A stretch of 64,000 nucleotides of DNA from Blattabacterium sp. (Blaberus giganteus) (GTDB lineage Bacteria; Bacteroidota; Bacteroidia; Flavobacteriales; Blattabacteriaceae): assembly GCF_000262715.1 (NCBI RefSeq), contig NC_017924.1:248001-312000 (forward strand), written 5' to 3'. The notes under the pieces were generated by a model. That model had not been told where the DNA came from, ran no database searches, and saw only the letters and a program-made list of their open reading frames with translations. Numbering within the stretch: position 1 is the stretch's first letter; every line of letters begins with the position of its first letter. This document shows positions 1 to 64,000 of this stretch, piece by piece. A program made the translations under genes and the position numbers.

Positions 1-443
1 CTACTAATTTTCGCATTCATATCTATTTCTCCTCCTAAAATTTTTTTACCAAAAATTTTTATTGGAGGAAAACCTTTTTTTTCCAAATAATAAATTTCGG
101 ATCCTAGCTTTCTTAAAGCTTCTACGAGTATAAAAATTGGTCTTTCTTTCATTCGATTTGATCCTGTTAATATTATTTTTTTTTCTTCTTGTATAGAAAA
201 ATAAGAGGTTAAAAAACGCATAGCTGTTCCAGCATGATGAATATCTAATATATTAGAAGTACTAATTAAACTTTCTTTTAATACTTCTGTATCTTCACAA
301 TTAGAAATATTTTCAATATGAATATCATCTTTATAAAGTGCTTTTAAAATTAAAAGACGGTTAGATATACTTTTAGATCCCGTTATTGATATAGAACCAT
401 ATAAAGAATTTCTATTTTTGGAAACATTAATATAAGAAGACAT
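1..443 (-). CDS. aroA: 3-phosphoshikimate 1-carboxyvinyltransferase (EPSP synthase), N-terminal part
   Basis: The gene makes EPSP from shikimate-3-phosphate and PEP in the shikimate pathway. Only the first ~147 codons are in the window; the rest lies beyond base 1. The start is the ATG at 441-443 (reading MSSYINVSKN). Visible family motifs are GSKSISNRLLILKAL near residue 23 (substrate-binding Lys and Ser), the HAGTAMRFLTSYF segment (family pattern NAGTA.R; Asn is His here), and LTGSNRMKERPI, matching the usual LTGS..M..RPI. The reading frame is open throughout. It lies just downstream of the MazG-like gene on the same strand, and fits with the aromatic genes at the other end of the window. 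Confidence 0.93.
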   Translation of the reverse strand, partial: MSSYINVSKNRNSLYGSISITGSKSISNRLLILKALYKDDIHIENISNCEDTEVLKESLISTSNILDIHHAGTAMRFLTSYFSIQEEKKIILTGSNRMKERPIFILVEALRKLGSEIYYLEKKGFPPIKIFGKKILGGEIDMNAKIS

Positions 444-447
444 ATTT

Positions 448-777
448 TTATTTTAATTTTTTATTATCATGATGTCTGTCATGATCCCTAATTTCCTTTT
501 TTTTTAATTTTTTATGAAAGGATTCTTCCAAATTAATTCCAGTTTGATTTGCTAAACAAGCTATAATAAACAATACATCTGATAATTCTTCTCCAAGATC
601 TTCATTTTTTTTACAATTTTTTTTTTTCGATTGTTCTCCATAATTTCTAGCAATGATTCTAGAAACTTCACCGACTTCTTCAGACAAAAGAATTGTGTTA
701 GTCAATACATCAAAATAACGAATTCCATGATTCATTATCCAATTATGAACGATTTTTTGTAAATTATTGATTTCCAA
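448..777 (-). CDS. MazG-like nucleotide pyrophosphohydrolase
   Basis: A 109-residue all-alpha NTP pyrophosphohydrolase of the MazG/dUTPase type, probably cleaving non-canonical or excess NTPs. The metal-binding pattern is present: EEVGE near residue 33, followed by YGEQ, then EELSD near residue 63. The start appears to be TTG at 777: the frame upstream is closed by a stop two codons earlier, and the N-terminus from this codon (MEINNLQKIVHNWI) matches the helix expected in relatives. The next ATG (735) would remove that helix. It lies 3 nt after the stop of the transketolase C-terminal half, so it is probably in the same transcript. Confidence 0.85.
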   Translation of the reverse strand: MEINNLQKIVHNWIMNHGIRYFDVLTNTILLSEEVGEVSRIIARNYGEQSKKKNCKKNEDLGEELSDVLFIIACLANQTGINLEESFHKKLKKKEIRDHDRHHDNKKLK

Positions 778-780
778 AAT

Positions 781-1743
781 TTATTTTTTTTTCTTCAAAA
801 CAAATTGAACATGATTTATAATAGAATAACGATCAATATTATATTTTTTTAAAAGTTCCATAGGTTTTCCACTTTCTCCAAAAGTATCGTTTACAGCTAC
901 TAAACTTTGATGGATAGACCATTTTTTAGTGGTCAATACTCTAGCTATACTTTCTCCTAATCCTCCCCAATAATTGTGCTCTTCTGCAGTAACAATACAT
1001 TTTGTTTTATTAATAGATTTCAAGATAGTATCCTCATCTAATGGTTTTATCGTATGAATATTAATTACTTCACATTCTATCCCTTTTTTTTCGTATAAAA
1101 TTTTAGATGCTTCTAAAGACTCCCATACTAAATGTCCTGTACTAACAATGGTCACATCTTTTCCTTCTGTCAAGACTACAGCTTTTCCAATTTCAAATAT
1201 TTGATCTTGATCTGTAAAATTAGCTACAGCAGGACGACCAAAACGTAAATATACTGGACCTAAGTAATTCGAAATAGCTAAAGTTGCTGCATAAGTCTGA
1301 TTGTAATCACAAGTATTAATCACAGTCATACCAGGTAGCATCTTCATCATTCCTATATCTTCTAAACTTTGATGTGTCGCTCCATCTTCTCCTAGAGTTA
1401 ATCCAGAATGAGATGCACATATTTTTACATTTTTGTAAGAATAAGCAACAGATTGACGAATCTGATCGTAAACACGAGATGTTGCAAAATTAGCAAACGT
1501 ACCTGCAAATGGAATATATTCTCCTATGCTCAATCCAGCTGCTATCCCTATCATATTTGCTTCAGCTATTCCTATCTGAAAAAATCTTTCAGGAAATTCT
1601 TTAGAAAACTGATCCATAAATAAAGAGGTCGTCAAATCTGCACATAATGCAACCACTTTATTATTTTTTCTACCAAGCAAAGTTAAAGCTTTACCAAAAC
1701 CAGCTCTAGTTTCTTTAAATCCTTTATTTTCATATTGTTTCAT
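781..1743 (-). CDS. tkt: Transketolase, C-terminal subunit (pyrimidine-binding and C-terminal domains)
   Basis: The second half of a split transketolase, 320 residues, acting in the non-oxidative pentose phosphate pathway with TPP. It carries the Pyr domain with AEANMIGIAAGLS (the TPP-activating Glu), the conserved GEDGATHQSLEDIGMMKMLPGM segment, and a C-terminal domain with TAEEHNYWGGLG. The N-terminal half is encoded immediately upstream (1754-2614) with a 10 nt gap, so the two should form one holoenzyme. Split transketolases occur naturally in many bacteria and archaea, and both halves have clean starts and stops, so this is not a frameshifted gene. Confidence 0.95.
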   Translation of the reverse strand: MKQYENKGFKETRAGFGKALTLLGRKNNKVVALCADLTTSLFMDQFSKEFPERFFQIGIAEANMIGIAAGLSIGEYIPFAGTFANFATSRVYDQIRQSVAYSYKNVKICASHSGLTLGEDGATHQSLEDIGMMKMLPGMTVINTCDYNQTYAATLAISNYLGPVYLRFGRPAVANFTDQDQIFEIGKAVVLTEGKDVTIVSTGHLVWESLEASKILYEKKGIECEVINIHTIKPLDEDTILKSINKTKCIVTAEEHNYWGGLGESIARVLTTKKWSIHQSLVAVNDTFGESGKPMELLKKYNIDRYSIINHVQFVLKKKK

Positions 1744-1753
1744 ATAAATAAAA

Positions 1754-2614
1754 TTATAATGGAAAATCCCCTAAATAAGTTTCAGGAAGTTGATATAAAG
1801 CTTTTTTTAATTCTTCTTCATTAGGGGATTTTCCATGCCATGCATTATTTCCAACCATAAAATCGACACCATATCCCATTTTAGTATATAATATGATTAA
1901 AATAGGCTTTCCTTTTCCAGTTTCATTTTTAGCTTTTTTTAAAATATTAATCACTTTTTCAATATTATTTCCTTCTAATTCTTCTAAAACTTTCCAATCA
2001 AAGGATTCAAATTTTTTTTTCAAATTACCTAGAGGTAATACTTCATCTGTAGTTCCATCTATTTGGACTCCGTTGTAATCTACCGTAGCAATATAATTAT
2101 CTATTTTTCTAGAACCAGCATATAAAACCGCTTCCCAAATTTGTCCTTCATTTAACTCTCCATCTCCATGTAAACTATAAATAATACTACGAAATTCTTT
2201 GTTAAGTTTTTTTGATAAAGCAGCTCCAATGGATACAGACATTCCTTGTCCTAAGGATCCGGAAGAAATTCGGATTCCAGGTAGCCCTTCATGTACAGTA
2301 GGATGTCCTTGTAAACGAGAATTTAATTTTCTAAAAGAAGACAATTCTTTAATAGAAAAAAATCCAGAACGAGCTAATATACTATAGTAAACAGGAGATA
2401 TATGTCCATTAGATAAGAAAAAAAGATCTTCTTTTTTTCCATTCATAGAAAATTTATTTGGATTATAACGCATAATTTTTTTATATAACGCTACAAAATA
2501 TTCTGTACATCCCAAAGATCCACCAGGATGTCCAGATTTTGCATTATTTATCATACGTAAAATATCTCTCCTTACTTGAATACACAAATCTTTTAAATAA
2601 TAACGTTTATTCAT
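1754..2614 (-). CDS. tkt: Transketolase, N-terminal subunit (TPP pyrophosphate-binding domain)
   Basis: The first half of the split transketolase, 286 residues. Visible are SGHPGGSLGCTEYFVALY, the ILARSG and HPTVHEGLPGIRISSGSLGQGMSVSIGAALS segments, and the TPP motif GDGELNEGQIWEAV...N (family pattern GDGE..EG...EA). It ends with the TKMGYGVDFM...WHGKSPN element typical of transketolase N-halves. It is first in a unit running tkt-N, tkt-C, mazG-like. The start is ATG at 2612-2614. With rpe (58386-59039) it provides the non-oxidative pentose phosphate steps seen in this window. Confidence 0.95.
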   Translation of the reverse strand: MNKRYYLKDLCIQVRRDILRMINNAKSGHPGGSLGCTEYFVALYKKIMRYNPNKFSMNGKKEDLFFLSNGHISPVYYSILARSGFFSIKELSSFRKLNSRLQGHPTVHEGLPGIRISSGSLGQGMSVSIGAALSKKLNKEFRSIIYSLHGDGELNEGQIWEAVLYAGSRKIDNYIATVDYNGVQIDGTTDEVLPLGNLKKKFESFDWKVLEELEGNNIEKVINILKKAKNETGKGKPILIILYTKMGYGVDFMVGNNAWHGKSPNEEELKKALYQLPETYLGDFPL

Positions 2615-2641
2615 TTTTTCAGTTAGTTTTGTATATTTTTG

Positions 2642-2649
2642 TATTTTTG
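2642..2649 (+). promoter_or_regulatory. Candidate -7 box for smpB
   Basis: TATTTTTG fits the Bacteroidetes -7 consensus TAnnTTTG and lies 45 nt before the smpB ATG. No clear -33 TTTG sits at the expected distance. In T-rich DNA this can arise by chance. Confidence 0.25.
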
Positions 2650-2675
2650 TTTGATTACTTCAATTTCACAATTCA

Positions 2676-2683
2676 CAAAAATA
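2676..2683 (-). promoter_or_regulatory. Candidate -7 box for the transketolase unit
   Basis: On the minus strand this reads TATTTTTG, an exact TAnnTTTG match, 62 nt before the transketolase N-subunit start. No -33 element is evident. Confidence 0.2.
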
Positions 2684-2693
2684 ATAATTAATT

Positions 2694-3143
2694 ATGAGTA
2701 TTCTAAATAGAAAAGCAAGATTTAGATATGATTTTATTGAATATTATATAGCTGGAATCCAATTGTTTGGAACGGAAGTAAAATCGATACGACAAAATAA
2801 AGCCAATATAATGGAAAGTTTCTGTCAAATGAAACATGGAGAATTGTATTCTATAAATATGTATATAGCTGAATATAAATTTGGAACAAATTGGAATCAT
2901 TCAAGCAGAAGAGAAAGAAAATTATTATTGAAAAAAAAAGAATTAATGAAAATTAATAAAAAATTAAAGAATACAGGTTTAACTTTAATTCCCATAGAAT
3001 TATTTTTTAATGATAAAGGATATATAAAAATGAAAATAGCTTTAGCTAAAGGAAAAAAAATATATGACAAACGTGAATCTTTGCGAAAAAAAGATTTTCT
3101 TAGAGAAGTTAAGAGATCTTTAAAATTTAAAAATCGTATTTGA
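2694..3143 (+). CDS. smpB: SsrA-binding protein SmpB
   Basis: SmpB binds tmRNA and brings it to stalled ribosomes for trans-translation. The 149-residue length is normal. Recognisable parts are NRKARFRYDFIEYYIAGIQLFGTEVKSIR (family: N(R/K)KA...Y.I.....AGI.L.GTEVKS.R), the central RERKLLL and KLKNTGLTLIPIELFFNDKGYIKMKIALAKGKKIYDKRE segments, and a basic C-terminal tail. The tmRNA gene itself is not in this window: the flanking gaps are under 80 nt. It is divergent from the transketolase unit and directly precedes the OmpA-like gene. Confidence 0.95.
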   Translation: MSILNRKARFRYDFIEYYIAGIQLFGTEVKSIRQNKANIMESFCQMKHGELYSINMYIAEYKFGTNWNHSSRRERKLLLKKKELMKINKKLKNTGLTLIPIELFFNDKGYIKMKIALAKGKKIYDKRESLRKKDFLREVKRSLKFKNRI

Positions 3144-3157
3144 TTTTAAAATCAAAT
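3138..3157. repeat. 20-nt perfect palindrome at the smpB 3' end
   Basis: Bases 3138-3157 read the same on both strands (ATTTGATT-TTAA-AATCAAAT). It covers the last smpB codon and the stop, and overlaps the -33 element proposed for the next gene. It could form a weak hairpin ending smpB transcription or a protein-binding site. There is no clean poly-U run after it. Confidence 0.5.
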
Positions 3158-3168
3158 ATTTATATTTG
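3139..3168 (+). promoter_or_regulatory. Bacteroidetes-type promoter for the OmpA-like gene
   Basis: TTTG at 3139-3142 (-33), 18 nt spacer, then TATATTTG at 3161-3168 (-7, exact TAnnTTTG). The ATG follows 26 nt later. Both elements and the spacing fit the known Bacteroidetes consensus. The -33 element lies across the smpB stop codon. Confidence 0.5.
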
Positions 3169-3194
3169 TTTAGATTTAAAGAAATTATAGTTTT

Positions 3195-4433
3195 ATGAAA
3201 AACGTCAATTTTTTTATTGTTATTTTATTTACTTTTTTTTCGTCTGTATTTTCCCAGAATTCGAAAGAAAAATGGTATATCCGAATAGGAGCACATGATG
3301 TTAATTATTATCCTACTAAGTCCCCTTTTAAAGATTTTTTTCTTAAACGGAATAATAATTTCATCCCCATTATTTCTAGTATAGAATTAGAACATAAAAT
3401 AATGAAACATATAGGTTTATATTTAGATGCTTCATTAGGAGTAATTGACAATACGAGATGGAGAGTAGAAAATGATTTATTTGTAAAGATAAGTCCTGGA
3501 ATTAGTTTATACATTTTTCCTTATCATAAAATTGATCCTTATTTAAGGTTTGGAGGAGGATATCACAAATTCAGTGATTATCTAAACAGAGAGTTAAAAG
3601 TTTCAGATGAAAAATATTTTAGAACGAATAGAAATAATTTTTTACTATTAGATGGTGGATTAGGTCTAAATTTTTGGCTATTTTCCAATTTGGGATTAAA
3701 TTTAGAAAGTACTTATAATCATGTATTTGCCAAAGAATCCGGAGATTTTTTAAATTTTTGGAAACATAATATAGGATTAGTTTTTCGTTTTGGAAATATA
3801 AAAATTAGTCATGATCATAAAATCTTGATAGATGCAGATAAAAATTCTTCTTTTGTTCCTTTTTCTTCTGAAGAAAAAGAAAAAAACGGAATCAACGAAG
3901 AAAAAAAAGAAAATAAAATTTGTTGTCATCAAAAAAAGGATCAAGATCAAGAAGATCAAGAAGATTCAGATCATGATGGAATTTTAGATAAAGAAGATTT
4001 GTGTCCAGATCAATTTGGAAAAAAAGAAAATAAAGGATGTCCTGATACAGATTCAGACAATATTCCAGATCATGAAGATCAATGTCCAAATCAATTTGGA
4101 AAAAAAGAAAATAAAGGATGTCCTGATGTAGTCTTTCTCCCTATTTTATTTGATTTAGGAAAATTTTCATTATCTTATCGTTCCTTAATAAGGATTAATG
4201 AAATTGCTGAAATCATGATAAATAGTTTTCCTAATTCTAAATTTTATATAGATGGATATGCAGATGCTCATGGAAAACCTTATTATAATAAAATTTTATC
4301 TATAAAAAGAGCACATTCTGTGTTTAAAGTTTTAGTATCTAAAGGAATAGATTCTTCTAGAATTGAAGTTAGAGGATTTGGAGTCGGAAAGAAAAAAGGA
4401 CGACGTGTTGAAATCACAATACGAAAATCATAA
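3195..4433 (+). CDS. OmpA-family outer membrane protein with thrombospondin type 3-like calcium repeats
   Basis: A 412-residue secreted protein. Residues 1-20 form a signal peptide (MKNVNFFIVILFTFFSSVFS, then Q). Residues ~25-205 alternate in the manner of an outer membrane beta-barrel. Residues ~220-255 are a charged Glu/Lys/Gln-rich linker. Residues ~257-308 hold two Asp-rich TSP3-like repeats (DSDHDGILDKEDLCPD, DTDSDNIPDHEDQCPN). Residues ~312-412 are an OmpA-like peptidoglycan-binding domain with GYADAHGKPYYN and LSIKRAHSV. The end of this domain is shortened: GFGVGKKKGRRVEI lacks the usual loop before the RRVE motif. It probably anchors the outer membrane to the peptidoglycan made by the mur genes here. 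It has its own good promoter and a terminator after it. Confidence 0.88.
   Translation: MKNVNFFIVILFTFFSSVFSQNSKEKWYIRIGAHDVNYYPTKSPFKDFFLKRNNNFIPIISSIELEHKIMKHIGLYLDASLGVIDNTRWRVENDLFVKISPGISLYIFPYHKIDPYLRFGGGYHKFSDYLNRELKVSDEKYFRTNRNNFLLLDGGLGLNFWLFSNLGLNLESTYNHVFAKESGDFLNFWKHNIGLVFRFGNIKISHDHKILIDADKNSSFVPFSSEEKEKNGINEEKKENKICCHQKKDQDQEDQEDSDHDGILDKEDLCPDQFGKKENKGCPDTDSDNIPDHEDQCPNQFGKKENKGCPDVVFLPILFDLGKFSLSYRSLIRINEIAEIMINSFPNSKFYIDGYADAHGKPYYNKILSIKRAHSVFKVLVSKGIDSSRIEVRGFGVGKKKGRRVEITIRKS
4009..4127 (+). repeat. 38-nt direct repeat (two copies) encoding the TSP3-like repeats
   Basis: Bases 4009-4046 and 4090-4127 are identical over 38 nt, 81 nt apart, inside the OmpA-like gene. Each copy encodes the end of a TSP3-like unit (QFGKKENKGCPD). 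The exact DNA identity suggests recent duplication or gene conversion. Confidence 0.8.
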
Positions 4434-4434
4434 C

Positions 4435-4467
4435 AAAAAAAAGTCTCTAATTAAGAGACTTTTTTTT
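4435..4467. terminator. Bidirectional intrinsic terminator between the OmpA-like gene and tatC
   Basis: Inverted repeat with arms 4435-4448 and 4454-4467: core AGTCTCT / AGAGACT flanked by A8 on the left and T8 on the right, with a 5-nt loop. It works on paper in both directions, for the plus-strand OmpA-like gene and the minus-strand tatC. The tatC stop codon (4451-4453) lies in the loop. Confidence 0.85.
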
Positions 4468-5263
4468 TATTAGTAGTATGAAAAGATATATATACACTCA
4501 CTTGATAAAGTATTAGAAGAGGAATTAAAACGATGATTGTACTTAAAATATCTCCAGGAGTTATAGCAGAAGATATAACTAACATAATCAAAAAAGCATG
4601 TTTTCTATATTTTTTTAAAAATGAGTAGGATATTAATTCCATTTTAGCAAGAAAAAATATGAAAAATGGAAATAAAAAAAGAATGCCCATAGAAAGGACT
4701 GAATGTACAATTAAAGAGATATAATCTGATAAATCGAATATATTTTTTGGAATATGACTGATTTTAAAAGAATATCCAAAATGAATTAAGAATGGACATA
4801 ATATAAAGTAACCGAATAAAATTCCTAATAAAAAAAGAAAAGTGCCCATGAAAAGTATCCATATAGAATATTTTTTCTCTGCATCCGAAAGAGCCGGTTT
4901 TATAAATTTCCAGAATTCATAAAAAATATAAGGAAAAGACAAAATTACCCCTCCTATAAAACAAGTCCATACATAAATATGGAATTGCCCAAATATTTGT
5001 CTATTCTGTATCTCTAAATTTTTATATAAAAAAGAAACAGAATTTAAATGCATACCTAAAAAAGAAAAGGAATTGACTATTTTGTAAAATATACGATAAG
5101 TGATAAAATTTGTTTTTGCTGGACCAAAAATAATGCAGTCAAATATAATATTTCTATTGTTCATTAAAATAATCATTGAAATGATTATAGCACAAATACA
5201 ATGAATTATATGTTTTCTTAATTCTTCAATATGTTTCCAAAACGGCATTTTATTTTCGTTCAT
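4451..5263 (-). CDS. tatC: Sec-independent protein translocase TatC
   Basis: Core receptor of the twin-arginine export pathway in the inner membrane; 270 residues with about six hydrophobic segments. Family signs are the N-terminal MPFWKHIEELRKHI (usually F..HL.ELR.R), FYKIVNSFSF, YVWTCFIGGVILSFPYIFYEFWKFIKPALSDAEKK (family pattern PF...Y..W.F..PGL...E), and a C-terminal VISSAITPGDILSTIIVLIPLLILYQVSVYIS. Length is slightly above the usual ~250. No tatA/tatB is visible in the window. Confidence 0.92.
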   Translation of the reverse strand: MNENKMPFWKHIEELRKHIIHCICAIIISMIILMNNRNIIFDCIIFGPAKTNFITYRIFYKIVNSFSFLGMHLNSVSFLYKNLEIQNRQIFGQFHIYVWTCFIGGVILSFPYIFYEFWKFIKPALSDAEKKYSIWILFMGTFLFLLGILFGYFILCPFLIHFGYSFKISHIPKNIFDLSDYISLIVHSVLSMGILFLFPFFIFFLAKMELISYSFLKKYRKHAFLIMLVISSAITPGDILSTIIVLIPLLILYQVSVYISFHTTNKKKVS

Positions 5264-5343
5264 CCATAAATCAAATTTTATAAAATAATACTTATTTTCG
5301 ATAAAAACTGTAATTTTTGTTTTTATGTTAAATTTAATATAAA

Positions 5344-6339
5344 ATGAAATGTGGAATTATCGGTCTTCCAAATACGGGAAAATCAACATTTTTTAATCTA
5401 ATTTCTAACTCTAAAGCTTTATCAGAAAATTTTCCTTTTAGTACTATAAAACCTAATTATGGAATCGCAAAAATTCCGGATAAAAAACTCTACGAACTAA
5501 AAAAAATTATTAATCCTGTAAAAATTATTCCATCCGAAATAAAAATAGTAGATATAGCTGGATTAATTAAAGGATCTCATAAGGGAGAAGGTTTAGGAAA
5601 TAGATTTTTATCTCAAATTCGTGAAACAAATGTCATTATACACATAATCCGTTTTTTCCACGATATAAATATTCTTCATGTAGAAGGGACTGTAAATCCT
5701 ATTAGGGATAAAGAAATTATTGATATGGAATTACAGTTTAAAGATTTAGAAACGATAGAAAAAAGATTAAAAAAAATTAATAAATATCCATGTATACTGA
5801 AAAAAATTCTTTCTTTTTTAAAAGAAGGAAAAAATATCAGAATGTTTCCATTTCAAAAAGATGATAAAGAATATATAAAAGATTTACAGTTATTAACGGT
5901 TAAACCTGTTATTTATGTATGTAATATAGATGATGAGTTTAATATAAAAACTAATATACATATAGAAAATATGAAAAAAATGATACAAATAGAGAATTCG
6001 ACTTTGGTAAAGTTATCATTGAAAAAAAAAAATTGTCTAGTAATAAATCAAGTACTGAAAAAAATATACAAATTATTAAGTTTACAAAGTTTTTTTACGA
6101 TAGGAAAAAAAGAAATTAGATCTTGGACGATCCCCAATCCATGTACGGCTTATAATGCTTCTTCAGTTATTCATACAGATTTTAAAAAAGGATTTATTAG
6201 AGCAAAAATTATTCATTATGATGATTTTATCAAATATGGTTCTGAAGAAAATGTGAAAAAAGCAGGAAAAATATTCTTAGCAGGAAGAAATCATCTCATT
6301 CAAGATGGAGACATCATTCATTTCCGATTTAACCAATAA
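5344..6339 (+). CDS. ychF: Ribosome-associated GTPase/ATPase YchF, internally shortened
   Basis: OBG-family P-loop NTPase (in other bacteria ATP-preferring, ribosome-linked). Visible: Walker A GLPNTGKST near residue 6, NFPFSTIKPNYGIAKIPD, the G3 segment DIAGLIKGSHKGEGLGNRFL, a G4-like CNIDDE near residue 199, and the C-terminal TGS domain (FFTIGKKEIRSWTI, then VIHTDFKKGFIRAKII, and DGDIIHFRFN). The protein is 331 residues against ~363 in relatives. Most of the loss lies between G4 and the TGS domain: the G5 (SAK-like) segment and the following Glu-rich helix are replaced by LSLKKKNCLVINQVLKK. It overlaps the convergent M42 gene by 11 nt. Confidence 0.93.
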   Translation: MKCGIIGLPNTGKSTFFNLISNSKALSENFPFSTIKPNYGIAKIPDKKLYELKKIINPVKIIPSEIKIVDIAGLIKGSHKGEGLGNRFLSQIRETNVIIHIIRFFHDINILHVEGTVNPIRDKEIIDMELQFKDLETIEKRLKKINKYPCILKKILSFLKEGKNIRMFPFQKDDKEYIKDLQLLTVKPVIYVCNIDDEFNIKTNIHIENMKKMIQIENSTLVKLSLKKKNCLVINQVLKKIYKLLSLQSFFTIGKKEIRSWTIPNPCTAYNASSVIHTDFKKGFIRAKIIHYDDFIKYGSEENVKKAGKIFLAGRNHLIQDGDIIHFRFNQ

Positions 6340-7405
6340 AAAATTGATTATTCATTGCTAGTAAAGTTTCATAAATTAGTGATACAGTTAATTCTACATC
6401 TTTTTTATGAACCATTTCTACTGTAGTGTGCATATATTTAAGAGGAATGGAAATTAAAGCAGACAATACCCCCTTATTGGAATAAGCAAAAGCTTCTGTA
6501 TCTGTTCCCGTGTATCTAGATGATACTAAACGTTGAAAATATATTTTTTTACTGTTAGCAGTATTAATAATCAATTCTCTAATATTTTTATGTATTGAAG
6601 GAGCATATCCAATAACAGGACCTAATCCACATTTAATATCACCTTGTATTTTTTTATCAATCATAGGACTACAAGTATCATGTGTTACATCTGTAACAAT
6701 AGCTACATTAGGTTGTATAGTTTGAGATATCATTTTAGCTCCTTTTAGCCCAACTTCTTCTTGAACTGAATTTACTATATATAATCCAAATTTTAAATCA
6801 ATACTATTTTCTATTAGCATTTTTGCTACTTCTGCTATAATAAAACCTCCTATTTTATTATCTAATGCTCTAGATACAAAATAATTATGATTCATAATAA
6901 AGAACTGATCAGGATAAGTAATGACGCACCCTACATGAACACCCATATTAATTGCTTCTGTTTTATTGGAAACACCAATATCTACAAATATATTATCTAC
7001 ATTAGGAGATTTTTCTTCTGAAGATTTTCTTGTATGAATTGCAGGCCATCCAAATACTCCATGTACAAATCCTTTTTCCGTGTGAATAATGATTCTTTTA
7101 GATGGAGCAATTTGGTGATCAGATCCTCCATTACGAGAAACATATATTATTCCTTCTTCTGTGATATAATTAACGGACCATGATATTTCATCAACATGAG
7201 CTTCAATAATTAATTTATACGTAGAATCAGGATTAATGATTCCTACTGCTGTTCCATATAAATCTGTTTGTATTTTTTCTACATAAGGACTAATATGATT
7301 GATCCATATTTTCTGTCCTTCCCTTTCGTCTCCTGTTGGAGAAAATTCATTTAAATATTTTTCAAGAAATTTAATAGAATCACTATTCATTGAATAATTA
7401 ATCAT
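6329..7405 (-). CDS. M42 family metallo-aminopeptidase
   Basis: A 358-residue di-zinc aminopeptidase of the M42 (glutamyl aminopeptidase/tetrahedral peptidase) family. The metal ligands and catalytic pair can be placed: EAHVDE near residue 69 (His), SRALDNKIGG (bridging Asp), the EEVGLKGA pair (catalytic Glu and ligand Glu), VTDVTHDT (Asp), and the terminal KYMHTTVEM (His). It probably trims peptides from protein turnover in the cytoplasm. Start ATG at 7403-7405; a second ATG lies five codons in. It is 15 nt downstream of dapF on the same strand. Exact substrate preference cannot be told from the sequence. Confidence 0.92.
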   Translation of the reverse strand: MINYSMNSDSIKFLEKYLNEFSPTGDEREGQKIWINHISPYVEKIQTDLYGTAVGIINPDSTYKLIIEAHVDEISWSVNYITEEGIIYVSRNGGSDHQIAPSKRIIIHTEKGFVHGVFGWPAIHTRKSSEEKSPNVDNIFVDIGVSNKTEAINMGVHVGCVITYPDQFFIMNHNYFVSRALDNKIGGFIIAEVAKMLIENSIDLKFGLYIVNSVQEEVGLKGAKMISQTIQPNVAIVTDVTHDTCSPMIDKKIQGDIKCGLGPVIGYAPSIHKNIRELIINTANSKKIYFQRLVSSRYTGTDTEAFAYSNKGVLSALISIPLKYMHTTVEMVHKKDVELTVSLIYETLLAMNNQFFIG

Positions 7406-7420
7406 TATTTATATTTTTTT

Positions 7421-8218
7421 TTAAATCAGAATATATCCTTTAAATATAAATTTAACATTTCCGGTCAAGTAAACGTTTTGATATTCATTTTTCGTTTTTG
7501 TCAATGAAACCCATAATTTTCCTCCAAGAGTTTGAACTAAAATTTTCTCCACATGATTTTTAATTTTATTTGTTTCACATGCGGCAATGACAGAGGCAAC
7601 AACTCCTGTTCCACAAGATAAAGTCTCGTCTTCCACTCCTCTTTCGTAAGTACGAACTTGTAACATATTGTTTTCAAGTATTTTTACAAAATTCACATTG
7701 ACTCCTTTTTCACAATAATCTTTTTGAAATCTAATTTTTTTACCTTCTTTATATACGTTTTTTTCTTTTATATTTTCTACAAATTGAACATGATGCGGAG
7801 ATCCTGTATTTATAAATACATATTTTGGATGAATTTCTATTGTCTTTTTATCTATATTAAGCATATTTATAGAAACTAAATTATCTATGATAAATCCATC
7901 ATGATATCCATCTACAGCTCGAAAATGAATTTTATTTATTCCTAATCTATTAGCAGCAAAAGAAATAGCGCATCTTCCCCCATTTCCACACATTGTGCTT
8001 TCTTTTCCATCTGAATTACAATATTTCATATAAAAATGACTTTCATCATTTTCATCATCATTTTGAATCAAAATAATTCCATCGGCTCCAACTCCAAAAT
8101 GTCTATCACACAATTTTTTGAATAAAAAAGAATTTCCTATTTTATCTTGTTTTTGTCTAGAATCTATAATAATGAAATCATTTCCCGTTCCTTGATATTT
8201 ATAAAAATTCAATTCCAT
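7421..8218 (-). CDS. dapF: Diaminopimelate epimerase
   Basis: Converts LL- to meso-diaminopimelate, feeding both lysine and peptidoglycan. 265 residues. Both catalytic Cys motifs are present: MCGNGGRC near residue 76 and LSCGTGV near residue 204, plus the N-terminal KYQGTGNDFIIID. The product fits the meso-DAP-type MurE encoded at 15322-16791. The start is ATG at 8216-8218, divergent from the HtrA protease gene. Confidence 0.96.
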   Translation of the reverse strand: MELNFYKYQGTGNDFIIIDSRQKQDKIGNSFLFKKLCDRHFGVGADGIILIQNDDENDESHFYMKYCNSDGKESTMCGNGGRCAISFAANRLGINKIHFRAVDGYHDGFIIDNLVSINMLNIDKKTIEIHPKYVFINTGSPHHVQFVENIKEKNVYKEGKKIRFQKDYCEKGVNVNFVKILENNMLQVRTYERGVEDETLSCGTGVVASVIAACETNKIKNHVEKILVQTLGGKLWVSLTKTKNEYQNVYLTGNVKFIFKGYILI

Positions 8219-8267
8219 AACAACGAAGTTAATATTATTTTTATAACTGTGAAATTATTAATTTACA

Positions 8268-8275
8268 TATATTTG
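8268..8275 (+). promoter_or_regulatory. Candidate -7 box for the HtrA-type protease gene
   Basis: TATATTTG, an exact match to TAnnTTTG, 43 nt before the ATG in the 100-nt divergent gap with dapF. No -33 TTTG at a good distance. Confidence 0.3.
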
Positions 8276-8318
8276 TTTTGTTTGTTTAAATAAAATTGTT
8301 TAAAACACATATTAAAGT

Positions 8319-9827
8319 ATGAAGAAAATAGTTTTTTATATTGTGCTAAGCAGTATTATGAGTTCAATCATAACTATTGCTGCATATAAACAATACACTA
8401 ATAAAGAAGAGCCTTTAGTTTTTCCATATTCATCATCGAAAACAAGGTTATCCTCATTAGGTTCAGGTTCTTCATCATTGGTCAGTTCTGCAGGATTTCC
8501 TGATTTTACTAGAGTTGTATCCAAAACCATACATGCAGTAGTCAATGTAAAAAATTATTCAAAAAAATATAACAATCAATTTGATCCATTTGATTTCTTT
8601 TTCGGATTTCCTGATGATTTTGGAAATAATAGAGGGAGAAAACCTCAAAAAAATGATATTCCTGGACTTCATGGATCTGGAGTCATCATATCTCCTGATG
8701 GATATATTGTAACTAATAATCATGTTATAAAAGATGCAGAAAAAATAGAAATTACTTTGAGCGATCAAAGAACTTATAAAGCAAAATTAATAGGAACAGA
8801 TCCTAATACTGATATCGCTTTATTAAAAATTAATGAAAAAAATTTACCTTTCATTTATTTTTCTGATTCTAATAAAGTACAAGTAGGAGAATGGGTTCTA
8901 GCTATAGGAAATCCTTTTGATTTAAATTCTACTGTAACAGCTGGAATTATTAGCGCTAAAAATAGAAGTTTGGGAATATTAAGAGGAGAAACCTCTTCCG
9001 CCATTGAATCTTTTTTTCAAACAGATGCCGCTGTAAATCCTGGAAATAGTGGAGGAGCATTAATTAATACTAATGGAGAATTGATTGGAATTAATACAGC
9101 CATTTCTTCAGCTTCAGGTAATTTTATAGGATATAGTTTTGCTGCTCCTTCTAACTTAGTAGCAAAAGTGATCCAAGATATCAAAAAATATGGAACCGTA
9201 CAACGTGCATATTTAGGAGTGAGAGGAATGGATCTTTCTAAAACAGAATATTTGAAAGCTTATAATAAAGAAACACATCAAAGTATAAAATCACAACAGG
9301 GTTTTTTAATAGGAGAAGTATTTGAAAAAAGTGGAGCATCAGATGCCGGACTTAAAAAAGGAGACATCATAAAAAGCATAGATGAAAAACCGATACAAAA
9401 TCTTGCCGATTTGTCATTTATTGTGGGAACAAAATATCCAGGAGATAAAGTAAAAGTGAATATAATACGAAACAGACAGAAAAAAACTTTTCATGTTATT
9501 TTAAAAGATTTACAAGGAAGAACAAAAATAAGAACTAAGGAAGAAATTACTCCATCTGAATTATTAGGGGCGATATTTGAACCACTAAGTCAAGAATGTA
9601 AAAAAGATTTTGGAATAGGTTATGGAATTAGAATCATAGAAATAAAAACAGGTCGTTTAAGTGCTATAGGGCTGGAAGAAGGAGACATCATTTTATCTAT
9701 TAATGGAGAAAAAATGAAAAAACCTAATGACGTTGATCGAGTTTTAAAAAAATACTCAGGAGATGTGACCATAAAATCTATTAAACAAAACGGACAAGTA
9801 TACATAGCAGGATTTGAAATGAATTAA
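8319..9827 (+). CDS. htrA: Deg/HtrA-type periplasmic serine protease with two PDZ domains
   Basis: A 502-residue envelope protease/chaperone. The N-terminus (residues ~1-22) is a hydrophobic signal or anchor, followed by a Ser-rich linker. The trypsin-like domain has the full triad: His135 (TNNHVI), Asp165 (NTDIALLKI) and Ser244 (GNSGGALI). Two PDZ domains follow: residues ~290-395 (YLGVRG...GLKKGDIIKSIDEKPIQ) and ~410-500 (GLEEGDIILSINGEKM). It should degrade or hold misfolded envelope proteins. The last 4 nt overlap the convergent permease gene. Confidence 0.95.
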   Translation: MKKIVFYIVLSSIMSSIITIAAYKQYTNKEEPLVFPYSSSKTRLSSLGSGSSSLVSSAGFPDFTRVVSKTIHAVVNVKNYSKKYNNQFDPFDFFFGFPDDFGNNRGRKPQKNDIPGLHGSGVIISPDGYIVTNNHVIKDAEKIEITLSDQRTYKAKLIGTDPNTDIALLKINEKNLPFIYFSDSNKVQVGEWVLAIGNPFDLNSTVTAGIISAKNRSLGILRGETSSAIESFFQTDAAVNPGNSGGALINTNGELIGINTAISSASGNFIGYSFAAPSNLVAKVIQDIKKYGTVQRAYLGVRGMDLSKTEYLKAYNKETHQSIKSQQGFLIGEVFEKSGASDAGLKKGDIIKSIDEKPIQNLADLSFIVGTKYPGDKVKVNIIRNRQKKTFHVILKDLQGRTKIRTKEEITPSELLGAIFEPLSQECKKDFGIGYGIRIIEIKTGRLSAIGLEEGDIILSINGEKMKKPNDVDRVLKKYSGDVTIKSIKQNGQVYIAGFEMN

Positions 9828-10909
9828 TTGATATTTCTATTCCAATAAAATAACATTGTAATTATTCCATAAATCACATTAGGAAGCCAAACAGCTAAGT
9901 AAGAAGGGATATAATCCTTGGTGGAATATATTTTTGTAATTTCTATAAAAAAAATATAAAAAAAAGCTAATGCAATTCCTATAATCATATTATAAGCAAT
10001 TTCTCCTTTTTTTCTTTTTGTAGATATAGATAATCCCAAAATGGTAAATATGAAAGTAGAAAAGGGCAAACTTGTTCTTTGATAATATTCATTTAAATGC
10101 ATATTTATATTTCTTTTGTTTTTTTCTACATCAATAAATTTTTTCAATTCATGAATATTCATAGTTTCTGCTATGTATTCCTCTGGTAAAAGTTGTTCAG
10201 GAGTTATGGGTAATTTTATAATCTTATAATCTCCTTTAATAAAAAAATCATGATTTTTTTTGATTATAGTTTCTCTGTAATCAAATAAAATATATATTTT
10301 ATGTTTTTTAGACCAAAAAATGTTTCTACATTTTAAAATGTACGCTAATTTATTTTCATTGAATTTTTGATATACACATTCTTTTCCTATATTTTCTCTT
10401 TTTGAAAAATTTCGAATAAAAATATATTCATTTTTTGAAATTTGAGCGCTTATTGTTTGATTATTTTCATATTTATTTTTATATTTTGGACTCAAAAGAT
10501 ATTGATAATGGAATTGATTTTTTTTTTTGTTAGCTATAGGTAAAAAATAATAATTTGTTATTAAAGCTACAATTCCTATCATAATAGATGATATCAAATA
10601 AGGAAGAGCCAATCTTCTAAAACTGATCCCACTTGATAAAATAGCTGTGATTTCTGAATTATGGTTTAATTTAGATGTGAAAAAAATAACAGATAAAAAA
10701 ACGGAAATAGGAGAAAAAGTGTTAATTAACCATATGGACCAAAAAGGATAATAAAAAATTAAAGCCTCTTTAATTGATCCTTGATTATTTTCTAAACGAT
10801 GCATACGTTGTGAAATATCTATAATCACAGACAGAAATTGTAGCGAAAGAGTAATAAATATAAAAGTCTCAATGAAATTACGAATAATATAACGATCAAT
10901 AATTTTCAT
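9824..10909 (-). CDS. LptF/LptG (YjgP/YjgQ) family permease
   Basis: Inner-membrane subunit of the LptBFG lipopolysaccharide exporter family; 361 residues. The N-terminal signature MKIIDRYIIRNFIETFIFI is typical. There are about three transmembrane helices before (residues ~10-115) and three after (~275-358) a central periplasmic domain. The region FFTSKLNHNSEITAILSSGISFRRL matches the coupling helix that meets LptB. It follows tgt with a 1-nt gap. Whether it is the F or G paralogue cannot be decided here; the partners are not in the window. Confidence 0.87.
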   Translation of the reverse strand: MKIIDRYIIRNFIETFIFITLSLQFLSVIIDISQRMHRLENNQGSIKEALIFYYPFWSIWLINTFSPISVFLSVIFFTSKLNHNSEITAILSSGISFRRLALPYLISSIMIGIVALITNYYFLPIANKKKNQFHYQYLLSPKYKNKYENNQTISAQISKNEYIFIRNFSKRENIGKECVYQKFNENKLAYILKCRNIFWSKKHKIYILFDYRETIIKKNHDFFIKGDYKIIKLPITPEQLLPEEYIAETMNIHELKKFIDVEKNKRNINMHLNEYYQRTSLPFSTFIFTILGLSISTKRKKGEIAYNMIIGIALAFFYIFFIEITKIYSTKDYIPSYLAVWLPNVIYGIITMLFYWNRNIN

Positions 10910-10910
10910 G

Positions 10911-12035
10911 TTATAAACGTTTTTTTAACAAAGGAATCATATATTTTTTCCAATGAAAAAAATTATTGTGCATAATATGTATTTTTGCTTCTTGAATAAG
11001 ATGAAAATAAAAAGAAAGATTATGAATAGAAGCGATTTCTTTTGCTAAATTATCTCTAGATAAAAAAAGGTGTCTTACATAAGATTTACTATATAATTGA
11101 TCTACGTAAGAATTTCCAAATTCATCTAAACAAGAATAATCTTTTTCCCATTTTTTATTTTTTATATTTATGATTCCCTTCCATGTAAATAGCATTCCAT
11201 GACGTCCATTTCTTGTCGGTAAAACACAATCGAACATATCTATACCGAGAGCGATTCCTTCTAAAAGATCTACAGGATTCCCTATTCCCATTAAATACCT
11301 AGGTTTTTTTTTAGGTAAAATATCTGTTACTAAATTAGTAATACTATGTGTTTGTTCTTTTTCTTCTCCTAAACTTAATCCACCTATAGCGTAACCTTCC
11401 GCTTCTAACAAAGAAATCTCTTCTGCAGAATATTTTCTTAAATCCGTATAAATACTTCCTTGTATAATCGGAAAAAAACTTTGTTGATAATTATATATTT
11501 CTGGATTATTTTGTAAATAGGAATAACATTTTTTTAACCAATGATGTGTTTTTTTTACCGATTTTTTCGCTTCTGTATGACTGCAGGGAAAGGGGGGGCA
11601 ATCGTCAAAAGCCATAATAATGTCTCCACCTATAAAACGTTGAATTTCCATAGATTTCTCAGGAGAAAAAAAATGATAAGATCCGTTTATAATAGATTTA
11701 AATACAACTCCATCTTCAGTTATTTTATTTAATTTTCTCATGGAAAAAATTTGAAATCCTCCACTATCTGTTAATATAGATTCCTTCCAATTCAGAAAAG
11801 AATGAATTCCTCCTGCTTTATGTAATACTTCAATACCTGGCTGAAAATGTAAATGATAAGCGTTTCCAAGAATGATTTTAGATATTTTATAAAGTTCATG
11901 TATTGGAACAGATTTAACATAACCTTTTGAAGCTACTGGCATAAAAATAGGGGTTTCTATTTTACCGTGATCTGTTTCTAAAATTCCTATTCTTGCTTTG
12001 GAATGGCAATCCGTTTTAATTAAGTTAAATTTCAT
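10911..12035 (-). CDS. tgt: tRNA-guanine transglycosylase, zinc-ligand cysteines replaced
   Basis: Exchanges guanine at tRNA position 34 for a queuine precursor; 374 residues from the ATG at 12033-12035 (an upstream extension uses no plausible start). The catalytic parts are intact: ILTDSGGFQIFSM (general base Asp), FDDCPPFP, GGLSLGEE, and the nucleophile segment FDCVLPTRNGRHGMLF. The zinc site is not: an ungapped alignment against E. coli Tgt puts Gly, Ser and Asp where the CxCxxC cysteines should be (SCLDEFGNSYVD), while the later IHN His stays. I believe other Flavobacteriia share this. A 7-nt C run lies in the coding strand at 11592-11598. Confidence 0.93.
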   Translation of the reverse strand: MKFNLIKTDCHSKARIGILETDHGKIETPIFMPVASKGYVKSVPIHELYKISKIILGNAYHLHFQPGIEVLHKAGGIHSFLNWKESILTDSGGFQIFSMRKLNKITEDGVVFKSIINGSYHFFSPEKSMEIQRFIGGDIIMAFDDCPPFPCSHTEAKKSVKKTHHWLKKCYSYLQNNPEIYNYQQSFFPIIQGSIYTDLRKYSAEEISLLEAEGYAIGGLSLGEEKEQTHSITNLVTDILPKKKPRYLMGIGNPVDLLEGIALGIDMFDCVLPTRNGRHGMLFTWKGIINIKNKKWEKDYSCLDEFGNSYVDQLYSKSYVRHLFLSRDNLAKEIASIHNLSFYFHLIQEAKIHIMHNNFFHWKKYMIPLLKKRL

Positions 12036-12067
12036 TTGAACAATTTTGAAAATTTCAACGATATATG

Positions 12068-12075
12068 CAAAAATA
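12068..12075 (-). promoter_or_regulatory. Candidate -7 box for tgt
   Basis: Minus strand reads TATTTTTG, an exact TAnnTTTG match 33 nt before the chosen tgt ATG. This also supports the ATG at 12035 over an upstream start. No -33 element found. Confidence 0.25.
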
Positions 12076-12106
12076 TAGTTCTTATAAAACATAATTTCGT
12101 TAAAAA

Positions 12107-13006
12107 ATGAATAATCAATCCCATCATAAATCAGTTCTTACAAAAGAAAGTATAGAAAATTTAATTACAGATCAAAATGGTATTTATGTAGATGCCACAT
12201 TTGGAGGGGGAGGCCATTCTTATGCTATTTTAAAAAAATTAAATAAAAAAGCAACCTTGATCGCTTTGGATCAGGATAAAGAATCCATAAAAAAAAATTG
12301 GATTGAAGATAAACGTTTCCATTTATTTCACAATAATTTTATTCATATACGTGATATTTTGAATCGAAATCATATTGGTAAAGTATCGGGAATATTAGCG
12401 GATTTAGGAATTTCTTCTTTACAAATAGATAATCCTGAAAGAGGATTTTCGAATCAATTAAATTGTATTTTAGATATGAGAATGAACCAGGAATCTTCTT
12501 ATTCTGCTCAAAATGTCATAAATGAATGTTCAAGGGAAGAGTTATTTCATATATTTTATGAATATGGAGAATTTAAAAATGCAAAAAAAATTGTAGATAA
12601 AATATTTAAAAAACGTTTTAAAAAAAATATTACAACGACTTCGGATTTAATTCATCTTTTTTTTATAAAAGGATCTTTTAAAAAGAGAAAAAAATTTTTT
12701 GCTAGACTTTTTCAGTCTATACGAATAGAAGTTAATAATGAAATAAATATTTTAAAGAATTTTTTATTAGAATCTTCTAGGATTTTATTCCCAGGAGGAA
12801 GAATTGCTATGATTTCGTATCATTCTATAGAAGATAGAATCATTAAATATTTTTTTAAAAAGGGAATTATAATAAATAAAAAAAAATTAAAAACTCTTCC
12901 ATTTAGAATGATACATAAAAAAGTAATCAAACCAAATATTCAAGAAATCATAAATAATCCACGATCTAGAAGCGCTAAATTAAGAATTGCAGAAAAAAAC
13001 TTGTAA
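12107..13006 (+). CDS. rsmH: 16S rRNA (cytosine-1402-N4)-methyltransferase RsmH (MraW)
   Basis: First gene of the dcw cluster; 299 residues. N-terminal HHKSVLTKESIENL, the SAM-binding DATFGGGGHS near residue 32, ALDQDKE, ILADLGISSLQID near residue 96, RGFSNQLNCILDMRMNQ, and the C-terminal ISYHSIEDRIIK all fit the family. A helical insertion domain lies between. No mraZ gene precedes it; upstream is the divergent tgt. The next gene starts 4 nt after its stop. Confidence 0.95.
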   Translation: MNNQSHHKSVLTKESIENLITDQNGIYVDATFGGGGHSYAILKKLNKKATLIALDQDKESIKKNWIEDKRFHLFHNNFIHIRDILNRNHIGKVSGILADLGISSLQIDNPERGFSNQLNCILDMRMNQESSYSAQNVINECSREELFHIFYEYGEFKNAKKIVDKIFKKRFKKNITTTSDLIHLFFIKGSFKKRKKFFARLFQSIRIEVNNEINILKNFLLESSRILFPGGRIAMISYHSIEDRIIKYFFKKGIIINKKKLKTLPFRMIHKKVIKPNIQEIINNPRSRSAKLRIAEKNL

Positions 13007-13010
13007 AAAA

Positions 13011-13352
13011 ATGAAAATAAATATACAAGATATTCTAAAAGGAAAATTTTTAGTAAAAGAAGACGCTTATCGTAGTTGGAATTTTATTGTTTTTATTACT
13101 GTATTATCTTTAATAAGCATTACCAGTTCACATATGATGGACCGAAAAATTAGAAAAATAACTAAAATTAGTGAAGAAATAAAAGAATTAAAATCTGAAT
13201 ATGCAGATATTCATAGCAAATGTATGAAAATGCAATTAGCCTCTTTTATAAAAAAAAAATTAGTTAATGGATTAAAAAATTTAGAATCTCCTCCATACGA
13301 ATTAGTCATAGAAAATAAAAAAAATATGGATAAAACACAAGAAAATAAATAA
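13011..13352 (+). CDS. ftsL: FtsL-like small division protein
   Basis: A 113-residue bitopic protein in the position of ftsL, between rsmH and ftsI. There is a short basic cytoplasmic N-terminus (MKINIQDILKGKF...), one membrane segment near residues 22-40 (FIVFITVLSLISITSSHMM), then a Lys/Glu-rich helix likely to form a coiled coil (KISEEIKELKSEYADIH). FtsL would recruit FtsW/FtsI with FtsB. I chose ATG at 13011 because the extended reading frame would need TTG at 12987 and would overlap rsmH. The sequence itself is poorly conserved, so the call rests on size, topology and position. Confidence 0.75.
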   Translation: MKINIQDILKGKFLVKEDAYRSWNFIVFITVLSLISITSSHMMDRKIRKITKISEEIKELKSEYADIHSKCMKMQLASFIKKKLVNGLKNLESPPYELVIENKKNMDKTQENK

Positions 13353-15325
13353 TGAAAGAAAAAAGATATATTTTATTATATAAATCTTATTTAATTGGTT
13401 TTTTATTCACATTTATTGCCGCATTAATTATTTTCAATTTATTATATATTCAAAATTATTCAGAAGGATACAAAAAATATGTCATAGAAAAAACGATTCG
13501 AACCAATTTAATTAAGGCTAAACGTGGAAACATTTATGCGTCAGATAATAGTATATTAGCGATGTCTGTTATAAGATATGACATTCACATTGATTTTAGG
13601 TCTATATCTGAAAAATTATTTCAAGAAAATATTTATTCTTTATGTAATTCTTTAGAAAATTTATTTAAAAAACCAAAATTTTTTTTCTATAAAAAATTTC
13701 AATATGAGAAAAAAAAGGGAAATAGATATTTTTTATTATCGAAAAATTTAGATTATCCACATTTTAAAATATTACGAAATTTTCCTATTTTCAATAAAGG
13801 ACAAATACGAGGCGGTTTCATTGTTGAGAAAAAGATATGTCGAATTTCCACATTGGAAAATATTGGAAAAAGAACATTAGGATATGATGATCATAGAGGA
13901 AAAGCAGGATTAGAAGGAGCTTTTAGTAAATATTTGAAAGGGAGAGATGGAAAAAGATTAGAACAACGTATTAGTTTTAAAATATGGAAACCATTGAAAT
14001 CAGAAAATGAGATCCATCCAGAAGATGGAAAAGATGTTTATTCTACTATAAATATATATTTACAAGACATAGCCTACCATGCATTACTTCAAGAATTATC
14101 CATATCTAAAGCAGATCATGGATGTGTGATTTTAATGGATATAAAAAGTGGAGAAATTCCTGCTATGATCAATTTGGAAAAAACTAAACAAAATACTTAT
14201 GAAGATTTAAGAAATTTTGCCGTATGGGAAGGAAATGAACCTGGATCGACTTTTAAAACGATGGCTATTCTTGCTGCTTTAGAAGACAAAAAAATAGATG
14301 TTGATATGATCGTTAATACTAAAGGCGGAGTTATGAAATTAAAAGGAAAAAAAATACGCGATAGTCATTACAATGGATATGTTAAAATGAATCCAAAGCA
14401 AATTTTAGAATTATCTTCAAACGTAGGCATTGCAAAAATTATTTATGAAAATTATAAAGAAAATCCGGAAAAATTCATAGAACACTTACGAAAATGGAAA
14501 TTGGATAGAAAAATCGGGATAGACATTCCAGGGGAAAGCATGCCTTTTATCCCAAGTCCTGGAAAAAAAAATTGGAGTAGCATAACCTTGCCATGGATGA
14601 CTTTTGGATATAATATTAAACTAACTCCTTTACAAATACTTACTTTTTATAATGCTATTGCAAATCAAGGTAAAATGATAAAACCTCTATTTATTCGAGC
14701 AATAAAACATCATGGAAAAAATATAAAAAAATATACCAAACCTATCGTTATGAATCCTTCTATAGCTGGAAAATCTTCTTTAATTAAAATTCAAAATATG
14801 TTAGAAGGAGTTGTCAAAAATGGAACAGCTAAAAAATATTATAATCCAGAATATCCTTATGCAGGAAAAACGGGAACAACACAGTTAAATTACTGGAAGA
14901 AGGGGACTCCTGTTTCTTATAATAGTTCTTTTGTAGGATATTTTCCTGCTAAAAATCCTAAATATTCTTGTATAGTAGTCATTTCAAAACCAGAAAAAGG
15001 ATACTACGGAATTGAAGTAGCCGTTCCTGTATTTGACCAAATAGCTAAATCTATTTATACCAGAATAGGAAGAAAAACATTTTTAAAAAATAGAAAAAAC
15101 CAAGAAGATTTACTAAATAAAATTATGAAGTCAAAAAATTTTTTTATTGACAAATGGATCATGCCTAATGTAATGTCTGTTCCTGGAAAAGAAATCATCC
15201 CTATATTGGAAAATAGGGGGTTTCATATTCAATATGAAGGGATAGGAAAAGTGGTGACTCAATCTGTTCTTCCAGGAAGAAAATTGAAAAAAAATCAGAT
15301 TATATTTTTGAAATTAGAAGAATGA
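13352..15325 (+). CDS. ftsI: Penicillin-binding protein 3 / FtsI transpeptidase with PASTA domain
   Basis: Septal peptidoglycan transpeptidase, 657 residues. One N-terminal membrane segment (~residues 10-33), a pedestal domain beginning at NLIKAKRGNIYASD, and the catalytic domain with Ser299 (EPGSTFK), SxN at 355-357 (SSNVG) and KTG at Lys506 (GKTGTTQ). A single PASTA-like domain lies at the end (~residues 598-657). It overlaps ftsL by 1 nt and murE by 4 nt, suggesting translational coupling. Confidence 0.95.
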   Translation: MKEKRYILLYKSYLIGFLFTFIAALIIFNLLYIQNYSEGYKKYVIEKTIRTNLIKAKRGNIYASDNSILAMSVIRYDIHIDFRSISEKLFQENIYSLCNSLENLFKKPKFFFYKKFQYEKKKGNRYFLLSKNLDYPHFKILRNFPIFNKGQIRGGFIVEKKICRISTLENIGKRTLGYDDHRGKAGLEGAFSKYLKGRDGKRLEQRISFKIWKPLKSENEIHPEDGKDVYSTINIYLQDIAYHALLQELSISKADHGCVILMDIKSGEIPAMINLEKTKQNTYEDLRNFAVWEGNEPGSTFKTMAILAALEDKKIDVDMIVNTKGGVMKLKGKKIRDSHYNGYVKMNPKQILELSSNVGIAKIIYENYKENPEKFIEHLRKWKLDRKIGIDIPGESMPFIPSPGKKNWSSITLPWMTFGYNIKLTPLQILTFYNAIANQGKMIKPLFIRAIKHHGKNIKKYTKPIVMNPSIAGKSSLIKIQNMLEGVVKNGTAKKYYNPEYPYAGKTGTTQLNYWKKGTPVSYNSSFVGYFPAKNPKYSCIVVISKPEKGYYGIEVAVPVFDQIAKSIYTRIGRKTFLKNRKNQEDLLNKIMKSKNFFIDKWIMPNVMSVPGKEIIPILENRGFHIQYEGIGKVVTQSVLPGRKLKKNQIIFLKLEE

Positions 15326-16791
15326 AAAAATTCTTAAAAGATGTTCTGAAAAAAGTACATGTGTTAAAAATGATAGGAAAAAATACTTCTAAATTTATAG
15401 AAGGAATTTCTATAGATTCAAAAATAGTACAATCTAATATGATTTTTGTAGCCAAAAAAGGAAAAATAACAGATGGACACAAATTTATTGTAGATGCAAT
15501 CCAAAAAGGTGCCAATACTATAATTTGTGAAAACAGTCCTTTTTTCATTCATCAACATATAACCTATGTTCTGGTTAAAGATTGCATGGAAGCTTTAGGG
15601 ATTATTTCATCTAATTTTTATGATCATCCTACAAAAAAAATTAAATTAATAGGAATAACCGGGACAAATGGAAAAACCTCTGTAGCTACGATACTTCATC
15701 AGTTATTTTCTAAAATGGGAGAAAAAAATATTCTTATTTCTACTATGGGAATCAAAATATTATCTAGAAAATATCCGACGACACATACAACTCCAAATAT
15801 TATTGAAATTAATAAATATTTAAACATTTCAATCCAAAAAGGATGCAAATACGCTTTTATGGAAGTAAGCTCACATGGAATATATCAAAAAAGAATAGCA
15901 GGATTATTATTCGAAGGAGGAATTTTTACTAATATTACACATGATCACTTAGATTATCATAAATCTTTTGATCATTATTTATATACTAAAAAATTTTTTT
16001 TTGAAAATTTGTCTAAAAAAGCTTTTGCATTAATTAATTTAGATGATGAAAATTCGCATAAAATAATAAAAAAAATTTTAGCGAAAACCTATTTTTATGG
16101 TATAAAAAAAAATGCCAATTTTAAAATTAAAATTTTGAAAGAAAATATGAATGGAAATCAATTACTAATTAATGGTCATAAAATTTTTACCCATTTAATA
16201 GGAAGATTTAATATTTATAATTTATTAGCCAGTTACGCGACAGCAATTTTATTAGGAATAAATAAAAATGATATTCTGAAAAAAATAAAAGATATTAAAC
16301 CTATAAAAGGTCGTTTTGAGCAATTTATATCCCGTTCTGGTATTCAAATTATTATAGATTATGCCCATAATCCAGATGGATTAAAATCTATTTTTAATAC
16401 TCTTAAAATAATAAAAAAAAATGATGAAAAATTAATTTGTGTCATAGGTTGTGGAGGAAATAGAGATGTAAAAAAACGTTCTTTAATGGGTAAAATTGTT
16501 TATGAAACATGTGATATATCTATTTTTACATCTGATAATCCTAGATATGAAAATCTGAACAAAATATTCAATGATATGAAAAACTTTAAATCATATATAA
16601 AAAAAAAATCTATTTTAACTTTTGTTAATCGAAAAAAAGCTATTCAAACTGCAATCCAAATTGCCAAAAAAAAAGATATTATTTTAATAGCAGGAAAAGG
16701 ACATGAAACTTTTCAAGAAATCAAAGGAATACGTTATTCTTTTAACGATATGAAAATCGCTAAAAATTTATTAAAAACTTACAACAAGTAA
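15322..16791 (+). CDS. murE: UDP-MurNAc-tripeptide synthetase (meso-DAP-adding MurE)
   Basis: Cytoplasmic ligase adding the third stem residue, 489 residues. It has the ATP loop GITGTNGKTSVATIL near residue 110, HTTPN, EVSSHGIYQKR, ITHDHLDYH, the carbamylated-Lys region, and DYAHNPDGL in the C-terminal domain. The DNPR motif (TSDNPRYE) marks specificity for meso-diaminopimelate, consistent with dapF. Start ATG overlaps the ftsI stop. Confidence 0.96.
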   Translation: MKKFLKDVLKKVHVLKMIGKNTSKFIEGISIDSKIVQSNMIFVAKKGKITDGHKFIVDAIQKGANTIICENSPFFIHQHITYVLVKDCMEALGIISSNFYDHPTKKIKLIGITGTNGKTSVATILHQLFSKMGEKNILISTMGIKILSRKYPTTHTTPNIIEINKYLNISIQKGCKYAFMEVSSHGIYQKRIAGLLFEGGIFTNITHDHLDYHKSFDHYLYTKKFFFENLSKKAFALINLDDENSHKIIKKILAKTYFYGIKKNANFKIKILKENMNGNQLLINGHKIFTHLIGRFNIYNLLASYATAILLGINKNDILKKIKDIKPIKGRFEQFISRSGIQIIIDYAHNPDGLKSIFNTLKIIKKNDEKLICVIGCGGNRDVKKRSLMGKIVYETCDISIFTSDNPRYENLNKIFNDMKNFKSYIKKKSILTFVNRKKAIQTAIQIAKKKDIILIAGKGHETFQEIKGIRYSFNDMKIAKNLLKTYNK

Positions 16792-16799
16792 GAAATAAG

Positions 16800-18008
16800 A
16801 TGATTTATTTTTTTATTTTTTTTAAATCCATAATTGCTATCTCTTTTTTTATCAATATAAATTCTGTTTATTCCAGAGCGATTATAGCTTTTTTTTTATC
16901 GTTTTGTATAGCTTTGATTTTGTATCAAAAAATTATATGTTTGAACCGAAAAAATAGCATTATAGGAGAAAAAATACGAGATCTTGGACTTTTTGGTCAA
17001 AAAGAAAAAGAAGGGACCCCAACCATGGGTGGTATCGTCATGATATTTTCCACATTAATTTCTACAATATTTTTTTCTACCTTAAATAATGTATATGTAT
17101 TAATGTTGATAATGACTACATTGTATATGGGTTGTATTGGATTTATAGATGATTGTATTAAAATAAAATATAATAAAAAAGGACTTAGTATAATGTTAAA
17201 AATATTAAGTCAAATTTTATTAGGAATTTTTGTTGGAATCACTATGTACTTTAATACAAGTATTTCTATTCAAAAACAAAAAATAGAATCACAAAATTCA
17301 CATTTTTCTAAAAAAAAAGAATATGGGTTCAAAACCTCTTTACCCATTTTTTCTTCTTGTCATAATTATGAATTTGACTATGCTTATCTTTTGAGTTGGT
17401 ATCATCAAAAATGTAAAAAATATGCATGGGTTGTTTTTATTCCGATTGTTATTGGAATTATTACATTTTTATCCAATGGAGCAAATATAACTGATGGAAT
17501 CGACGGATTAACAGCTGGAATTTCTTCTATCATTTTTGCCACATTATCTTTATTATCTATAATTTCCAGTAATAAAATATATTCATACTATTTTCATTTT
17601 ATATATATTCCTCATATAGAAGAAATTATCATATTCTCTTTTTCTTTTTTAGGATCTTTGATAAGTTTTCTTTGGTATAATACTTATCCAGCTCAAATTT
17701 TCATGGGAGATACTGGTAGCTTAACTATAGGAGGAGTCATTGCTACACTAGCTATTATAAATAGAAAAGAATTAACATTGCCTATTTTATGTGGAATTTT
17801 TTTTATAGAAAATATTTCTGTAATCATACAAGTACTATATTTTAAATATTCTAAAAAAAAATATGGCATAGGAAAAAGAATTTTTCTCATGGCTCCTTTA
17901 CATCATCATTTTCAAAAAATAGGATATCATGAAAATAAAATTTTCAATCGTTTTATTATCATACAAATGATGCTTTCTATGTTAGTATTTATTTTATTAA
18001 TTATATAA
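16800..18008 (+). CDS. mraY: Phospho-MurNAc-pentapeptide transferase MraY
   Basis: Integral membrane enzyme that makes lipid I by moving phospho-MurNAc-pentapeptide to undecaprenyl phosphate. 402 residues, about ten membrane helices. Conserved cytoplasmic motifs: LGLFGQKEKEGTPTMGGIVM, the Asp pair IGFIDDCIK, NITDGIDGLTAG, MGDTGSL, and APLHHHFQKIGYHE. It carries an insertion around residues 155-205 compared with the E. coli form (360 residues), as in other Bacteroidetes. Confidence 0.96.
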   Translation: MIYFFIFFKSIIAISFFININSVYSRAIIAFFLSFCIALILYQKIICLNRKNSIIGEKIRDLGLFGQKEKEGTPTMGGIVMIFSTLISTIFFSTLNNVYVLMLIMTTLYMGCIGFIDDCIKIKYNKKGLSIMLKILSQILLGIFVGITMYFNTSISIQKQKIESQNSHFSKKKEYGFKTSLPIFSSCHNYEFDYAYLLSWYHQKCKKYAWVVFIPIVIGIITFLSNGANITDGIDGLTAGISSIIFATLSLLSIISSNKIYSYYFHFIYIPHIEEIIIFSFSFLGSLISFLWYNTYPAQIFMGDTGSLTIGGVIATLAIINRKELTLPILCGIFFIENISVIIQVLYFKYSKKKYGIGKRIFLMAPLHHHFQKIGYHENKIFNRFIIIQMMLSMLVFILLII

Positions 18009-18015
18009 TATACAA

Positions 18016-19380
18016 ATGAAAAAAAAAATTATAGTTGTGTTAGGTGGAGGAGAAAGTGGAGTAGGAGCAGCTTTATTAGCTAAAAAAAATGGATTAAAAA
18101 CATTTTTATCCGATTCTGGAATTATTTTAAACAAATACAAAAAAGTTTTAATAAAGAATCAAATTCCTTTTGAAGAAAAAGGACATACAGAAAATATCAT
18201 CATTCAAAATGCTATTAAAATAATAAAAAGTCCTGGAATTTCTTCTAAAAAAAATCCTTTGATAACAAAAATCAATTCTTTGGGGATTCCTATACAATCC
18301 GAATTAGAATTCGGTAAAAGTTATATCGAAAATTCTTATGTAATTGGAATTACAGGAAGTAATGGAAAAACAACAACTTGTTCCATGATTTATGAAATTC
18401 TTAAAAAAGAAGGAATGAATGTAGGAGTAGCAGGAAATATTGGACATAGTTTTTCTAAAGAAGTTATAAAAAAAAAAGATATTTATATATTAGAAATGAG
18501 TAGCTTTCAATTAGATGATTGTTTAAATTTTCGTTCAAATATTGCAGTATTATTAAACGTGACAAGGGATCATTTAAATAGATATAATAATATTGAAAAT
18601 TATATCGATTCCAAATTTAAAATAGCAATTTTTCAAAAAAAAAAAGATATTTTTATTTATAATTATGATGATCCTATTATCAGAAAGGGATTAAAAAAGT
18701 ATCCTGTCATGTCTCATTGCATTCCTTTTTCTATAAAAGAAGAATTACATACAGGCGCTTATATAAAAAATAACAAAATATTTATTCGAAATCAAAAAAA
18801 TCAAGAAATATATTTCCTTAATGTAAAAGATATTCCCTTAATAGGGGATCATAATCTCTATAATATTTTGGCTTCATTAATTATATTCGAAATATTAAAC
18901 GTAAAAAAAGAATCAATAATTTCCATACTATTAAAATTGAAATCTATAGAACATCGTATGGAAAAAATACGAAATATAAATGGAATACAATTCATTAATG
19001 ATTCTAAAGCTACTAATGTAAATGCAGTTTTTTATGCATTAAAAAGTATAAATGCGCCTATTATATGGATAGCAGGAGGAGAAGATAAAGGGAATAATTA
19101 TATAGAATTAATTCCTTTGGTTAAAAAAAAAGTAAAAGCTATAATTTGTTTAGGAAAAAATAATAAAAAAATTATAAATTTTTTTAAAAATATAATTGAT
19201 ATTATTTTGGAAACAAAAAATATGAAAAAAGCTGTTTATATGGCTTATATATTATCTTCTCATGGAGATCATGTTTTATTCTCTCCTGCTTGTTCTAGCT
19301 TTGATCTTTTTAAAGATTATAAGGAAAGAGGAAATAAATTTAAACAAGAAGTAAGAAAACTGATTTATGAAAATTTCTGA
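18016..19380 (+). CDS. murD: UDP-MurNAc-L-alanine:D-glutamate ligase
   Basis: Adds D-Glu to the peptidoglycan precursor. 454 residues, with an N-terminal dinucleotide-like domain (VVLGGGESGVGAALLAKK), the ATP loop GITGSNGKTTTCSMI near residue 111, LEMSSFQLDD, LLNVTRDHLNRY, HRMEKIRNINGIQFINDSKATN, and C-terminal LFSPACSSFDLFKDYKERGNKF. Its end overlaps ftsW by 14 nt. Confidence 0.96.
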   Translation: MKKKIIVVLGGGESGVGAALLAKKNGLKTFLSDSGIILNKYKKVLIKNQIPFEEKGHTENIIIQNAIKIIKSPGISSKKNPLITKINSLGIPIQSELEFGKSYIENSYVIGITGSNGKTTTCSMIYEILKKEGMNVGVAGNIGHSFSKEVIKKKDIYILEMSSFQLDDCLNFRSNIAVLLNVTRDHLNRYNNIENYIDSKFKIAIFQKKKDIFIYNYDDPIIRKGLKKYPVMSHCIPFSIKEELHTGAYIKNNKIFIRNQKNQEIYFLNVKDIPLIGDHNLYNILASLIIFEILNVKKESIISILLKLKSIEHRMEKIRNINGIQFINDSKATNVNAVFYALKSINAPIIWIAGGEDKGNNYIELIPLVKKKVKAIICLGKNNKKIINFFKNIIDIILETKNMKKAVYMAYILSSHGDHVLFSPACSSFDLFKDYKERGNKFKQEVRKLIYENF

Positions 19381-20572
19381 AAAAATAGACCTATTTTTAA
19401 ATAAATATATAAAAGGAGATAGATATTTATGGGCATTCATATCTTTGTTGGCTATATTTTCTTTTTTACCAGTTTATTCTGCGAGTACAAACTTAGTGAC
19501 AACATATGGAGGAACAAATACAGTATTTAGTTATTTATTAAAACATGCTATTTTTTTGTTGGTTGGGTTTTGTATCCTTTTTTTTACTCAATTTATAGAC
19601 TATAAATATTTTTACCGGATGTCTATTATTTCCATGCCTATAATATTCATTTTATTAATCTTTACTATGAGTCAAAGAAAAGAGTTAGATGGTGTGAATG
19701 CTTCTCGTTGGTTACATATTCCTATTATTAATATATCTTTTCAAACTTCTAGTATTGCTGGGTTAGCCCTATTCATTTATTGTGCCAGATATTTAGCTAA
19801 AAAAAATAAAAAACAAATAAATTTTATAAATTCTTTTTTACCATTGTTATTTCCAATATTTTTTATTATTGGACTAATTTTTCCTGCAAATGGCTCTACT
19901 GCTGTTATTGTTTTTATATCCGTTTTAATTTTACTTTTTATAGGAGGATATCCATTAACAAGTGTGATAGGAGTTCTTTTAATGGGTGTTTTATTTGCAG
20001 GAATATATATTTATTCTGTAATAAAATGGGGTTATAAAAAACCTATAAATAGGGTTTACACATGGAAAAGTCGTATAGAACAATTTTTGGATCATGAATC
20101 GGAAGAAAGTTATCAAATGAAACAATCTAAAACGGCTATTGTTTTAGGAAATAAATTTGGTCGTGGTCCTGGAAAGAGTGTTTTAAAAGCTTTTTTACCA
20201 CAATCTTCTTCAGATTTTATTTATGCTATTATAATAGAAGAATATGGATCTGTTGGAGGTGTCATCCTTTTATTCATTTATATATTAATTCTGATGAGAA
20301 TTATGATAATAGCTACGAAAGTACAAAATTATTTTTGTTCTTTGTTGGTTCTTGCTGTAGGGTTCCCTATTGTCAATCAAGCGCTCATTAATATGGGAAT
20401 AGCCGTTGGGTTATTTCCAGTTACAGGACAAACTTTACCTTTGATTAGTGCTGGAGGAACTTCTATGTGGGTTACTTTTTTTAGTTTTGGTATTATATTA
20501 AATGTCAGTCGTCTGATATATAATAAAAATTCGAATAGAACCACTAAAATGATAATTTGTCATGACCCATGA
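19367..20572 (+). CDS. ftsW: FtsW, septal peptidoglycan glycosyltransferase (SEDS family)
   Basis: Polytopic SEDS protein, 401 residues with about ten helices, polymerising lipid II at the septum with FtsI. Visible: YSAS, GVNASRWLHI, FPANGSTAVIVFISVLILLFIGG, the loop KSRIEQFLDHESEESYQMKQSKTAI, GRGPGKSVLKAFLPQSSSDFIYAIIIEEYG (catalytic loop region), and NMGIAVGLFPVTGQTLPLISAGGTSM. It overlaps murD upstream and murG downstream (11 nt). Confidence 0.95.
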   Translation: MKISEKIDLFLNKYIKGDRYLWAFISLLAIFSFLPVYSASTNLVTTYGGTNTVFSYLLKHAIFLLVGFCILFFTQFIDYKYFYRMSIISMPIIFILLIFTMSQRKELDGVNASRWLHIPIINISFQTSSIAGLALFIYCARYLAKKNKKQINFINSFLPLLFPIFFIIGLIFPANGSTAVIVFISVLILLFIGGYPLTSVIGVLLMGVLFAGIYIYSVIKWGYKKPINRVYTWKSRIEQFLDHESEESYQMKQSKTAIVLGNKFGRGPGKSVLKAFLPQSSSDFIYAIIIEEYGSVGGVILLFIYILILMRIMIIATKVQNYFCSLLVLAVGFPIVNQALINMGIAVGLFPVTGQTLPLISAGGTSMWVTFFSFGIILNVSRLIYNKNSNRTTKMIICHDP

Positions 20573-21677
20573 TTTTTCACATAAATCACCTAGAATCATT
20601 ATTGGAAGTGGAGGAACAGGAGGGCACATTTATCCGGGAATTGCTATTGCGAATGAACTTAAAAAAAAAATTCCAAAAACCGATATTTTGTTTATCGGAT
20701 CTAAAAATCATATGGAAATGCGAGAGATTCCCAGATTTGGATATTCCATTGAGGAAATTTGTCTTTCAGGTGGAAAAAATAAATTTTTTTCCATATCAGG
20801 TTTTATTTTATCTATACAATTAATATATAGTTTTTTTTTGGCAAATAAAATTATTAAAAAATTTTCTCCAGATATAGTTATCGGAACAGGTGGATTTGTA
20901 AGTTTTCCTACCTTATATGCTGCAAAAAAAAATAAGATACCTATTCTGATTCAAGAACAAAATTCTTTTCCGGGATTGACCAATAGAATATTTTCTCATT
21001 ATGCGAATAAAATATGCATTGCTTATGAGCAAGCAAAAAAATATTTTCCTCAAAAAAAAACTATCATAACTGGAAATCCAGTAAGATCTGAAATATTACA
21101 ATTACCTAGTAAAGAAAAAGCTTGCATTCACTTAGGATTAAAAATTACAAGACCTATTATTTTATCTATAGGAGGAAGTCAAGGTTCCAATAGTATGAAT
21201 AATGCTTGGATTAAAGGATTAAAAAAAATAATAGAATTGGATATGCAACTTATTTGGCAGATAGGAAAATTCGATCTTCATAAGATTAAAAAAAATAAAA
21301 TGTCTCATCATTCGAATATCATTTTCATGGAATTTATTGAAAATATACCAATATGTTATGCTGCTGCAGATATTATTGTATCTAGGGCTGGAGCTTTAAC
21401 CATATCAGAAATATGTTTAATAGGAAAACCATATATATTAATTCCTTTTCCTTGGGCTTCAAATGATCATCAAAATCAAAATGCTAAAATATTAGAAGAA
21501 AAAAAGGCTGCTTTAATTATAAAAAACGAGGAAATAGAAAAAAAATTAGTGAATTCTGTTATTCAATTAATGAATAATTCTAGCATGAAAAAAAAAATGA
21601 GTAAAAATATATTAGAATTAGGAAAACCTAAAGCAACAAACGATATTGTAAACGAGATTTTACAAATTATTTTATGA
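20562..21677 (+). CDS. murG: MurG N-acetylglucosaminyltransferase
   Basis: Converts lipid I to lipid II at the inner face of the membrane. 371 residues, GT-B fold. N-terminal GSGGTGGHIYPGIAIANEL near residue 16, IGTGGFVSFPTLYAA, LIQEQNSFPGLTNR, TGNPVRSEI, ILSIGGSQGSNSMNNAW, and SRAGALTISEICLIGKPYILIPFPWASNDHQ (UDP-GlcNAc site). The stop overlaps the murC start by 4 nt. Confidence 0.96.
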   Translation: MTHDFSHKSPRIIIGSGGTGGHIYPGIAIANELKKKIPKTDILFIGSKNHMEMREIPRFGYSIEEICLSGGKNKFFSISGFILSIQLIYSFFLANKIIKKFSPDIVIGTGGFVSFPTLYAAKKNKIPILIQEQNSFPGLTNRIFSHYANKICIAYEQAKKYFPQKKTIITGNPVRSEILQLPSKEKACIHLGLKITRPIILSIGGSQGSNSMNNAWIKGLKKIIELDMQLIWQIGKFDLHKIKKNKMSHHSNIIFMEFIENIPICYAAADIIVSRAGALTISEICLIGKPYILIPFPWASNDHQNQNAKILEEKKAALIIKNEEIEKKLVNSVIQLMNNSSMKKKMSKNILELGKPKATNDIVNEILQIIL

Positions 21678-23083
21678 ATTTAAACCAAATTGATTTTTTT
21701 TATTTTATAGGAATAGGAGGAATGGGGATGAGTTCCCTAGCTAGATACTTTCATACTATGGGTAAAACTGTTTATGGTCATGATCAAAATAGAACTTTTT
21801 TAACAAAAGAATTAGAAAAAGAAGGTATATCCATAAATTATCATGATAGGATAGAAATATTACCAAAATGGGTATTATCTAAACAATGTTTGATTGTGTA
21901 TACTCCAGCTATTCCAAGTCATCATAAACAATGGATATATTTAAAAAAACATGGTAAAAATATAAAAAAACGTTCTCAAGTATTATCTTTAATTACAGAA
22001 AATGAAATTTGTATAGCCATAGGAGGAACACATGGAAAAACAACTACTTGTACCTTGTTAGGCCACATTTTATATAGTGTAGGAATAAATGTTACAGCTT
22101 TTTTAGGAGGCATATCTGAAAATTATCAATCTAATTTGATATTCAGTAATGGATTGAATAGAAAAAAAATTATTTTGGTAGAAGCCGACGAATTTGACCG
22201 TTCTTTTTTATATTTATCTCCTAATATAGCATGTATAATGTCTTTTGATCAAGATCATGTAGACACTTATCCAAGAAAAGAATCCTTGAAAAAGGCTTAT
22301 ATAGCTTTTTCAAATAGAATAAAAAAACCATATAAAAAAATATTTCTTTGTCAAGAAGAATCTTTTCGATTTAATAACGCTATATATTATTCTATGATGC
22401 GAAAAGAAGAAAATTATTATTCCGATCATCTTTATATAAAAAAAAATAAATGGTATTTCGATTTTCATACTCCTAGAGAAACATGGAAATCGTTGCCTTT
22501 GCCTATTCCAGGTCAACATAATTTAAAAAATGTGACTGCAGCATTAGCTATATCTGACTATCTAAAAATTCCTAAAGAAAAAATCAGAAAAGCTTTATTT
22601 TTATTTAAAGGAATCAAAAGAAGATATTCCATTCATTTTCAATCTTCAGAAAAAATATATATAGATGATTATGCGCATCATCCTACAGAGATTAATGCTT
22701 TGATTTCTACTGTAAGAGAATGTTTTCCAAATAAAAAAATATTGGGGATTTTTCAACCCCATTTATTTAGTAGAACTAAATTTTTTGAAAAATATTTTGC
22801 AAAAAGTTTAGAACATCTTGATATTTTAATTTTACTAGATATTTATCCAGCTAGAGAATTTCCCACAAAAAATGGAATTCATTCCAATAGTTTATTAAAA
22901 AAAATAAAAATGAGTTCTAAAGAAATATCTACTTTATCAAAAGTTTTAGAAAAAATTAAAAAAAAACATTTTGATATTATTCTTACAATGGGAGCTGGGG
23001 ATATAGATACCTTAATTATTCCTATTAAAGAATGGTTGTTAAAAAATCAACGATATGGACAAATAAAAATAAATGAGAAATAA
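21674..23083 (+). CDS. murC: UDP-MurNAc:L-alanine ligase
   Basis: First amino acid ligase of the stem peptide, 469 residues. Signatures: YFIGIGGMGMSSLARYF at the N-terminus, VYTPAIP, the ATP loop GGTHGKTTTCTLLGH near residue 117, EADEFDRSF, IDDYAHHPTEINALI, and FQPHLFSRTKFF. It overlaps ftsQ by 11 nt. Confidence 0.96.
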   Translation: MNLNQIDFFYFIGIGGMGMSSLARYFHTMGKTVYGHDQNRTFLTKELEKEGISINYHDRIEILPKWVLSKQCLIVYTPAIPSHHKQWIYLKKHGKNIKKRSQVLSLITENEICIAIGGTHGKTTTCTLLGHILYSVGINVTAFLGGISENYQSNLIFSNGLNRKKIILVEADEFDRSFLYLSPNIACIMSFDQDHVDTYPRKESLKKAYIAFSNRIKKPYKKIFLCQEESFRFNNAIYYSMMRKEENYYSDHLYIKKNKWYFDFHTPRETWKSLPLPIPGQHNLKNVTAALAISDYLKIPKEKIRKALFLFKGIKRRYSIHFQSSEKIYIDDYAHHPTEINALISTVRECFPNKKILGIFQPHLFSRTKFFEKYFAKSLEHLDILILLDIYPAREFPTKNGIHSNSLLKKIKMSSKEISTLSKVLEKIKKKHFDIILTMGAGDIDTLIIPIKEWLLKNQRYGQIKINEK

Positions 23084-23801
23084 TAAAACATCCTTTATCC
23101 TTATTTTATTATTATATATGATTTTTATGATATTCCTTTTTTATTTTTCTCAAAAAACACATCGAAACAGAACTTTAAAAAAATTTAATATTGTCATTGA
23201 TTCCTCATCTAAAAATCATTTTGTAAATGAAAAAATAATTAAAAATATTCTGTTTTATAAAACAGAAAAAATTGAAAAAAAAATCGGTCAATTATGTATA
23301 TTGAGAATGGAAAGAAAATTAAATAATTATCCTTTTATAAAAAAATCTGAAGTATTTCTTAATGTAGATGGGAGTCTAAACATTAAAATTTGTCAAAAAG
23401 AACCCATATTAAGAATTAAAAATGTAAATAAAGAATATTATCTTACTAAAGATGCGGAAAATTTAGATCTTTCTTCTTTTTATTCATCAAAAGTCATCTT
23501 AGCGAAAGGACCTTTTTCAAAAGAAGAAAAAAAATATTTAACGAGTTTAGTCAAATTCATAAACTCAGATGAGTTATTAAGAAATCAAATTATTAGTATA
23601 AAAAAAAATAATAAAAATTCATTTGTTTTAATCCCAAAAATCGGAAATCATCATATTATATTAGGAAATATAAAAAATTTTAAAAATAAATTGAATAAAT
23701 TAAAAGCATTTTATAAACAATACCTTAATAAGATAGATATTAATCAATATAAAAGTATTGATTTACAATATAAAGACCAAATAGTCGCAAAAAAAAGATA
23801 A
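23073..23801 (+). CDS. ftsQ: FtsQ-like cell division protein
   Basis: A 242-residue bitopic membrane protein in the ftsQ position. Residues ~7-26 form one membrane helix, followed by a POTRA-like region (residues ~35-110; LRMERKLNNYPFIKKSEVFLNVDGSLNIKICQKEPILRI is the best-matching part) and a divergent beta domain. It should link the divisome to FtsL/FtsB. The call relies on this segment, topology and order. Confidence 0.83.
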   Translation: MRNNKTSFILILLLYMIFMIFLFYFSQKTHRNRTLKKFNIVIDSSSKNHFVNEKIIKNILFYKTEKIEKKIGQLCILRMERKLNNYPFIKKSEVFLNVDGSLNIKICQKEPILRIKNVNKEYYLTKDAENLDLSSFYSSKVILAKGPFSKEEKKYLTSLVKFINSDELLRNQIISIKKNNKNSFVLIPKIGNHHIILGNIKNFKNKLNKLKAFYKQYLNKIDINQYKSIDLQYKDQIVAKKR

Positions 23802-23805
23802 GTCT

Positions 23806-25164
23806 ATGGAATATCAAGATATAGCTATAGGTCTTGATGTAGGAACCACGAAGATTGTAGCTATGGTAGGAAGGAAAAATGAATATAATAAAATTGAGAT
23901 CTTAGGCATAGGTAGATCTAAAAGTGTAGGTGTGCATAGAGGAGTTGTGAATAATATAACTCAAACAATTGAAGCTATTCGTGAAGCTATATCTGAAGCC
24001 GAGCATAGTTCTGGTTTAAAAATAAAAGAAGTTATTGTTGGAATAGCAGGACAACATATTAGGAGTCTACAACATAATGATTATATTACTAGATTAGATT
24101 TTGAAAATGTTATCAGTCAAAAAGATATACAAAAATTAATAGATCAAGTTCATAAGCTGGTCATGCTACCAGGAGAAGAAATCATTCATGTTCTTCCACA
24201 AGAATATAAAGTCGACAGTCAAACAGAAATATTAGAACCAATCGGAATGTATGGAAGTCGTTTAGAAGCAAATTTTCATGTAGTCGTAGGACAAATTTCT
24301 TCTATACGTAATATTGGAAGATGTGTAAAAGCTGCAGGATTAAATTTATCTGGAATGACTTTAGAACCTTTAGCTTCTGCTGAAGCGGTATTAAGTACCG
24401 AAGAGAGAGAAGCAGGTGTTGCTTTAGTGGATATAGGAGGTGGAACTACGGATCTTGCTATATTTAAAGATAATATAATTCGTCATACTGCCGTGATCCC
24501 TTTTGGAGGAAACGTCATTACTGAAAATATAAAAACAGATTGTTTGATCATTGAACGGAAAGCCGAATTACTAAAAATAAAATTTGGATCTGCATGGCCA
24601 GGAGAAAATAAGGAAACAGAAATTGTTTGTATTCCTGGATTAAGAGGTCGTGATCCTAAAGAAATTTCTTTAAAACATCTTTCCAAAATTATTCATACAC
24701 GAGTATGTGAAATTTTGGAACAAGTAAATGTAGAAATAGAAAATTATGGAAATGAAGAACAAAAGAAAAGACTAATTGCAGGATTGGTTATGACAGGTGG
24801 AGGGTCACAACTTAACCATATTCGTCCATTAACAGAGTATATTACTGGAATGGACGTTCGTATAGGTTATTCTAATGAACATATTGCAGGAGGAGAAAAC
24901 GGTCTTATAAGTCATCCAGAATATGCAACGTCTATAGGATTAGTAATTAAAGGACTTGATGATAAAAAAAAATATACAACAGATATGGGACAACAACATA
25001 GAGATGTTGAAAATTCTGAGTTGATTTCTACAAAATTTTACAAAAATCGTAGATTCAATTATGAGGAGGATCATAAAAAAAATAAAAAAAATAAAACAAA
25101 ATCAAAATCTTTTCTTGAAATTTGGGCAGATAAGTTCCGTCAAATATTAAATGATACAGAATAA
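23806..25164 (+). CDS. ftsA: Cell division protein FtsA
   Basis: Actin-like tether of FtsZ to the membrane, 452 residues. Actin-fold phosphate loops are clear: IAIGLDVGTTKIVAMVG at the start, VALVDIGGGTTDLAIF near residue 208, and AGLVMTGGGSQL. The FtsA-specific 1C subdomain lies near residues 85-165. After a Lys-rich linker, the C-terminus (SFLEIWADKFRQIL) looks like the amphipathic membrane-targeting helix. It lies 11 nt before ftsZ. Confidence 0.96.
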   Translation: MEYQDIAIGLDVGTTKIVAMVGRKNEYNKIEILGIGRSKSVGVHRGVVNNITQTIEAIREAISEAEHSSGLKIKEVIVGIAGQHIRSLQHNDYITRLDFENVISQKDIQKLIDQVHKLVMLPGEEIIHVLPQEYKVDSQTEILEPIGMYGSRLEANFHVVVGQISSIRNIGRCVKAAGLNLSGMTLEPLASAEAVLSTEEREAGVALVDIGGGTTDLAIFKDNIIRHTAVIPFGGNVITENIKTDCLIIERKAELLKIKFGSAWPGENKETEIVCIPGLRGRDPKEISLKHLSKIIHTRVCEILEQVNVEIENYGNEEQKKRLIAGLVMTGGGSQLNHIRPLTEYITGMDVRIGYSNEHIAGGENGLISHPEYATSIGLVIKGLDDKKKYTTDMGQQHRDVENSELISTKFYKNRRFNYEEDHKKNKKNKTKSKSFLEIWADKFRQILNDTE

Positions 25165-25175
25165 CAAACCATGAA

Positions 25176-26546
25176 ATGAAAAAAGAAGATTTTATACGAC
25201 CAAAAAAAGAAAACGTTGGATTTATAAAAAATCGTTCAGCTTCCATCAAAGTAATTGGAGTAGGAGGAGGGGGAAGTAATGCTTTAAGCCATATGTTTGA
25301 ACAAGGAATTACTGGAGTAGATTTTATAGCGTGTAATACAGATGCACAAGCATTAAATAACAATCCAGTCCCTATAAAAATTCAATTAGGAGCTTCAATT
25401 ACAGAAGGATTAGGCGCTGGAGCCGATCCAGATGTAGGAGAAAAAGCCGCATTAGAAAGTTTGGAAGAAATAAAAAGTATTTTAGATTCTAACACTAAAA
25501 TGACCTTTATTACAGCAGGAATGGGTGGTGGAACGGGAACTGGGGCTGCTCCAATTATTGCTGGTATTTCTAAAGAAAAAGGAATTCTTACTGTAGGCAT
25601 CGTAACAATTCCATTTCATTTTGAAGGAAAAATGAGATTACAACAAGCTCAAAAGGGAATAGAAGCGTTAAGAAAAAATGTGGATTCTCTGATCGTGATT
25701 AATAATGATAAATTGAGGGAATTATATGGAAATTTAGGATTTAAAGCTGGATTCGCAAAAGCAGATGAAGTTTTAACGACTGCAGCTAAGGGGATTGCAG
25801 AAGTCATCACTCATCATTATAAACAAAATATAGATTTAAGAGATACAAGAACCGTACTCAAAGAAAGTGGAACGGCTGTTATGGGTTCTGCTATTGCTGT
25901 TGGAGAAAATAGAGCTAAGGAAGCGGTTGTACAAGCTTTAGATTCTCCATTATTGAATGATAATAAGATTACGGGAGCCAAAAATGTTCTTCTTCTCATT
26001 GTTTCAGGAAAAATAGAAATTACTATAGATGAAATAGGAATTATCAGTGATTATATACAAGCGGAAGCTGGGAACAATGCCAATATTATTATGGGTCTAG
26101 GAGAAGACGAAAGTTTGGAAGAAAGTATTTCAGTCACTATAGTGGCAACGGGATTTCCTACGGAAGTACAACGGGCTATTAATCACGAAGAAAAAAAAAT
26201 ATTTCATAGATTAGAAGAACCTTATGAACAAAGATTAAACAAAATGGAAGAAATTCATTCTAATTCTAAACGTATTGATTCTTATTTTTCAAAAACTTAT
26301 TCTAAATCAAACTATTTAGATAAATCTTCTTATAAGAATAAAAATAAAAAAAACGATTTTTCATCGAATCAAAAACAAAACATTTTTGATCAGTCTATAA
26401 ATTTATTTATAGAAAAAAAACATAAAAAATATATGTTAGAAGATAGTTTTGATCTTCCTATTTCATACAATGAAAATGAAAATAAAAAAAGATCAACAAA
26501 TCGTATTCATAAAAAAGAAAATAATACAAATCAAGAGTTCAATTGA
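25176..26546 (+). CDS. ftsZ: Cell division GTPase FtsZ
   Basis: Tubulin-like ring protein, 456 residues. GTP-binding parts: IKVIGVGGGGSNALSHM, ACNTDAQAL, the tubulin signature GGGTGTGAAPIIA near residue 114, and the T7 loop with NIDLRDTRTVLKESG. The core ends near residue 330. The remaining ~125 residues are a Lys/Asn/Ser-rich, probably disordered tail. The usual C-terminal peptide that binds FtsA is not recognisable: the protein ends KENNTNQEFN. The stop overlaps the hisS ATG by one base. Confidence 0.97.
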   Translation: MKKEDFIRPKKENVGFIKNRSASIKVIGVGGGGSNALSHMFEQGITGVDFIACNTDAQALNNNPVPIKIQLGASITEGLGAGADPDVGEKAALESLEEIKSILDSNTKMTFITAGMGGGTGTGAAPIIAGISKEKGILTVGIVTIPFHFEGKMRLQQAQKGIEALRKNVDSLIVINNDKLRELYGNLGFKAGFAKADEVLTTAAKGIAEVITHHYKQNIDLRDTRTVLKESGTAVMGSAIAVGENRAKEAVVQALDSPLLNDNKITGAKNVLLLIVSGKIEITIDEIGIISDYIQAEAGNNANIIMGLGEDESLEESISVTIVATGFPTEVQRAINHEEKKIFHRLEEPYEQRLNKMEEIHSNSKRIDSYFSKTYSKSNYLDKSSYKNKNKKNDFSSNQKQNIFDQSINLFIEKKHKKYMLEDSFDLPISYNENENKKRSTNRIHKKENNTNQEFN

Positions 26547-27955
26547 TGTTGCCTAATATTCCCAAAGGAACTAGAGATTTTTCATACATTGAGATGAGTA
26601 AACGAAATTATTTAATTCAAACTATTCGAAAACAATTTGAACTTTTTGGTTTCTGCTCTATAGAAACTCCTTCTATTGAAAATATTTCCACTCTTGTTGG
26701 AAAATATGGAGAAGAAGGTGATTCCTTAATATTTAAATTGTTACATTCAGGTAATTTTTTAAAAAAGAGAATTTTAGATTTTATAAAAAAAAAAGAAATT
26801 CATCATGATAAAAAAACGATTTCAAAATGTTTAATTAAATATATGTCTAATAAAGCTCTTAGATATGATTTAACGGTTCCTTTTGTCCGTTATGTGGTTA
26901 TGCATAAAAATAAAATCGTTTTTCCCTTTAAAAGATCCCAAATACAACCTGTATGGCGTGCAGATAAACCTCAAAAAGGAAGATTTAGAGAATTTTATCA
27001 ATGTGATGCGGATATCATATCATACTCTTGGTCTTTATGGGAAGAAATTGAATTAATTCAACTTTGTGACGAAATTTTTACTAAATTAAATTTTCCTATC
27101 ATTATCTACATAAATCATAGAGATATATTAAGAGGATTAGTTGATATGGCTGGTATAGAAAATAATTTATGGAAAGATTTTACTACATCTTTAGATAAAT
27201 GGAAGAAAATTGGACGAGATTTAGTAAAAAAAGAAATGCTCAACAAAGGAATTTCATCGAAATCATTTGATCAAGTGGCATTTTTTTTCGATATGAAAGA
27301 AAATTTCTATAATAAAGAAAAACATTTGACTGTCGCTTTAAAAAATTCTGAAAAAGGAAAAAAAGGGATACAGGATCTGAGTTTTATTTATAAAAATATA
27401 AAGAATATTTCTTTACAAAAGACAAAATTGGAATGGAATCTTTCTTTAGCTAGAGGAATGAATTATTATACAGGAACAATATTAGAAATTGTACCATTAA
27501 AAAATAAGAATTCTATTTCGATTGGAGGAGGAGGTAGGTATGATCAATTAGCTAATTTATTTGGAATGAATAATATTTCTGGAGTAGGAATTTCTTTAGG
27601 TTTGGATAGAATTTATTTAGCAATGGAACAAGAAAATTTGTTTAAAACTATTTCTAATTTGAATTATCCTTCAAAAGTTTTATTTATTAATTTTGGAAAT
27701 GAAGAGGTTTTGTATGCATACAAAATAATAAAATTTTTGAGAGACAAAGGAATTTCTACTCAATTATATCCTAATGTAGATAAAATAGGAAAACAGTTTA
27801 GATATGCTAATGACAACAACATTCCATTTGCTATTAGTATAGGAAAAAACGAAATCAATAAAAATAAAATCAGAATGAAAAATATTCAAAAAAGAATAGA
27901 GAAAGAATATGATAACATTCACGACGTTGTGAATCAATTAACGAAAAAACTTTGA
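26546..27955 (+). CDS. hisS: Histidyl-tRNA synthetase
   Basis: Class II synthetase, 469 residues from the ATG at 26546 (an upstream TTG at 26543 is possible but less likely). N-terminal PKGTRDFS, motif 2 region RAKPQKGRFREFYQCDADII (Asp for Arg-Ala-Asp: RADKPQKGRFREFYQCD), the His-specific LARGMNYYTGTILEI, and GGGGRYDQLANLFG then SGVGISLGLDRI as motif 3. A Lys-rich insertion (~residues 70-100) precedes RYDLTVPFVRY. It continues the dcw transcript and overlaps the convergent PnuC gene by 22 nt. Confidence 0.95.
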   Translation: MLPNIPKGTRDFSYIEMSKRNYLIQTIRKQFELFGFCSIETPSIENISTLVGKYGEEGDSLIFKLLHSGNFLKKRILDFIKKKEIHHDKKTISKCLIKYMSNKALRYDLTVPFVRYVVMHKNKIVFPFKRSQIQPVWRADKPQKGRFREFYQCDADIISYSWSLWEEIELIQLCDEIFTKLNFPIIIYINHRDILRGLVDMAGIENNLWKDFTTSLDKWKKIGRDLVKKEMLNKGISSKSFDQVAFFFDMKENFYNKEKHLTVALKNSEKGKKGIQDLSFIYKNIKNISLQKTKLEWNLSLARGMNYYTGTILEIVPLKNKNSISIGGGGRYDQLANLFGMNNISGVGISLGLDRIYLAMEQENLFKTISNLNYPSKVLFINFGNEEVLYAYKIIKFLRDKGISTQLYPNVDKIGKQFRYANDNNIPFAISIGKNEINKNKIRMKNIQKRIEKEYDNIHDVVNQLTKKL

Positions 27956-28581
27956 TTCAGCGCTTTTTTCTTCCAAATCAAAAATCCGAATATAGCCAAT
28001 AGAACAAGAATAATAAACAAAATTCCTGTCAATACAAAACCCTTAAAAAAATAAATAGGTACGGAAATTACATTTCCCACCGTCCAAAATATCCAATTTT
28101 CTACTTTTTTCATGGACATTTGATACATACCAGAAAAATAAATACCTGTAGTCAATACATCCATCCAATCATAATGAGATTGAAGTTTACCATAAAAAAA
28201 ATAAATCATCATACTGAAAATACAAGTAAATAAAAACAAAATTGAGGTATAAAAATAATCTTTTTTATTACAAAAAGTAATAGGTATTTTTTTTTTATAC
28301 TTTTTATATTTATACATCCATGTATACCATCCATAAAAACTCATCAACGTGTAATACAAGTTAATAACAAAATCTCCATAAAGAGAAGTCACAAAAGTTA
28401 AATAACTATATATGATAGTGCTGACTATTCCTATTGGATATCCCCATATATTATTTTTTTGAGCACAAAAAACACTAAATATAGTAAATGATACAGCCGT
28501 AAATTCTAAAATTATGTGAAAATAACTATTATGATAATAGGGGGATAAAAGAATATCTATCCAATTACAATTATTCATCAT
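27934..28581 (-). CDS. pnuC: PnuC-family vitamin/nucleoside transporter
   Basis: Polytopic inner-membrane protein, 215 residues with about seven hydrophobic segments. The first part, with FTAVSFTIFSVFCAQKNNIWGYPIGIVSTIIY, and the following LYYTLMSFYGWYTWM, match the PnuC family, whose members facilitate uptake of nicotinamide riboside, thiamine or riboflavin. The C-terminal WTVGNVISVPIYFFKGF also fits. The substrate cannot be told from the sequence; in an endosymbiont it may draw a vitamin precursor from the host. Its ATG overlaps the stop of the upstream phosphopantetheinyl transferase gene. Confidence 0.85.
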   Translation of the reverse strand: MMNNCNWIDILLSPYYHNSYFHIILEFTAVSFTIFSVFCAQKNNIWGYPIGIVSTIIYSYLTFVTSLYGDFVINLYYTLMSFYGWYTWMYKYKKYKKKIPITFCNKKDYFYTSILFLFTCIFSMMIYFFYGKLQSHYDWMDVLTTGIYFSGMYQMSMKKVENWIFWTVGNVISVPIYFFKGFVLTGILFIILVLLAIFGFLIWKKKALNQSFFVN

Positions 28582-29225
28582 TTGTCTATAATATAAACTA
28601 AGTAATATTCTTCTATTTTTCTATAAAAAGCATAAAACCGTTTACTGTAGGAATTTTTTATAATCCAGCATGATACAAAAGAATCTTTTTTAAGGCAAAA
28701 AGGAGAAACTTTATAATGATTTAAAAAACTATAAAAAATTCCTCCTTCCAGTTTATATAAACTTTCTTTAATTCCCCATATAATATGCAAATAATCTTCT
28801 TCATAATTTGGATGAATAAAAGTAGATTCATCCTCTCTAATAAATTTTTTCTTGATCCTTACTATTTTTTTATTTTTTCGTAATTTTTCTATATCTATTC
28901 CTATATGATAATAGCTTATAGCTATGGCTATTTTTTCAAAAGAATGACTAAAAGAAATATGTTTTCCTTCAGAAAAAAGAAAAGGTTTTCTTTTTTCATT
29001 ATAAAAAATATTCATTTTTATACCTATATATCTTAAAGCATAACGTATTCCTAAAAATTCTCTTCTTCGTTTTTCTGATAATGATAAAAAAAATACTTTC
29101 TCTTTATTTGAAAGAAAAAGTTTTCTTAAAAACATAGTTTTTAAAGAACATTTCCATTTAAAAACTATGATCCTTGTATGAAGGGTATTATAGGGATAGA
29201 AATTCATTCTATTAAATCTAGACAT
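28578..29225 (-). CDS. 4'-phosphopantetheinyl transferase superfamily protein
   Basis: A 215-residue Sfp/AcpT-like protein that would move phosphopantetheine from CoA to an acyl carrier protein. The superfamily motifs are present: HISFSHSFEKIAIAIS near residue 89, GIDIEKLR near residue 108 (metal-binding Asp and Glu), and WGIKESLYKLEGG near residue 150 (WxxKEAxxK pattern). Length is near that of Sfp (224). It may be the only holo-ACP synthase of this organism, supporting the fatty acid pathway that includes fabI, but that needs the whole genome. It is coupled to pnuC by a 4-nt overlap. Confidence 0.83.
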   Translation of the reverse strand: MSRFNRMNFYPYNTLHTRIIVFKWKCSLKTMFLRKLFLSNKEKVFFLSLSEKRRREFLGIRYALRYIGIKMNIFYNEKRKPFLFSEGKHISFSHSFEKIAIAISYYHIGIDIEKLRKNKKIVRIKKKFIREDESTFIHPNYEEDYLHIIWGIKESLYKLEGGIFYSFLNHYKVSPFCLKKDSFVSCWIIKNSYSKRFYAFYRKIEEYYLVYIIDK

Positions 29226-29260
29226 TTTTTTTGTACTATTGTGAATTAATATATATGTGT

Positions 29261-30271
29261 ATGAAAAAGAAAATTGAAAAAGCGTTAGAAAATGTTATTA
29301 TTTTTGACAATAAAAATATTGTAGAGTCTGGTTTAGTAAAAAAGATAGATTTATTAAGTAATGAAATAAGAATCTATTTGAGTTTATCCAATCCTGCTAT
29401 GCATATAAAAAATAGACTCATAAAAGAGATTACTCATTCTATAAAAAATCAAAATATTTTAGATACAATACGCATAAAAATAGAAATAAAATCAGATAAA
29501 AAAATGAAATCTGTAATAAAAAATATAATCGCTATAGCCTCTGGAAAAGGAGGTGTAGGAAAATCCACAATAGCAACAAATATAGCAGTTTCTTTAGTTC
29601 AAAAGGGTTTTCATGTTGGATTATTAGATGCGGATATTTATGGCCCTTCTATTCCATTAATGTTTAATATTGAAGAACAATCTGTAAATTTTCAACATCA
29701 AAATGGAATGATGAATCCTATTACTAGTTATGGAGTTAAAATTCTATCTATAGGTTTTTTTTCAAAATATGGACAAGCTATTGTTTGGAGAGGCCCCATG
29801 GTGACTAAAGTTTTAAGACAATTTATGCATGAAACCAATTGGGGAAAATTGGATTTTTTAATTGTAGATTTACCACCAGGAACAGGGGATATTCATTTAT
29901 CTCTTTTGCAAGAGATTCCATTAAAAGGAATTATTATAGTCAGTACATCTCAAAAGATTGCCTTATCGGATGTAAATCGTTCTGTAGGAATGTTTCGTAT
30001 CAGATCTATTTATGTTCCTATCCTTGGAATTATAGAAAATATGTCTTACGTTATTTCAAAAGAAACTAAAGATAAATGCTATTTTTTTGGAAAAAATGGA
30101 GTCAGAGATTTTTCAAAAAAAATGAATATTTTTTTTCTTGGCGGAATTCCTATGTTACAAGAAATACGAGAATATTCAGATTTAGGAATTCCTGTTGTTT
30201 TAGATAACGAGTATATTAGAAATATATTTCTAAAAATTACGGAAAAGATTATTCATAAATTGCATGAATAA
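29261..30271 (+). CDS. mrp: Mrp/NBP35-type P-loop ATPase (iron-sulfur carrier)
   Basis: 336 residues from ATG 29261; ATG 29255 is an alternative, and the longer frame would need TTG. Residues ~1-82 form a MIP18-like (DUF59) domain. The ATPase domain has the deviant Walker A IASGKGGVGKSTIATNIA, DADIYGPSIPLM, DLPPGTGDIHLSLLQ, and GIIENMSYV. The CxxC motif that follows ENMSY in many Mrp proteins and carries the Fe-S cluster is missing (VISKETKDKCYFFG has a single Cys). It may assemble or carry Fe-S clusters for enzymes such as MtaB. Confidence 0.9.
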   Translation: MKKKIEKALENVIIFDNKNIVESGLVKKIDLLSNEIRIYLSLSNPAMHIKNRLIKEITHSIKNQNILDTIRIKIEIKSDKKMKSVIKNIIAIASGKGGVGKSTIATNIAVSLVQKGFHVGLLDADIYGPSIPLMFNIEEQSVNFQHQNGMMNPITSYGVKILSIGFFSKYGQAIVWRGPMVTKVLRQFMHETNWGKLDFLIVDLPPGTGDIHLSLLQEIPLKGIIIVSTSQKIALSDVNRSVGMFRIRSIYVPILGIIENMSYVISKETKDKCYFFGKNGVRDFSKKMNIFFLGGIPMLQEIREYSDLGIPVVLDNEYIRNIFLKITEKIIHKLHE

Positions 30272-30289
30272 GAATCAATATTTTTTTGT

Positions 30290-31096
30290 TCATAAACAAA
30301 GTTTTATAAATTCTTTTACTATTAATATTAGTAGAGATATAGATTTTTCTATTTCTTTATAAAAGGGATTAAAAAAATTGATTTCATCTGAATTATATTC
30401 CTTATATTTAGATTGTTCATATAATCCCATTACAATAGATATAGCAAATACTCGTAAATTTATACATCTGGCTGTTATGACATCTGTTACTATATTCATT
30501 CCTACACTATCCCCTCCCATAGATCGTATCATAGCATATTCTGCATAGGTTTTGTAATTAGGATAAGGATAAGCAACATATACTCCTTTTTGAATAATGA
30601 TATTATGATTCATTGCAATGTTTTCTGCAATTTCTATCATTTTTTTATCATATGGTTCTGTAATTTTAAAAAATCTATTTTTTATAAATTCTTTTATATT
30701 AGGATTTTCCGGAAAAAAATTGATATGATCCTTAATCAACATAACATCTCCTATTTTGTAATTTGGATTTACTCCTCCAGAAATATTAATTAATATTAAT
30801 TTATCTATTCCTAGATCTTTACATAATACAATAGGAAAATGATTTGTTTTTTTTTCTTCAAAAAAAGGTTCTATTAAAAAAACCACATTTTTATCTTCTA
30901 TTTTCCCAAAAAAAATTTTTCCATGTAAATTTTTTTTTGAAAAAATGGGTATTTCTTCATAAGAAATGCATACAGGATTTTTGATCTCCTCTATCAGTTT
31001 ATCAAATTGATTTCCTAATAATAAAATTCCAAAATCAGGTTTTTCTTTGATTTTTGTTTGTATGTATTGTTTTGATTTTTCTAAACTCATAGTCAT
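30290..31096 (-). CDS. Purine nucleoside phosphorylase homologue lacking active-site residues
   Basis: A 268-residue protein with the fold-level signature of trimeric purine nucleoside phosphorylase: LGIDKLILINISGGVNP, KIGDVMLIKDHINFFPENP and VITARCINLRVFAIS. The catalytic residues are mostly gone. GSGLG/GTGLG (phosphate Ser) is GNQF near residue 28; the GRxHxYEGY loop is absent; GPxxET, with the purine-binding Glu, is YPNYKT (Lys182); GMST is GMNI; and the (N/D) after IS.IT is replaced by Gly. The frame is intact and starts at ATG 31096 (or 31090). It may be a pseudoenzyme, a changed enzyme, or a gene in early decay. Confidence 0.8.
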   Translation of the reverse strand: MTMSLEKSKQYIQTKIKEKPDFGILLLGNQFDKLIEEIKNPVCISYEEIPIFSKKNLHGKIFFGKIEDKNVVFLIEPFFEEKKTNHFPIVLCKDLGIDKLILINISGGVNPNYKIGDVMLIKDHINFFPENPNIKEFIKNRFFKITEPYDKKMIEIAENIAMNHNIIIQKGVYVAYPYPNYKTYAEYAMIRSMGGDSVGMNIVTDVITARCINLRVFAISIVMGLYEQSKYKEYNSDEINFFNPFYKEIEKSISLLILIVKEFIKLCL

Positions 31097-31183
31097 TTAC
31101 ATAAATAAATTCAAGTTATTATCAAATTATACGAATACCCCATAAAAAAAACTGTGTTTTATCATTTGATTCATTCTTTATAC

Positions 31184-32218
31184 TTATTGTATGACATTTA
31201 CTTCTCTTGATAAAGAAATACCAAACTTTTTTTTTATATTTTTTGTTATTCTTTCTGAAAAAGAATATATATCCATTCCAGTAGCTTTTCCATAATTGAC
31301 TAAAATGATAGGTTTTTTTTTATATATCCCTACATTTCTAATTTTTTTTTCTTTCCATTCTATATTTTCAATTAATGAATTAGCAGAGAGCTTGACTTTG
31401 TGATTAGAAATATTATAACCTATAATAGCGGGATATTTATGTTTTAGTTTTTTAAACTCTAAGATCCCTACTACAGGATTTATAAAAAAACTACCAGCAT
31501 TTCCAATATTTTTTGGATTTGGAAGTTTTCTATGTCTAATATTAAAAATCGCCTGATTTAAATTGTGAATAGTAGGGATTTTAACATTCATATTTTCTAA
31601 TTCTTTTTGAATTTCCACATAAGATGTATTTAATTGTTTATATTTCTTTTTTAGAAGAAAAAAAACAGACAAAATTAAAAATTTATTTTTATAATAAGGA
31701 CGATTAAAAAAAGAATAACGATATTTTAGTTGACATTCTTCACGTGTAAATTCTCTTATTTTTCTATTATTTGTTTCATATGCTTGTACTTTTATTAAAG
31801 TATCTTTTACTTCTGCTCCATATGCTCCAATGTTTTGAATGGGTGCAGCTCCAACTGTCCCAGGAATAAATGATAAATTTTCTAAACCATTAAATCCTTT
31901 TTTTATCGTCCAGTTTACAAATTCATTCCAATTTTCTCCAGCACAAGCTTGAACAATGACTTGATCATCATTTTCTTTGATCACTTTTTTTCCTTTCATT
32001 CCCATTTTTATTACTAGTCCCGGATAATAATTTTTTAAAAAAAGAATATTACTTCCATTTCCTAAAAAAAGTTTTGAAATGGATGTATACATATCAAAAA
32101 TTTTTTGAATTTCTTCTATACTTTTCACTTCTACAAAATAACGAGCATAAACATTTATTCCAAATGTATTGAATTTTTTTAGAGAAAAGTTTTTTTTTAA
32201 GTTTTTTTTAATGAACAT
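31184..32218 (-). CDS. murB: UDP-N-acetylenolpyruvoylglucosamine reductase
   Basis: FAD/NADPH enzyme making UDP-MurNAc; 344 residues, the longer E. coli-like type I form. Signs: NTFGINVYARYFVEV at the start, FLGNGSNILFL (FAD), the GLENLSFIPGTVGAAPIQNIGAYGAEV segment, YRYSFF, HRKLPNPKNIGNAGSFFINPVV (catalytic Ser in GNAGSFF), and the C-terminal NYGKATGMDIYSFSERI with a final REVNVI (catalytic Glu). It supplies the dcw mur enzymes with substrate. Confidence 0.96.
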   Translation of the reverse strand: MFIKKNLKKNFSLKKFNTFGINVYARYFVEVKSIEEIQKIFDMYTSISKLFLGNGSNILFLKNYYPGLVIKMGMKGKKVIKENDDQVIVQACAGENWNEFVNWTIKKGFNGLENLSFIPGTVGAAPIQNIGAYGAEVKDTLIKVQAYETNNRKIREFTREECQLKYRYSFFNRPYYKNKFLILSVFFLLKKKYKQLNTSYVEIQKELENMNVKIPTIHNLNQAIFNIRHRKLPNPKNIGNAGSFFINPVVGILEFKKLKHKYPAIIGYNISNHKVKLSANSLIENIEWKEKKIRNVGIYKKKPIILVNYGKATGMDIYSFSERITKNIKKKFGISLSREVNVIQ

Positions 32219-32251
32219 ATGAAAAATATTTCATAAATACATAAATACAAT

Positions 32252-32282
32252 TTTGTACGTAAATATTGTATGATTAAATTTA
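32252..32282 (+). promoter_or_regulatory. Candidate Bacteroidetes-type promoter for the YtxH-like gene
   Basis: TTTG at 32252-32255, 19-nt spacer, then TAAATTTA at 32275-32282 (7 of 8 to TAnnTTTG with the last base changed). The spacing is right; ATG 32313 follows 30 nt later. Confidence 0.35.
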
Positions 32283-32312
32283 TCCAGTAAAAATATAAAA
32301 TTGTTATTCTTT

Positions 32313-32576
32313 ATGAAAAAAGGAGTAAGTTTTTTTTGGGGAGTTATTTTAGGAACCATGGCTGGTTTAATAGTGGGAATGATATTAAATCCAAGAAAAG
32401 AGGAAAAAATAAAAAATATATTAGGAAAAAAAACAGAAGAACTAAGAGATCATTTACAGGAAATTGGTAAAAAAATTGGAAAAAAAGTACATAAAATTAA
32501 ATTAGACTTTGAAGCTAAATGGAAAAAAAATAAAATAGAAAAAATGGATCAAGTAGAAGATGAATTAGGAACTTAA
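32313..32576 (+). CDS. YtxH-like small membrane protein
   Basis: An 87-residue protein: one glycine-rich membrane segment (FFWGVILGTMAGLIVGMIL, residues ~6-25), then a NPRKEEKIKNIL stretch and a long charged helix. This matches the YtxH/general stress small-protein pattern (GxxxGxxxGxLxAPxxG..). Function is unknown in the family. ATG 32313 is preferred to TTG 32301 because no conserved residues lie before it. It heads a small unit with a second membrane protein and rlmB. Confidence 0.65.
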   Translation: MKKGVSFFWGVILGTMAGLIVGMILNPRKEEKIKNILGKKTEELRDHLQEIGKKIGKKVHKIKLDFEAKWKKNKIEKMDQVEDELGT

Positions 32577-32603
32577 AACTTAATAAGTTTTTATTGTTTT
32601 AAA

Positions 32604-32933
32604 ATGTTCATTTTTATTAGAAATTTTATCCATAAGAAATGGTGTATTTTTAGAAATGAAATCATTAAAATATTGATTTCTATCATGACAGAGGTTTTTT
32701 TGAATTTTTTATTATTGATATTTTGTATTATTGTTTTTTTTTTAGTAAGTTTTTCTTTATGTTTTTTTCTTTCTTTTTATTTTGGAAATTATGTTATAGG
32801 ATTTGGAATTTTAACTATTTTATATTTTTTAATTTTTATAATTATATTTTGTTTTGGCAGGGATATTACACGATTTATTATCAAGGATTTATTAAATAAA
32901 TCTTTTATTAAAATTTTTGATGATAAAAAATAA
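32604..32933 (+). CDS. Small two-helix membrane protein, holin-X-like
   Basis: A 109-residue protein with a basic N-terminus and two strongly hydrophobic segments (~residues 30-58 and 63-87), followed by a short charged tail. It resembles the small phage_holin_3_6-type proteins often found next to YtxH genes in Flavobacteriia. No motif allows a function to be assigned. It lies between the YtxH-like gene and rlmB on the same strand. Confidence 0.6.
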   Translation: MFIFIRNFIHKKWCIFRNEIIKILISIMTEVFLNFLLLIFCIIVFFLVSFSLCFFLSFYFGNYVIGFGILTILYFLIFIIIFCFGRDITRFIIKDLLNKSFIKIFDDKK

Positions 32934-32938
32934 TAATT

Positions 32939-33700
32939 ATGAAAAAATTAGAAATTGTTTATGGAATACATCCATTGATAGAAGCGATTGTAGCTAAAAA
33001 AACTATTGATAAGATTTTTTTTAAAAGAGGATTGAAAAAAGTATCAAATGCTCACAAAAAATTAATAAATCTTTCCAAAAAAGAGCATATTCCAATTAAA
33101 ATTGTTTCAAAACAACAATTTTTTCAATTGAAAAATAAGAATCATCAAGGTGTTTTTGCTGTTCTTCCTCCTATAAAAACTTATTACATAGAAGATTTAC
33201 TTCCTATATTTTATGAAAAAGGTAAAAATCCACTTTTGATCATTTTAGATAGAATTACAGATGTAAGAAATTTTGGATCTATAATCCGGACTGCTGCATG
33301 CGCAGGAGCAGATGCTATCATTATTCCAAAACAAGATACAGCCATGATTGGATCTGATTCGATCAAAACTTCTTCAGGTGCATTATTTCAAGTTCCAATA
33401 TGTAAAGAAAAAAATATATTGAACACAATAGAGTTTTTGAAAAATTCTGGATTAAAAATCGTTTCTGCTACAGAAAAATCCAATATATATTGGTATAATA
33501 TTGATTTTTCAGGACCAACAGCTTTAATACTAGGAAATGAAGAAAAAGGAATTTCTTCAAAATATTTAAAAATTTCTTACGAAAAAGCAAAAATTCCAGC
33601 AATAAAAGGAATTTCATCTTTAAACGTATCTGTAGCTTGTGGTGTGATTTTATATGAAATTTTTAGACAAAGAAAATATAAATCTAAAATTCGCTTTTAA
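32939..33700 (+). CDS. rlmB: 23S rRNA (guanosine-2'-O)-methyltransferase RlmB (SpoU family)
   Basis: Modifies G2251 of 23S rRNA (E. coli numbering). 253 residues: a short N-terminal substrate-binding domain ([11 protein letters not shown]), then the SPOUT methyltransferase domain with [29 protein letters not shown] (motif 1), [12 protein letters not shown] (motif 2), and [15 protein letters not shown] (motif 3), which form the trefoil knot. Overlaps the convergent pheS by 17 nt. Confidence 0.93.
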
Positions 33701-34667
33701 ATTGTTTTAAAAAACGAATATCATTATCAAAATAAATTCTAATGTCTTTTATTTGATAAATTATTAGAGCTAAACGTTCAATTCCCAACCCAAAAGCAAA
33801 TCCAGAATAAATTTCTGAATCAATATTTACGTTTTCCAAAACTTTGGGATCTATCATTCCACAACCCATGATTTCTAACCATCCATTATTACAATAGATA
33901 TCGACTTCAGCACTAGGCTCCGTGAATGGAAAATAAGAAGGACGAAATCGGATTTTTGCATTTCCAAAAAGAGAAATAATAAAATAATGAATCGTTTGTT
34001 TTAAATCAGAAAAAGAAACTTTTTTATCTATATAAAATCCTTCTGCTTGATGAAACATAAAATTGGAACGTGATGAAATGGTTTCATTTCTATATACTTT
34101 TCCGATAGACAATACACGAAAAGGTGGACAATGTTTTTTCATATACCGTATTTGCACAGAGGAAGTATGTGTCCGTAACAAAATATCTGGATTTTTGCAC
34201 AAAAAAAATGTATCTTGCATTTCTCTGGATGGATGAGAAATAGGAATATTTAAAGCTGTAAAATTATGCCAATCATCCTCTATTTCAGGTCCATCTACAT
34301 AAGAAAATCCAATTTTTATGAAAATATCTATTATTCTCTTTTTTATAAGAGACAGGGGATGTCTGGATCCGATTTCTATCGATCTTCCCGGTATAGTAGG
34401 ATCTAATTTTAGTTTTTTATCATTTTGAATATCATTTTTTGATTGAAAAACCTTTATTTTATCTTGAACTTCTTTTTTTAACTCATTAATAATTTTTCCA
34501 TAAATTTTTCTTTTATAAATGGAAATTTTTTTTAATTCTTTAAATAAAATTGTTAAAATTCCCTTTTTTTTACCTAAAAATTTAATTCTGAATGTTTCTA
34601 AATCATTATATGTTTTAATGTGAAAACATTTGATTTCTTCTTTAATTTTGTCAACTTTTTGAGTCAT
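33684..34667 (-). CDS. pheS: Phenylalanyl-tRNA synthetase alpha subunit
   Basis: Class II synthetase alpha chain, 327 residues; a coiled-coil N-terminus (~residues 1-85) then the catalytic domain. Recognised: [59 protein letters not shown] (motif 2), [27 protein letters not shown] and [14 protein letters not shown] (motif 3). The beta subunit gene is not in the window. Confidence 0.96.
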
Positions 34668-34672
34668 CTTTT

Positions 34673-35035
34673 TTATTCAAGAATATTTTCGTCATTCATA
34701 TAACGAATAATAGCTCTTTTAATTAAAAATAATTGTTTTTCCTGATTAAAAGGAATTTTATTTTTCAATATATAATGAGGCCATCCTTCCTTATCTTTTC
34801 CAAGAAACAAATAATACCCAAAAGGTTCTAGTATTCTACATATTGCAATATGTAGAATATTGATTTTATCTTCTTTATTGAAAAATCGATTCTTTCCTTT
34901 TCCTAATTCTTGAATTCCTATTATATAAATAATTCCAATTATATCAATTTTTCCTTCTATAGAAAAATTTTTTTGTATATATGACATGACTTTATTCCAA
35001 TTGATATAAAATTGTTGCATAAATTTTGTTTCCAT
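34673..35035 (-). CDS. Conserved hypothetical protein of Flavobacteriia
   Basis: A 120-residue soluble protein of unknown function. Recognisable blocks are [16 protein letters not shown] near residue 35, then [22 protein letters not shown] and [17 protein letters not shown] recall a similar conserved protein near cvpA or pheS in Flavobacteriia, but I cannot name a family. It lies 5 nt upstream of pheS and is divergent from cvpA. Confidence 0.7.
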
Positions 35036-35057
35036 ATATATTATTTATTCATAAGTT

Positions 35058-35576
35058 ATGTTAGATGTAATTATTATAATTCTAGTTTTATATGGCGGAT
35101 TTCGTGGATATCAAAAAGGATTAATTTCTCAATTTTTCATATTCATGATATTTTTTATGTTTTTTTTCAAAGGTTTTTATATTTTTGATTTTATAAAAAA
35201 AATATTAAAAGAAGTCAATATAGTAAACGAAAAATCCTATATTTTTATAATTTATTCTCTAATAATTACGCTTTTTTCTATTATTTTTATAACTTTTATA
35301 ACTAAAAAAATTATAGAATTCATAATGATTGTCACGTGGATGAAACCTATAGATAGATTGGGAGGAGTAATATTAGGTATGATTAAATATTTTTTTTGTC
35401 TTTCAATATGTATTTTTTTACTAAAAGAAGCAAATAAAAAAATAGATCTTTTTCCTTATAATTTTTTACAAAGTTCCTTTGAAAAAGAATTTCAATTTTT
35501 TTTCTCTCAAAAAGAATCTTTATTGAATAAATTGAATAAACTGAAAGAATTATATTTTAAATTTTATGAATTTTAA
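35058..35576 (+). CDS. CvpA-family membrane protein
   Basis: A 172-residue protein with four hydrophobic segments and the CvpA opening MLDVIIIILVLYGGFRGYQKGLISQ (family: D.......G...G...G......). The DRLGGVILGMIKY segment near residue 100 also fits. CvpA proteins are linked to envelope maintenance and colicin V secretion in E. coli; the biochemical role is unknown. It overlaps the next gene by 11 nt. Confidence 0.82.
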   Translation: MLDVIIIILVLYGGFRGYQKGLISQFFIFMIFFMFFFKGFYIFDFIKKILKEVNIVNEKSYIFIIYSLIITLFSIIFITFITKKIIEFIMIVTWMKPIDRLGGVILGMIKYFFCLSICIFLLKEANKKIDLFPYNFLQSSFEKEFQFFFSQKESLLNKLNKLKELYFKFYEF

Positions 35577-36564
35577 AAAAAAGATTTTTTCTATATTATC
35601 AAAAAAAGAATTTGATCATTTAACATGGGATATATTCCATTATCAAATTAAAAATAACAAAATTTATAAAAACTATCTTAAATCCTTAGAGGTCGATCCA
35701 TTTGAAATCAAAAATATTTCTGAAATTCCTTTTTTACCTATTTCTTTTTTTAAAACGCATCGTATTTTGAGTAGTAACAGTAATATAACGGATTGTTACG
35801 ATGTTATTTTTACCAGCAGTGGGACTACTGGAATTAAAAGTAAACATTATGTAAAAAATTTAAGTGTTTATATTGATAGTATTAGAAATAGTTTTGAATT
35901 TTTTTATGGTCCAATAGAAAAATTTAAGTTTTTAGGATTTTTTCCTACGAAAGATCGAAAAGATTCTTCTTTAATTTATATGGTAAAATATTTTATACAA
36001 AAAACTTATCAAAATGGAAGTCATTTTGTCCCTTTTACTTCAGATAAAGATAAAAATATACATATGGGTTCTAATCAAAATGATAAAAATATTTTAATTT
36101 TTGGACCTAGCTTTTCTTTATTGGATTTTATAGACAAATATCATCATAATAAATATAAAAAAAAAGAAAAAGTAATAATTATGGAAACAGGAGGAATGAA
36201 AGGGAAAAGAAAAGAAATCATTAGAGAAGAATTACACGATATTTTAAAAAAATTTTTTTGTGTTAAGGAAATTCATTCAGAATATGGAATGACAGAATTA
36301 CTTTCTCAAGCATATGCAAAAAAAAACGGAATATTTAAATGTCCTCCTTGGATGAAAATATATATAAGAGATCCTGAAGATCCTTTTATACATGTAGATA
36401 ATAATAAAATAGGAGGGATTGATATTATAGATTTATCAAATTATTTATCTTGTCCTTTTATTTCTACTGAAGACTTGGGGAAAAAAATCAATGAAAATGA
36501 ATTCGAAGTATTAGGAAGAATGGATTTTTCAGATATGCGAGGATGTAATCTAATGACTATTTAA
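35566..36564 (+). CDS. LuxE/PaaK-like acyl-activating enzyme
   Basis: A 332-residue protein of the acyl-protein synthetase (LuxE) branch of adenylate-forming enzymes. Markers: EIPFLPISFFKTHRI (residues ~52-66), the P-loop-like FTSSGTTGIKSKHYV near residue 84, NILIFGPSFSLLDF, EIHSEYGMTELLSQAY near residue 237 (motif matching the YG.TE core), and STEDLGK. LuxE activates and transfers fatty acids, but the acceptor here is unknown. Not part of luciferase; the family is common in Bacteroidetes near cvpA. Confidence 0.75.
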   Translation: MNFKKKIFSILSKKEFDHLTWDIFHYQIKNNKIYKNYLKSLEVDPFEIKNISEIPFLPISFFKTHRILSSNSNITDCYDVIFTSSGTTGIKSKHYVKNLSVYIDSIRNSFEFFYGPIEKFKFLGFFPTKDRKDSSLIYMVKYFIQKTYQNGSHFVPFTSDKDKNIHMGSNQNDKNILIFGPSFSLLDFIDKYHHNKYKKKEKVIIMETGGMKGKRKEIIREELHDILKKFFCVKEIHSEYGMTELLSQAYAKKNGIFKCPPWMKIYIRDPEDPFIHVDNNKIGGIDIIDLSNYLSCPFISTEDLGKKINENEFEVLGRMDFSDMRGCNLMTI

Positions 36565-36596
36565 TTTTTTATGTTATTAATTATTAAGCAAGATTG

Positions 36597-38885
36597 CTAA
36601 AAAGTATGCATCTTTTTTTTATGAAAAAATGCATTGTGATACAATAGAATAAGATCTTCTATACTTTCCGTGATTTTTTTCGATTGTAAAAGAATATCTA
36701 ACATTAAAAATGTATTTTTTGTTCCATATTTTTTATGTATGATTCCCATCACCTGTTGATTCATTTGTTCCTCAATTTTTTTTATAATTTGATTCTGTAT
36801 TATACAAGGAAATTGAATTGTTTTACAATTTTTATCTTTTGTTATTCTTTTTATAACGTTAAAATGTTCAATCATAAGATGTTCAAGTGTTAATAAATTT
36901 TTCTTTTGTTGATATTTTAAAGGTTTATGGCTATTTATGACATGAAACAATGTATGGTTCGTAATGATATCTGAAGAATCAATGATTTCTTTAGTTTTAT
37001 TGTATATATGTAGATAAAGAATTCCAGCTATTGGTTCTCGATTCTTCGTTTTTCTAATCACTTTGATTAAAGAGTTATGTATACTTGTAAAAATTTTTTT
37101 TACTTTAAAAAAATTATTTCTACTGTCTTGAAGAATTTTTAAATTTTCTTGAATAATTCCTTCTATACTATTTTTGTAAATAGTTTCAATATATTCAAGT
37201 ATCGGGTTTAGAATATCGAAAGTTTTGTTTAAGGAGTTTTCTAAAGTTAAATTCCCTATTCCAAAAAACGGTTTTTCTTCTATTTTTTGATCTTGCATTT
37301 GATGATAAGTTTTATAACTTCTGTAAAAAACAAATAAAATCAAAAAAATAAGAAAGGATAGAGCCCATGCTTTAAAAAAGTATAAAAAAGAAGCCGTGAT
37401 TCCTGCCATAGTAAAGGCGATTAATCCTGTTAAAAACCATCCTCTTATGACTTTTAAAACACCTGAAACTCTATAAACAGCGCTTTCTCTGTCCCATGCT
37501 CTATCTGAAAGAGAAGTACCCATAGATACCATAAAAGTGACAAAAGTGGTAGATAATGGCAGTTTTTGAACTGTAGCTATAGATATCAATATACTGGATA
37601 TCGTTAAATTTGCAGAAGCTCTAACTAGATCAAAAGCTATGTTTTCTTCTTTTTGTATTTTTTTTTGCTTAAAATTTTTTTCTATTTTAACCAGAAGTCT
37701 TTTAGGAAACAATTTAAAGAAATGATTTCCTGAATATAAAAAAAACCGAACAATTCCTCTAGAAAAAGAATTGGATAAAAATTTTTCTGGTCCTTCATTT
37801 TGTCTACTTAAATTAATTTCTGTACTCGTGATGTTTTTTGTTTTTTTGGAAAACCAAAGAGTGAATATCATAATCATTCCTGCAAAAATTAAAACGGAAG
37901 ACGGAACCTGTACATTTCCAGATAAACTTTTCATATTGAATTTTTCAGCAGGAGGACTCCCTGATTCTTTCCATATATTATAAGATTGTATACTCGCTAT
38001 AGGAATTCCGATAAAATTTACTAAATCATTTCCTGCAAAAGCCATAGCTAAAGAAAAAGTCCCATATAATACAACAAATTTTAATATGTTATATCCTAAA
38101 GAAACAAATATCTTTGCTATAATTGTCCATGTTGAAAATAATATAAGAAAAAAAATAAAAAAATTATGGTGAATCCATTTTATGAAATGTTGAATAAATA
38201 AGTAAAATCCTGTTAAGTTTTCATCAATTGAACCTTGAAAAGTACTATGAAATCCTTTTATAACAAGAAAATAAGTCATACTGCTCAATGAAATGGCCGT
38301 CCATATCACTCCTACATGTTTTAATCTACTTTCATATTCGAAACTGAATAAAAAACGAATGAAATAGTGAATAAAAGCACCGGAAGTAAAAGAAATGAGA
38401 ATCGATAAAAAAATACCTATACTAATAGTAAATGTTTTTTCCGCTTTAATGTATAGAGTTAAATGATGAAAAGGTTCGTTATTAAATGGAGAAGTCATTT
38501 TTATCATGGCAATACTGAAAGCGGCGCCTAATAAACAAAAAACCATAGAGACTGTAGTCGAAGTAGGTAATCCTAAAGTGTTAAAAATATCCAATAAAAT
38601 AATATCGGATATCATGACCGCTAAGAAAATAAAAATAATGTCTGAAAAATAAAAATAAGAAGGATCAAAAACTCCTTTTCTTGCCACTTCCATCATTCCA
38701 CTAGACAAAAAAGCTCCTAGTAAAATACCTAAACTAGAAAAAATCATAATAATTCTACGAGAAGCAACTTGAGATCCAATAGCAGAATTTAGAAAATTAA
38801 CGGCATCATTAATTAAACCAACAATCAGATCAAATATAGATAAGAAAAAAATAACCACTATAATTGAGAGGTAAAAAAATTTCAT
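36597..38885 (-). CDS. pit: PiT-family inorganic phosphate transporter with PhoU-like C-terminal region
   Basis: 762 residues from ATG 38885 (the longer frame needs TTG at 38936). Two PiT repeats are seen: LIVGLINDAVNFLNSAIGSQ near residue 20 and AMAFAGNDLVNFIGIPIAS near residue 285 (family GANDVAN), with TLGLPTSTTVSM and KLPLSTTFVTFM (PxS motifs). About ten or more membrane segments end near residue 530. The remaining ~230 residues are helical and charged and resemble the PhoU-like regulator domain often fused to PiT in Bacteroidetes. It likely takes up host phosphate. Confidence 0.9.
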   Translation of the reverse strand: MKFFYLSIIVVIFFLSIFDLIVGLINDAVNFLNSAIGSQVASRRIIMIFSSLGILLGAFLSSGMMEVARKGVFDPSYFYFSDIIFIFLAVMISDIILLDIFNTLGLPTSTTVSMVFCLLGAAFSIAMIKMTSPFNNEPFHHLTLYIKAEKTFTISIGIFLSILISFTSGAFIHYFIRFLFSFEYESRLKHVGVIWTAISLSSMTYFLVIKGFHSTFQGSIDENLTGFYLFIQHFIKWIHHNFFIFFLILFSTWTIIAKIFVSLGYNILKFVVLYGTFSLAMAFAGNDLVNFIGIPIASIQSYNIWKESGSPPAEKFNMKSLSGNVQVPSSVLIFAGMIMIFTLWFSKKTKNITSTEINLSRQNEGPEKFLSNSFSRGIVRFFLYSGNHFFKLFPKRLLVKIEKNFKQKKIQKEENIAFDLVRASANLTISSILISIATVQKLPLSTTFVTFMVSMGTSLSDRAWDRESAVYRVSGVLKVIRGWFLTGLIAFTMAGITASFLYFFKAWALSFLIFLILFVFYRSYKTYHQMQDQKIEEKPFFGIGNLTLENSLNKTFDILNPILEYIETIYKNSIEGIIQENLKILQDSRNNFFKVKKIFTSIHNSLIKVIRKTKNREPIAGILYLHIYNKTKEIIDSSDIITNHTLFHVINSHKPLKYQQKKNLLTLEHLMIEHFNVIKRITKDKNCKTIQFPCIIQNQIIKKIEEQMNQQVMGIIHKKYGTKNTFLMLDILLQSKKITESIEDLILLYHNAFFHKKKMHTF

Positions 38886-38917
38886 AATAAGAGGTATTGA
38901 GGTATTATTGAATTCAC

Positions 38918-38931
38918 AAAAAAAAAAAAAA
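38918..38931 (-). repeat. 14-nt A/T homopolymer upstream of the phosphate transporter
   Basis: A run of 14 A on the plus strand (14 T on the transporter's strand), 33 nt before its ATG and just after a -7 box candidate. The longest homopolymer I noticed in an intergenic gap here. Confidence 0.7.
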
Positions 38932-38933
38932 GA

Positions 38934-38941
38934 CAAAAGTA
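38934..38941 (-). promoter_or_regulatory. Candidate -7 box for the phosphate transporter
   Basis: Minus strand reads TACTTTTG, an exact TAnnTTTG match, 49 nt before the ATG. The predicted start of transcription, about 7 nt downstream, falls in the adjacent T14 tract. No -33 element at a suitable distance. Confidence 0.3.
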
Positions 38942-38995
38942 TATTATTAAGGTTTGTTTTTTTTATATTTTAAATGGTGAATAATTTTTATGATT

Positions 38996-39598
38996 TTACA
39001 ATTTTTTTAAAGATTCTTTAATGAGATTTTCTACAGAAAATTCTGGATTTTCATTCAAAATATCATCTAAAACTTTTTTAGATTCTTTAGGAGAAAATCC
39101 AAGCACACTCAAAGCACTTAAAGCTTCTTTTTTTATATTATAAGGTGTATTTTCCAATAGTTTTACGTTTTTTTCTTTTTTATAAATTATTTCTTTAATA
39201 ATTTTATCTTTTAGTTCAATAATAATTCTTTTAGCTGTTTTGGTCCCAATTCCTTTAACTTTGTTAAACACTTTTATATCTTCTTTAGATATAGATTCTT
39301 CTATTTCATATGGAGTGAGAGAAGATAATAACATAATAGCAGAACTTGGCCCTATTCCATTAACGGATATCAAATAAGAAAATATTTGTCTTTCTTTTTT
39401 GTCAAAAAAACCATATAAAACATGTTGATTTTCTTTTATAAATAAATAAGTGTATATGAAAATATTTTTTCCTTCTTTTTCTAACAAAGAACAATAAGTA
39501 TATGAGGATATATGAATATGATATCCTACTCCATGACAATCTATAATTAAATCAGATTGATTTTTTTCTATTAACTTTCCTCTTAAGTGTGTTATCAT
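38996..39598 (-). CDS. ruvA: Holliday junction DNA helicase subunit RuvA
   Basis: 200 residues: OB-fold N-domain (MITHLRGKLIEKNQSDLIIDCHGVGYHIHIS), helix-hairpin-helix pair (LISVNGIGPSSAIMLLSS and FNKVKGIGTKTAKRIIIELKDKI), and a small C-terminal three-helix domain (ALSALSVLGFSPKES) that contacts RuvB. It binds the junction core in recombination repair. ruvB and ruvC are not in this window. Confidence 0.96.
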   Translation of the reverse strand: MITHLRGKLIEKNQSDLIIDCHGVGYHIHISSYTYCSLLEKEGKNIFIYTYLFIKENQHVLYGFFDKKERQIFSYLISVNGIGPSSAIMLLSSLTPYEIEESISKEDIKVFNKVKGIGTKTAKRIIIELKDKIIKEIIYKKEKNVKLLENTPYNIKKEALSALSVLGFSPKESKKVLDDILNENPEFSVENLIKESLKKL

Positions 39599-39635
39599 GA
39601 TATTATCAGTAAGCAGATAATAAATTCTAAAAAAG

Positions 39636-40967
39636 TTATTTTTTTCTAAAAAAAATTTGTATGGGAACTCCTATAAAATCAAAGTAATAACGAATTTTAT
39701 TTTCAACAAATCTTTTATAAGATTCTTTTATGTATTGAGGAAAATTAGAAAAAAAAATAAATTTTGGCGTGCATGAAGGTAACTGAGTACAATATTTTAT
39801 AGTTATATATTTATTTTTTTTATTAGTAGTAGGAGGATTTTTTTTCAGAATTGGTAACATAATTTTATTTAAAATATTCGTTTTTAATCTGTTTTTACGG
39901 TATTTTAAAACCTGATAAGCCATGGGAAGGATATTGTGTATTCCATCTTTATTTTTAGCGGATATAAAAAGAATGGGAACATTATAAAATGGATAAATTT
40001 TTTTTCTTATAAAAAATTCGTAATCTTTTTGTGTATAATAATTATTTTTGTGAAATAAATCCCATTTATTAATAAGAATTATGATTCCTTTATGATTTTT
40101 TTCCACTAATTTAAAAATATTCATATCTTGTCTCTCCCATCCACAATATGCATCTACCATTAAAAGACAAACATCCGCATATTCTATTGTTTTAAAAGTT
40201 CTCATAGTAGAATAAAATTCAATGTTATCTTTTATTTTTGATTTTTTTCTAACTCCAGGGGTATCTACTAAAATACACTCATATTCACATTTTTTGTATA
40301 ATACATCTAAACTATCTCTGGTTGTTCCCGAAATACTTGTCACAATATGATGGTTTTTATTTAGAAAAGAATTAATTAAAGTTGATTTTCCTACATTGGG
40401 ACGTCCTATTATTGAAAAACGAGGAATAAATTCGTTTTTCAATATTTCTTCTTTTTCTTTTAAAAATTTTTCCTTTTTGAATATTTCTATTAATTTATCT
40501 AGTAATTCTCCCGTACCACTTCCATTTATAGCTGATATATAGTAATATTTTTCAAATCCTAAATAAAAAAAATCTGTGTCAGAATATATAGATTTTACGT
40601 TATCTACTTTATTCACAACTAATAAAATTATTTTTTGACATTTTCTTAATATTTTCGCAATTTCTCTATCTGCATCTAATATTCCTATTTTTATATCTAC
40701 TAAAAATAAAATAACATCAGATTCTTTGATAGCTATGAAAATTTGATTTTTAATTTCTTTTTCAAGTACATCATTTTTTGAAATATAAAAACCACCAGTG
40801 TCTACCACAGAAAATTTGATTCCATTCCATTCTGAATTTCCATAAATACGATCTCTTGTTATTCCACTTGTTACATGAACAATCGCTTTTCTTCTTCCTA
40901 CAAGACGATTAAACAAAGTTGATTTCCCTACATTGGGACGTCCTATTATAGATACGATATAATTCAT
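39636..40967 (-). CDS. der: Ribosome biogenesis GTPase Der (EngA)
   Basis: 443 residues from ATG 40967 (a GTG at 40985 is possible, but MNYIVSIIGRPNVGKS is the usual start). Two tandem GTPase domains: G1 motifs GRPNVGKSTLFN and GRPNVGKSTLIN, G3 DTGGF and DTPGV, G4 NKVD and NKWD. The C-terminal KH-like domain (~residues 355-443) includes IKYCTQLPSCTPKFIFFSN. Der acts in 50S assembly. A candidate -7 box lies 18 nt upstream. Confidence 0.95.
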   Translation of the reverse strand: MNYIVSIIGRPNVGKSTLFNRLVGRRKAIVHVTSGITRDRIYGNSEWNGIKFSVVDTGGFYISKNDVLEKEIKNQIFIAIKESDVILFLVDIKIGILDADREIAKILRKCQKIILLVVNKVDNVKSIYSDTDFFYLGFEKYYYISAINGSGTGELLDKLIEIFKKEKFLKEKEEILKNEFIPRFSIIGRPNVGKSTLINSFLNKNHHIVTSISGTTRDSLDVLYKKCEYECILVDTPGVRKKSKIKDNIEFYSTMRTFKTIEYADVCLLMVDAYCGWERQDMNIFKLVEKNHKGIIILINKWDLFHKNNYYTQKDYEFFIRKKIYPFYNVPILFISAKNKDGIHNILPMAYQVLKYRKNRLKTNILNKIMLPILKKNPPTTNKKNKYITIKYCTQLPSCTPKFIFFSNFPQYIKESYKRFVENKIRYYFDFIGVPIQIFFRKK

Positions 40968-40984
40968 TTGAAATAGATTATTCA

Positions 40985-40992
40985 CAAAGGTA
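40985..40992 (-). promoter_or_regulatory. Candidate -7 box for der
   Basis: Minus strand reads TACCTTTG, exact TAnnTTTG, 18 nt before the preferred ATG at 40967. Overlaps the alternative GTG start, which supports the ATG. Confidence 0.3.
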
Positions 40993-41061
40993 GAATTTTT
41001 TCATTAGTTTCATTATTAGATTATTAGTCAAAGTGTATATTGATAAATAAAAAATAATACG

Positions 41062-41745
41062 TTGCGGATAGATATTGTAAGTATAATGCCTGAAATTTTT
41101 CATAGCCCTTTTTCAAATTCTGTTATTAAAAGAGCTTTGAAGAAAGGGTTAATTGATATTCATGTTCATGATTTACGTAAATATGGTTTAGGAAAACGAA
41201 AAAATGTGGATGATTATCCTTATGGAGGGGGATCAGGGATGGTAATTAGAATAGAACCTGTATATCAATGTTTTTCGAAGCTTTTATCCGAAAGAGATTA
41301 TGATGAAAAAATTTTTATGACCCCTGATGGAAAGTTATTTTCACAAAAATATGCTCAAGATTTAACTAATAAAAAAAATATTATCATTCTTTGTGGACGT
41401 TATAAAGGAATTGATCAAAGAATTAGAGATCACCTAATATCCAAAGAAATATCTATTGGAAATTACATTTTATCTGGAGGAGAACTAGCTGCTGCTGTTG
41501 TTGTAGAATCTGTAGTTAGATTGTTGCCTGGAGTCATACAAAATCAAGATTCCATTTTTACAGACTCTTTTCAAAAAGAATCCTTTATCGCTCCTCCCAT
41601 TTATACTCGTCCAGTGATTTATAAAGGATGGTCTGTTCCAAAAATACTTGTGTCTGGACATCATAAAAAAATAAAAGATTGGTTGTATAAAAAATCTATG
41701 CAATTCAAACAAAAATTGGATCCTTACGAGGATTCGTCAAAATAA
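41062..41745 (+). CDS. trmD: tRNA (guanine-37-N1)-methyltransferase
   Basis: 227 residues, SPOUT family, methylating G37 of tRNA to prevent frameshifting. The start is TTG at 41062: it gives the conserved MRIDIVSIMPEIF and no in-frame ATG lies upstream; the next ATG (41086) would cut this segment. Other motifs: DDYPYGGGSGMV, ILCGRYKGIDQRI near residue 111, EISIGNYILSGGELAA (Asn where E. coli has Asp), and IFTDSFQKESF with the catalytic Asp. It is not with rimM/rplS; rpsP lies alone elsewhere in the window. Overlaps convergent argH by 22 nt. Confidence 0.94.
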   Translation: MRIDIVSIMPEIFHSPFSNSVIKRALKKGLIDIHVHDLRKYGLGKRKNVDDYPYGGGSGMVIRIEPVYQCFSKLLSERDYDEKIFMTPDGKLFSQKYAQDLTNKKNIIILCGRYKGIDQRIRDHLISKEISIGNYILSGGELAAAVVVESVVRLLPGVIQNQDSIFTDSFQKESFIAPPIYTRPVIYKGWSVPKILVSGHHKKIKDWLYKKSMQFKQKLDPYEDSSK

Positions 41746-43094
41746 ATTTCGCTATAAATTAAACGTTTTATAACTTGGTTAGTTTTATGAAAGTAAAATT
41801 TATTTATTACATTTTGCATTAAATTTCTAATTTGTGTGTTACACAAATTACCTATACTTCCTTCGTGAGAATAACAACCCTGAGTAAAGGGTTTAAAATA
41901 TCCATTTTGTATATCTAAACCTACTTTTTTATAAGCTTCTCTAAAAGAATATCCTTTTTCAATAACTAGTTTGTTTACAACTTCTACACTAAACAAGTAT
42001 TTATATTTATCATCCTGAATAATATCCTTTTTTACTATGATATGATTCAACATATATTGAAACATGGAAAAACATTTTTTCGTTTCTTCAAAAATAGGAA
42101 TAAATCTTTCTTTAATAAGCTGAAAATCTCTATGATATCCAGAACATAAATTAGAAGAAATCAAAGAAATTTCGTTGGGTAACGAAGTCATTCTATTACA
42201 TTTAGCTCGTATGAGCTCAAAAACATCTGGATTTTTCTTATGAGGCATAATGCTAGACCCGGTAGTAAGGTGATCAGGAAAGCTAATGAAATTGAAATTC
42301 TGACTTAAATATAAGCAAATGTCTTGTGCCATTTTACTTAAAGTTCTTGCTAAAGAAGCAATAGATTCTGAAACGATTCTTTCCATTTTTCCACGTCCCA
42401 TTTGAGCATACACCACATTATAATTTAAGTCTTCGAAGCCCAATAAATCAGTTGTCATTTTTCTATTTAAAGGAAAAGAAGATCCATAACCTGCAGCTGA
42501 ACCTAAAGGGTTTTTGTTCACAATACGATATGCAGTGCGCATTAATAGTAAATCATCTATTAAACTTTCTGCATATGCGGCAAACCAAAGACCAAAAGAA
42601 GAAGGCATTGCTATTTGATAATGAGTATAACCAGGCATCAATATGTTTTTATGTTGTTCACTTAGTTTTAATAATAAATCAAAAAAAGAATAAGTCATAT
42701 ATACAATTTCTTTTATTTCTGCTCGAATAAAAAGTTTCAAATCAACCAAAATTTGATCATTTCTAGATCTACCACTATGTATTTTTTGTCCTACGTTTCC
42801 TAAACGATGAGTTAACATAAATTCTATCTGAGAATGAATATCTTCTATTCCTTCATCTATCTTGAAATTATTATTTAAAATTTCGTGAACATAAATGTTA
42901 CGCAATTCTTGAATTAAAATTTTTAAATCTTTTTGGTTTAATAATCCTACGCTTTTCAACATAATAACATGAGCAATGGTCCCTATAACATCATGTGGAG
43001 CTAAAAGTAAATCTATTTTTGAATCTCTGCTTGAAGTGAAACTTCCTATTTCTTTATCAAAACTAAAATTCGTTTTTTTTTCCCAGATTTTCAT
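41724..43094 (-). CDS. argH: Argininosuccinate lyase
   Basis: Last step of arginine synthesis, giving arginine and fumarate. 456 residues, fumarase/aspartase superfamily: KIHSGRSRNDQILVD, MPGYTHYQIAMPSSFGLW, NPLGSAAGYGSSFP, and the signature loop TGSSIMPHKKNPDVFEL with the catalytic Ser in GSSIM. In a cockroach symbiont this fits recycling of host nitrogen into amino acids. Start ATG 43092-43094, divergent from gyrB. Confidence 0.97.
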   Translation of the reverse strand: MKIWEKKTNFSFDKEIGSFTSSRDSKIDLLLAPHDVIGTIAHVIMLKSVGLLNQKDLKILIQELRNIYVHEILNNNFKIDEGIEDIHSQIEFMLTHRLGNVGQKIHSGRSRNDQILVDLKLFIRAEIKEIVYMTYSFFDLLLKLSEQHKNILMPGYTHYQIAMPSSFGLWFAAYAESLIDDLLLMRTAYRIVNKNPLGSAAGYGSSFPLNRKMTTDLLGFEDLNYNVVYAQMGRGKMERIVSESIASLARTLSKMAQDICLYLSQNFNFISFPDHLTTGSSIMPHKKNPDVFELIRAKCNRMTSLPNEISLISSNLCSGYHRDFQLIKERFIPIFEETKKCFSMFQYMLNHIIVKKDIIQDDKYKYLFSVEVVNKLVIEKGYSFREAYKKVGLDIQNGYFKPFTQGCYSHEGSIGNLCNTQIRNLMQNVINKFYFHKTNQVIKRLIYSEIYFDESS

Positions 43095-43171
43095 GGAATA
43101 ATTTATTTTATGAATTCTATATAAATAAATTTTATGTAAATAAGAAAAATTTATAATAAAATTAATGTATT

Positions 43172-45091
43172 ATGAATAAAAATAAAAAACATAATTATAC
43201 AGCAGATAGTATTCAATCCCTAGAAGGGATCGAACATATTAGACTCAGACCCTCTATGTATATTGGAGATATAGGAATTAGAGGATTGCATCATTTAGTT
43301 AATGAAGTAATAGATAATTCTGTAGATGAAGCTTTAGCAGGTTTTTGTAATAAAATATGGGTTACAATTCATAAAAATGGATTTATCACTGTACTTGATA
43401 ATGGTCGTGGAATTCCAATAGATATTCACAAAAAAGAAGGAAAATCGGCACTAGAAGTAGTTATGACTAAAATTGGTGCAGGAGGAAAATTTGATAAAAA
43501 TTCTTATAAAGTTTCTGGAGGATTACACGGTGTAGGAATTTCTTGTGTCAATGCTTTATCTAAAAAACTTATAGTGACAATTTATCGTAACGGAAAAATT
43601 TATCAACAAGAATATTTTAAGGGAAAACCCCTTTATTCTGTAAAATGTTTAGGAAAAACGAATATGCAAGGAACAAAAATTTATTATCTTGCTGATCATT
43701 CTATTTTTAATTCCATTATATATAATTATGAAATTTTATCTCATAGATTAAAAGAATTATCTTTTTTAAATAAAGGTCTGTCCTTATTTTTTAAAGACGA
43801 GAGAGAAGATATGAAAGAACATTTCTTTTCTAAAAATGGATTAAAAGAATATCTTACAATTTTAAATAAAAATCAGGAATCTTTAACTAAAGATATAATC
43901 TTTATTGAAGGAGAGAAAGATAATACTTTTTTAGAAGTTGCAATGCAATATAATACTTCTTTTAAAGAAAAAATTTATTCTTATGTTAACAACATCAATA
44001 CTTATGAAGGAGGAACTCATATTTCTGGATTCCGAAGAGCATTAACAAGAACGTTAAAAAAATATGCAGATGGATATGGTAGTATTTTATCTAATAAAAT
44101 AGAATTAACTGGAGACGATTTTAGAGAAGGAGTTACAGCTATTATATCTGTTAGAGTAATGGATCCTCAATTTGAAGGACAAACTAAAACAAAATTAAGT
44201 AATCACGAAGTAGGAGGAATTGTGGACAAAATTGTAGGAGAGATGTTGTATAGTTATTTAGAAGAACACCCTGGGGATAGAAAAAAAATTATTGATAAAA
44301 TTATATTAGCAGCTAAAGCGCGTCAAGCCGCTAAAAAGGCTCGAGAATTAATACAAAAAAAAACTTCTATAAGTAGTATTTTACCTGGAAAATTAGCAGA
44401 TTGTTCTTTCAATAATCCAGAAAACTGTGAAATTTATTTAGTAGAAGGAGATTCTGCCGGAGGGACGGCTAAACAAGGTAGAGATAGAAATTTTCAAGCT
44501 ATTTTGCCTTTACGAGGTAAAATACTAAATGTAGAAAAAGCGATGCAATATAAAATATTTGAAAATGAGGAAATAAGAAATATATTTACTTCTTTAGGGG
44601 TTTCTATGGGAACAGAAGAAGATCAAAAAATATTAAATATAAAAAAACTAAGGTATAATAAAATTATTATTATGACAGATGCGGATATAGATGGAAGTCA
44701 TATTTCTACTTTAATTTTAACATTGTTCTTTCGTTATATGAAACCATTAATAGAAAAAGGACATATTTATATTGCTACACCTCCACTTTATTTAATTCGA
44801 AAAGGAAATCATTATCAATATGCTTGGAATGATCAAGCAAGAGAAAATATTATCCATAAATTAGGAGGAAGAAAATATGTCAATATACAACGATACAAAG
44901 GATTAGGAGAAATGAATGCAGAACAACTTTGGGAAACAACTATGAATCCAAAAAAAAGAACTTTACGTAAAGTGAATATAGACGATTATTCGGAAGCAGA
45001 CAAAATCTTCTCCATTCTTATGGGAGATGAAGTTCCACCACGAAGAAATTTTATAGAAAAAAATGCGATACATGCAAAAATTAATGTTTAG
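43172..45091 (+). CDS. gyrB: DNA gyrase subunit B
   Basis: Type II topoisomerase ATPase subunit, 639 residues, the short Gram-positive-like length without the E. coli insertion. GHKL ATPase motifs: EVIDNSVDEALAGF, VLDNGRGIPI, GGLHGVGISCVNALS; transducer QTKTKLSNHEVGG; TOPRIM: LVEGDSAGGTAKQGRDR and TDADIDGSHISTLIL; C-terminal QRYKGLGEMNAEQLWETTM. Gyrase rather than topo IV is chosen from this overall form; a full comparison with parE would settle it. Confidence 0.92.
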   Translation: MNKNKKHNYTADSIQSLEGIEHIRLRPSMYIGDIGIRGLHHLVNEVIDNSVDEALAGFCNKIWVTIHKNGFITVLDNGRGIPIDIHKKEGKSALEVVMTKIGAGGKFDKNSYKVSGGLHGVGISCVNALSKKLIVTIYRNGKIYQQEYFKGKPLYSVKCLGKTNMQGTKIYYLADHSIFNSIIYNYEILSHRLKELSFLNKGLSLFFKDEREDMKEHFFSKNGLKEYLTILNKNQESLTKDIIFIEGEKDNTFLEVAMQYNTSFKEKIYSYVNNINTYEGGTHISGFRRALTRTLKKYADGYGSILSNKIELTGDDFREGVTAIISVRVMDPQFEGQTKTKLSNHEVGGIVDKIVGEMLYSYLEEHPGDRKKIIDKIILAAKARQAAKKARELIQKKTSISSILPGKLADCSFNNPENCEIYLVEGDSAGGTAKQGRDRNFQAILPLRGKILNVEKAMQYKIFENEEIRNIFTSLGVSMGTEEDQKILNIKKLRYNKIIIMTDADIDGSHISTLILTLFFRYMKPLIEKGHIYIATPPLYLIRKGNHYQYAWNDQARENIIHKLGGRKYVNIQRYKGLGEMNAEQLWETTMNPKKRTLRKVNIDDYSEADKIFSILMGDEVPPRRNFIEKNAIHAKINV

Positions 45092-45114
45092 TTAATTAAA
45101 TCGATCATATCGTT

Positions 45115-45915
45115 ATGAATTATATTCAATCAATCCTATTAGGGATTATTGAAGGAATTACAGAATTTTTTCCTATTTCTTCTACAGGTCATATGATCCT
45201 TGCGGCTTCCATAATGGGAATACTAAAAAATAAAATAACGAATTTATTTCTTGTTTCTGTTCAATTTGGAGCCGTTTTATCTGTAGTTTTTTTGTATAGA
45301 AACAAATTTTTTATGAAAAAATTGAATTTTTATCTAAAAATTTTTATAGCTAGTTTTCCTGTTGGTATTTTTGGTTTTTTATTGAACAAAATCATAAATT
45401 TTTTTTTAGACAAACCACTCATAGTGGCTTTATCTCTTTTAATAGGAGGATGGGTAATTTTGAAAGTAGAAATTTTTTATGAAAAAAATTTTTGTAATAG
45501 AAAAAAAAATAGTATTACTTATTTTAAAGCTTTTATTATTGGATTATTTCAATGTTTGGCTTTAATTCCAGGAGTATCTAGAAGTGCCGCTATTATTGTC
45601 GCTTGCATGCTCCAAAATGTGAATAGAATAAAAGCTATTGAATTTTCTTTTTTTTTATCTGTCCCTGTTATCGGAATTGCTACGTGTAAAAAATTATTTG
45701 ACTACTATTTTCAATTAAATTCTTTCACATTTAAAGATATAGAATTATTGTTATTAGGAAATATAGTATCTTTTGTCACTGGAATGATAGCTATCAAATG
45801 TTTCACAAAATATTTAAAAAATTTTAAATTTTTCGGATACTACAGAATTGTTTTAGGTACTTTTTTTCTGATTATCCATTATTTAAATTTAATAAAACCG
45901 ATTGTAAAATTTTGA
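45115..45915 (+). CDS. uppP: Undecaprenyl-diphosphatase (UppP/BacA)
   Basis: Membrane enzyme recycling undecaprenyl diphosphate to the carrier lipid used by MraY. 266 residues, about eight membrane segments. Signature EGITEFFPISSTGHMIL near residue 13 (catalytic Glu and His) and the second motif IPGVSRSAAIIVACML near residue 150 (catalytic Arg). Follows gyrB with a 23-nt gap and is followed by the truB remnant. Confidence 0.95.
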   Translation: MNYIQSILLGIIEGITEFFPISSTGHMILAASIMGILKNKITNLFLVSVQFGAVLSVVFLYRNKFFMKKLNFYLKIFIASFPVGIFGFLLNKIINFFLDKPLIVALSLLIGGWVILKVEIFYEKNFCNRKKNSITYFKAFIIGLFQCLALIPGVSRSAAIIVACMLQNVNRIKAIEFSFFLSVPVIGIATCKKLFDYYFQLNSFTFKDIELLLLGNIVSFVTGMIAIKCFTKYLKNFKFFGYYRIVLGTFFLIIHYLNLIKPIVKF

Positions 45916-46136
45916 TTCAAAATTTTTCACAAGTAATAATAAAAGTTATATTTTTACAGCTATGATAAAAAAATTTTAAAATCGGACATGCAGGGACTTT
46001 AGTTTTTACATTAATTAATCGTCCTAAGGAAAGAAATCATAATCTAAAGTATAAAATTTTTTTTTGCGGAAAAGAAACTTATATTTAGCCCAAATTAAAT
46101 GTTTAAAATCATTTCCATGTTATTTAACTTATTATA
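45916..46136. other. 221-nt gap without an intact gene
   Basis: The longest stretch of the window without an intact gene. It lies between convergent uppP and rpsP and contains the truB remnant. I see no tRNA, strong hairpin or terminator in it. Confidence 0.7.
45962..46088 (+). pseudogene. truB: Remnant of tRNA pseudouridine-55 synthase (truB)
   Basis: A short decayed stretch. In the frame starting at 45978 the DNA encodes KIGHAGTL, the exact hallmark of the TruB N-terminal motif (relatives read ...IKK.KVGHAGTLDPLATG). Just upstream in another frame (from 45962) it reads MIKKILK, consistent with the IKKIK part before a frameshift. In-frame stops lie at 45966-45968 and 46086-46088, and nothing after GHAGTL aligns well. 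In Bacteroidetes truB usually follows uppP, which fits. The functional gene would be ~230 residues, so this cannot be active. Confidence 0.55.
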
Positions 46137-46475
46137 TTAAATTTTATATTTTTTGTACCATGTATGAAACTTTTTTTGGAATTCTTCATTAGTTAATACG
46201 CCTTTTTTGACTCCTTGTAATAAATGTTTTTTAAATAATACACCGGTTTTAGAAAAAATGGATTTTACCGTATTGGTTGGTTGTGCTCCTTTCATTAACC
46301 AGGATACAGCATTTTTCATTTTTAATACAGTTGAAGGAGGATCCGTGTGAGGATTATAAGTTCCTAATTTTTCAATAAATTTTCCATCTCGTGGAGCACG
46401 AGAATCCGCTACAACTATATGATAAATAGGTTTATGTTTTTTTCCAATTCTTTTTAAACGAATTTTTACGGACAT
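46137..46475 (-). CDS. rpsP: 30S ribosomal protein S16
   Basis: 112 residues with the family start [42 protein letters not shown], then the [25 protein letters not shown] segment. It is a bacterial small-subunit protein with an extra ~20 residues at the C-terminus, as in Bacteroidetes. It stands alone here; no rimM neighbour is present. Confidence 0.96.
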
Positions 46476-46501
46476 AATTTGATTAATTTATGTTATACAT
46501 G

Positions 46502-46517
46502 AAACCTTTAAAGGTTT
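46502..46517. repeat. 16-nt perfect palindrome upstream of tRNA-Gln
   Basis: Bases 46502-46517 are a perfect palindrome (AAACCTTT/AAAGGTTT) without a loop, in the gap between the divergent rpsP and tRNA-Gln. It might be a binding site; no further support. Confidence 0.3.
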
Positions 46518-46599
46518 TTATAGTAAAAGTAAAGTCGCCCAAATTTAGATATAATTATCATGTTTTTGAAAAAAAATGGTATATATTTACATTTTTCAT

Positions 46600-46670
46600 A
46601 GACCCGTTGTGTAACGGTAGCACAGCAGATTTTGGTTCTGTTAGTTGGGGTTCGAGTCCCTACGGGTCTG
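46600..46670 (+). tRNA. tRNA-Gln (anticodon TTG)
   Basis: Cloverleaf by eye: acceptor 5' AGACCCG (46600-46606) pairs with CGGGTCT (46663-46669), discriminator G 46670. Anticodon stem GCAGA/TCTGT closes the loop TTTTGGT, anticodon TTG (reads CAA/CAG). T arm shows GTTCGAGTC. No encoded CCA. The -7-like TATATTTA at 46582-46589 is near the 5' end. Confidence 0.93.
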
Positions 46671-46700
46671 TTACCTTACCATATTGGTTAATTTTTTGAA

Positions 46701-48092
46701 ATGAGTATTGGAATGAAAATAAAAAAAGAAAAAGTTTTATTAATTGCTTTTTTAAGTGTTTTGGCATATGTATTTATTCATTTATCAAAATCCTTGTTAG
46801 GATTGGATAAATTTACTCTTTGCATATTAAGATGTTTCGTGATATCTATTTTCATATTGTATTCTTTGATGAAAAAAGACTTAACTACTTGGATATTATT
46901 ATCCATTATCATAGGAATAGAAATAGGATTAGATATACCAAAAATTGCTGTAGAACTAAGATTTTTATCAAAAATATTTTTGAGATTAATCAAAACGATC
47001 ATTGCTCCAATATTGTTTTCAACTTTGGTAGTTGGAATCGCAAGTCATTCTAATATTAAACAATTAGGGAGCATGGGATGGAAATCCCTACTATATTTTG
47101 AAGTGGTGACCACTTTAGCTTTGTTTATTGGTCTTATTGCTATTAATGTATCCCAAGCTGGAGTTGGCATTGTTATGCCTTCAGGAATCACGGAACAACA
47201 ATTACCAAAAGTAGAAAGTAAAACTTGGCAAGACACAATTATTCATGTATTTCCTGAAAATTTTATAAAATCCATATATCATGGAGATGTATTACCGATA
47301 GTGGTATTTTCCGTTATATTTGGCATATCCATGGTTTTTTTAGAAGATAAAAAACGAAGTTCTATATTATTATTTGCAGAGAGTCTTTCCGAAATCATGT
47401 TTAAATTTACTAAAATTATTATGTATTTTGCTCCTATAGGAGTTGGATCTGCCATTGCTTATACAGTAGGACATATGGGTTTGGATATTTTATATAATTT
47501 ATTTCAGTTATTGTTGACTCTTTATATTGCTTTACTGATTTTTTTGATGGTTGTTTTGCTCCCTATTCTCTTATGGATTAAAGTTCCTTTAAAAGCTTTT
47601 ATCAAAGCATTAACTGAACCTGTATCACTTGCATTTGCGACTACAAGTTCGGAATCAGCTTTACCTTTACTTATGGAAAATTTAGAAAAATTAGGTGTTC
47701 CCAGAAAAATTATAGCTTTTGTGATTCCTACAGGTTATAGCTTTAACTTAGATGGGACAACTCTTTATTTATCTTTAGCAACTGTTTTTGTTGCACAAGC
47801 ATCTGGGATTCCTTTGAGTTTTAGTCAACAAATATTTATAGGACTTACGTTAATTTTAACAAGTAAAGGAGTCGCTGGAGTTCCTAGAGCATCTTTAGTA
47901 ATTCTTTTAGCCACTGTCGCTTCTTTTGGATTACCAACTTGGCCTATTTTAGCGATTATAGGTATAGATGAATTAATGGATATGGCTAGGACTACCGTAA
48001 ATGTGATAGGAAACGGATTAGCTAGTTGTGTCATAGCTCGTTCTGAAGGAGAATTGGACGATAACAAAATGTTAGATTATATAAAAAAATGA
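46701..48092 (+). CDS. gltP: Dicarboxylate/amino acid:cation symporter (GltP/DctA family)
   Basis: 463 residues with eight to ten membrane segments. DAACS signatures: IKTIIAPILFSTLVVGIASHSN, the serine-rich hairpin PVSLAFATTSSESALPLLMENLEKLGVP near residue 313, PTGYSFNLDGTTLYLSLATVFVAQ near residue 344 (substrate Asn and Asp), and LILTSKGVAGVPRASLVIL. It would import glutamate, aspartate or C4-dicarboxylates from the host using a cation gradient. Starts 30 nt after tRNA-Gln. Confidence 0.94.
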   Translation: MSIGMKIKKEKVLLIAFLSVLAYVFIHLSKSLLGLDKFTLCILRCFVISIFILYSLMKKDLTTWILLSIIIGIEIGLDIPKIAVELRFLSKIFLRLIKTIIAPILFSTLVVGIASHSNIKQLGSMGWKSLLYFEVVTTLALFIGLIAINVSQAGVGIVMPSGITEQQLPKVESKTWQDTIIHVFPENFIKSIYHGDVLPIVVFSVIFGISMVFLEDKKRSSILLFAESLSEIMFKFTKIIMYFAPIGVGSAIAYTVGHMGLDILYNLFQLLLTLYIALLIFLMVVLLPILLWIKVPLKAFIKALTEPVSLAFATTSSESALPLLMENLEKLGVPRKIIAFVIPTGYSFNLDGTTLYLSLATVFVAQASGIPLSFSQQIFIGLTLILTSKGVAGVPRASLVILLATVASFGLPTWPILAIIGIDELMDMARTTVNVIGNGLASCVIARSEGELDDNKMLDYIKK

Positions 48093-48112
48093 AAATGATT
48101 TGTAATTGAATT

Positions 48113-49174
48113 ATGAAAACTAATTGTTTTTTTTATAGGAAAAAAAAATATTATATACCCCCTAATGGAGTCGTCACGAGGAAAAGTTATTCCAATATTG
48201 CTTTAATTAAATACTGGGGAAAACAGAATAATAAAATTCAAATACCATTGAATTCATCTATTAGTTATTCTTTAGGAGAAGTATACACGGTGACTCGATT
48301 AATTTATAAAGAAAAAAAAAAAAGTAATTTACCTATAAGAATATTTTTTTCAGGAAAAGAAAAAACTAGTTTTCTTCCAAAAATTTTAGAATTTTTTCAT
48401 AGAATTTCACTATATTGTTCCTATTTGCGAAATTATAATTTCACTATAGAAACCTATAATACTTTTCCACACAGTAGTGGAATCGCTTCTTCTGCTTCTT
48501 CCATGAGTTCTTTAGCATTATGTATTATGGAAATAGAAAAAAAATTAGTTTCTTCTTTAAAAGAAGATTTTTTTTTAAAAAAAGCTTCTTTTTTAGCCAG
48601 ATTAGGCTCTGGAAGTGCTTGCAGATCTATTTATCCTGGACTTGTTGTTTGGGGATGTCATCAATCTATAAAAAGAAGCAATAATCTTTATGCTATACCA
48701 TATCCATATGATGTACATTCCATTTTTACAAAAATAGAAGATACTATTTTAATTGTAGATGATGAGCCTAAAAAAATATTGAGTTCAAAAGGGCATCAAT
48801 TAATGAATAATCATCCTTATGCTAGAGATAGATTAAAATGTGCTAATAAAAATATGAATAAACTTATATCTATATTAAAAATAGGAGATTTCCAAGAATT
48901 TGGAGAATTAATAGAACATGAAGCTTTGACTCTTCATGCCATGATCATGACCTCTCGTCCCTATTTTTTATGGATGAAACCAAATACTCTGAACGTGATT
49001 CATACGGTATGGGATTTTAGAAAACAGAGTAAGAAAAATATCTATTTTACATTAGATGCAGGAGCCAATGTTCATCTTTTATATCCTATTCAAGAAAAAA
49101 CATTCATTATAAAATGGATATATAGTGATTTATTTGCTTATTCTAAAAAAATTATAGAAAGTTTTTGTTTATAA
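48113..49174 (+). CDS. mvaD: Diphosphomevalonate decarboxylase (GHMP family)
   Basis: 353 residues. Family motifs: YSNIALIKYWGKQNNKIQIPLNSSISYSLG at the start, FPHSSGIASSASSMSSLAL (the ATP phosphate loop, ~residues 121-139), LARLGSGSACRSIYPGLVVWG (residues ~164-184, with the conserved Ser-Arg), and FTLDAGANVHLLYP with the catalytic Asp. It makes isopentenyl diphosphate, so a mevalonate route supplies isoprenoids such as undecaprenyl phosphate. Includes a 12-A run at 48312-48323 (coding Lys-rich EKKKKS). The sister activity of mevalonate-3,5-bisphosphate decarboxylase cannot be ruled out. Confidence 0.9.
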   Translation: MKTNCFFYRKKKYYIPPNGVVTRKSYSNIALIKYWGKQNNKIQIPLNSSISYSLGEVYTVTRLIYKEKKKSNLPIRIFFSGKEKTSFLPKILEFFHRISLYCSYLRNYNFTIETYNTFPHSSGIASSASSMSSLALCIMEIEKKLVSSLKEDFFLKKASFLARLGSGSACRSIYPGLVVWGCHQSIKRSNNLYAIPYPYDVHSIFTKIEDTILIVDDEPKKILSSKGHQLMNNHPYARDRLKCANKNMNKLISILKIGDFQEFGELIEHEALTLHAMIMTSRPYFLWMKPNTLNVIHTVWDFRKQSKKNIYFTLDAGANVHLLYPIQEKTFIIKWIYSDLFAYSKKIIESFCL

Positions 49175-49182
49175 TTATATTG

Positions 49183-49257
49183 GTGGACGTAGCTCAGTTG
49201 GTTTAGAGCATCAGATTGTGGTTCTGAGGGTCGCCGGTTCGAATCCGGTCGTCCACC
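49183..49257 (+). tRNA. tRNA-His (anticodon GTG)
   Basis: Acceptor GTGGACG (49183-49189) pairs with CGTCCAC (49250-49256); C73 at 49257 faces an encoded G at 49182, the extra G-1 typical of tRNA-His. Anticodon stem TCAGA/TCTGA with loop TTGTGGT gives anticodon GTG. T arm GGTTCGAAT present. It lies 8 nt after mvaD, so it may be processed from that transcript. Confidence 0.95.
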
Positions 49258-49284
49258 CAAAATTAATTACAATAATTTAATTAA

Positions 49285-50472
49285 TTAACTTAATCCCTTT
49301 TTAATTCTTGTAAAAGCTTCTATGATTTTATCGTCTGATGATGCGTAAGAAATTCGTAAACATTGATGATCACCAAAAGCACTTCCACTAACGGTAGCTA
49401 CTTTAGTTTTTTCAAGTAAAAATTCAGAAAATTCATCTGAATTTTGAATTATTTTTCCATGTAACTTTTTTCCAAAAAAATATGAAACTTTTGGAAAAAT
49501 ATAAAAAGCTCCATTTGGTTTATAAAATTGAAATCCATCAATTTCTTTGATCATATCCAAAACTATATTTCTTCTTTTCTCAAATTCTTTGATCATATAT
49601 TCTATTTTATTGGGATGAGCTTCTAATGCAGTAATAGCAGCTATCTGTGCAATAGAATTGGCACAAGACGTCATTTGACCTTGTATTTTATCACAAGATT
49701 GAGCAATCCATTTTGGAGCTCCAATATATCCAATTCTCCAACCTGTCATTGAAAAAGCCTTCGATAATCCATTAACTGTGATAACTTGATGATAAATATC
49801 AGGAAATATAGCAATACTAGTATGTTTTTCTGAGTAACAAATATGTTCATAAATTTCATCAGAAATAATCATGATTTCGGGATGTTTTTTTAAAACTTCC
49901 GATAAATCTTTTAATTCTTTATAAGAATATACGCTTCCTGTAGGATTACAAGGAGTACTGAAAAGAAATAATTTTGTTTTAGATGTAATCGCTTTTTCTA
50001 ATTGTTCTGGATGAATCTTAAAATCATTCTTCATTATTGTTGGAATTATAACTGGATAAGATTCACAAAACTTTACCATTTGTAAATAACTAACCCAATA
50101 AGGCGCAGGAATAATAACTTCATCATCTTTATTCAACAAAGATAAAAGAACATTCATTATAGCTTGTTTTGCTCCGGTAGAAACTACAATTTGAGAAGGT
50201 GAATATTTTAAACGATTATCACGATAGAATTTTTTGCATATTGTTTTTTTAAGTTCTAAGTATCCAGATACGGGTGTATAATAATGATATCCTTCATCTA
50301 TAGCTTTTTTTGCAGAGGATAAAACAAAATTAGGAGGAAGAAAATCTGGTTCCCCCAAACTTAAGTTTATAATGTCATAACCTTTATTTTTTAATTCTCT
50401 GGCTTTCGATGACATAGCTATGGTTTGTGAATAAGATATATTCTGTAAACGATGGGATAATCTATTTTTCAT
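49285..50472 (-). CDS. aspC: Aspartate aminotransferase (PLP, class I)
   Basis: 395 residues, fold-type I aminotransferase of the Ib subgroup, making aspartate from oxaloacetate (or acting on prephenate, as some relatives do). Seen: INLSLGEPDF near residue 35, VSTGAKQAIMNVLLSLL, PAPYWVSYLQMV, TPCNPTGSVYSYKEL, ISDEIYEHICY, and the PLP lysine in VNGLSKAFSMTGWRIGYIGAP near residue 236. The C-terminus holds the substrate Arg in CLRISYASSD. Confidence 0.93.
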   Translation of the reverse strand: MKNRLSHRLQNISYSQTIAMSSKARELKNKGYDIINLSLGEPDFLPPNFVLSSAKKAIDEGYHYYTPVSGYLELKKTICKKFYRDNRLKYSPSQIVVSTGAKQAIMNVLLSLLNKDDEVIIPAPYWVSYLQMVKFCESYPVIIPTIMKNDFKIHPEQLEKAITSKTKLFLFSTPCNPTGSVYSYKELKDLSEVLKKHPEIMIISDEIYEHICYSEKHTSIAIFPDIYHQVITVNGLSKAFSMTGWRIGYIGAPKWIAQSCDKIQGQMTSCANSIAQIAAITALEAHPNKIEYMIKEFEKRRNIVLDMIKEIDGFQFYKPNGAFYIFPKVSYFFGKKLHGKIIQNSDEFSEFLLEKTKVATVSGSAFGDHQCLRISYASSDDKIIEAFTRIKKGLS

Positions 50473-50491
50473 ATCATAAATATATTAATTA

Positions 50492-50524
50492 TTTGAAATG
50501 ATATTACAAATCTAAATAAATTTG
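50492..50524 (+). promoter_or_regulatory. Bacteroidetes-type promoter for rsmG
   Basis: TTTG at 50492-50495, 21-nt spacer, TAAATTTG at 50517-50524 (exact TAnnTTTG). The ATG is 39 nt downstream. It lies back to back with a -7 candidate for the divergent aspC. Confidence 0.45.
50507..50514 (-). promoter_or_regulatory. Candidate -7 box for aspC
   Basis: Minus strand reads TAGATTTG, exact TAnnTTTG, 35 nt before the aspC ATG. It is inside the rsmG promoter spacer, so polymerases for the two genes would compete. No -33 element at a suitable distance. Confidence 0.3.
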
Positions 50525-50562
50525 GGTACTAAGCTAAGTTTAGTGATTCAAATAATTAAAAT

Positions 50563-51183
50563 ATGAAATTAATTGAAAAATATTTTCCAAATCTATTGGA
50601 TCAACAAATCTATAGATTGTCTTCTTTAAAAAATTTATATATGTATTGGAATGCATATGTAAATCTAGTCTCTAGAAAAACATTTCATGATTTTTATCAA
50701 CAACATGTTCTTTTTTGTTTAGGAATAGCTAAAGTATTTTATTTTTATCCTGGATCATGTGTTTTGGATTTAGGAACAGGAGGAGGATTCCCTGGAATTC
50801 CTTTATCTATAATTTTTCCTCATACAAAATTTATATTAGTAGATTCTATTAGAAAAAAAATTAAAATTATAGAAAAAATTATAGATAATCTTCATTTAAA
50901 AAATGTGTATCCTATTTGGATACGTGCAGAAAAATTAGAAAATAAATTTGATTTTGTGGTAACTAGAGCTGTAAATAAAATAGATATTATCCATAATTGG
51001 ATAAAAGATAAATTTAAATATAAATCCAATTATAAAATTATAAATGGAACTTTCTACCTGAAAGGAGGAAATCTTTATGATGAATTAAAAAAATTTCCTC
51101 ATGCCATAGAATATCCTTTAAATCATTATTTTGAAGAACCATTTTTTATAACTAAAAAAGTTGTTTGGATTTCTAATATTTAA
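50563..51183 (+). CDS. rsmG: 16S rRNA (guanine-527-N7)-methyltransferase RsmG (GidB)
   Basis: 206 residues, Rossmann methyltransferase. SAM motif VLDLGTGGGFPGIPLSI near residue 69, VDSIRKKIKIIEKII, the FDFVVTRAV segment, and a YLKGG motif (residues ~166-170). N-terminal LYMYWNAYVNLVSRKT matches the family. Single-copy and conserved; in other bacteria its loss gives low-level streptomycin resistance. Confidence 0.95.
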   Translation: MKLIEKYFPNLLDQQIYRLSSLKNLYMYWNAYVNLVSRKTFHDFYQQHVLFCLGIAKVFYFYPGSCVLDLGTGGGFPGIPLSIIFPHTKFILVDSIRKKIKIIEKIIDNLHLKNVYPIWIRAEKLENKFDFVVTRAVNKIDIIHNWIKDKFKYKSNYKIINGTFYLKGGNLYDELKKFPHAIEYPLNHYFEEPFFITKKVVWISNI

Positions 51184-51196
51184 ATAGAATAGAAAA

Positions 51197-52162
51197 ATGA
51201 ATCCTAAAAAAATTTTTGTAGAAAAAGTAAAACAAAAAGGTGGATGGGTGAATGCTCATGCTCATTTAGATAGAGCTTATACTCTCACAAAAAAAAATTT
51301 TAAATATTCTTATTCTCCCCTTCAAAAAAAATGGTATCTGATTGATGAAATGAAACGTTTAGCTACAGAAGAAGATATTTATATTCGTATGGAAAAAGCT
51401 TTAGAATATTTTTTAATGCAAGGGACACAAGCTTTATGTTCTTTTATCGATGTAGATGAAATTATAGAAGACAGAGCCTTGAAAGCCGCTAAAAAGTTAA
51501 AAAATAATTATGGAAATTCTATTCATATTTGTTTTGCAAATCAAGTTCTTAAAGGCGTATTGAATCAAAAATCAAAATATTGGTTCGATAAATCAATAGA
51601 ATTTGTGGACATTATTGGAGGATTACCTGCAATAGATTTTGGAAAAGAAGATGACCATTTAGATATCTTATTACAAACAGCTAAAAAAAAAGGAAAAATG
51701 GTGCATGTCCATGTAGATCAATTTAATACTAGCGGAGAAAAAGAAACTGAAAAATTAGCAAAAAAAACGATTGAATATGAAATGCAAGGAAAGGTAGTAG
51801 CGATACATAGTATTTCTTTAGCTGCACATGCTAGAGATTATCGTTATAAAATATACCAATTAATGAAAAAAGCGGATTTAATGGTAATATCTTGTCCCAT
51901 TGCTTGGATTGATCATACCAGAAGTGAACGTTTAACTCCTAGCCATAATTCTATCACTCCAGTGGATGAAATGGTTCCTGAAGGAATTATAGTAGCTTTT
52001 GGAACAGATAATATTTGTGACATATATAAACCTTTTTCTGATGGAAATCTATGGATAGAGCTACGAGTTATGTTGGAAGCTTGTCATTATTATGATATAG
52101 ATCATTTGGTGAAAATTGCGACAATAAATGGATTAAAAGTATTAGGATTGGTAGATAAGTAA
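51197..52162 (+). CDS. Cytosine deaminase-like amidohydrolase of unknown substrate
   Basis: 321 residues, metal-dependent amidohydrolase superfamily. Metal and catalytic positions: WVNAHAHLDRAYT near residue 20 (HxH), VHVHVDQFNT near residue 171, AIHSISLAAH near residue 198, and AFGTDNICD near residue 275 (Asp). Overall closest by eye to the cytosine deaminase/AtzC branch, but the catalytic Glu of HCDE is Gln here (HVDQ), which I recall in a subfamily of uncharacterised relatives. Substrate unknown. It starts 13 nt after rsmG and ends 1 nt from convergent lysS. Confidence 0.75.
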   Translation: MNPKKIFVEKVKQKGGWVNAHAHLDRAYTLTKKNFKYSYSPLQKKWYLIDEMKRLATEEDIYIRMEKALEYFLMQGTQALCSFIDVDEIIEDRALKAAKKLKNNYGNSIHICFANQVLKGVLNQKSKYWFDKSIEFVDIIGGLPAIDFGKEDDHLDILLQTAKKKGKMVHVHVDQFNTSGEKETEKLAKKTIEYEMQGKVVAIHSISLAAHARDYRYKIYQLMKKADLMVISCPIAWIDHTRSERLTPSHNSITPVDEMVPEGIIVAFGTDNICDIYKPFSDGNLWIELRVMLEACHYYDIDHLVKIATINGLKVLGLVDK

Positions 52163-52163
52163 C

Positions 52164-53669
52164 TTATTTTTTCACTATTTTTTCGGGACGCATTTGTGGA
52201 AAAAGTAAAACTTCTTGAATCGATTTTTTTTGAGTAAGTAACATAACTAAACGATCTATTCCAATTCCAATACCTGCAGTAGGAGGCATACCAAATTCTA
52301 AAGCACGTATAAAATCTTGATCTATAAATAGAGATTCGTCTTTTATGTTCTCTCTTTCAGAGAATTTCATCTGTTCTCGTAAACGATCAAGTTGATCGAT
52401 AGGATCATTAAGTTCTGAATAAGCATTAGCAATTTCTTGTCCATTTATAATGAGTTCAAAACGTTCTGATAAATTTTCTTTATCACGATGTCTTTTAGTT
52501 AAAGGACTCATTTCAACAGGATAATCAATAATAAAAGTAGGATTTATGTAATTTTTTTCGCATTTTTCTTCAAAAATGTTCTCAATCAGTTTAGCTTTAC
52601 TCATTTTTATATTTTCTTCTATATGCAATTTTTTACAAACTTTTCTTAACTCTTCTTTTCCCATTTCTTTAAGATCAAATCCGGTATATTTTTTAATAGA
52701 ATCCAATATGGAAATCCTAGGAAAAGGAGTTTGAAAACTAATAAGATTATTTTCTTTTTTTGTAAATTCGTTCCAGATACATTTCATAAACTTTTCTGTA
52801 AAATTCATCATCCAGTAATAATCTTTATAAGCGACATAAAGTTCTAATACAGTAAATTCTGGATTATGAAGACGATCCATTCCCTCATTTCTAAAATTTC
52901 TAGAGAATTCATATACACCGTGAAATCCACCAATAATCAATCTTTTTAAATAAAGTTCATTAGCTATACGTAAATACAATGGAATTCCTAGTGTATTATG
53001 ATACGTTTCAAAAGGACGAGCTATAGCTCCTCCAGGGATAGATTGTAAAATAGGAGTATCTACTTCTAGATATCCTTTATCATCCAAAAAATTTCTTATT
53101 TTTTGGATGATACGAGTTCGTTTCAAAAAAATTTCTTTTACATGATCATTGACAATAAGATCAACATAACGCATACGATAACGTTGTTCCGTATTAGAAA
53201 AAGCATCATATATTTTTTTATTTTTATCCATTTTTACTTGTGGTAAGGGTCGTATAGATTTGGATAGTAAAGTCAATTGATGAACATGTATGGTCATTTC
53301 ATCCATTTTTGTCTTAAATAAAATTCCTTTTATTCCAATAATATCTCCTGTGTCTATAAGTTTTTTTAAAAAAATATTGTAAGCATCTTCTTTTTTTATT
53401 TGATCCGAAAATAAATGATTATGAGTCAAATATATTTGCATACAACCCGTATGATCTTTAATCTCTCCAAAAGAGGCTTTTCCTAAAATTCGCAAACGCA
53501 TTAACCGTCCAGCTATACTTATAGTTTCTTTTTCCGTGAAATTTTTTTGTATATTATAAATGGTAGTAGTTACTACATATTCTTCTGCTGGATAAGGGTT
53601 TATTCCCAACATTTTCAGTTGATCTAGTTTTTTTCTTCGGATAATCTGTTGTTCTGATAAATAGGTCAT
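52164..53669 (-). CDS. lysS: Lysyl-tRNA synthetase (class II)
   Basis: 501 residues. N-terminal OB-fold anticodon domain (~residues 40-150: SIAGRLMRLRILGKASFGEIKDHTG) and class IIb catalytic domain: RYVDLIVN, LEVDTPILQSIPGGAIARPF (motif 1), FRNEGMDRLHNPEFTVLELY (motif 2), and MPPTAGIGIGIDRLVMLL (motif 3). The NGQEIANAYSELNDP segment is diagnostic of LysS. It is divergent from lipB. Confidence 0.96.
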   Translation of the reverse strand: MTYLSEQQIIRRKKLDQLKMLGINPYPAEEYVVTTTIYNIQKNFTEKETISIAGRLMRLRILGKASFGEIKDHTGCMQIYLTHNHLFSDQIKKEDAYNIFLKKLIDTGDIIGIKGILFKTKMDEMTIHVHQLTLLSKSIRPLPQVKMDKNKKIYDAFSNTEQRYRMRYVDLIVNDHVKEIFLKRTRIIQKIRNFLDDKGYLEVDTPILQSIPGGAIARPFETYHNTLGIPLYLRIANELYLKRLIIGGFHGVYEFSRNFRNEGMDRLHNPEFTVLELYVAYKDYYWMMNFTEKFMKCIWNEFTKKENNLISFQTPFPRISILDSIKKYTGFDLKEMGKEELRKVCKKLHIEENIKMSKAKLIENIFEEKCEKNYINPTFIIDYPVEMSPLTKRHRDKENLSERFELIINGQEIANAYSELNDPIDQLDRLREQMKFSERENIKDESLFIDQDFIRALEFGMPPTAGIGIGIDRLVMLLTQKKSIQEVLLFPQMRPEKIVKK

Positions 53670-53726
53670 AGACTGATTTGTGTATATGTCTACTATATGA
53701 AACGAATGAATTGAACAAAACGAAGG

Positions 53727-53734
53727 TACATTTG
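53727..53734 (+). promoter_or_regulatory. Candidate -7 box for lipB
   Basis: TACATTTG, exact TAnnTTTG, 32 nt before the lipB ATG in the divergent gap with lysS. The only nearby TTG (53711-53713) is too close for a normal spacer. Confidence 0.3.
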
Positions 53735-53765
53735 TTTTTTTTATTATATAAATTTTTCAAAAACT

Positions 53766-54485
53766 ATGAAAAAAAAAATACTTTTTTTTGAAGATCTAGG
53801 AAAAAAAGAATATCAAGAAACTTGGAAATATCAGAAAAAATTATTTGATGACATCATACAAAAAAAAGTCAATAATATACCGGATAAAAAAGCAGGATAT
53901 CTTCTCTTTGTAGAGCACCCTCATGTATATACTATAGGTAAAAATGGTAAAAAAGATAAACATTTGTTGGTTTCGTCAGATTTTTTAAAAAAAATCGATG
54001 TTTCTTTTCATCAAACAGATAGAGGGGGTGATATCACTTACCATGGACCTGGACAGTTGATCGGATACCCTATTTTAAATATGGATTATTTTTTTATGGA
54101 TATTCATAAATACCTTCGTCTTTTAGAAGAAGTGATGATCCATTTTTTATGGAAAAATTATGCAATAAAGGGAGAAAGAAAAAAAGGAAAAACAGGGGTT
54201 TGGTTTAGGGTAAAAAACGGAAAATCCAGAAAAATATGTTCAATAGGAATCAGAATGAGTAGATGGGTTACTATGCATGGATTTGCTTTAAATGTAAATA
54301 CAGATTTACAGTATTTTAATTATATTATTCCTTGTGGAATTTATAATCAAGAAGTGACTTCTTTAAAAAAAGAATTGAAAAAGAATGATATTTCTTTTCA
54401 AAAAGTTAAAAGTATGGTAAAAAAATCTTTTCAAGAAATTTTTAATGTAGAATTCATCAACGTACCGAAAAAATTGAATTTTTAA
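53766..54485 (+). CDS. lipB: Octanoyl-ACP:protein octanoyltransferase
   Basis: 239 residues; moves octanoate from ACP to lipoyl domains of 2-oxoacid dehydrogenases and GcvH. Motifs FVEHPHVYTIGKNG near residue 49, RGGDITYHGPGQLIGYPIL near residue 82, Lys156 in SRKICSIGIR and Cys190 in IIPCGI, the acyl-thioester nucleophile. Overlaps mtaB by 4 nt. lipA is not seen in the window. Confidence 0.95.
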   Translation: MKKKILFFEDLGKKEYQETWKYQKKLFDDIIQKKVNNIPDKKAGYLLFVEHPHVYTIGKNGKKDKHLLVSSDFLKKIDVSFHQTDRGGDITYHGPGQLIGYPILNMDYFFMDIHKYLRLLEEVMIHFLWKNYAIKGERKKGKTGVWFRVKNGKSRKICSIGIRMSRWVTMHGFALNVNTDLQYFNYIIPCGIYNQEVTSLKKELKKNDISFQKVKSMVKKSFQEIFNVEFINVPKKLNF

Positions 54486-55804
54486 TTTATTGGTTCGGCG
54501 ATCATAATTCCATCTTTGTCTACTTTTGTGATTAATACATCTTGTAATGTATTTTCATATGTAGTATAAGAGTTGTATAAATTTAATGGCATCTTAATTC
54601 GAATATAATTTTCTGTATATCCATACAAATATTTTTTATTGTGATTATTCTTTTCGAATAAGACGGTTTTTTTAGTAAAAATTTGCTTTTTACAAAAAAA
54701 ACGATATTTTTTGTTTGAAAGGATTCTCAAAATTTTATTCCGTTTCCATTGTATTTTTTTAGATACATTTTCCTGCATAGCACTGGATTTTGTATTTGGT
54801 CTCGCAGAATAGGTAAATATATGTAAAGATGAAATTTCTAATTTTTTCAAAAAATGATAAGTTTCCAAAAAATGTTTATGTGTTTCTCCAGGATACCCAA
54901 CAATAATATCTGAACCGATATAAGCATCTGGCATTAAACATCGAATTTTTTTTACTTTTTCTTGATAAAGTTCTCGTATGTAACGTCTATGCATTTTTCC
55001 CAAAATATCATTGCTTCCAGACTGTAAAGGGATATGAAAATGTGGGACAAAATGTTTGCTTTTAGACAAAAATTCAATACATTCATTTTTAAGTAAATTC
55101 GGCTCTATAGAGGATAAACGGATTCTTCCTTTTTCTTGTATTTGATCTATAGCTTGTATTAAATCAAAAAATGTGTATAACCGTCGATTTTCTCCGTATA
55201 TATTTTTTCCATAGTCTCCTATATTAACACCTGTTAACACGATTTCTTTGACTCCTTGATTAAAAAGAAATCTAATATTTTTCAATATATTTTCTATACT
55301 CTCAGAACGAGACTCCCCTCTCAACATAGGAATAATGCAATAACTGCATTTATAATCACATCCATCCTGTATTTTTAAAAAAGAACGAGTTCTATCTCCA
55401 ATGGAAAACGATGAATAATAAGTTCTTTTCGAAAGAAAATTTGCATAATATTTATTTTCTTTATCTCTATTAAGATAATCTATGATTTTAAATTTTTCTT
55501 CATTTCCTAGAACGATATCTACTCCAATAATAGAAGACACTTCTTTAGGATTCAGTTGAGCATAACATCCTATTGCTACAATAATAGCTTCTGAATTTTT
55601 ATTCATAGCAGAACGTACAATATGCTTCAATTCCATTTCTGCATTTTTTGTTACAGAACAACTATTGATCACATAAATATCTGCATAACTCTTGAAAGAA
55701 ACATGTTGATAATATAAGTTAGAAAATTTTCTTGCTATAGTAGAGGTCTCTGCGTAATTGAGTTTACACCCCATGGTATAAAATGCTACTTTTTTTTTCA
55801 ACAT
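54482..55804 (-). CDS. mtaB: tRNA threonylcarbamoyladenosine methylthiotransferase (MtaB-like)
   Basis: 440 residues from ATG 55804; the longer frame would need TTG at 55822. UPF0004 domain with the three cluster cysteines (YTMGCKLNYAET, VINSCSVTKNAE, IGCYAQ), radical SAM CxxxCxxC in GCDYKCSYCIIP near residue 146, and a short C-terminal TRAM-like part. The GCKLNYAET opening points to MtaB (ms2t6A37) rather than MiaB or RimO. Needs two 4Fe-4S clusters. Confidence 0.9.
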   Translation of the reverse strand: MLKKKVAFYTMGCKLNYAETSTIARKFSNLYYQHVSFKSYADIYVINSCSVTKNAEMELKHIVRSAMNKNSEAIIVAIGCYAQLNPKEVSSIIGVDIVLGNEEKFKIIDYLNRDKENKYYANFLSKRTYYSSFSIGDRTRSFLKIQDGCDYKCSYCIIPMLRGESRSESIENILKNIRFLFNQGVKEIVLTGVNIGDYGKNIYGENRRLYTFFDLIQAIDQIQEKGRIRLSSIEPNLLKNECIEFLSKSKHFVPHFHIPLQSGSNDILGKMHRRYIRELYQEKVKKIRCLMPDAYIGSDIIVGYPGETHKHFLETYHFLKKLEISSLHIFTYSARPNTKSSAMQENVSKKIQWKRNKILRILSNKKYRFFCKKQIFTKKTVLFEKNNHNKKYLYGYTENYIRIKMPLNLYNSYTTYENTLQDVLITKVDKDGIMIAEPIN

Positions 55805-55836
55805 TCTGTCCGTAGAATACAATTCTCTTTAATTAA

Positions 55837-56463
55837 TTAAGATGAAAAATAATCTTCAATCCCACTATGACTGGCTTTTATAGCTTTTTTTCCTTTTTTC
55901 CAATTTGCTGGACATACTTCTCCACTTTTTTCATAATATTGAAGAGCATCTATCATACGAATAGCTTCATGTACATTTCGACCTAAAGGAAAATCATTAA
56001 TTAAAAGATGTCTTATGATTCCTTCTTTATCTATTAAAAATAATCCTCTATAAGCAATAAGTTCTCCAGTCGCTTTCAATCCTTCATTATTACAAATCCA
56101 ATTTCCAGATAATACTCCATAATTATGAGATATGGTCTTATTTATGTCAGAAACAATAGGATAAGTGATCCCATGAATTCCCCCTTTTTCTTTTGGTATC
56201 TGTAACCAAGCCCAATGAGATTGTTCTGTATCCGTAGATACAGCAATAATTTGTACATTTCTCATTTCAAAATCCTGAATTTTTTCTTGAAATGCATATA
56301 TTTCTGTAGGACAAACAAAAGTAAAATCTTTAGGATAAAAAAAAAGTAAAACATATTTACTTCCTTTAAATTGTTCTAAAGTAAAATTTGGTACAATATT
56401 TTTTCCATTTAATACCGCACTAGCCGTAAAATTAGGCGCTTTTTTTGAAATCAATGTATTCAT
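55837..56463 (-). CDS. 2-Cys peroxiredoxin (AhpC/Prx1 type)
   Basis: 208 residues of the thioredoxin fold. Peroxidatic Cys in KDFTFVCPTEIYAFQ near residue 51 (PxxxTxxC pattern) and resolving Cys in GEVCPANW near residue 180, so a typical 2-Cys enzyme reducing H2O2 and alkyl hydroperoxides. Catalytic Arg in the later LLINDFPLGRNVHEAIR. No AhpF-like reductase in the window. Confidence 0.93.
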   Translation of the reverse strand: MNTLISKKAPNFTASAVLNGKNIVPNFTLEQFKGSKYVLLFFYPKDFTFVCPTEIYAFQEKIQDFEMRNVQIIAVSTDTEQSHWAWLQIPKEKGGIHGITYPIVSDINKTISHNYGVLSGNWICNNEGLKATGELIAYRGLFLIDKEGIIRHLLINDFPLGRNVHEAIRMIDALQYYEKSGEVCPANWKKGKKAIKASHSGIEDYFSS

Positions 56464-56530
56464 TTTTTCGTATTTATATGCACGAATTTACCAAAACTTA
56501 AAAAAAGAAAAAAATAATTAAAAAAAAGAA

Positions 56531-58369
56531 TTATACATATCTATGTAACTTTTTATGAAGTTTATTTTTTATATTTGTTAAATGCATAATTTTTTTTATA
56601 AAAACTTTTCTATCTTCATCTTTTGCAAGATAATTCTGATAATGTATGATTTCTTTTTGAATCAATTTAGAAATATATAAAGATTTATATCTCAATAAAA
56701 TATCAATCATATATTGATTCATGTGATCCTCTTTAGAGGAAACTTGTATTCCTTTTTTATCCCATTTGGATAATGAATAAAATTTTGTATTTTTTTTATA
56801 AAAAAATTTTGATAAATTCGTTTTTTTCTTTTGTAAACAAATTTGATCAAATATTTCTTGGTTCTTATTCAAAGAAAAACGTAAATTCCAGCATTTAAAA
56901 ACGTGTAATACTTCTTCTAAAACCGTTGTGTTGTATTTTTCTTTTTTTATGATTTGATTTCCATGATTTAAAATCAATTGAATTAATTCATCTTCAAGAA
57001 CAAGAATAGTGTTTGTTTTTTTTGAAAAAAACGTTATGTTTTCCTTAACGAAACTAAGTTTATGCACATTCTTTTCGCTTATTCTTTTCAGTTCTGAAAT
57101 CAGAATTTTTTGACGAATATTCAGTATTTTTGAAGCTTCTTGCAGATATAATTCTTTTTGAATAACATTGGATATTTTTGAAATACTATTCAAAATATTT
57201 TTTACTAAAAATGATTTTTTTATGGGATCATGTTTATGAAACTTTTCATATATTTTTTGTTTAAAGGAAACAAAATTATAACTATTTTTTGCTAAAAAAT
57301 CTCTGAGTTGAGAAAAAGAATATTTTTTGGATATAAAATCTGGATCTTCTCCATTATAAATAAATAATATGCGTAAATTCATTTCTTGTTCTAGCATCAT
57401 ATTAATTCCTCTTAAAGAGGCTTTAATTCCAGAACGATCTCCATCATAAAAAAGAACAATATTTTTTGTAAATTTTTTTATTAATAAAATTTGATCCACA
57501 GTAAGTGAAATGCCAGAAGAAGATACTACATTTTTTATCCTAGATTGATATAAAGAAATAACATCTGTATATCCTTCCACTAAATAACAAAAATTTTCTT
57601 TTAAAATGTTTTTTTTAGCTTGAAACAAGCCATATAAAATTTTACTTTTTTGAAAAATATTACTTTCTGATGAATTTATATATTTAGTGGAATATCTATA
57701 ATCAATATTTCGACCTCCAAAACCTATAACTTTTCCTGATAAATTATGGATTGGAAACATCACACGTTGACGGAAACAATCAAAAAAATGATTGTATTTA
57801 TTGAGAACTGTTAACCCAGATTTTTTTATATTACGTATTGTAAATCCTTGTTTTAATGCTGTTTTTGTAAGTATATTCCAAGAAATTGGAGCATATCCTA
57901 ATTCGAATTTTTTAATTATTTTTATGTCAAAACCCCTTTTTTGAATTAAATAATTCAATCCATTTTCCTGTCCTTCTTTGGTAGAATGTAATTGATTCAT
58001 AAAAAAACGTTTTGCATAATCTTGTATCAAGTATAATTGATCATATTCTTCTTCTTTATATTTACTACGTTTATGATCGTTATTATCTATCTTAATATTA
58101 TATTTCTTGGCAAGAAAACGTAATGATTCTTCATAAGTAAAATGTTCATGTTCCATAAGAAAAGTGATGATATTCCCTCCTTTTCCAGAACTAAAATCTT
58201 TCCATATTTTTTTCGTAGGAGAAACTATAAGAGAAGGTGTTTTTTCATGAGAAAAAGGACTTAGTCCTCTATAATTTAAACCACTTTTTTTTAATTCTAC
58301 AAAATTTCCAATAACATCTTCTATGCAAGAAACAGAAAGTATTTTTTTTATAGTTTCTTTATAAATCAT
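56531..58369 (-). CDS. dnaG: DNA primase with a zinc-finger fold lacking its ligands
   Basis: 612 residues. The N-terminal CHC2 domain aligns well, but the four zinc ligands are Ser37, Ser40, Asp58 and Ser61 (LSPFSHEKTPS and KDFSSGKGG) in place of C/H/C/C. Catalytic core: RGFDIKIIKKFELGYAP, RVMFPIHNLSGKVIGFGGR, TOPRIM with LVEGYTDVISLYQ (Glu) and LFYDGDRSGIKASLRGI (DxD). The last ~180 residues should bind the replicative helicase but are divergent. I recall similar zinc-less DnaG in Flavobacteriia, so this may be ancestral. Confidence 0.95.
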   Translation of the reverse strand: MIYKETIKKILSVSCIEDVIGNFVELKKSGLNYRGLSPFSHEKTPSLIVSPTKKIWKDFSSGKGGNIITFLMEHEHFTYEESLRFLAKKYNIKIDNNDHKRSKYKEEEYDQLYLIQDYAKRFFMNQLHSTKEGQENGLNYLIQKRGFDIKIIKKFELGYAPISWNILTKTALKQGFTIRNIKKSGLTVLNKYNHFFDCFRQRVMFPIHNLSGKVIGFGGRNIDYRYSTKYINSSESNIFQKSKILYGLFQAKKNILKENFCYLVEGYTDVISLYQSRIKNVVSSSGISLTVDQILLIKKFTKNIVLFYDGDRSGIKASLRGINMMLEQEMNLRILFIYNGEDPDFISKKYSFSQLRDFLAKNSYNFVSFKQKIYEKFHKHDPIKKSFLVKNILNSISKISNVIQKELYLQEASKILNIRQKILISELKRISEKNVHKLSFVKENITFFSKKTNTILVLEDELIQLILNHGNQIIKKEKYNTTVLEEVLHVFKCWNLRFSLNKNQEIFDQICLQKKKTNLSKFFYKKNTKFYSLSKWDKKGIQVSSKEDHMNQYMIDILLRYKSLYISKLIQKEIIHYQNYLAKDEDRKVFIKKIMHLTNIKNKLHKKLHRYV

Positions 58370-58385
58370 AACATAATATCATTGT

Positions 58386-59039
58386 TTAATTTCCGAATTT
58401 CATTCTATGAATAATTTTTTTTGGGTTAGAATCAGAAAAAATAGTAGTGCCTGCCACTAATATATCTGCTCCATTTTTGAATAATAAAGAAGAATTTTCT
58501 AAATTAATTCCTCCATCTACTTCTATAAGAGCAGGAGAATCTTTTTTTAAGATTAAATCTTTAGTATCTTCTAATTTTTTATATGTTTGATAAATGAATT
58601 TTTGTCCACTATAACCAGGATTTACACTCATCAATAAAACAAAATCTATATCTTTAATAATATCTTGTAAAAGAAAAATTGGAGTATGTGGATTCACAGC
58701 GACACCCACCTTCATTCCATTTTTTTTAATATAATAAATGGTTCTGTTTAAATGAATGCAAGCTTCATAATGAATATGTAAATGATCGGCTCCACAAGCT
58801 TTTAACTGTTCTATATAGCGTTCTGGTTGCAATATCATTAAATGTACATCTATAGGTTTATGAGCGTATTTTTTAACATATTTAGTAAACAAAAATCCAA
58901 AAGAAATATTAGAAACAAAAGAAGAATCCATTATATCAATATGAAACCAATCTGCTTCACTTTTATTCAGCATTTCTATATCACGATATAAAAAAGCTAA
59001 ATTTGCTGAAAGTAAAGATGGAGATATAATTTTTTTCAT
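58386..59039 (-). CDS. rpe: Ribulose-phosphate 3-epimerase
   Basis: 217 residues, TIM barrel. Signatures: ISPSLLSANLAFLYRDIEML, FHIDIMDSSFVSN near residue 32 (metal His and Asp), IDVHLMILQPERYI, HIHYEA, LLMSVNPGYSGQKF, and LIEVDGGINLEN. Interconverts ribulose-5-P and xylulose-5-P and supplies the split transketolase. Confidence 0.95.
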   Translation of the reverse strand: MKKIISPSLLSANLAFLYRDIEMLNKSEADWFHIDIMDSSFVSNISFGFLFTKYVKKYAHKPIDVHLMILQPERYIEQLKACGADHLHIHYEACIHLNRTIYYIKKNGMKVGVAVNPHTPIFLLQDIIKDIDFVLLMSVNPGYSGQKFIYQTYKKLEDTKDLILKKDSPALIEVDGGINLENSSLLFKNGADILVAGTTIFSDSNPKKIIHRMKFGN

Positions 59040-59077
59040 ATTTAAGAGTTCATTCAGATTTAGAGGTTTTTTTTTGA

Positions 59078-59878
59078 TTATGAAATCATAGCTTCACTAA
59101 TTCCAGTATGAGAAAAACCTCCATCATGATATAAATTTTGCATAGTTACTTTTCTTGTTAAATCTGAAAAAAGTGTAATTATATAATTAGCACAATCTTG
59201 TGTAGAAGCGTTTCCTAACGGAGATATTTTTTCAGATAATATGAAAAGTTTATTAAACCCTTTAATGCCTTTTGCTGATCGTGTGATACTAGGAGATTGT
59301 GATACCGTATTCACCCTTACCTTTTCTTTGATTCCCCAATGATATCCAAAATTACGTGTAATACTTTCTAAATATGATTTATAATCTGACATATCTCCAT
59401 AATGTGGAAAACTTCGTTGAGAAGCTATATATGTTATAGCTACAATAGAACCCCATTTATTCATCGCTTTTTTATTCCAAGCAGTTTGCATAATTTTATG
59501 ATAAGAGACAGCAGATATTTCCCATCCTTTTCTTAAAAAATCATAATTTAAAGAGGGATAAGTTAAATCTTTTCGTATATTCATAGACATAGCTATAGAA
59601 TGCAATATAAAATCTATTTTTCCTCCAAAATGATCCAATGTTTTTTCAAATAAAATATTTAGATCTGGGATGGAAGTAGCATCTGCTGGAATCACCATAG
59701 ATTTTGTTTTATTAGATAATTCATAAATTTTACCTATTCTTAAAGAAGCTGGCGTATTGGTTAATACGAAAGATGCTTTTTCTTCATAAGCGCGTTCTGC
59801 AACCTTCCAAGCAATAGAATTCTCATCCAAGGCTCCAAATATAATTCCTTTTTTTCCTTTCAATAGATTGTAAGACAT
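59078..59878 (-). CDS. fabI: Enoyl-[acyl-carrier-protein] reductase (NADH)
   Basis: 266 residues from ATG 59878 (an upstream GTG at 59896 would overlap metK). SDR of the FabI type: NLLKGKKGIIFGALDENSIAWKVA, LDHFGGKIDFILHSIAM, and the catalytic Tyr and Lys in ITYIASQRSFPHYGDMSDYKSYLESITR (two Tyr and the Lys match E. coli Tyr146, Tyr156 and Lys163). It does the last step of fatty acid elongation. It starts 17 nt after metK. Confidence 0.94.
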   Translation of the reverse strand: MSYNLLKGKKGIIFGALDENSIAWKVAERAYEEKASFVLTNTPASLRIGKIYELSNKTKSMVIPADATSIPDLNILFEKTLDHFGGKIDFILHSIAMSMNIRKDLTYPSLNYDFLRKGWEISAVSYHKIMQTAWNKKAMNKWGSIVAITYIASQRSFPHYGDMSDYKSYLESITRNFGYHWGIKEKVRVNTVSQSPSITRSAKGIKGFNKLFILSEKISPLGNASTQDCANYIITLFSDLTRKVTMQNLYHDGGFSHTGISEAMIS

Positions 59879-59895
59879 AGTTAAAAAATATTTCA

Positions 59896-61161
59896 CTAAT
59901 AAAAATACCTATTTTTTGAAATATTAAATATTTCCTTTATAACGGATAAATAGTCTAACTTTTCCCATGTGAAAAGTTCTACTTCTTGTTTTTTTTGATT
60001 CCCTTCTGTATCCAAAAAAGATTTATTCACTTTTTTTGGAATTTTTCCCATATGTCCATACACAGATGTTTCTTCATACATTGGGTTCCGCAATTTTAAT
60101 CTTTTTTCTATAGCATAAGGACGTAAATCAAAAATTTTATTTATATTCGACACAATGTTTTCATTATCTATTTTTGATTTACCATAAGTATTTACAAAAA
60201 TTCCTATGGGTTCTGCAATGCCTGCCGCGTAAGATATTTGAATCTGTAATTCATCTGAAATTCCTGCTGCCACTAAGTTCTTAGCTATATGTCGAGCCGC
60301 ATAAGATCCAGATCTATCCATCTTAGATGGATCTTTTCCAGAAAAAGCTCCTCCTCCATGAGATCCTCTTCCTCCATAAGTATCTACTATAATCTTTCTT
60401 CCGGTAAGACCCGTATCACCATGAGGTCCTCCCGTGACAAATTTTCCTGTTGAATTGATGTAATATTTTGTTTGATCCGTAAATAATTTTTTTACATTCT
60501 TTATATTATTCATTACTCTTGGTATGAGAATATTTTTAACATCATCAACTATCCGTTGATGCATTCTTTCTTTTGTATCAAATTCATCATGTTGAGTTGA
60601 AATGACAATAGCGTGAATATGAACTGGAACATTAGCATCAGAATATTCTAAAGTTACTTGAGATTTTGCATCTGGACGTAAATAAGTCATTTTTTTTCCT
60701 TCATTTCTAAGATATGAAAGTTCCTTTAATATATGATGTGATATCTCTAATGACAAAGGCATATAATTTTCTGTTTCTTTCACAGCATAACCAAAAACAA
60801 TACATTGATCCCCAGACCCTTGTTCTTCTTTTTTTGATCGTTGAATCCCTTCTAATAAATCCAAAGATTGTTCTTGAATAGAAGAAAGAACACCACAAGA
60901 ATCTGCATTGAATCTATATTCATTTTTAGTATACCCTATTTTCCTAAGAGTGTCACGAGCTATTTTTTTAACATTAACCCAGGTATTAGAATTGACTTCT
61001 CCAGCTAATATAATTTGTCCCGTGGTGACTAGAGTTTCTATAGCTACTTTTGCATCTGGGTCACACGCTAAAAAATGATCTAATATAGAATCAGATATTT
61101 GATCTGAAATTTTGTCAGGATGACCTTCTGAAACAGATTCACTGGTGAATAAATAAGCCAT
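59896..61161 (-). CDS. metK: S-adenosylmethionine synthetase
   Basis: 421 residues. Motifs: TSESVSEGHPDKISDQISDSILD at the start, SVGHPDK-type Mg site, QSLDLLEGI, GSGDQCIVFGYAVKET (Cys replaces Gly in the usual GDQG), NSTGKFVTGGPHGDTGLTGRKIIVDTYGG, GGGAFSGKDPSKMDRSGSYAAR, and FDLRPYAI. Supplies SAM for RsmH, RsmG, TrmD, RlmB and MtaB. No SAM riboswitch is visible upstream. Confidence 0.96.
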   Translation of the reverse strand: MAYLFTSESVSEGHPDKISDQISDSILDHFLACDPDAKVAIETLVTTGQIILAGEVNSNTWVNVKKIARDTLRKIGYTKNEYRFNADSCGVLSSIQEQSLDLLEGIQRSKKEEQGSGDQCIVFGYAVKETENYMPLSLEISHHILKELSYLRNEGKKMTYLRPDAKSQVTLEYSDANVPVHIHAIVISTQHDEFDTKERMHQRIVDDVKNILIPRVMNNIKNVKKLFTDQTKYYINSTGKFVTGGPHGDTGLTGRKIIVDTYGGRGSHGGGAFSGKDPSKMDRSGSYAARHIAKNLVAAGISDELQIQISYAAGIAEPIGIFVNTYGKSKIDNENIVSNINKIFDLRPYAIEKRLKLRNPMYEETSVYGHMGKIPKKVNKSFLDTEGNQKKQEVELFTWEKLDYLSVIKEIFNISKNRYFY

Positions 61162-61184
61162 TTTTAGGACTAAAAATTTATAAA

Positions 61185-62264
61185 TTACCTGATTTGATTC
61201 TGAATTTTAATAGATTCTTGATGCAAAAGTTGAAAAATTCCTTCAAGAAATTCTTCAGAAATTCCTAAACTTTTACCCAAATTAAGAGATTTTTTCATTA
61301 TATCTTTCCACCTATTGGGTTGAAAAATTGCAATATCTGAAGATTTTTTCAAAGTCCCTAATTTTTTAGAAATCTTCATTCTTTCTGCTAAAAGTGCAAT
61401 AATATTTTCATCTAGTTCATCAATTAAAATCCTAAAAGAATCTAAATTTAAATATCTTTTACTTTTTTGATCACATTTTTTGATATATGTTAATTCTTTT
61501 AACATTTCCAAAAGATTTTCGGGAGTAATTTGTTGTTGAGCGTCGCTCCAAGCATGATCGGGATCACAATGACTTTCTACCATTAATCCTTCATATTGAA
61601 AATGATAAGCTTTTTTTGCTATATCTAAAATTCCTTCTTTATTTCCACAAATATGTGAAGGATCACATATAATAGGGATTCTAGGAATAAGACTTCTAAA
61701 ATTTAACAAAAGACTCCAATTAGGTTGATTTCTATATTTGTAATTTTTATAGGTATAAAACCCACGATGTATGACTCCTAATTTTTTAATTCCTTTACCT
61801 AATAAACGCTCTAAAGCTCCTGTCCATAATTCTATATCAGGATGAATAGGATTTTTTACCAGAATAATTTTATTATTTTCTCCTTCCAAAGCGTCCGCTA
61901 TTTCTTGAATTGTAAAAGGACTAGCCGTGCTTCTAGCTCCTATCCAAAGAATATCTATTCCAAAAGAAATGGCTAATTTCACATGTTCAGCATTTGCTAT
62001 TTCTGTAGCCACCATGAATCCCGTACTTTTTTTTACTTTACGAAGCCATTCAAGTCCTTTTTGTCCAACTCCCTCAAAATTATTGGGCTTTGTTCTAGGT
62101 TTCCATATTCCAGCTCGAAAAACTTGAACATAAGAAGGATTCAATCGATTAGCGGTTTCTAATATTTGTTGTTCATTTTCCGCACTACAAGGACCAGATA
62201 TAATGAAAGGTTTATTACATTGATCAATCCAAGATCTGTCTATACTATTGTTCAATTTATCCAT
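61185..62264 (-). CDS. Bifunctional DAHP synthase / chorismate mutase
   Basis: 359 residues. N-terminal ~260 are a DAHP synthase of the KDO8P synthase-like (AroAI-beta) type: FIISGPCSAENEQQI, FRAGIWKPRTKPNNFEGVG, TEIANAEHVK, LWIGARSTASPFTIQEIADAL, VKNPIHPDIELWTGAL, and ICDPSHICGNKE. C-terminal ~90 (from LDSFRILIDELDENIIALLAERMKISKKLGTLK) are an AroQ-type chorismate mutase. The fusion joins the entry and branch points of aromatic synthesis and allows feedback control through the mutase domain. Start ATG 62264 preferred to GTG 62267. tyrA is just upstream. Confidence 0.92.
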   Translation of the reverse strand: MDKLNNSIDRSWIDQCNKPFIISGPCSAENEQQILETANRLNPSYVQVFRAGIWKPRTKPNNFEGVGQKGLEWLRKVKKSTGFMVATEIANAEHVKLAISFGIDILWIGARSTASPFTIQEIADALEGENNKIILVKNPIHPDIELWTGALERLLGKGIKKLGVIHRGFYTYKNYKYRNQPNWSLLLNFRSLIPRIPIICDPSHICGNKEGILDIAKKAYHFQYEGLMVESHCDPDHAWSDAQQQITPENLLEMLKELTYIKKCDQKSKRYLNLDSFRILIDELDENIIALLAERMKISKKLGTLKKSSDIAIFQPNRWKDIMKKSLNLGKSLGISEEFLEGIFQLLHQESIKIQNQIR

Positions 62265-62273
62265 CACATTAAT

Positions 62274-63122
62274 TTACACATATTTTTTATCTTTTATATT
62301 GTTAGCCTTTTTCATATATTGATCTATTTTATGAAATTCTTTGTTTATTAAATGATTACGAAATTTATTTAAATGATCAATATAAAAATCTATAGCTTGA
62401 ATCATATTTTTTCTATTAGAAATAAAAATAGGCAACCATGTTTCAGGCTTACTTTTCGCTAAACGTGTAGTAGAATCTAATCCACTCCCCATCATATTAT
62501 TAAAAATTTTTTCTTCATGTTTAAATTTTTTTAAAACTGTATTAGCTAAAGCAAAGGAAACTACATGAGGTAAATGGGATATATAAGCAATATATGAATC
62601 ATGTTCTTTAGAAGTCATATAAATCATCCGCATTTTCATAATAGAATAGATTTTTGTAACTACATTCATTGCATCTGGATCACTAAGTTCAGAATCACAA
62701 ATGATGCATTTTTTTTTATAAAACAAATCAGAATAAGCTGAAATAGGTCCAGAATTTTCAATTCCTGCAATCGGATGTGTCGCTACAAAGCGACTTCTTT
62801 TAGGATGAGAATCAATCTTATTACAAATATCATATTTAGTAGATCCCGTATCTAAAATAACTGTATCCGTACTGATTATATTCAGAATACTTGGAAGTAT
62901 TTTTTCTATTTCATCTACGGGAATAGATAAAACAATTACTGAAGATTGCAGGATGAGATCCTGCAAAGGAATTATTTCATCTACAATTCCAAGTTTCACA
63001 GCATGTAAAGCATTTTTTTTATTCGAATCTGTTCCTATAAATTTATCTCCGAAATTGGATTTTCTTAATCCTAACCCAATGGATCCCCCAATCAATCCTA
63101 ATCCTATGATTCCAATATTCAT
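62274..63122 (-). CDS. tyrA: Prephenate dehydrogenase
   Basis: 282 residues from ATG 63122 (TTG 63128 is less likely). NAD-binding IGIIGLGLIGGSIGLG at the start, TDSNKKNALHAVKLG, DTGSTKYDIC, the catalytic VATHPIAGIENSGP near residue 115, and YIAYISHLPHVVSFALAN. Makes 4-hydroxyphenylpyruvate for tyrosine. It overlaps the upstream aminotransferase by 4 nt and is followed by DAHPS/chorismate mutase, so the three genes look like one aromatic operon. Confidence 0.93.
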   Translation of the reverse strand: MNIGIIGLGLIGGSIGLGLRKSNFGDKFIGTDSNKKNALHAVKLGIVDEIIPLQDLILQSSVIVLSIPVDEIEKILPSILNIISTDTVILDTGSTKYDICNKIDSHPKRSRFVATHPIAGIENSGPISAYSDLFYKKKCIICDSELSDPDAMNVVTKIYSIMKMRMIYMTSKEHDSYIAYISHLPHVVSFALANTVLKKFKHEEKIFNNMMGSGLDSTTRLAKSKPETWLPIFISNRKNMIQAIDFYIDHLNKFRNHLINKEFHKIDQYMKKANNIKDKKYV

Positions 63123-64000
63123 GAACAAATTCTATTTTTTGCCTGTTCCAAAATTTTTACTGGACAACACATAGAAAATCTTACATATCCTTTGCCATTA
63201 TGACCAAATACTCTTCCAGGAGTGACAAATATGTGATAAGTTTCTAGAAATTTTTTGGACCATATATAATCATTTTTATTTGCATCAGTGATTTTCGCCC
63301 AAACAAATATTCCAGAACTTTTTATTGTATATTTTAAATTTAAAAAATCACATATATCCCATATAATTTTTCTTCGTTTAAGATATTCTATATTGAGTTT
63401 TTCAAACCATTTTGAATCATGATTCATGGCTTCTATGGCTCCAATTTGTATGGGATAATACATACCGGAATCCATTTGACTTTTTACTTTCAATATATTT
63501 TTAATAAATTCCTTTTTTCCTATTATCATTCCAACACGCCATCCAGGCATATTATAACTTTTACTTAAAGAATTTAATTCCAAAGCTATATTTTTAGCTC
63601 CTTTTACATTAAAAATACTTAAAGGACGTTCTTGATTCAAGATAAAACCATAAGGATTGTCATGAACAAGTAATACATGATTTTTTTTCGCAAAAAAAAC
63701 AATTTTTTCTAATTCTTCAAAAGAAATGGTTGCCCCAGTAGGCATGTGAGGATAATTGATCCACATCATTTTTGCCTTTGTATTAGATATATTTTCCAAT
63801 CTTGGAACCCAATTATCATTCTCATAAAGATCATAATAAACAATTTTTGCTTCCAAAAGTTTTGATATAGAGGAATAAGTAGGATATCCCGGATCAGAAA
63901 TTAATACTTTATCCCCTTTATTTAAATAAGACATGCTTATATACATAATTCCTTCCTTAGAACCCATTAATGGTAAAATTTCATTTTCAGGATCCACATC
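63119..64000 (-). CDS. PLP-dependent aminotransferase (class I/II), C-terminal part
   Basis: The 5' end lies beyond base 64000. The visible ~294 residues include ILPLMGSKEGI, SDPGYPTYSSI, NYPHMPTGATI, VHDNPYG, the PLP Lys in LNSLSKSYNMPGWRVGM and the substrate Arg near YVRFSM. The GSKEGI and DPGYP motifs resemble the LL-DAP/prephenate aminotransferase group. Next to tyrA, it likely aminates aromatic keto acids or prephenate; substrate cannot be set from the sequence. Confidence 0.88.
   Translation of the reverse strand, partial: DVDPENEILPLMGSKEGIMYISMSYLNKGDKVLISDPGYPTYSSISKLLEAKIVYYDLYENDNWVPRLENISNTKAKMMWINYPHMPTGATISFEELEKIVFFAKKNHVLLVHDNPYGFILNQERPLSIFNVKGAKNIALELNSLSKSYNMPGWRVGMIIGKKEFIKNILKVKSQMDSGMYYPIQIGAIEAMNHDSKWFEKLNIEYLKRRKIIWDICDFLNLKYTIKSSGIFVWAKITDANKNDYIWSKKFLETYHIFVTPGRVFGHNGKGYVRFSMCCPVKILEQAKNRICS

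Follow-up and report, generated by a model that had tools for sequence, protein, structure and literature searches.

Trimeric purine nucleoside phosphorylases (PNP; PunA / PNP-I) serve in purine salvage and depend on a small set of residues: Glu201 and Asn243 make the purine contacts and are crucial for catalysis, and Ser33, Arg84 and His86 are contacts in the phosphate site (PMC9916683, PMC10226123). In Blattabacterium, estimated to have been associated with its hosts for more than 200 million years (PMC9603385), the orthologue of the gene described here is annotated as purine-nucleoside phosphorylase in the symbiont of B. germanica. In the metabolic model iCG238, BLBBGE_377 was given seven reactions of EC 2.4.2.1; every one of them was blocked, and the authors left BLBBGE_377 out, its role not found (PMC3819652). 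No earlier report of active-site loss in Blattabacterium PNP was found in the literature searched. The window analyzed here, a stretch of 64,000 nucleotides, comes from the 632,588-base genome of the Blaberus giganteus symbiont and contains such a gene, ORF 30290-31096.

A PNP homologue between mrp and murB

The boundaries of ORF 30290-31096 (minus strand, 268 residues) are confirmed exactly, and profile analysis reports a strong hit with PF01048 (E 6.4e-31; score 108 versus a gathering cut-off of 25.1), which bears out the preliminary description of an intact reading frame homologous to PNP. This cut-off is passed by all 41 Blattabacterium carriers, and the protein is a homologue of the trimeric-type PNP. 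By score it belongs to the PNP_UDP_1 superfamily (PF01048) and stays below the cut-offs of the NCBIfam PNP equivalogs TIGR01697 (164.5 versus 197.1), TIGR01700 (171.5 versus 293.35) and NF006054 (185.9 versus 218). A second PF01048 protein, either another PNP or a nucleosidase, is found in none of the 49 Blattabacterium genomes, and since there is one PF01048 gene per genome, BLBBGE_377 would be the orthologue of this ORF.

The AlphaFold2 model exhibits the PNP fold with a mean pLDDT of 83.1, lowest in the former active-site loops 79-82 (below 50) and 235-243. The closest solved sequences and folds are the PNPs of Bacteroides fragilis (8swt) and Spirosoma (4lna), the latter being the best match reported by VIA-align 2 (Z 32.4, rmsd 2.2 over 259 residues). 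With these trimeric enzymes the Blattabacterium protein shares the gene lineage, the synteny, some trimer-interface residues and the fold (Z 31-32, with an rmsd of 2.2 across about 257 residues). It differs from them in that the contacts to phosphate, ribose and purine are almost all lost, in its conservation pattern and in its scores below the equivalog cut-offs. The interface residues largely kept are N126 (41/41), E186 (41/41), N180 (36/41) and F142 (35/41), which correspond to calf N137, E205, N199 and F159, respectively; others, in the Met87/Tyr91 loop and the calf Arg148 region, sit in parts that have turned variable. The protein would still form a trimer, to judge from its sequence.

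The gene order is identical in all carriers: mrp/apbC (29231-30271, plus strand), present in 49/49 genomes, converges on pnp, and murB (31184-32218, minus strand) lies upstream of pnp on the same strand after a gap of about 90 bp. An intact pnp without internal stop is found in 41 of the 49 genomes, and in the remaining eight it is gone from between mrp and murB. In the smallest genome of the set, G015, a 654-bp non-coding stretch at this place (L121, 2990-3644) matches pnp weakly (best E 0.003) and is probably a degenerate pnp remnant. The 227-bp gap between mrp and murB in G030 was also considered as a pnp pseudogene and rejected, as it gave no convincing match. On a midpoint-rooted FastTree tree of five neighbouring proteins, the eight pnp-less genomes form at least three groups; pnp was thus lost at least three times, in reduced lineages, and its role is therefore dispensable in some hosts.

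Other genes of the region vary as well. The murB gene of L113 (genome G008; 3912-5055) returns only a partial match of about 195 residues, separated from pnp by nearly 600 bp, and may be broken or frameshifted. Internal stops occur in the extended frames of mrp (L085), sfp (L092, L109) and pnuC (L099, L106), possibly reflecting decay, a frameshift or an artefact of the extension. The gene of the nicotinamide riboside transporter PnuC (27934-28581) lies two genes away from pnp; 7/49 genomes lack it, and five of these are also devoid of pnp (hypergeometric probability 5.5e-4, phylogeny ignored).

Loss of the phosphate and purine contacts

The Bacteroidetes endosymbiont of Geopemphigus aphids (L127) is the sister of Blattabacterium in both the PNP and the MurB trees (joint clade support 1.0). 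Its PNP, the closest relative of the Blattabacterium protein (44% identity), is orthologous and syntenic, but differs by a complete active site, with all catalytic residues present, and by passing all three PNP cut-offs (e.g. 370.3 versus 218). The locus reads murB-lpxK-pnp in this symbiont, and free-living relatives usually have lpxK beside pnp as well (81 of the 96 flavobacterial loci); it is therefore Blattabacterium that is without lpxK at the pnp locus. The Blattabacterium pnp has its orthologue in the PNP gene that is linked to lpxK in free-living Flavobacteriales and, because the syntenic Geopemphigus symbiont orthologue has a complete active site, the active site was lost once, on the Blattabacterium stem.

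The residue tally covers 41 sequences from Blattabacterium and 35 from the outgroup, with human PNP numbering for the catalytic positions. His64, Arg84, His86, Ala116, Glu201, Ser220 and Asp243 are invariant in the outgroup, where Thr242 is once Ser and His257 is variable. Of the phosphate-site residues, His64, Arg84, His86, Ala116 and Ser220 are found in none of the 41 Blattabacterium proteins and Ser33 in 14; of the purine-site residues, Glu201 is likewise absent from all and Asn/Asp243 is kept once. The substitutions listed in the preliminary description (GNQF, Glu to Lys182, GMNI, and Gly for Asn/Asp) are real and genus-wide, and relatives outside the genus keep the catalytic residues. Alternative alignments that might bring these residues back were run, and none restored them.

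Along the sequence, the former phosphate loop (residues 27-32; 31001-31018, this and the following segments being on the minus strand) reads LGNQFD instead of LGSGLG, with Gly34 replaced by Gln in 38/41 and L35 by F in 40/41; the loop was described as replaced, which holds for Gly34 and less so for the variable position 33, still Ser in the 14 proteins mentioned. Two further losses had been overlooked, those of His64 and His257. The former His64 loop (residues 51-58; 30923-30946) is shortened, with an alignment gap at His64 in 41/41; His58 was considered as a displaced His64 and rejected, the same position being Tyr in 35/41. The former Arg84-His86-Tyr88 loop (residues 74-86; 30839-30877) was reported as gone; Arg84 and His86 are indeed lost throughout, but the loop is shortened, variable and scrambled rather than absent, since 37/41 proteins retain Glu89 and 25/41 have an aligned Tyr88, and it contains the newly fixed Glu76. 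In the Asn115-Ala116 region, N104-I105-S106-G107 (30776-30787), the supposed replacement of an Ala pair by IS concerns the first residue, Ala116 being Ile in 35/41, but not the second, where Ser is normal and occurs in most of the Flavobacteriales outgroups (24/35). The former purine-binding GPxFET motif (residues 178-183; 30548-30565) reads YPNYKT, with Tyr178 and Tyr181 in 41/41 and Lys182 in place of Glu201 in 39/41. The former GMST motif (residues 199-205; 30482-30502) reads GMNIVTD, the Ser220 position being Asn or Asp in 40/41. Lastly, the region from Thr242 and Asn/Asp243 to His257 (residues 222-245; 30362-30433) is length-variable and of low model confidence; Thr242 is kept in 2/41, the single residue kept at position 243 is Asp, Gly occupying it in 32/41, and His257 is not conserved. 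Besides Glu89, the retained residues are Asn115 (41/41), Phe159 (35/41) and Met219 (32/41).

Outgroup-conserved columns are kept at 1/11 active-site positions versus 24/48 others (Fisher p = 0.017). The active site is hit preferentially, as first proposed, but not exclusively: one in two of the other conserved columns has changed as well, and the scaffold has not simply stayed as it was.

Purifying selection and displaced constraint

FastTree branch lengths over matched genomes, which are approximate as the Blattabacterium node itself has low support, amount for PNP to 1.01 substitutions per site on the stem, 0.175 on the sister tip and 0.476 for the crown depth, as compared with 0.44, 0.575 and 0.442 for the MurB control. 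PNP thus went through a burst of substitution on the stem, followed by a crown rate like that of MurB. In ten close pairs the dN/dS of pnp is 0.08-0.26 (pairwise values from experimental YN00 code), a range matching murB, mrp, rlmB and pheS; the codon-model omega is 0.218 versus 0.203-0.209 for the comparison genes, and across the 36 shared genomes amino-acid identity averages 0.729 for PNP and 0.743 for MurB. The gene is retained under purifying selection across the crown.

This selection acts on a different part of the protein than in free-living relatives. The rank correlation of site entropy between Blattabacterium and these relatives is -0.002 for PNP versus 0.51 for MurB over eight matched genomes (-0.03 for PNP over 76 sequences), and Blattabacterium keeps 43% of the free-living-invariant columns in PNP versus 78% in MurB. 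The old active-site loops are the most variable parts of PNP within the genus. Residues 158-171, ENIAMNHNIIIQKG (30584-30625, minus strand), form a newly constrained segment with a mean entropy of 0.10 versus 1.60 in free-living relatives, and 7 of the 18 newly constrained sites fall within this single 14-residue window (p = 0.0008). Counted from Tyr192/Glu201, the segment falls on calf PNP 177-190, outside the published trimer interface regions 87-91, 141-168 and 196-205, and it is a candidate new binding surface. Several old pocket positions are also fixed to new residues, namely Q30, F31, E76, I103, Y178, Y181, K182 and N/D201, all invariant or nearly so.

A 67-codon antisense ORF (30590-30793) overlaps the stretch encoding residues 158-171, so that the DNA, through an embedded RNA or an antisense gene, could be what is conserved there. 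This is contradicted by synonymous variation of 0.90 in the segment versus a gene average of 0.65: synonymous sites vary freely, the constraint is therefore at the protein level, and the DNA-level explanation is extremely improbable.

Probable function of the protein and comparison with pseudoenzymes

As nearly all catalytic parts are lost and yet pnp is intact, under selection and with its constraint moved, the Blattabacterium protein probably does another, non-catalytic job. It lacks the catalytic residues and is retained under purifying selection, as is characteristic of a pseudoenzyme, and we consider it rather likely that it is a conserved pseudoenzyme with a new role based on binding instead of phosphorolysis, an activity of which, judging from the residues replaced, nothing would remain. 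On the Blattabacterium stem, a normal trimeric PNP was stripped of its contacts to phosphate, ribose and purine but kept its fold and part of its trimer interface. It would have gained a binding-based role in place of phosphorolysis, residues 158-171 serving as a contact surface for a protein partner or as a new self-assembly contact. More specifically, and tentatively, the stem PNP may have become a dedicated protein-binding factor, that is a genus-specific scaffold or regulator with 158-171 as its new surface, kept by most species in spite of genomes of about 600 kb. Such repurposing would explain why all seven PNP reactions are blocked in the published model. As for the surrounding metabolism, the PF00156 proteins found in this genome comprise only PrsA, PurF and a PyrE-PyrF fusion, as identified by eye, and therefore no purine-base salvage transferase is seen for a PNP product; in L206, a single 455-residue ORF (1324-2691) reads as this fusion of orotate phosphoribosyltransferase (PyrE) and OMP decarboxylase (PyrF).

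The main rival is a re-tooled pocket, by which the protein would be an enzyme or a sensor for a new ligand. It is a serious one because Q30, F31, E76, I103, Y178, Y181 and K182 are newly fixed and, together with N/D201, differ from the free-living PNP invariants, several of them flanking the old phosphate and purine sites. However, the loops that close the pocket (His64, Arg84-His86, Thr242-His257 and the Phe159 gate) are the most variable and length-variable ones, which is unusual for an active site, and the strongest new conservation, at 158-171, lies outside the pocket, so that a re-tooled pocket seems on the whole unlikely, if less so than the two remaining explanations. One of these, persisting PNP or nucleosidase activity based on non-standard residues, could draw on the PNP-like fold (Z 32.4) and on the partly kept Tyr88, Glu89, Phe159 and Met219 positions. 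It is nevertheless very improbable in view of the missing Glu201, Arg84, His86 and Ser220, of Asn/Asp243 surviving in one protein, of Ile replacing Ala116 in most, and of scores below PNP cut-offs that the sister protein passes. Hardly more credible is a functionless, decaying gene: the losses, at least three in number, and the likely degenerate remnant in G015 do speak for it, but 41 genomes have pnp without stop codons, dN/dS equals that of neighbouring enzymes and is low in close pairs, the crown rate is like that of MurB and one segment is almost invariant. Among the three options raised by the preliminary description, early decay is consequently rejected for the 41 carriers and applies only where pnp is gone or a remnant; a new substrate is in keeping with the pocket positions fixed to new residues but fits less well than a pseudoenzyme with a structural or binding role, which best accommodates the stem loss, the crown-wide purifying selection and the newly conserved segment.

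A binding-based role would make this locus a clean natural case of conversion from enzyme to binder, for which the intact sister provides the comparison. The annotation EC 2.4.2.1 is likewise called into question; it has left a published metabolic model with reactions for which the authors found no place. Functionless genes should disappear from strongly reduced symbiont genomes, and here a stripped enzyme is kept by most of the genus. Within the PNP superfamily, the plant bark storage proteins are non-enzymatic relatives. As in pseudoenzymes in general, an enzyme fold is kept and selected without its catalytic residues, but the Blattabacterium case differs in being bacterial and genus-wide, and in occurring where the symbiont genome is reduced and contains no active paralogue.
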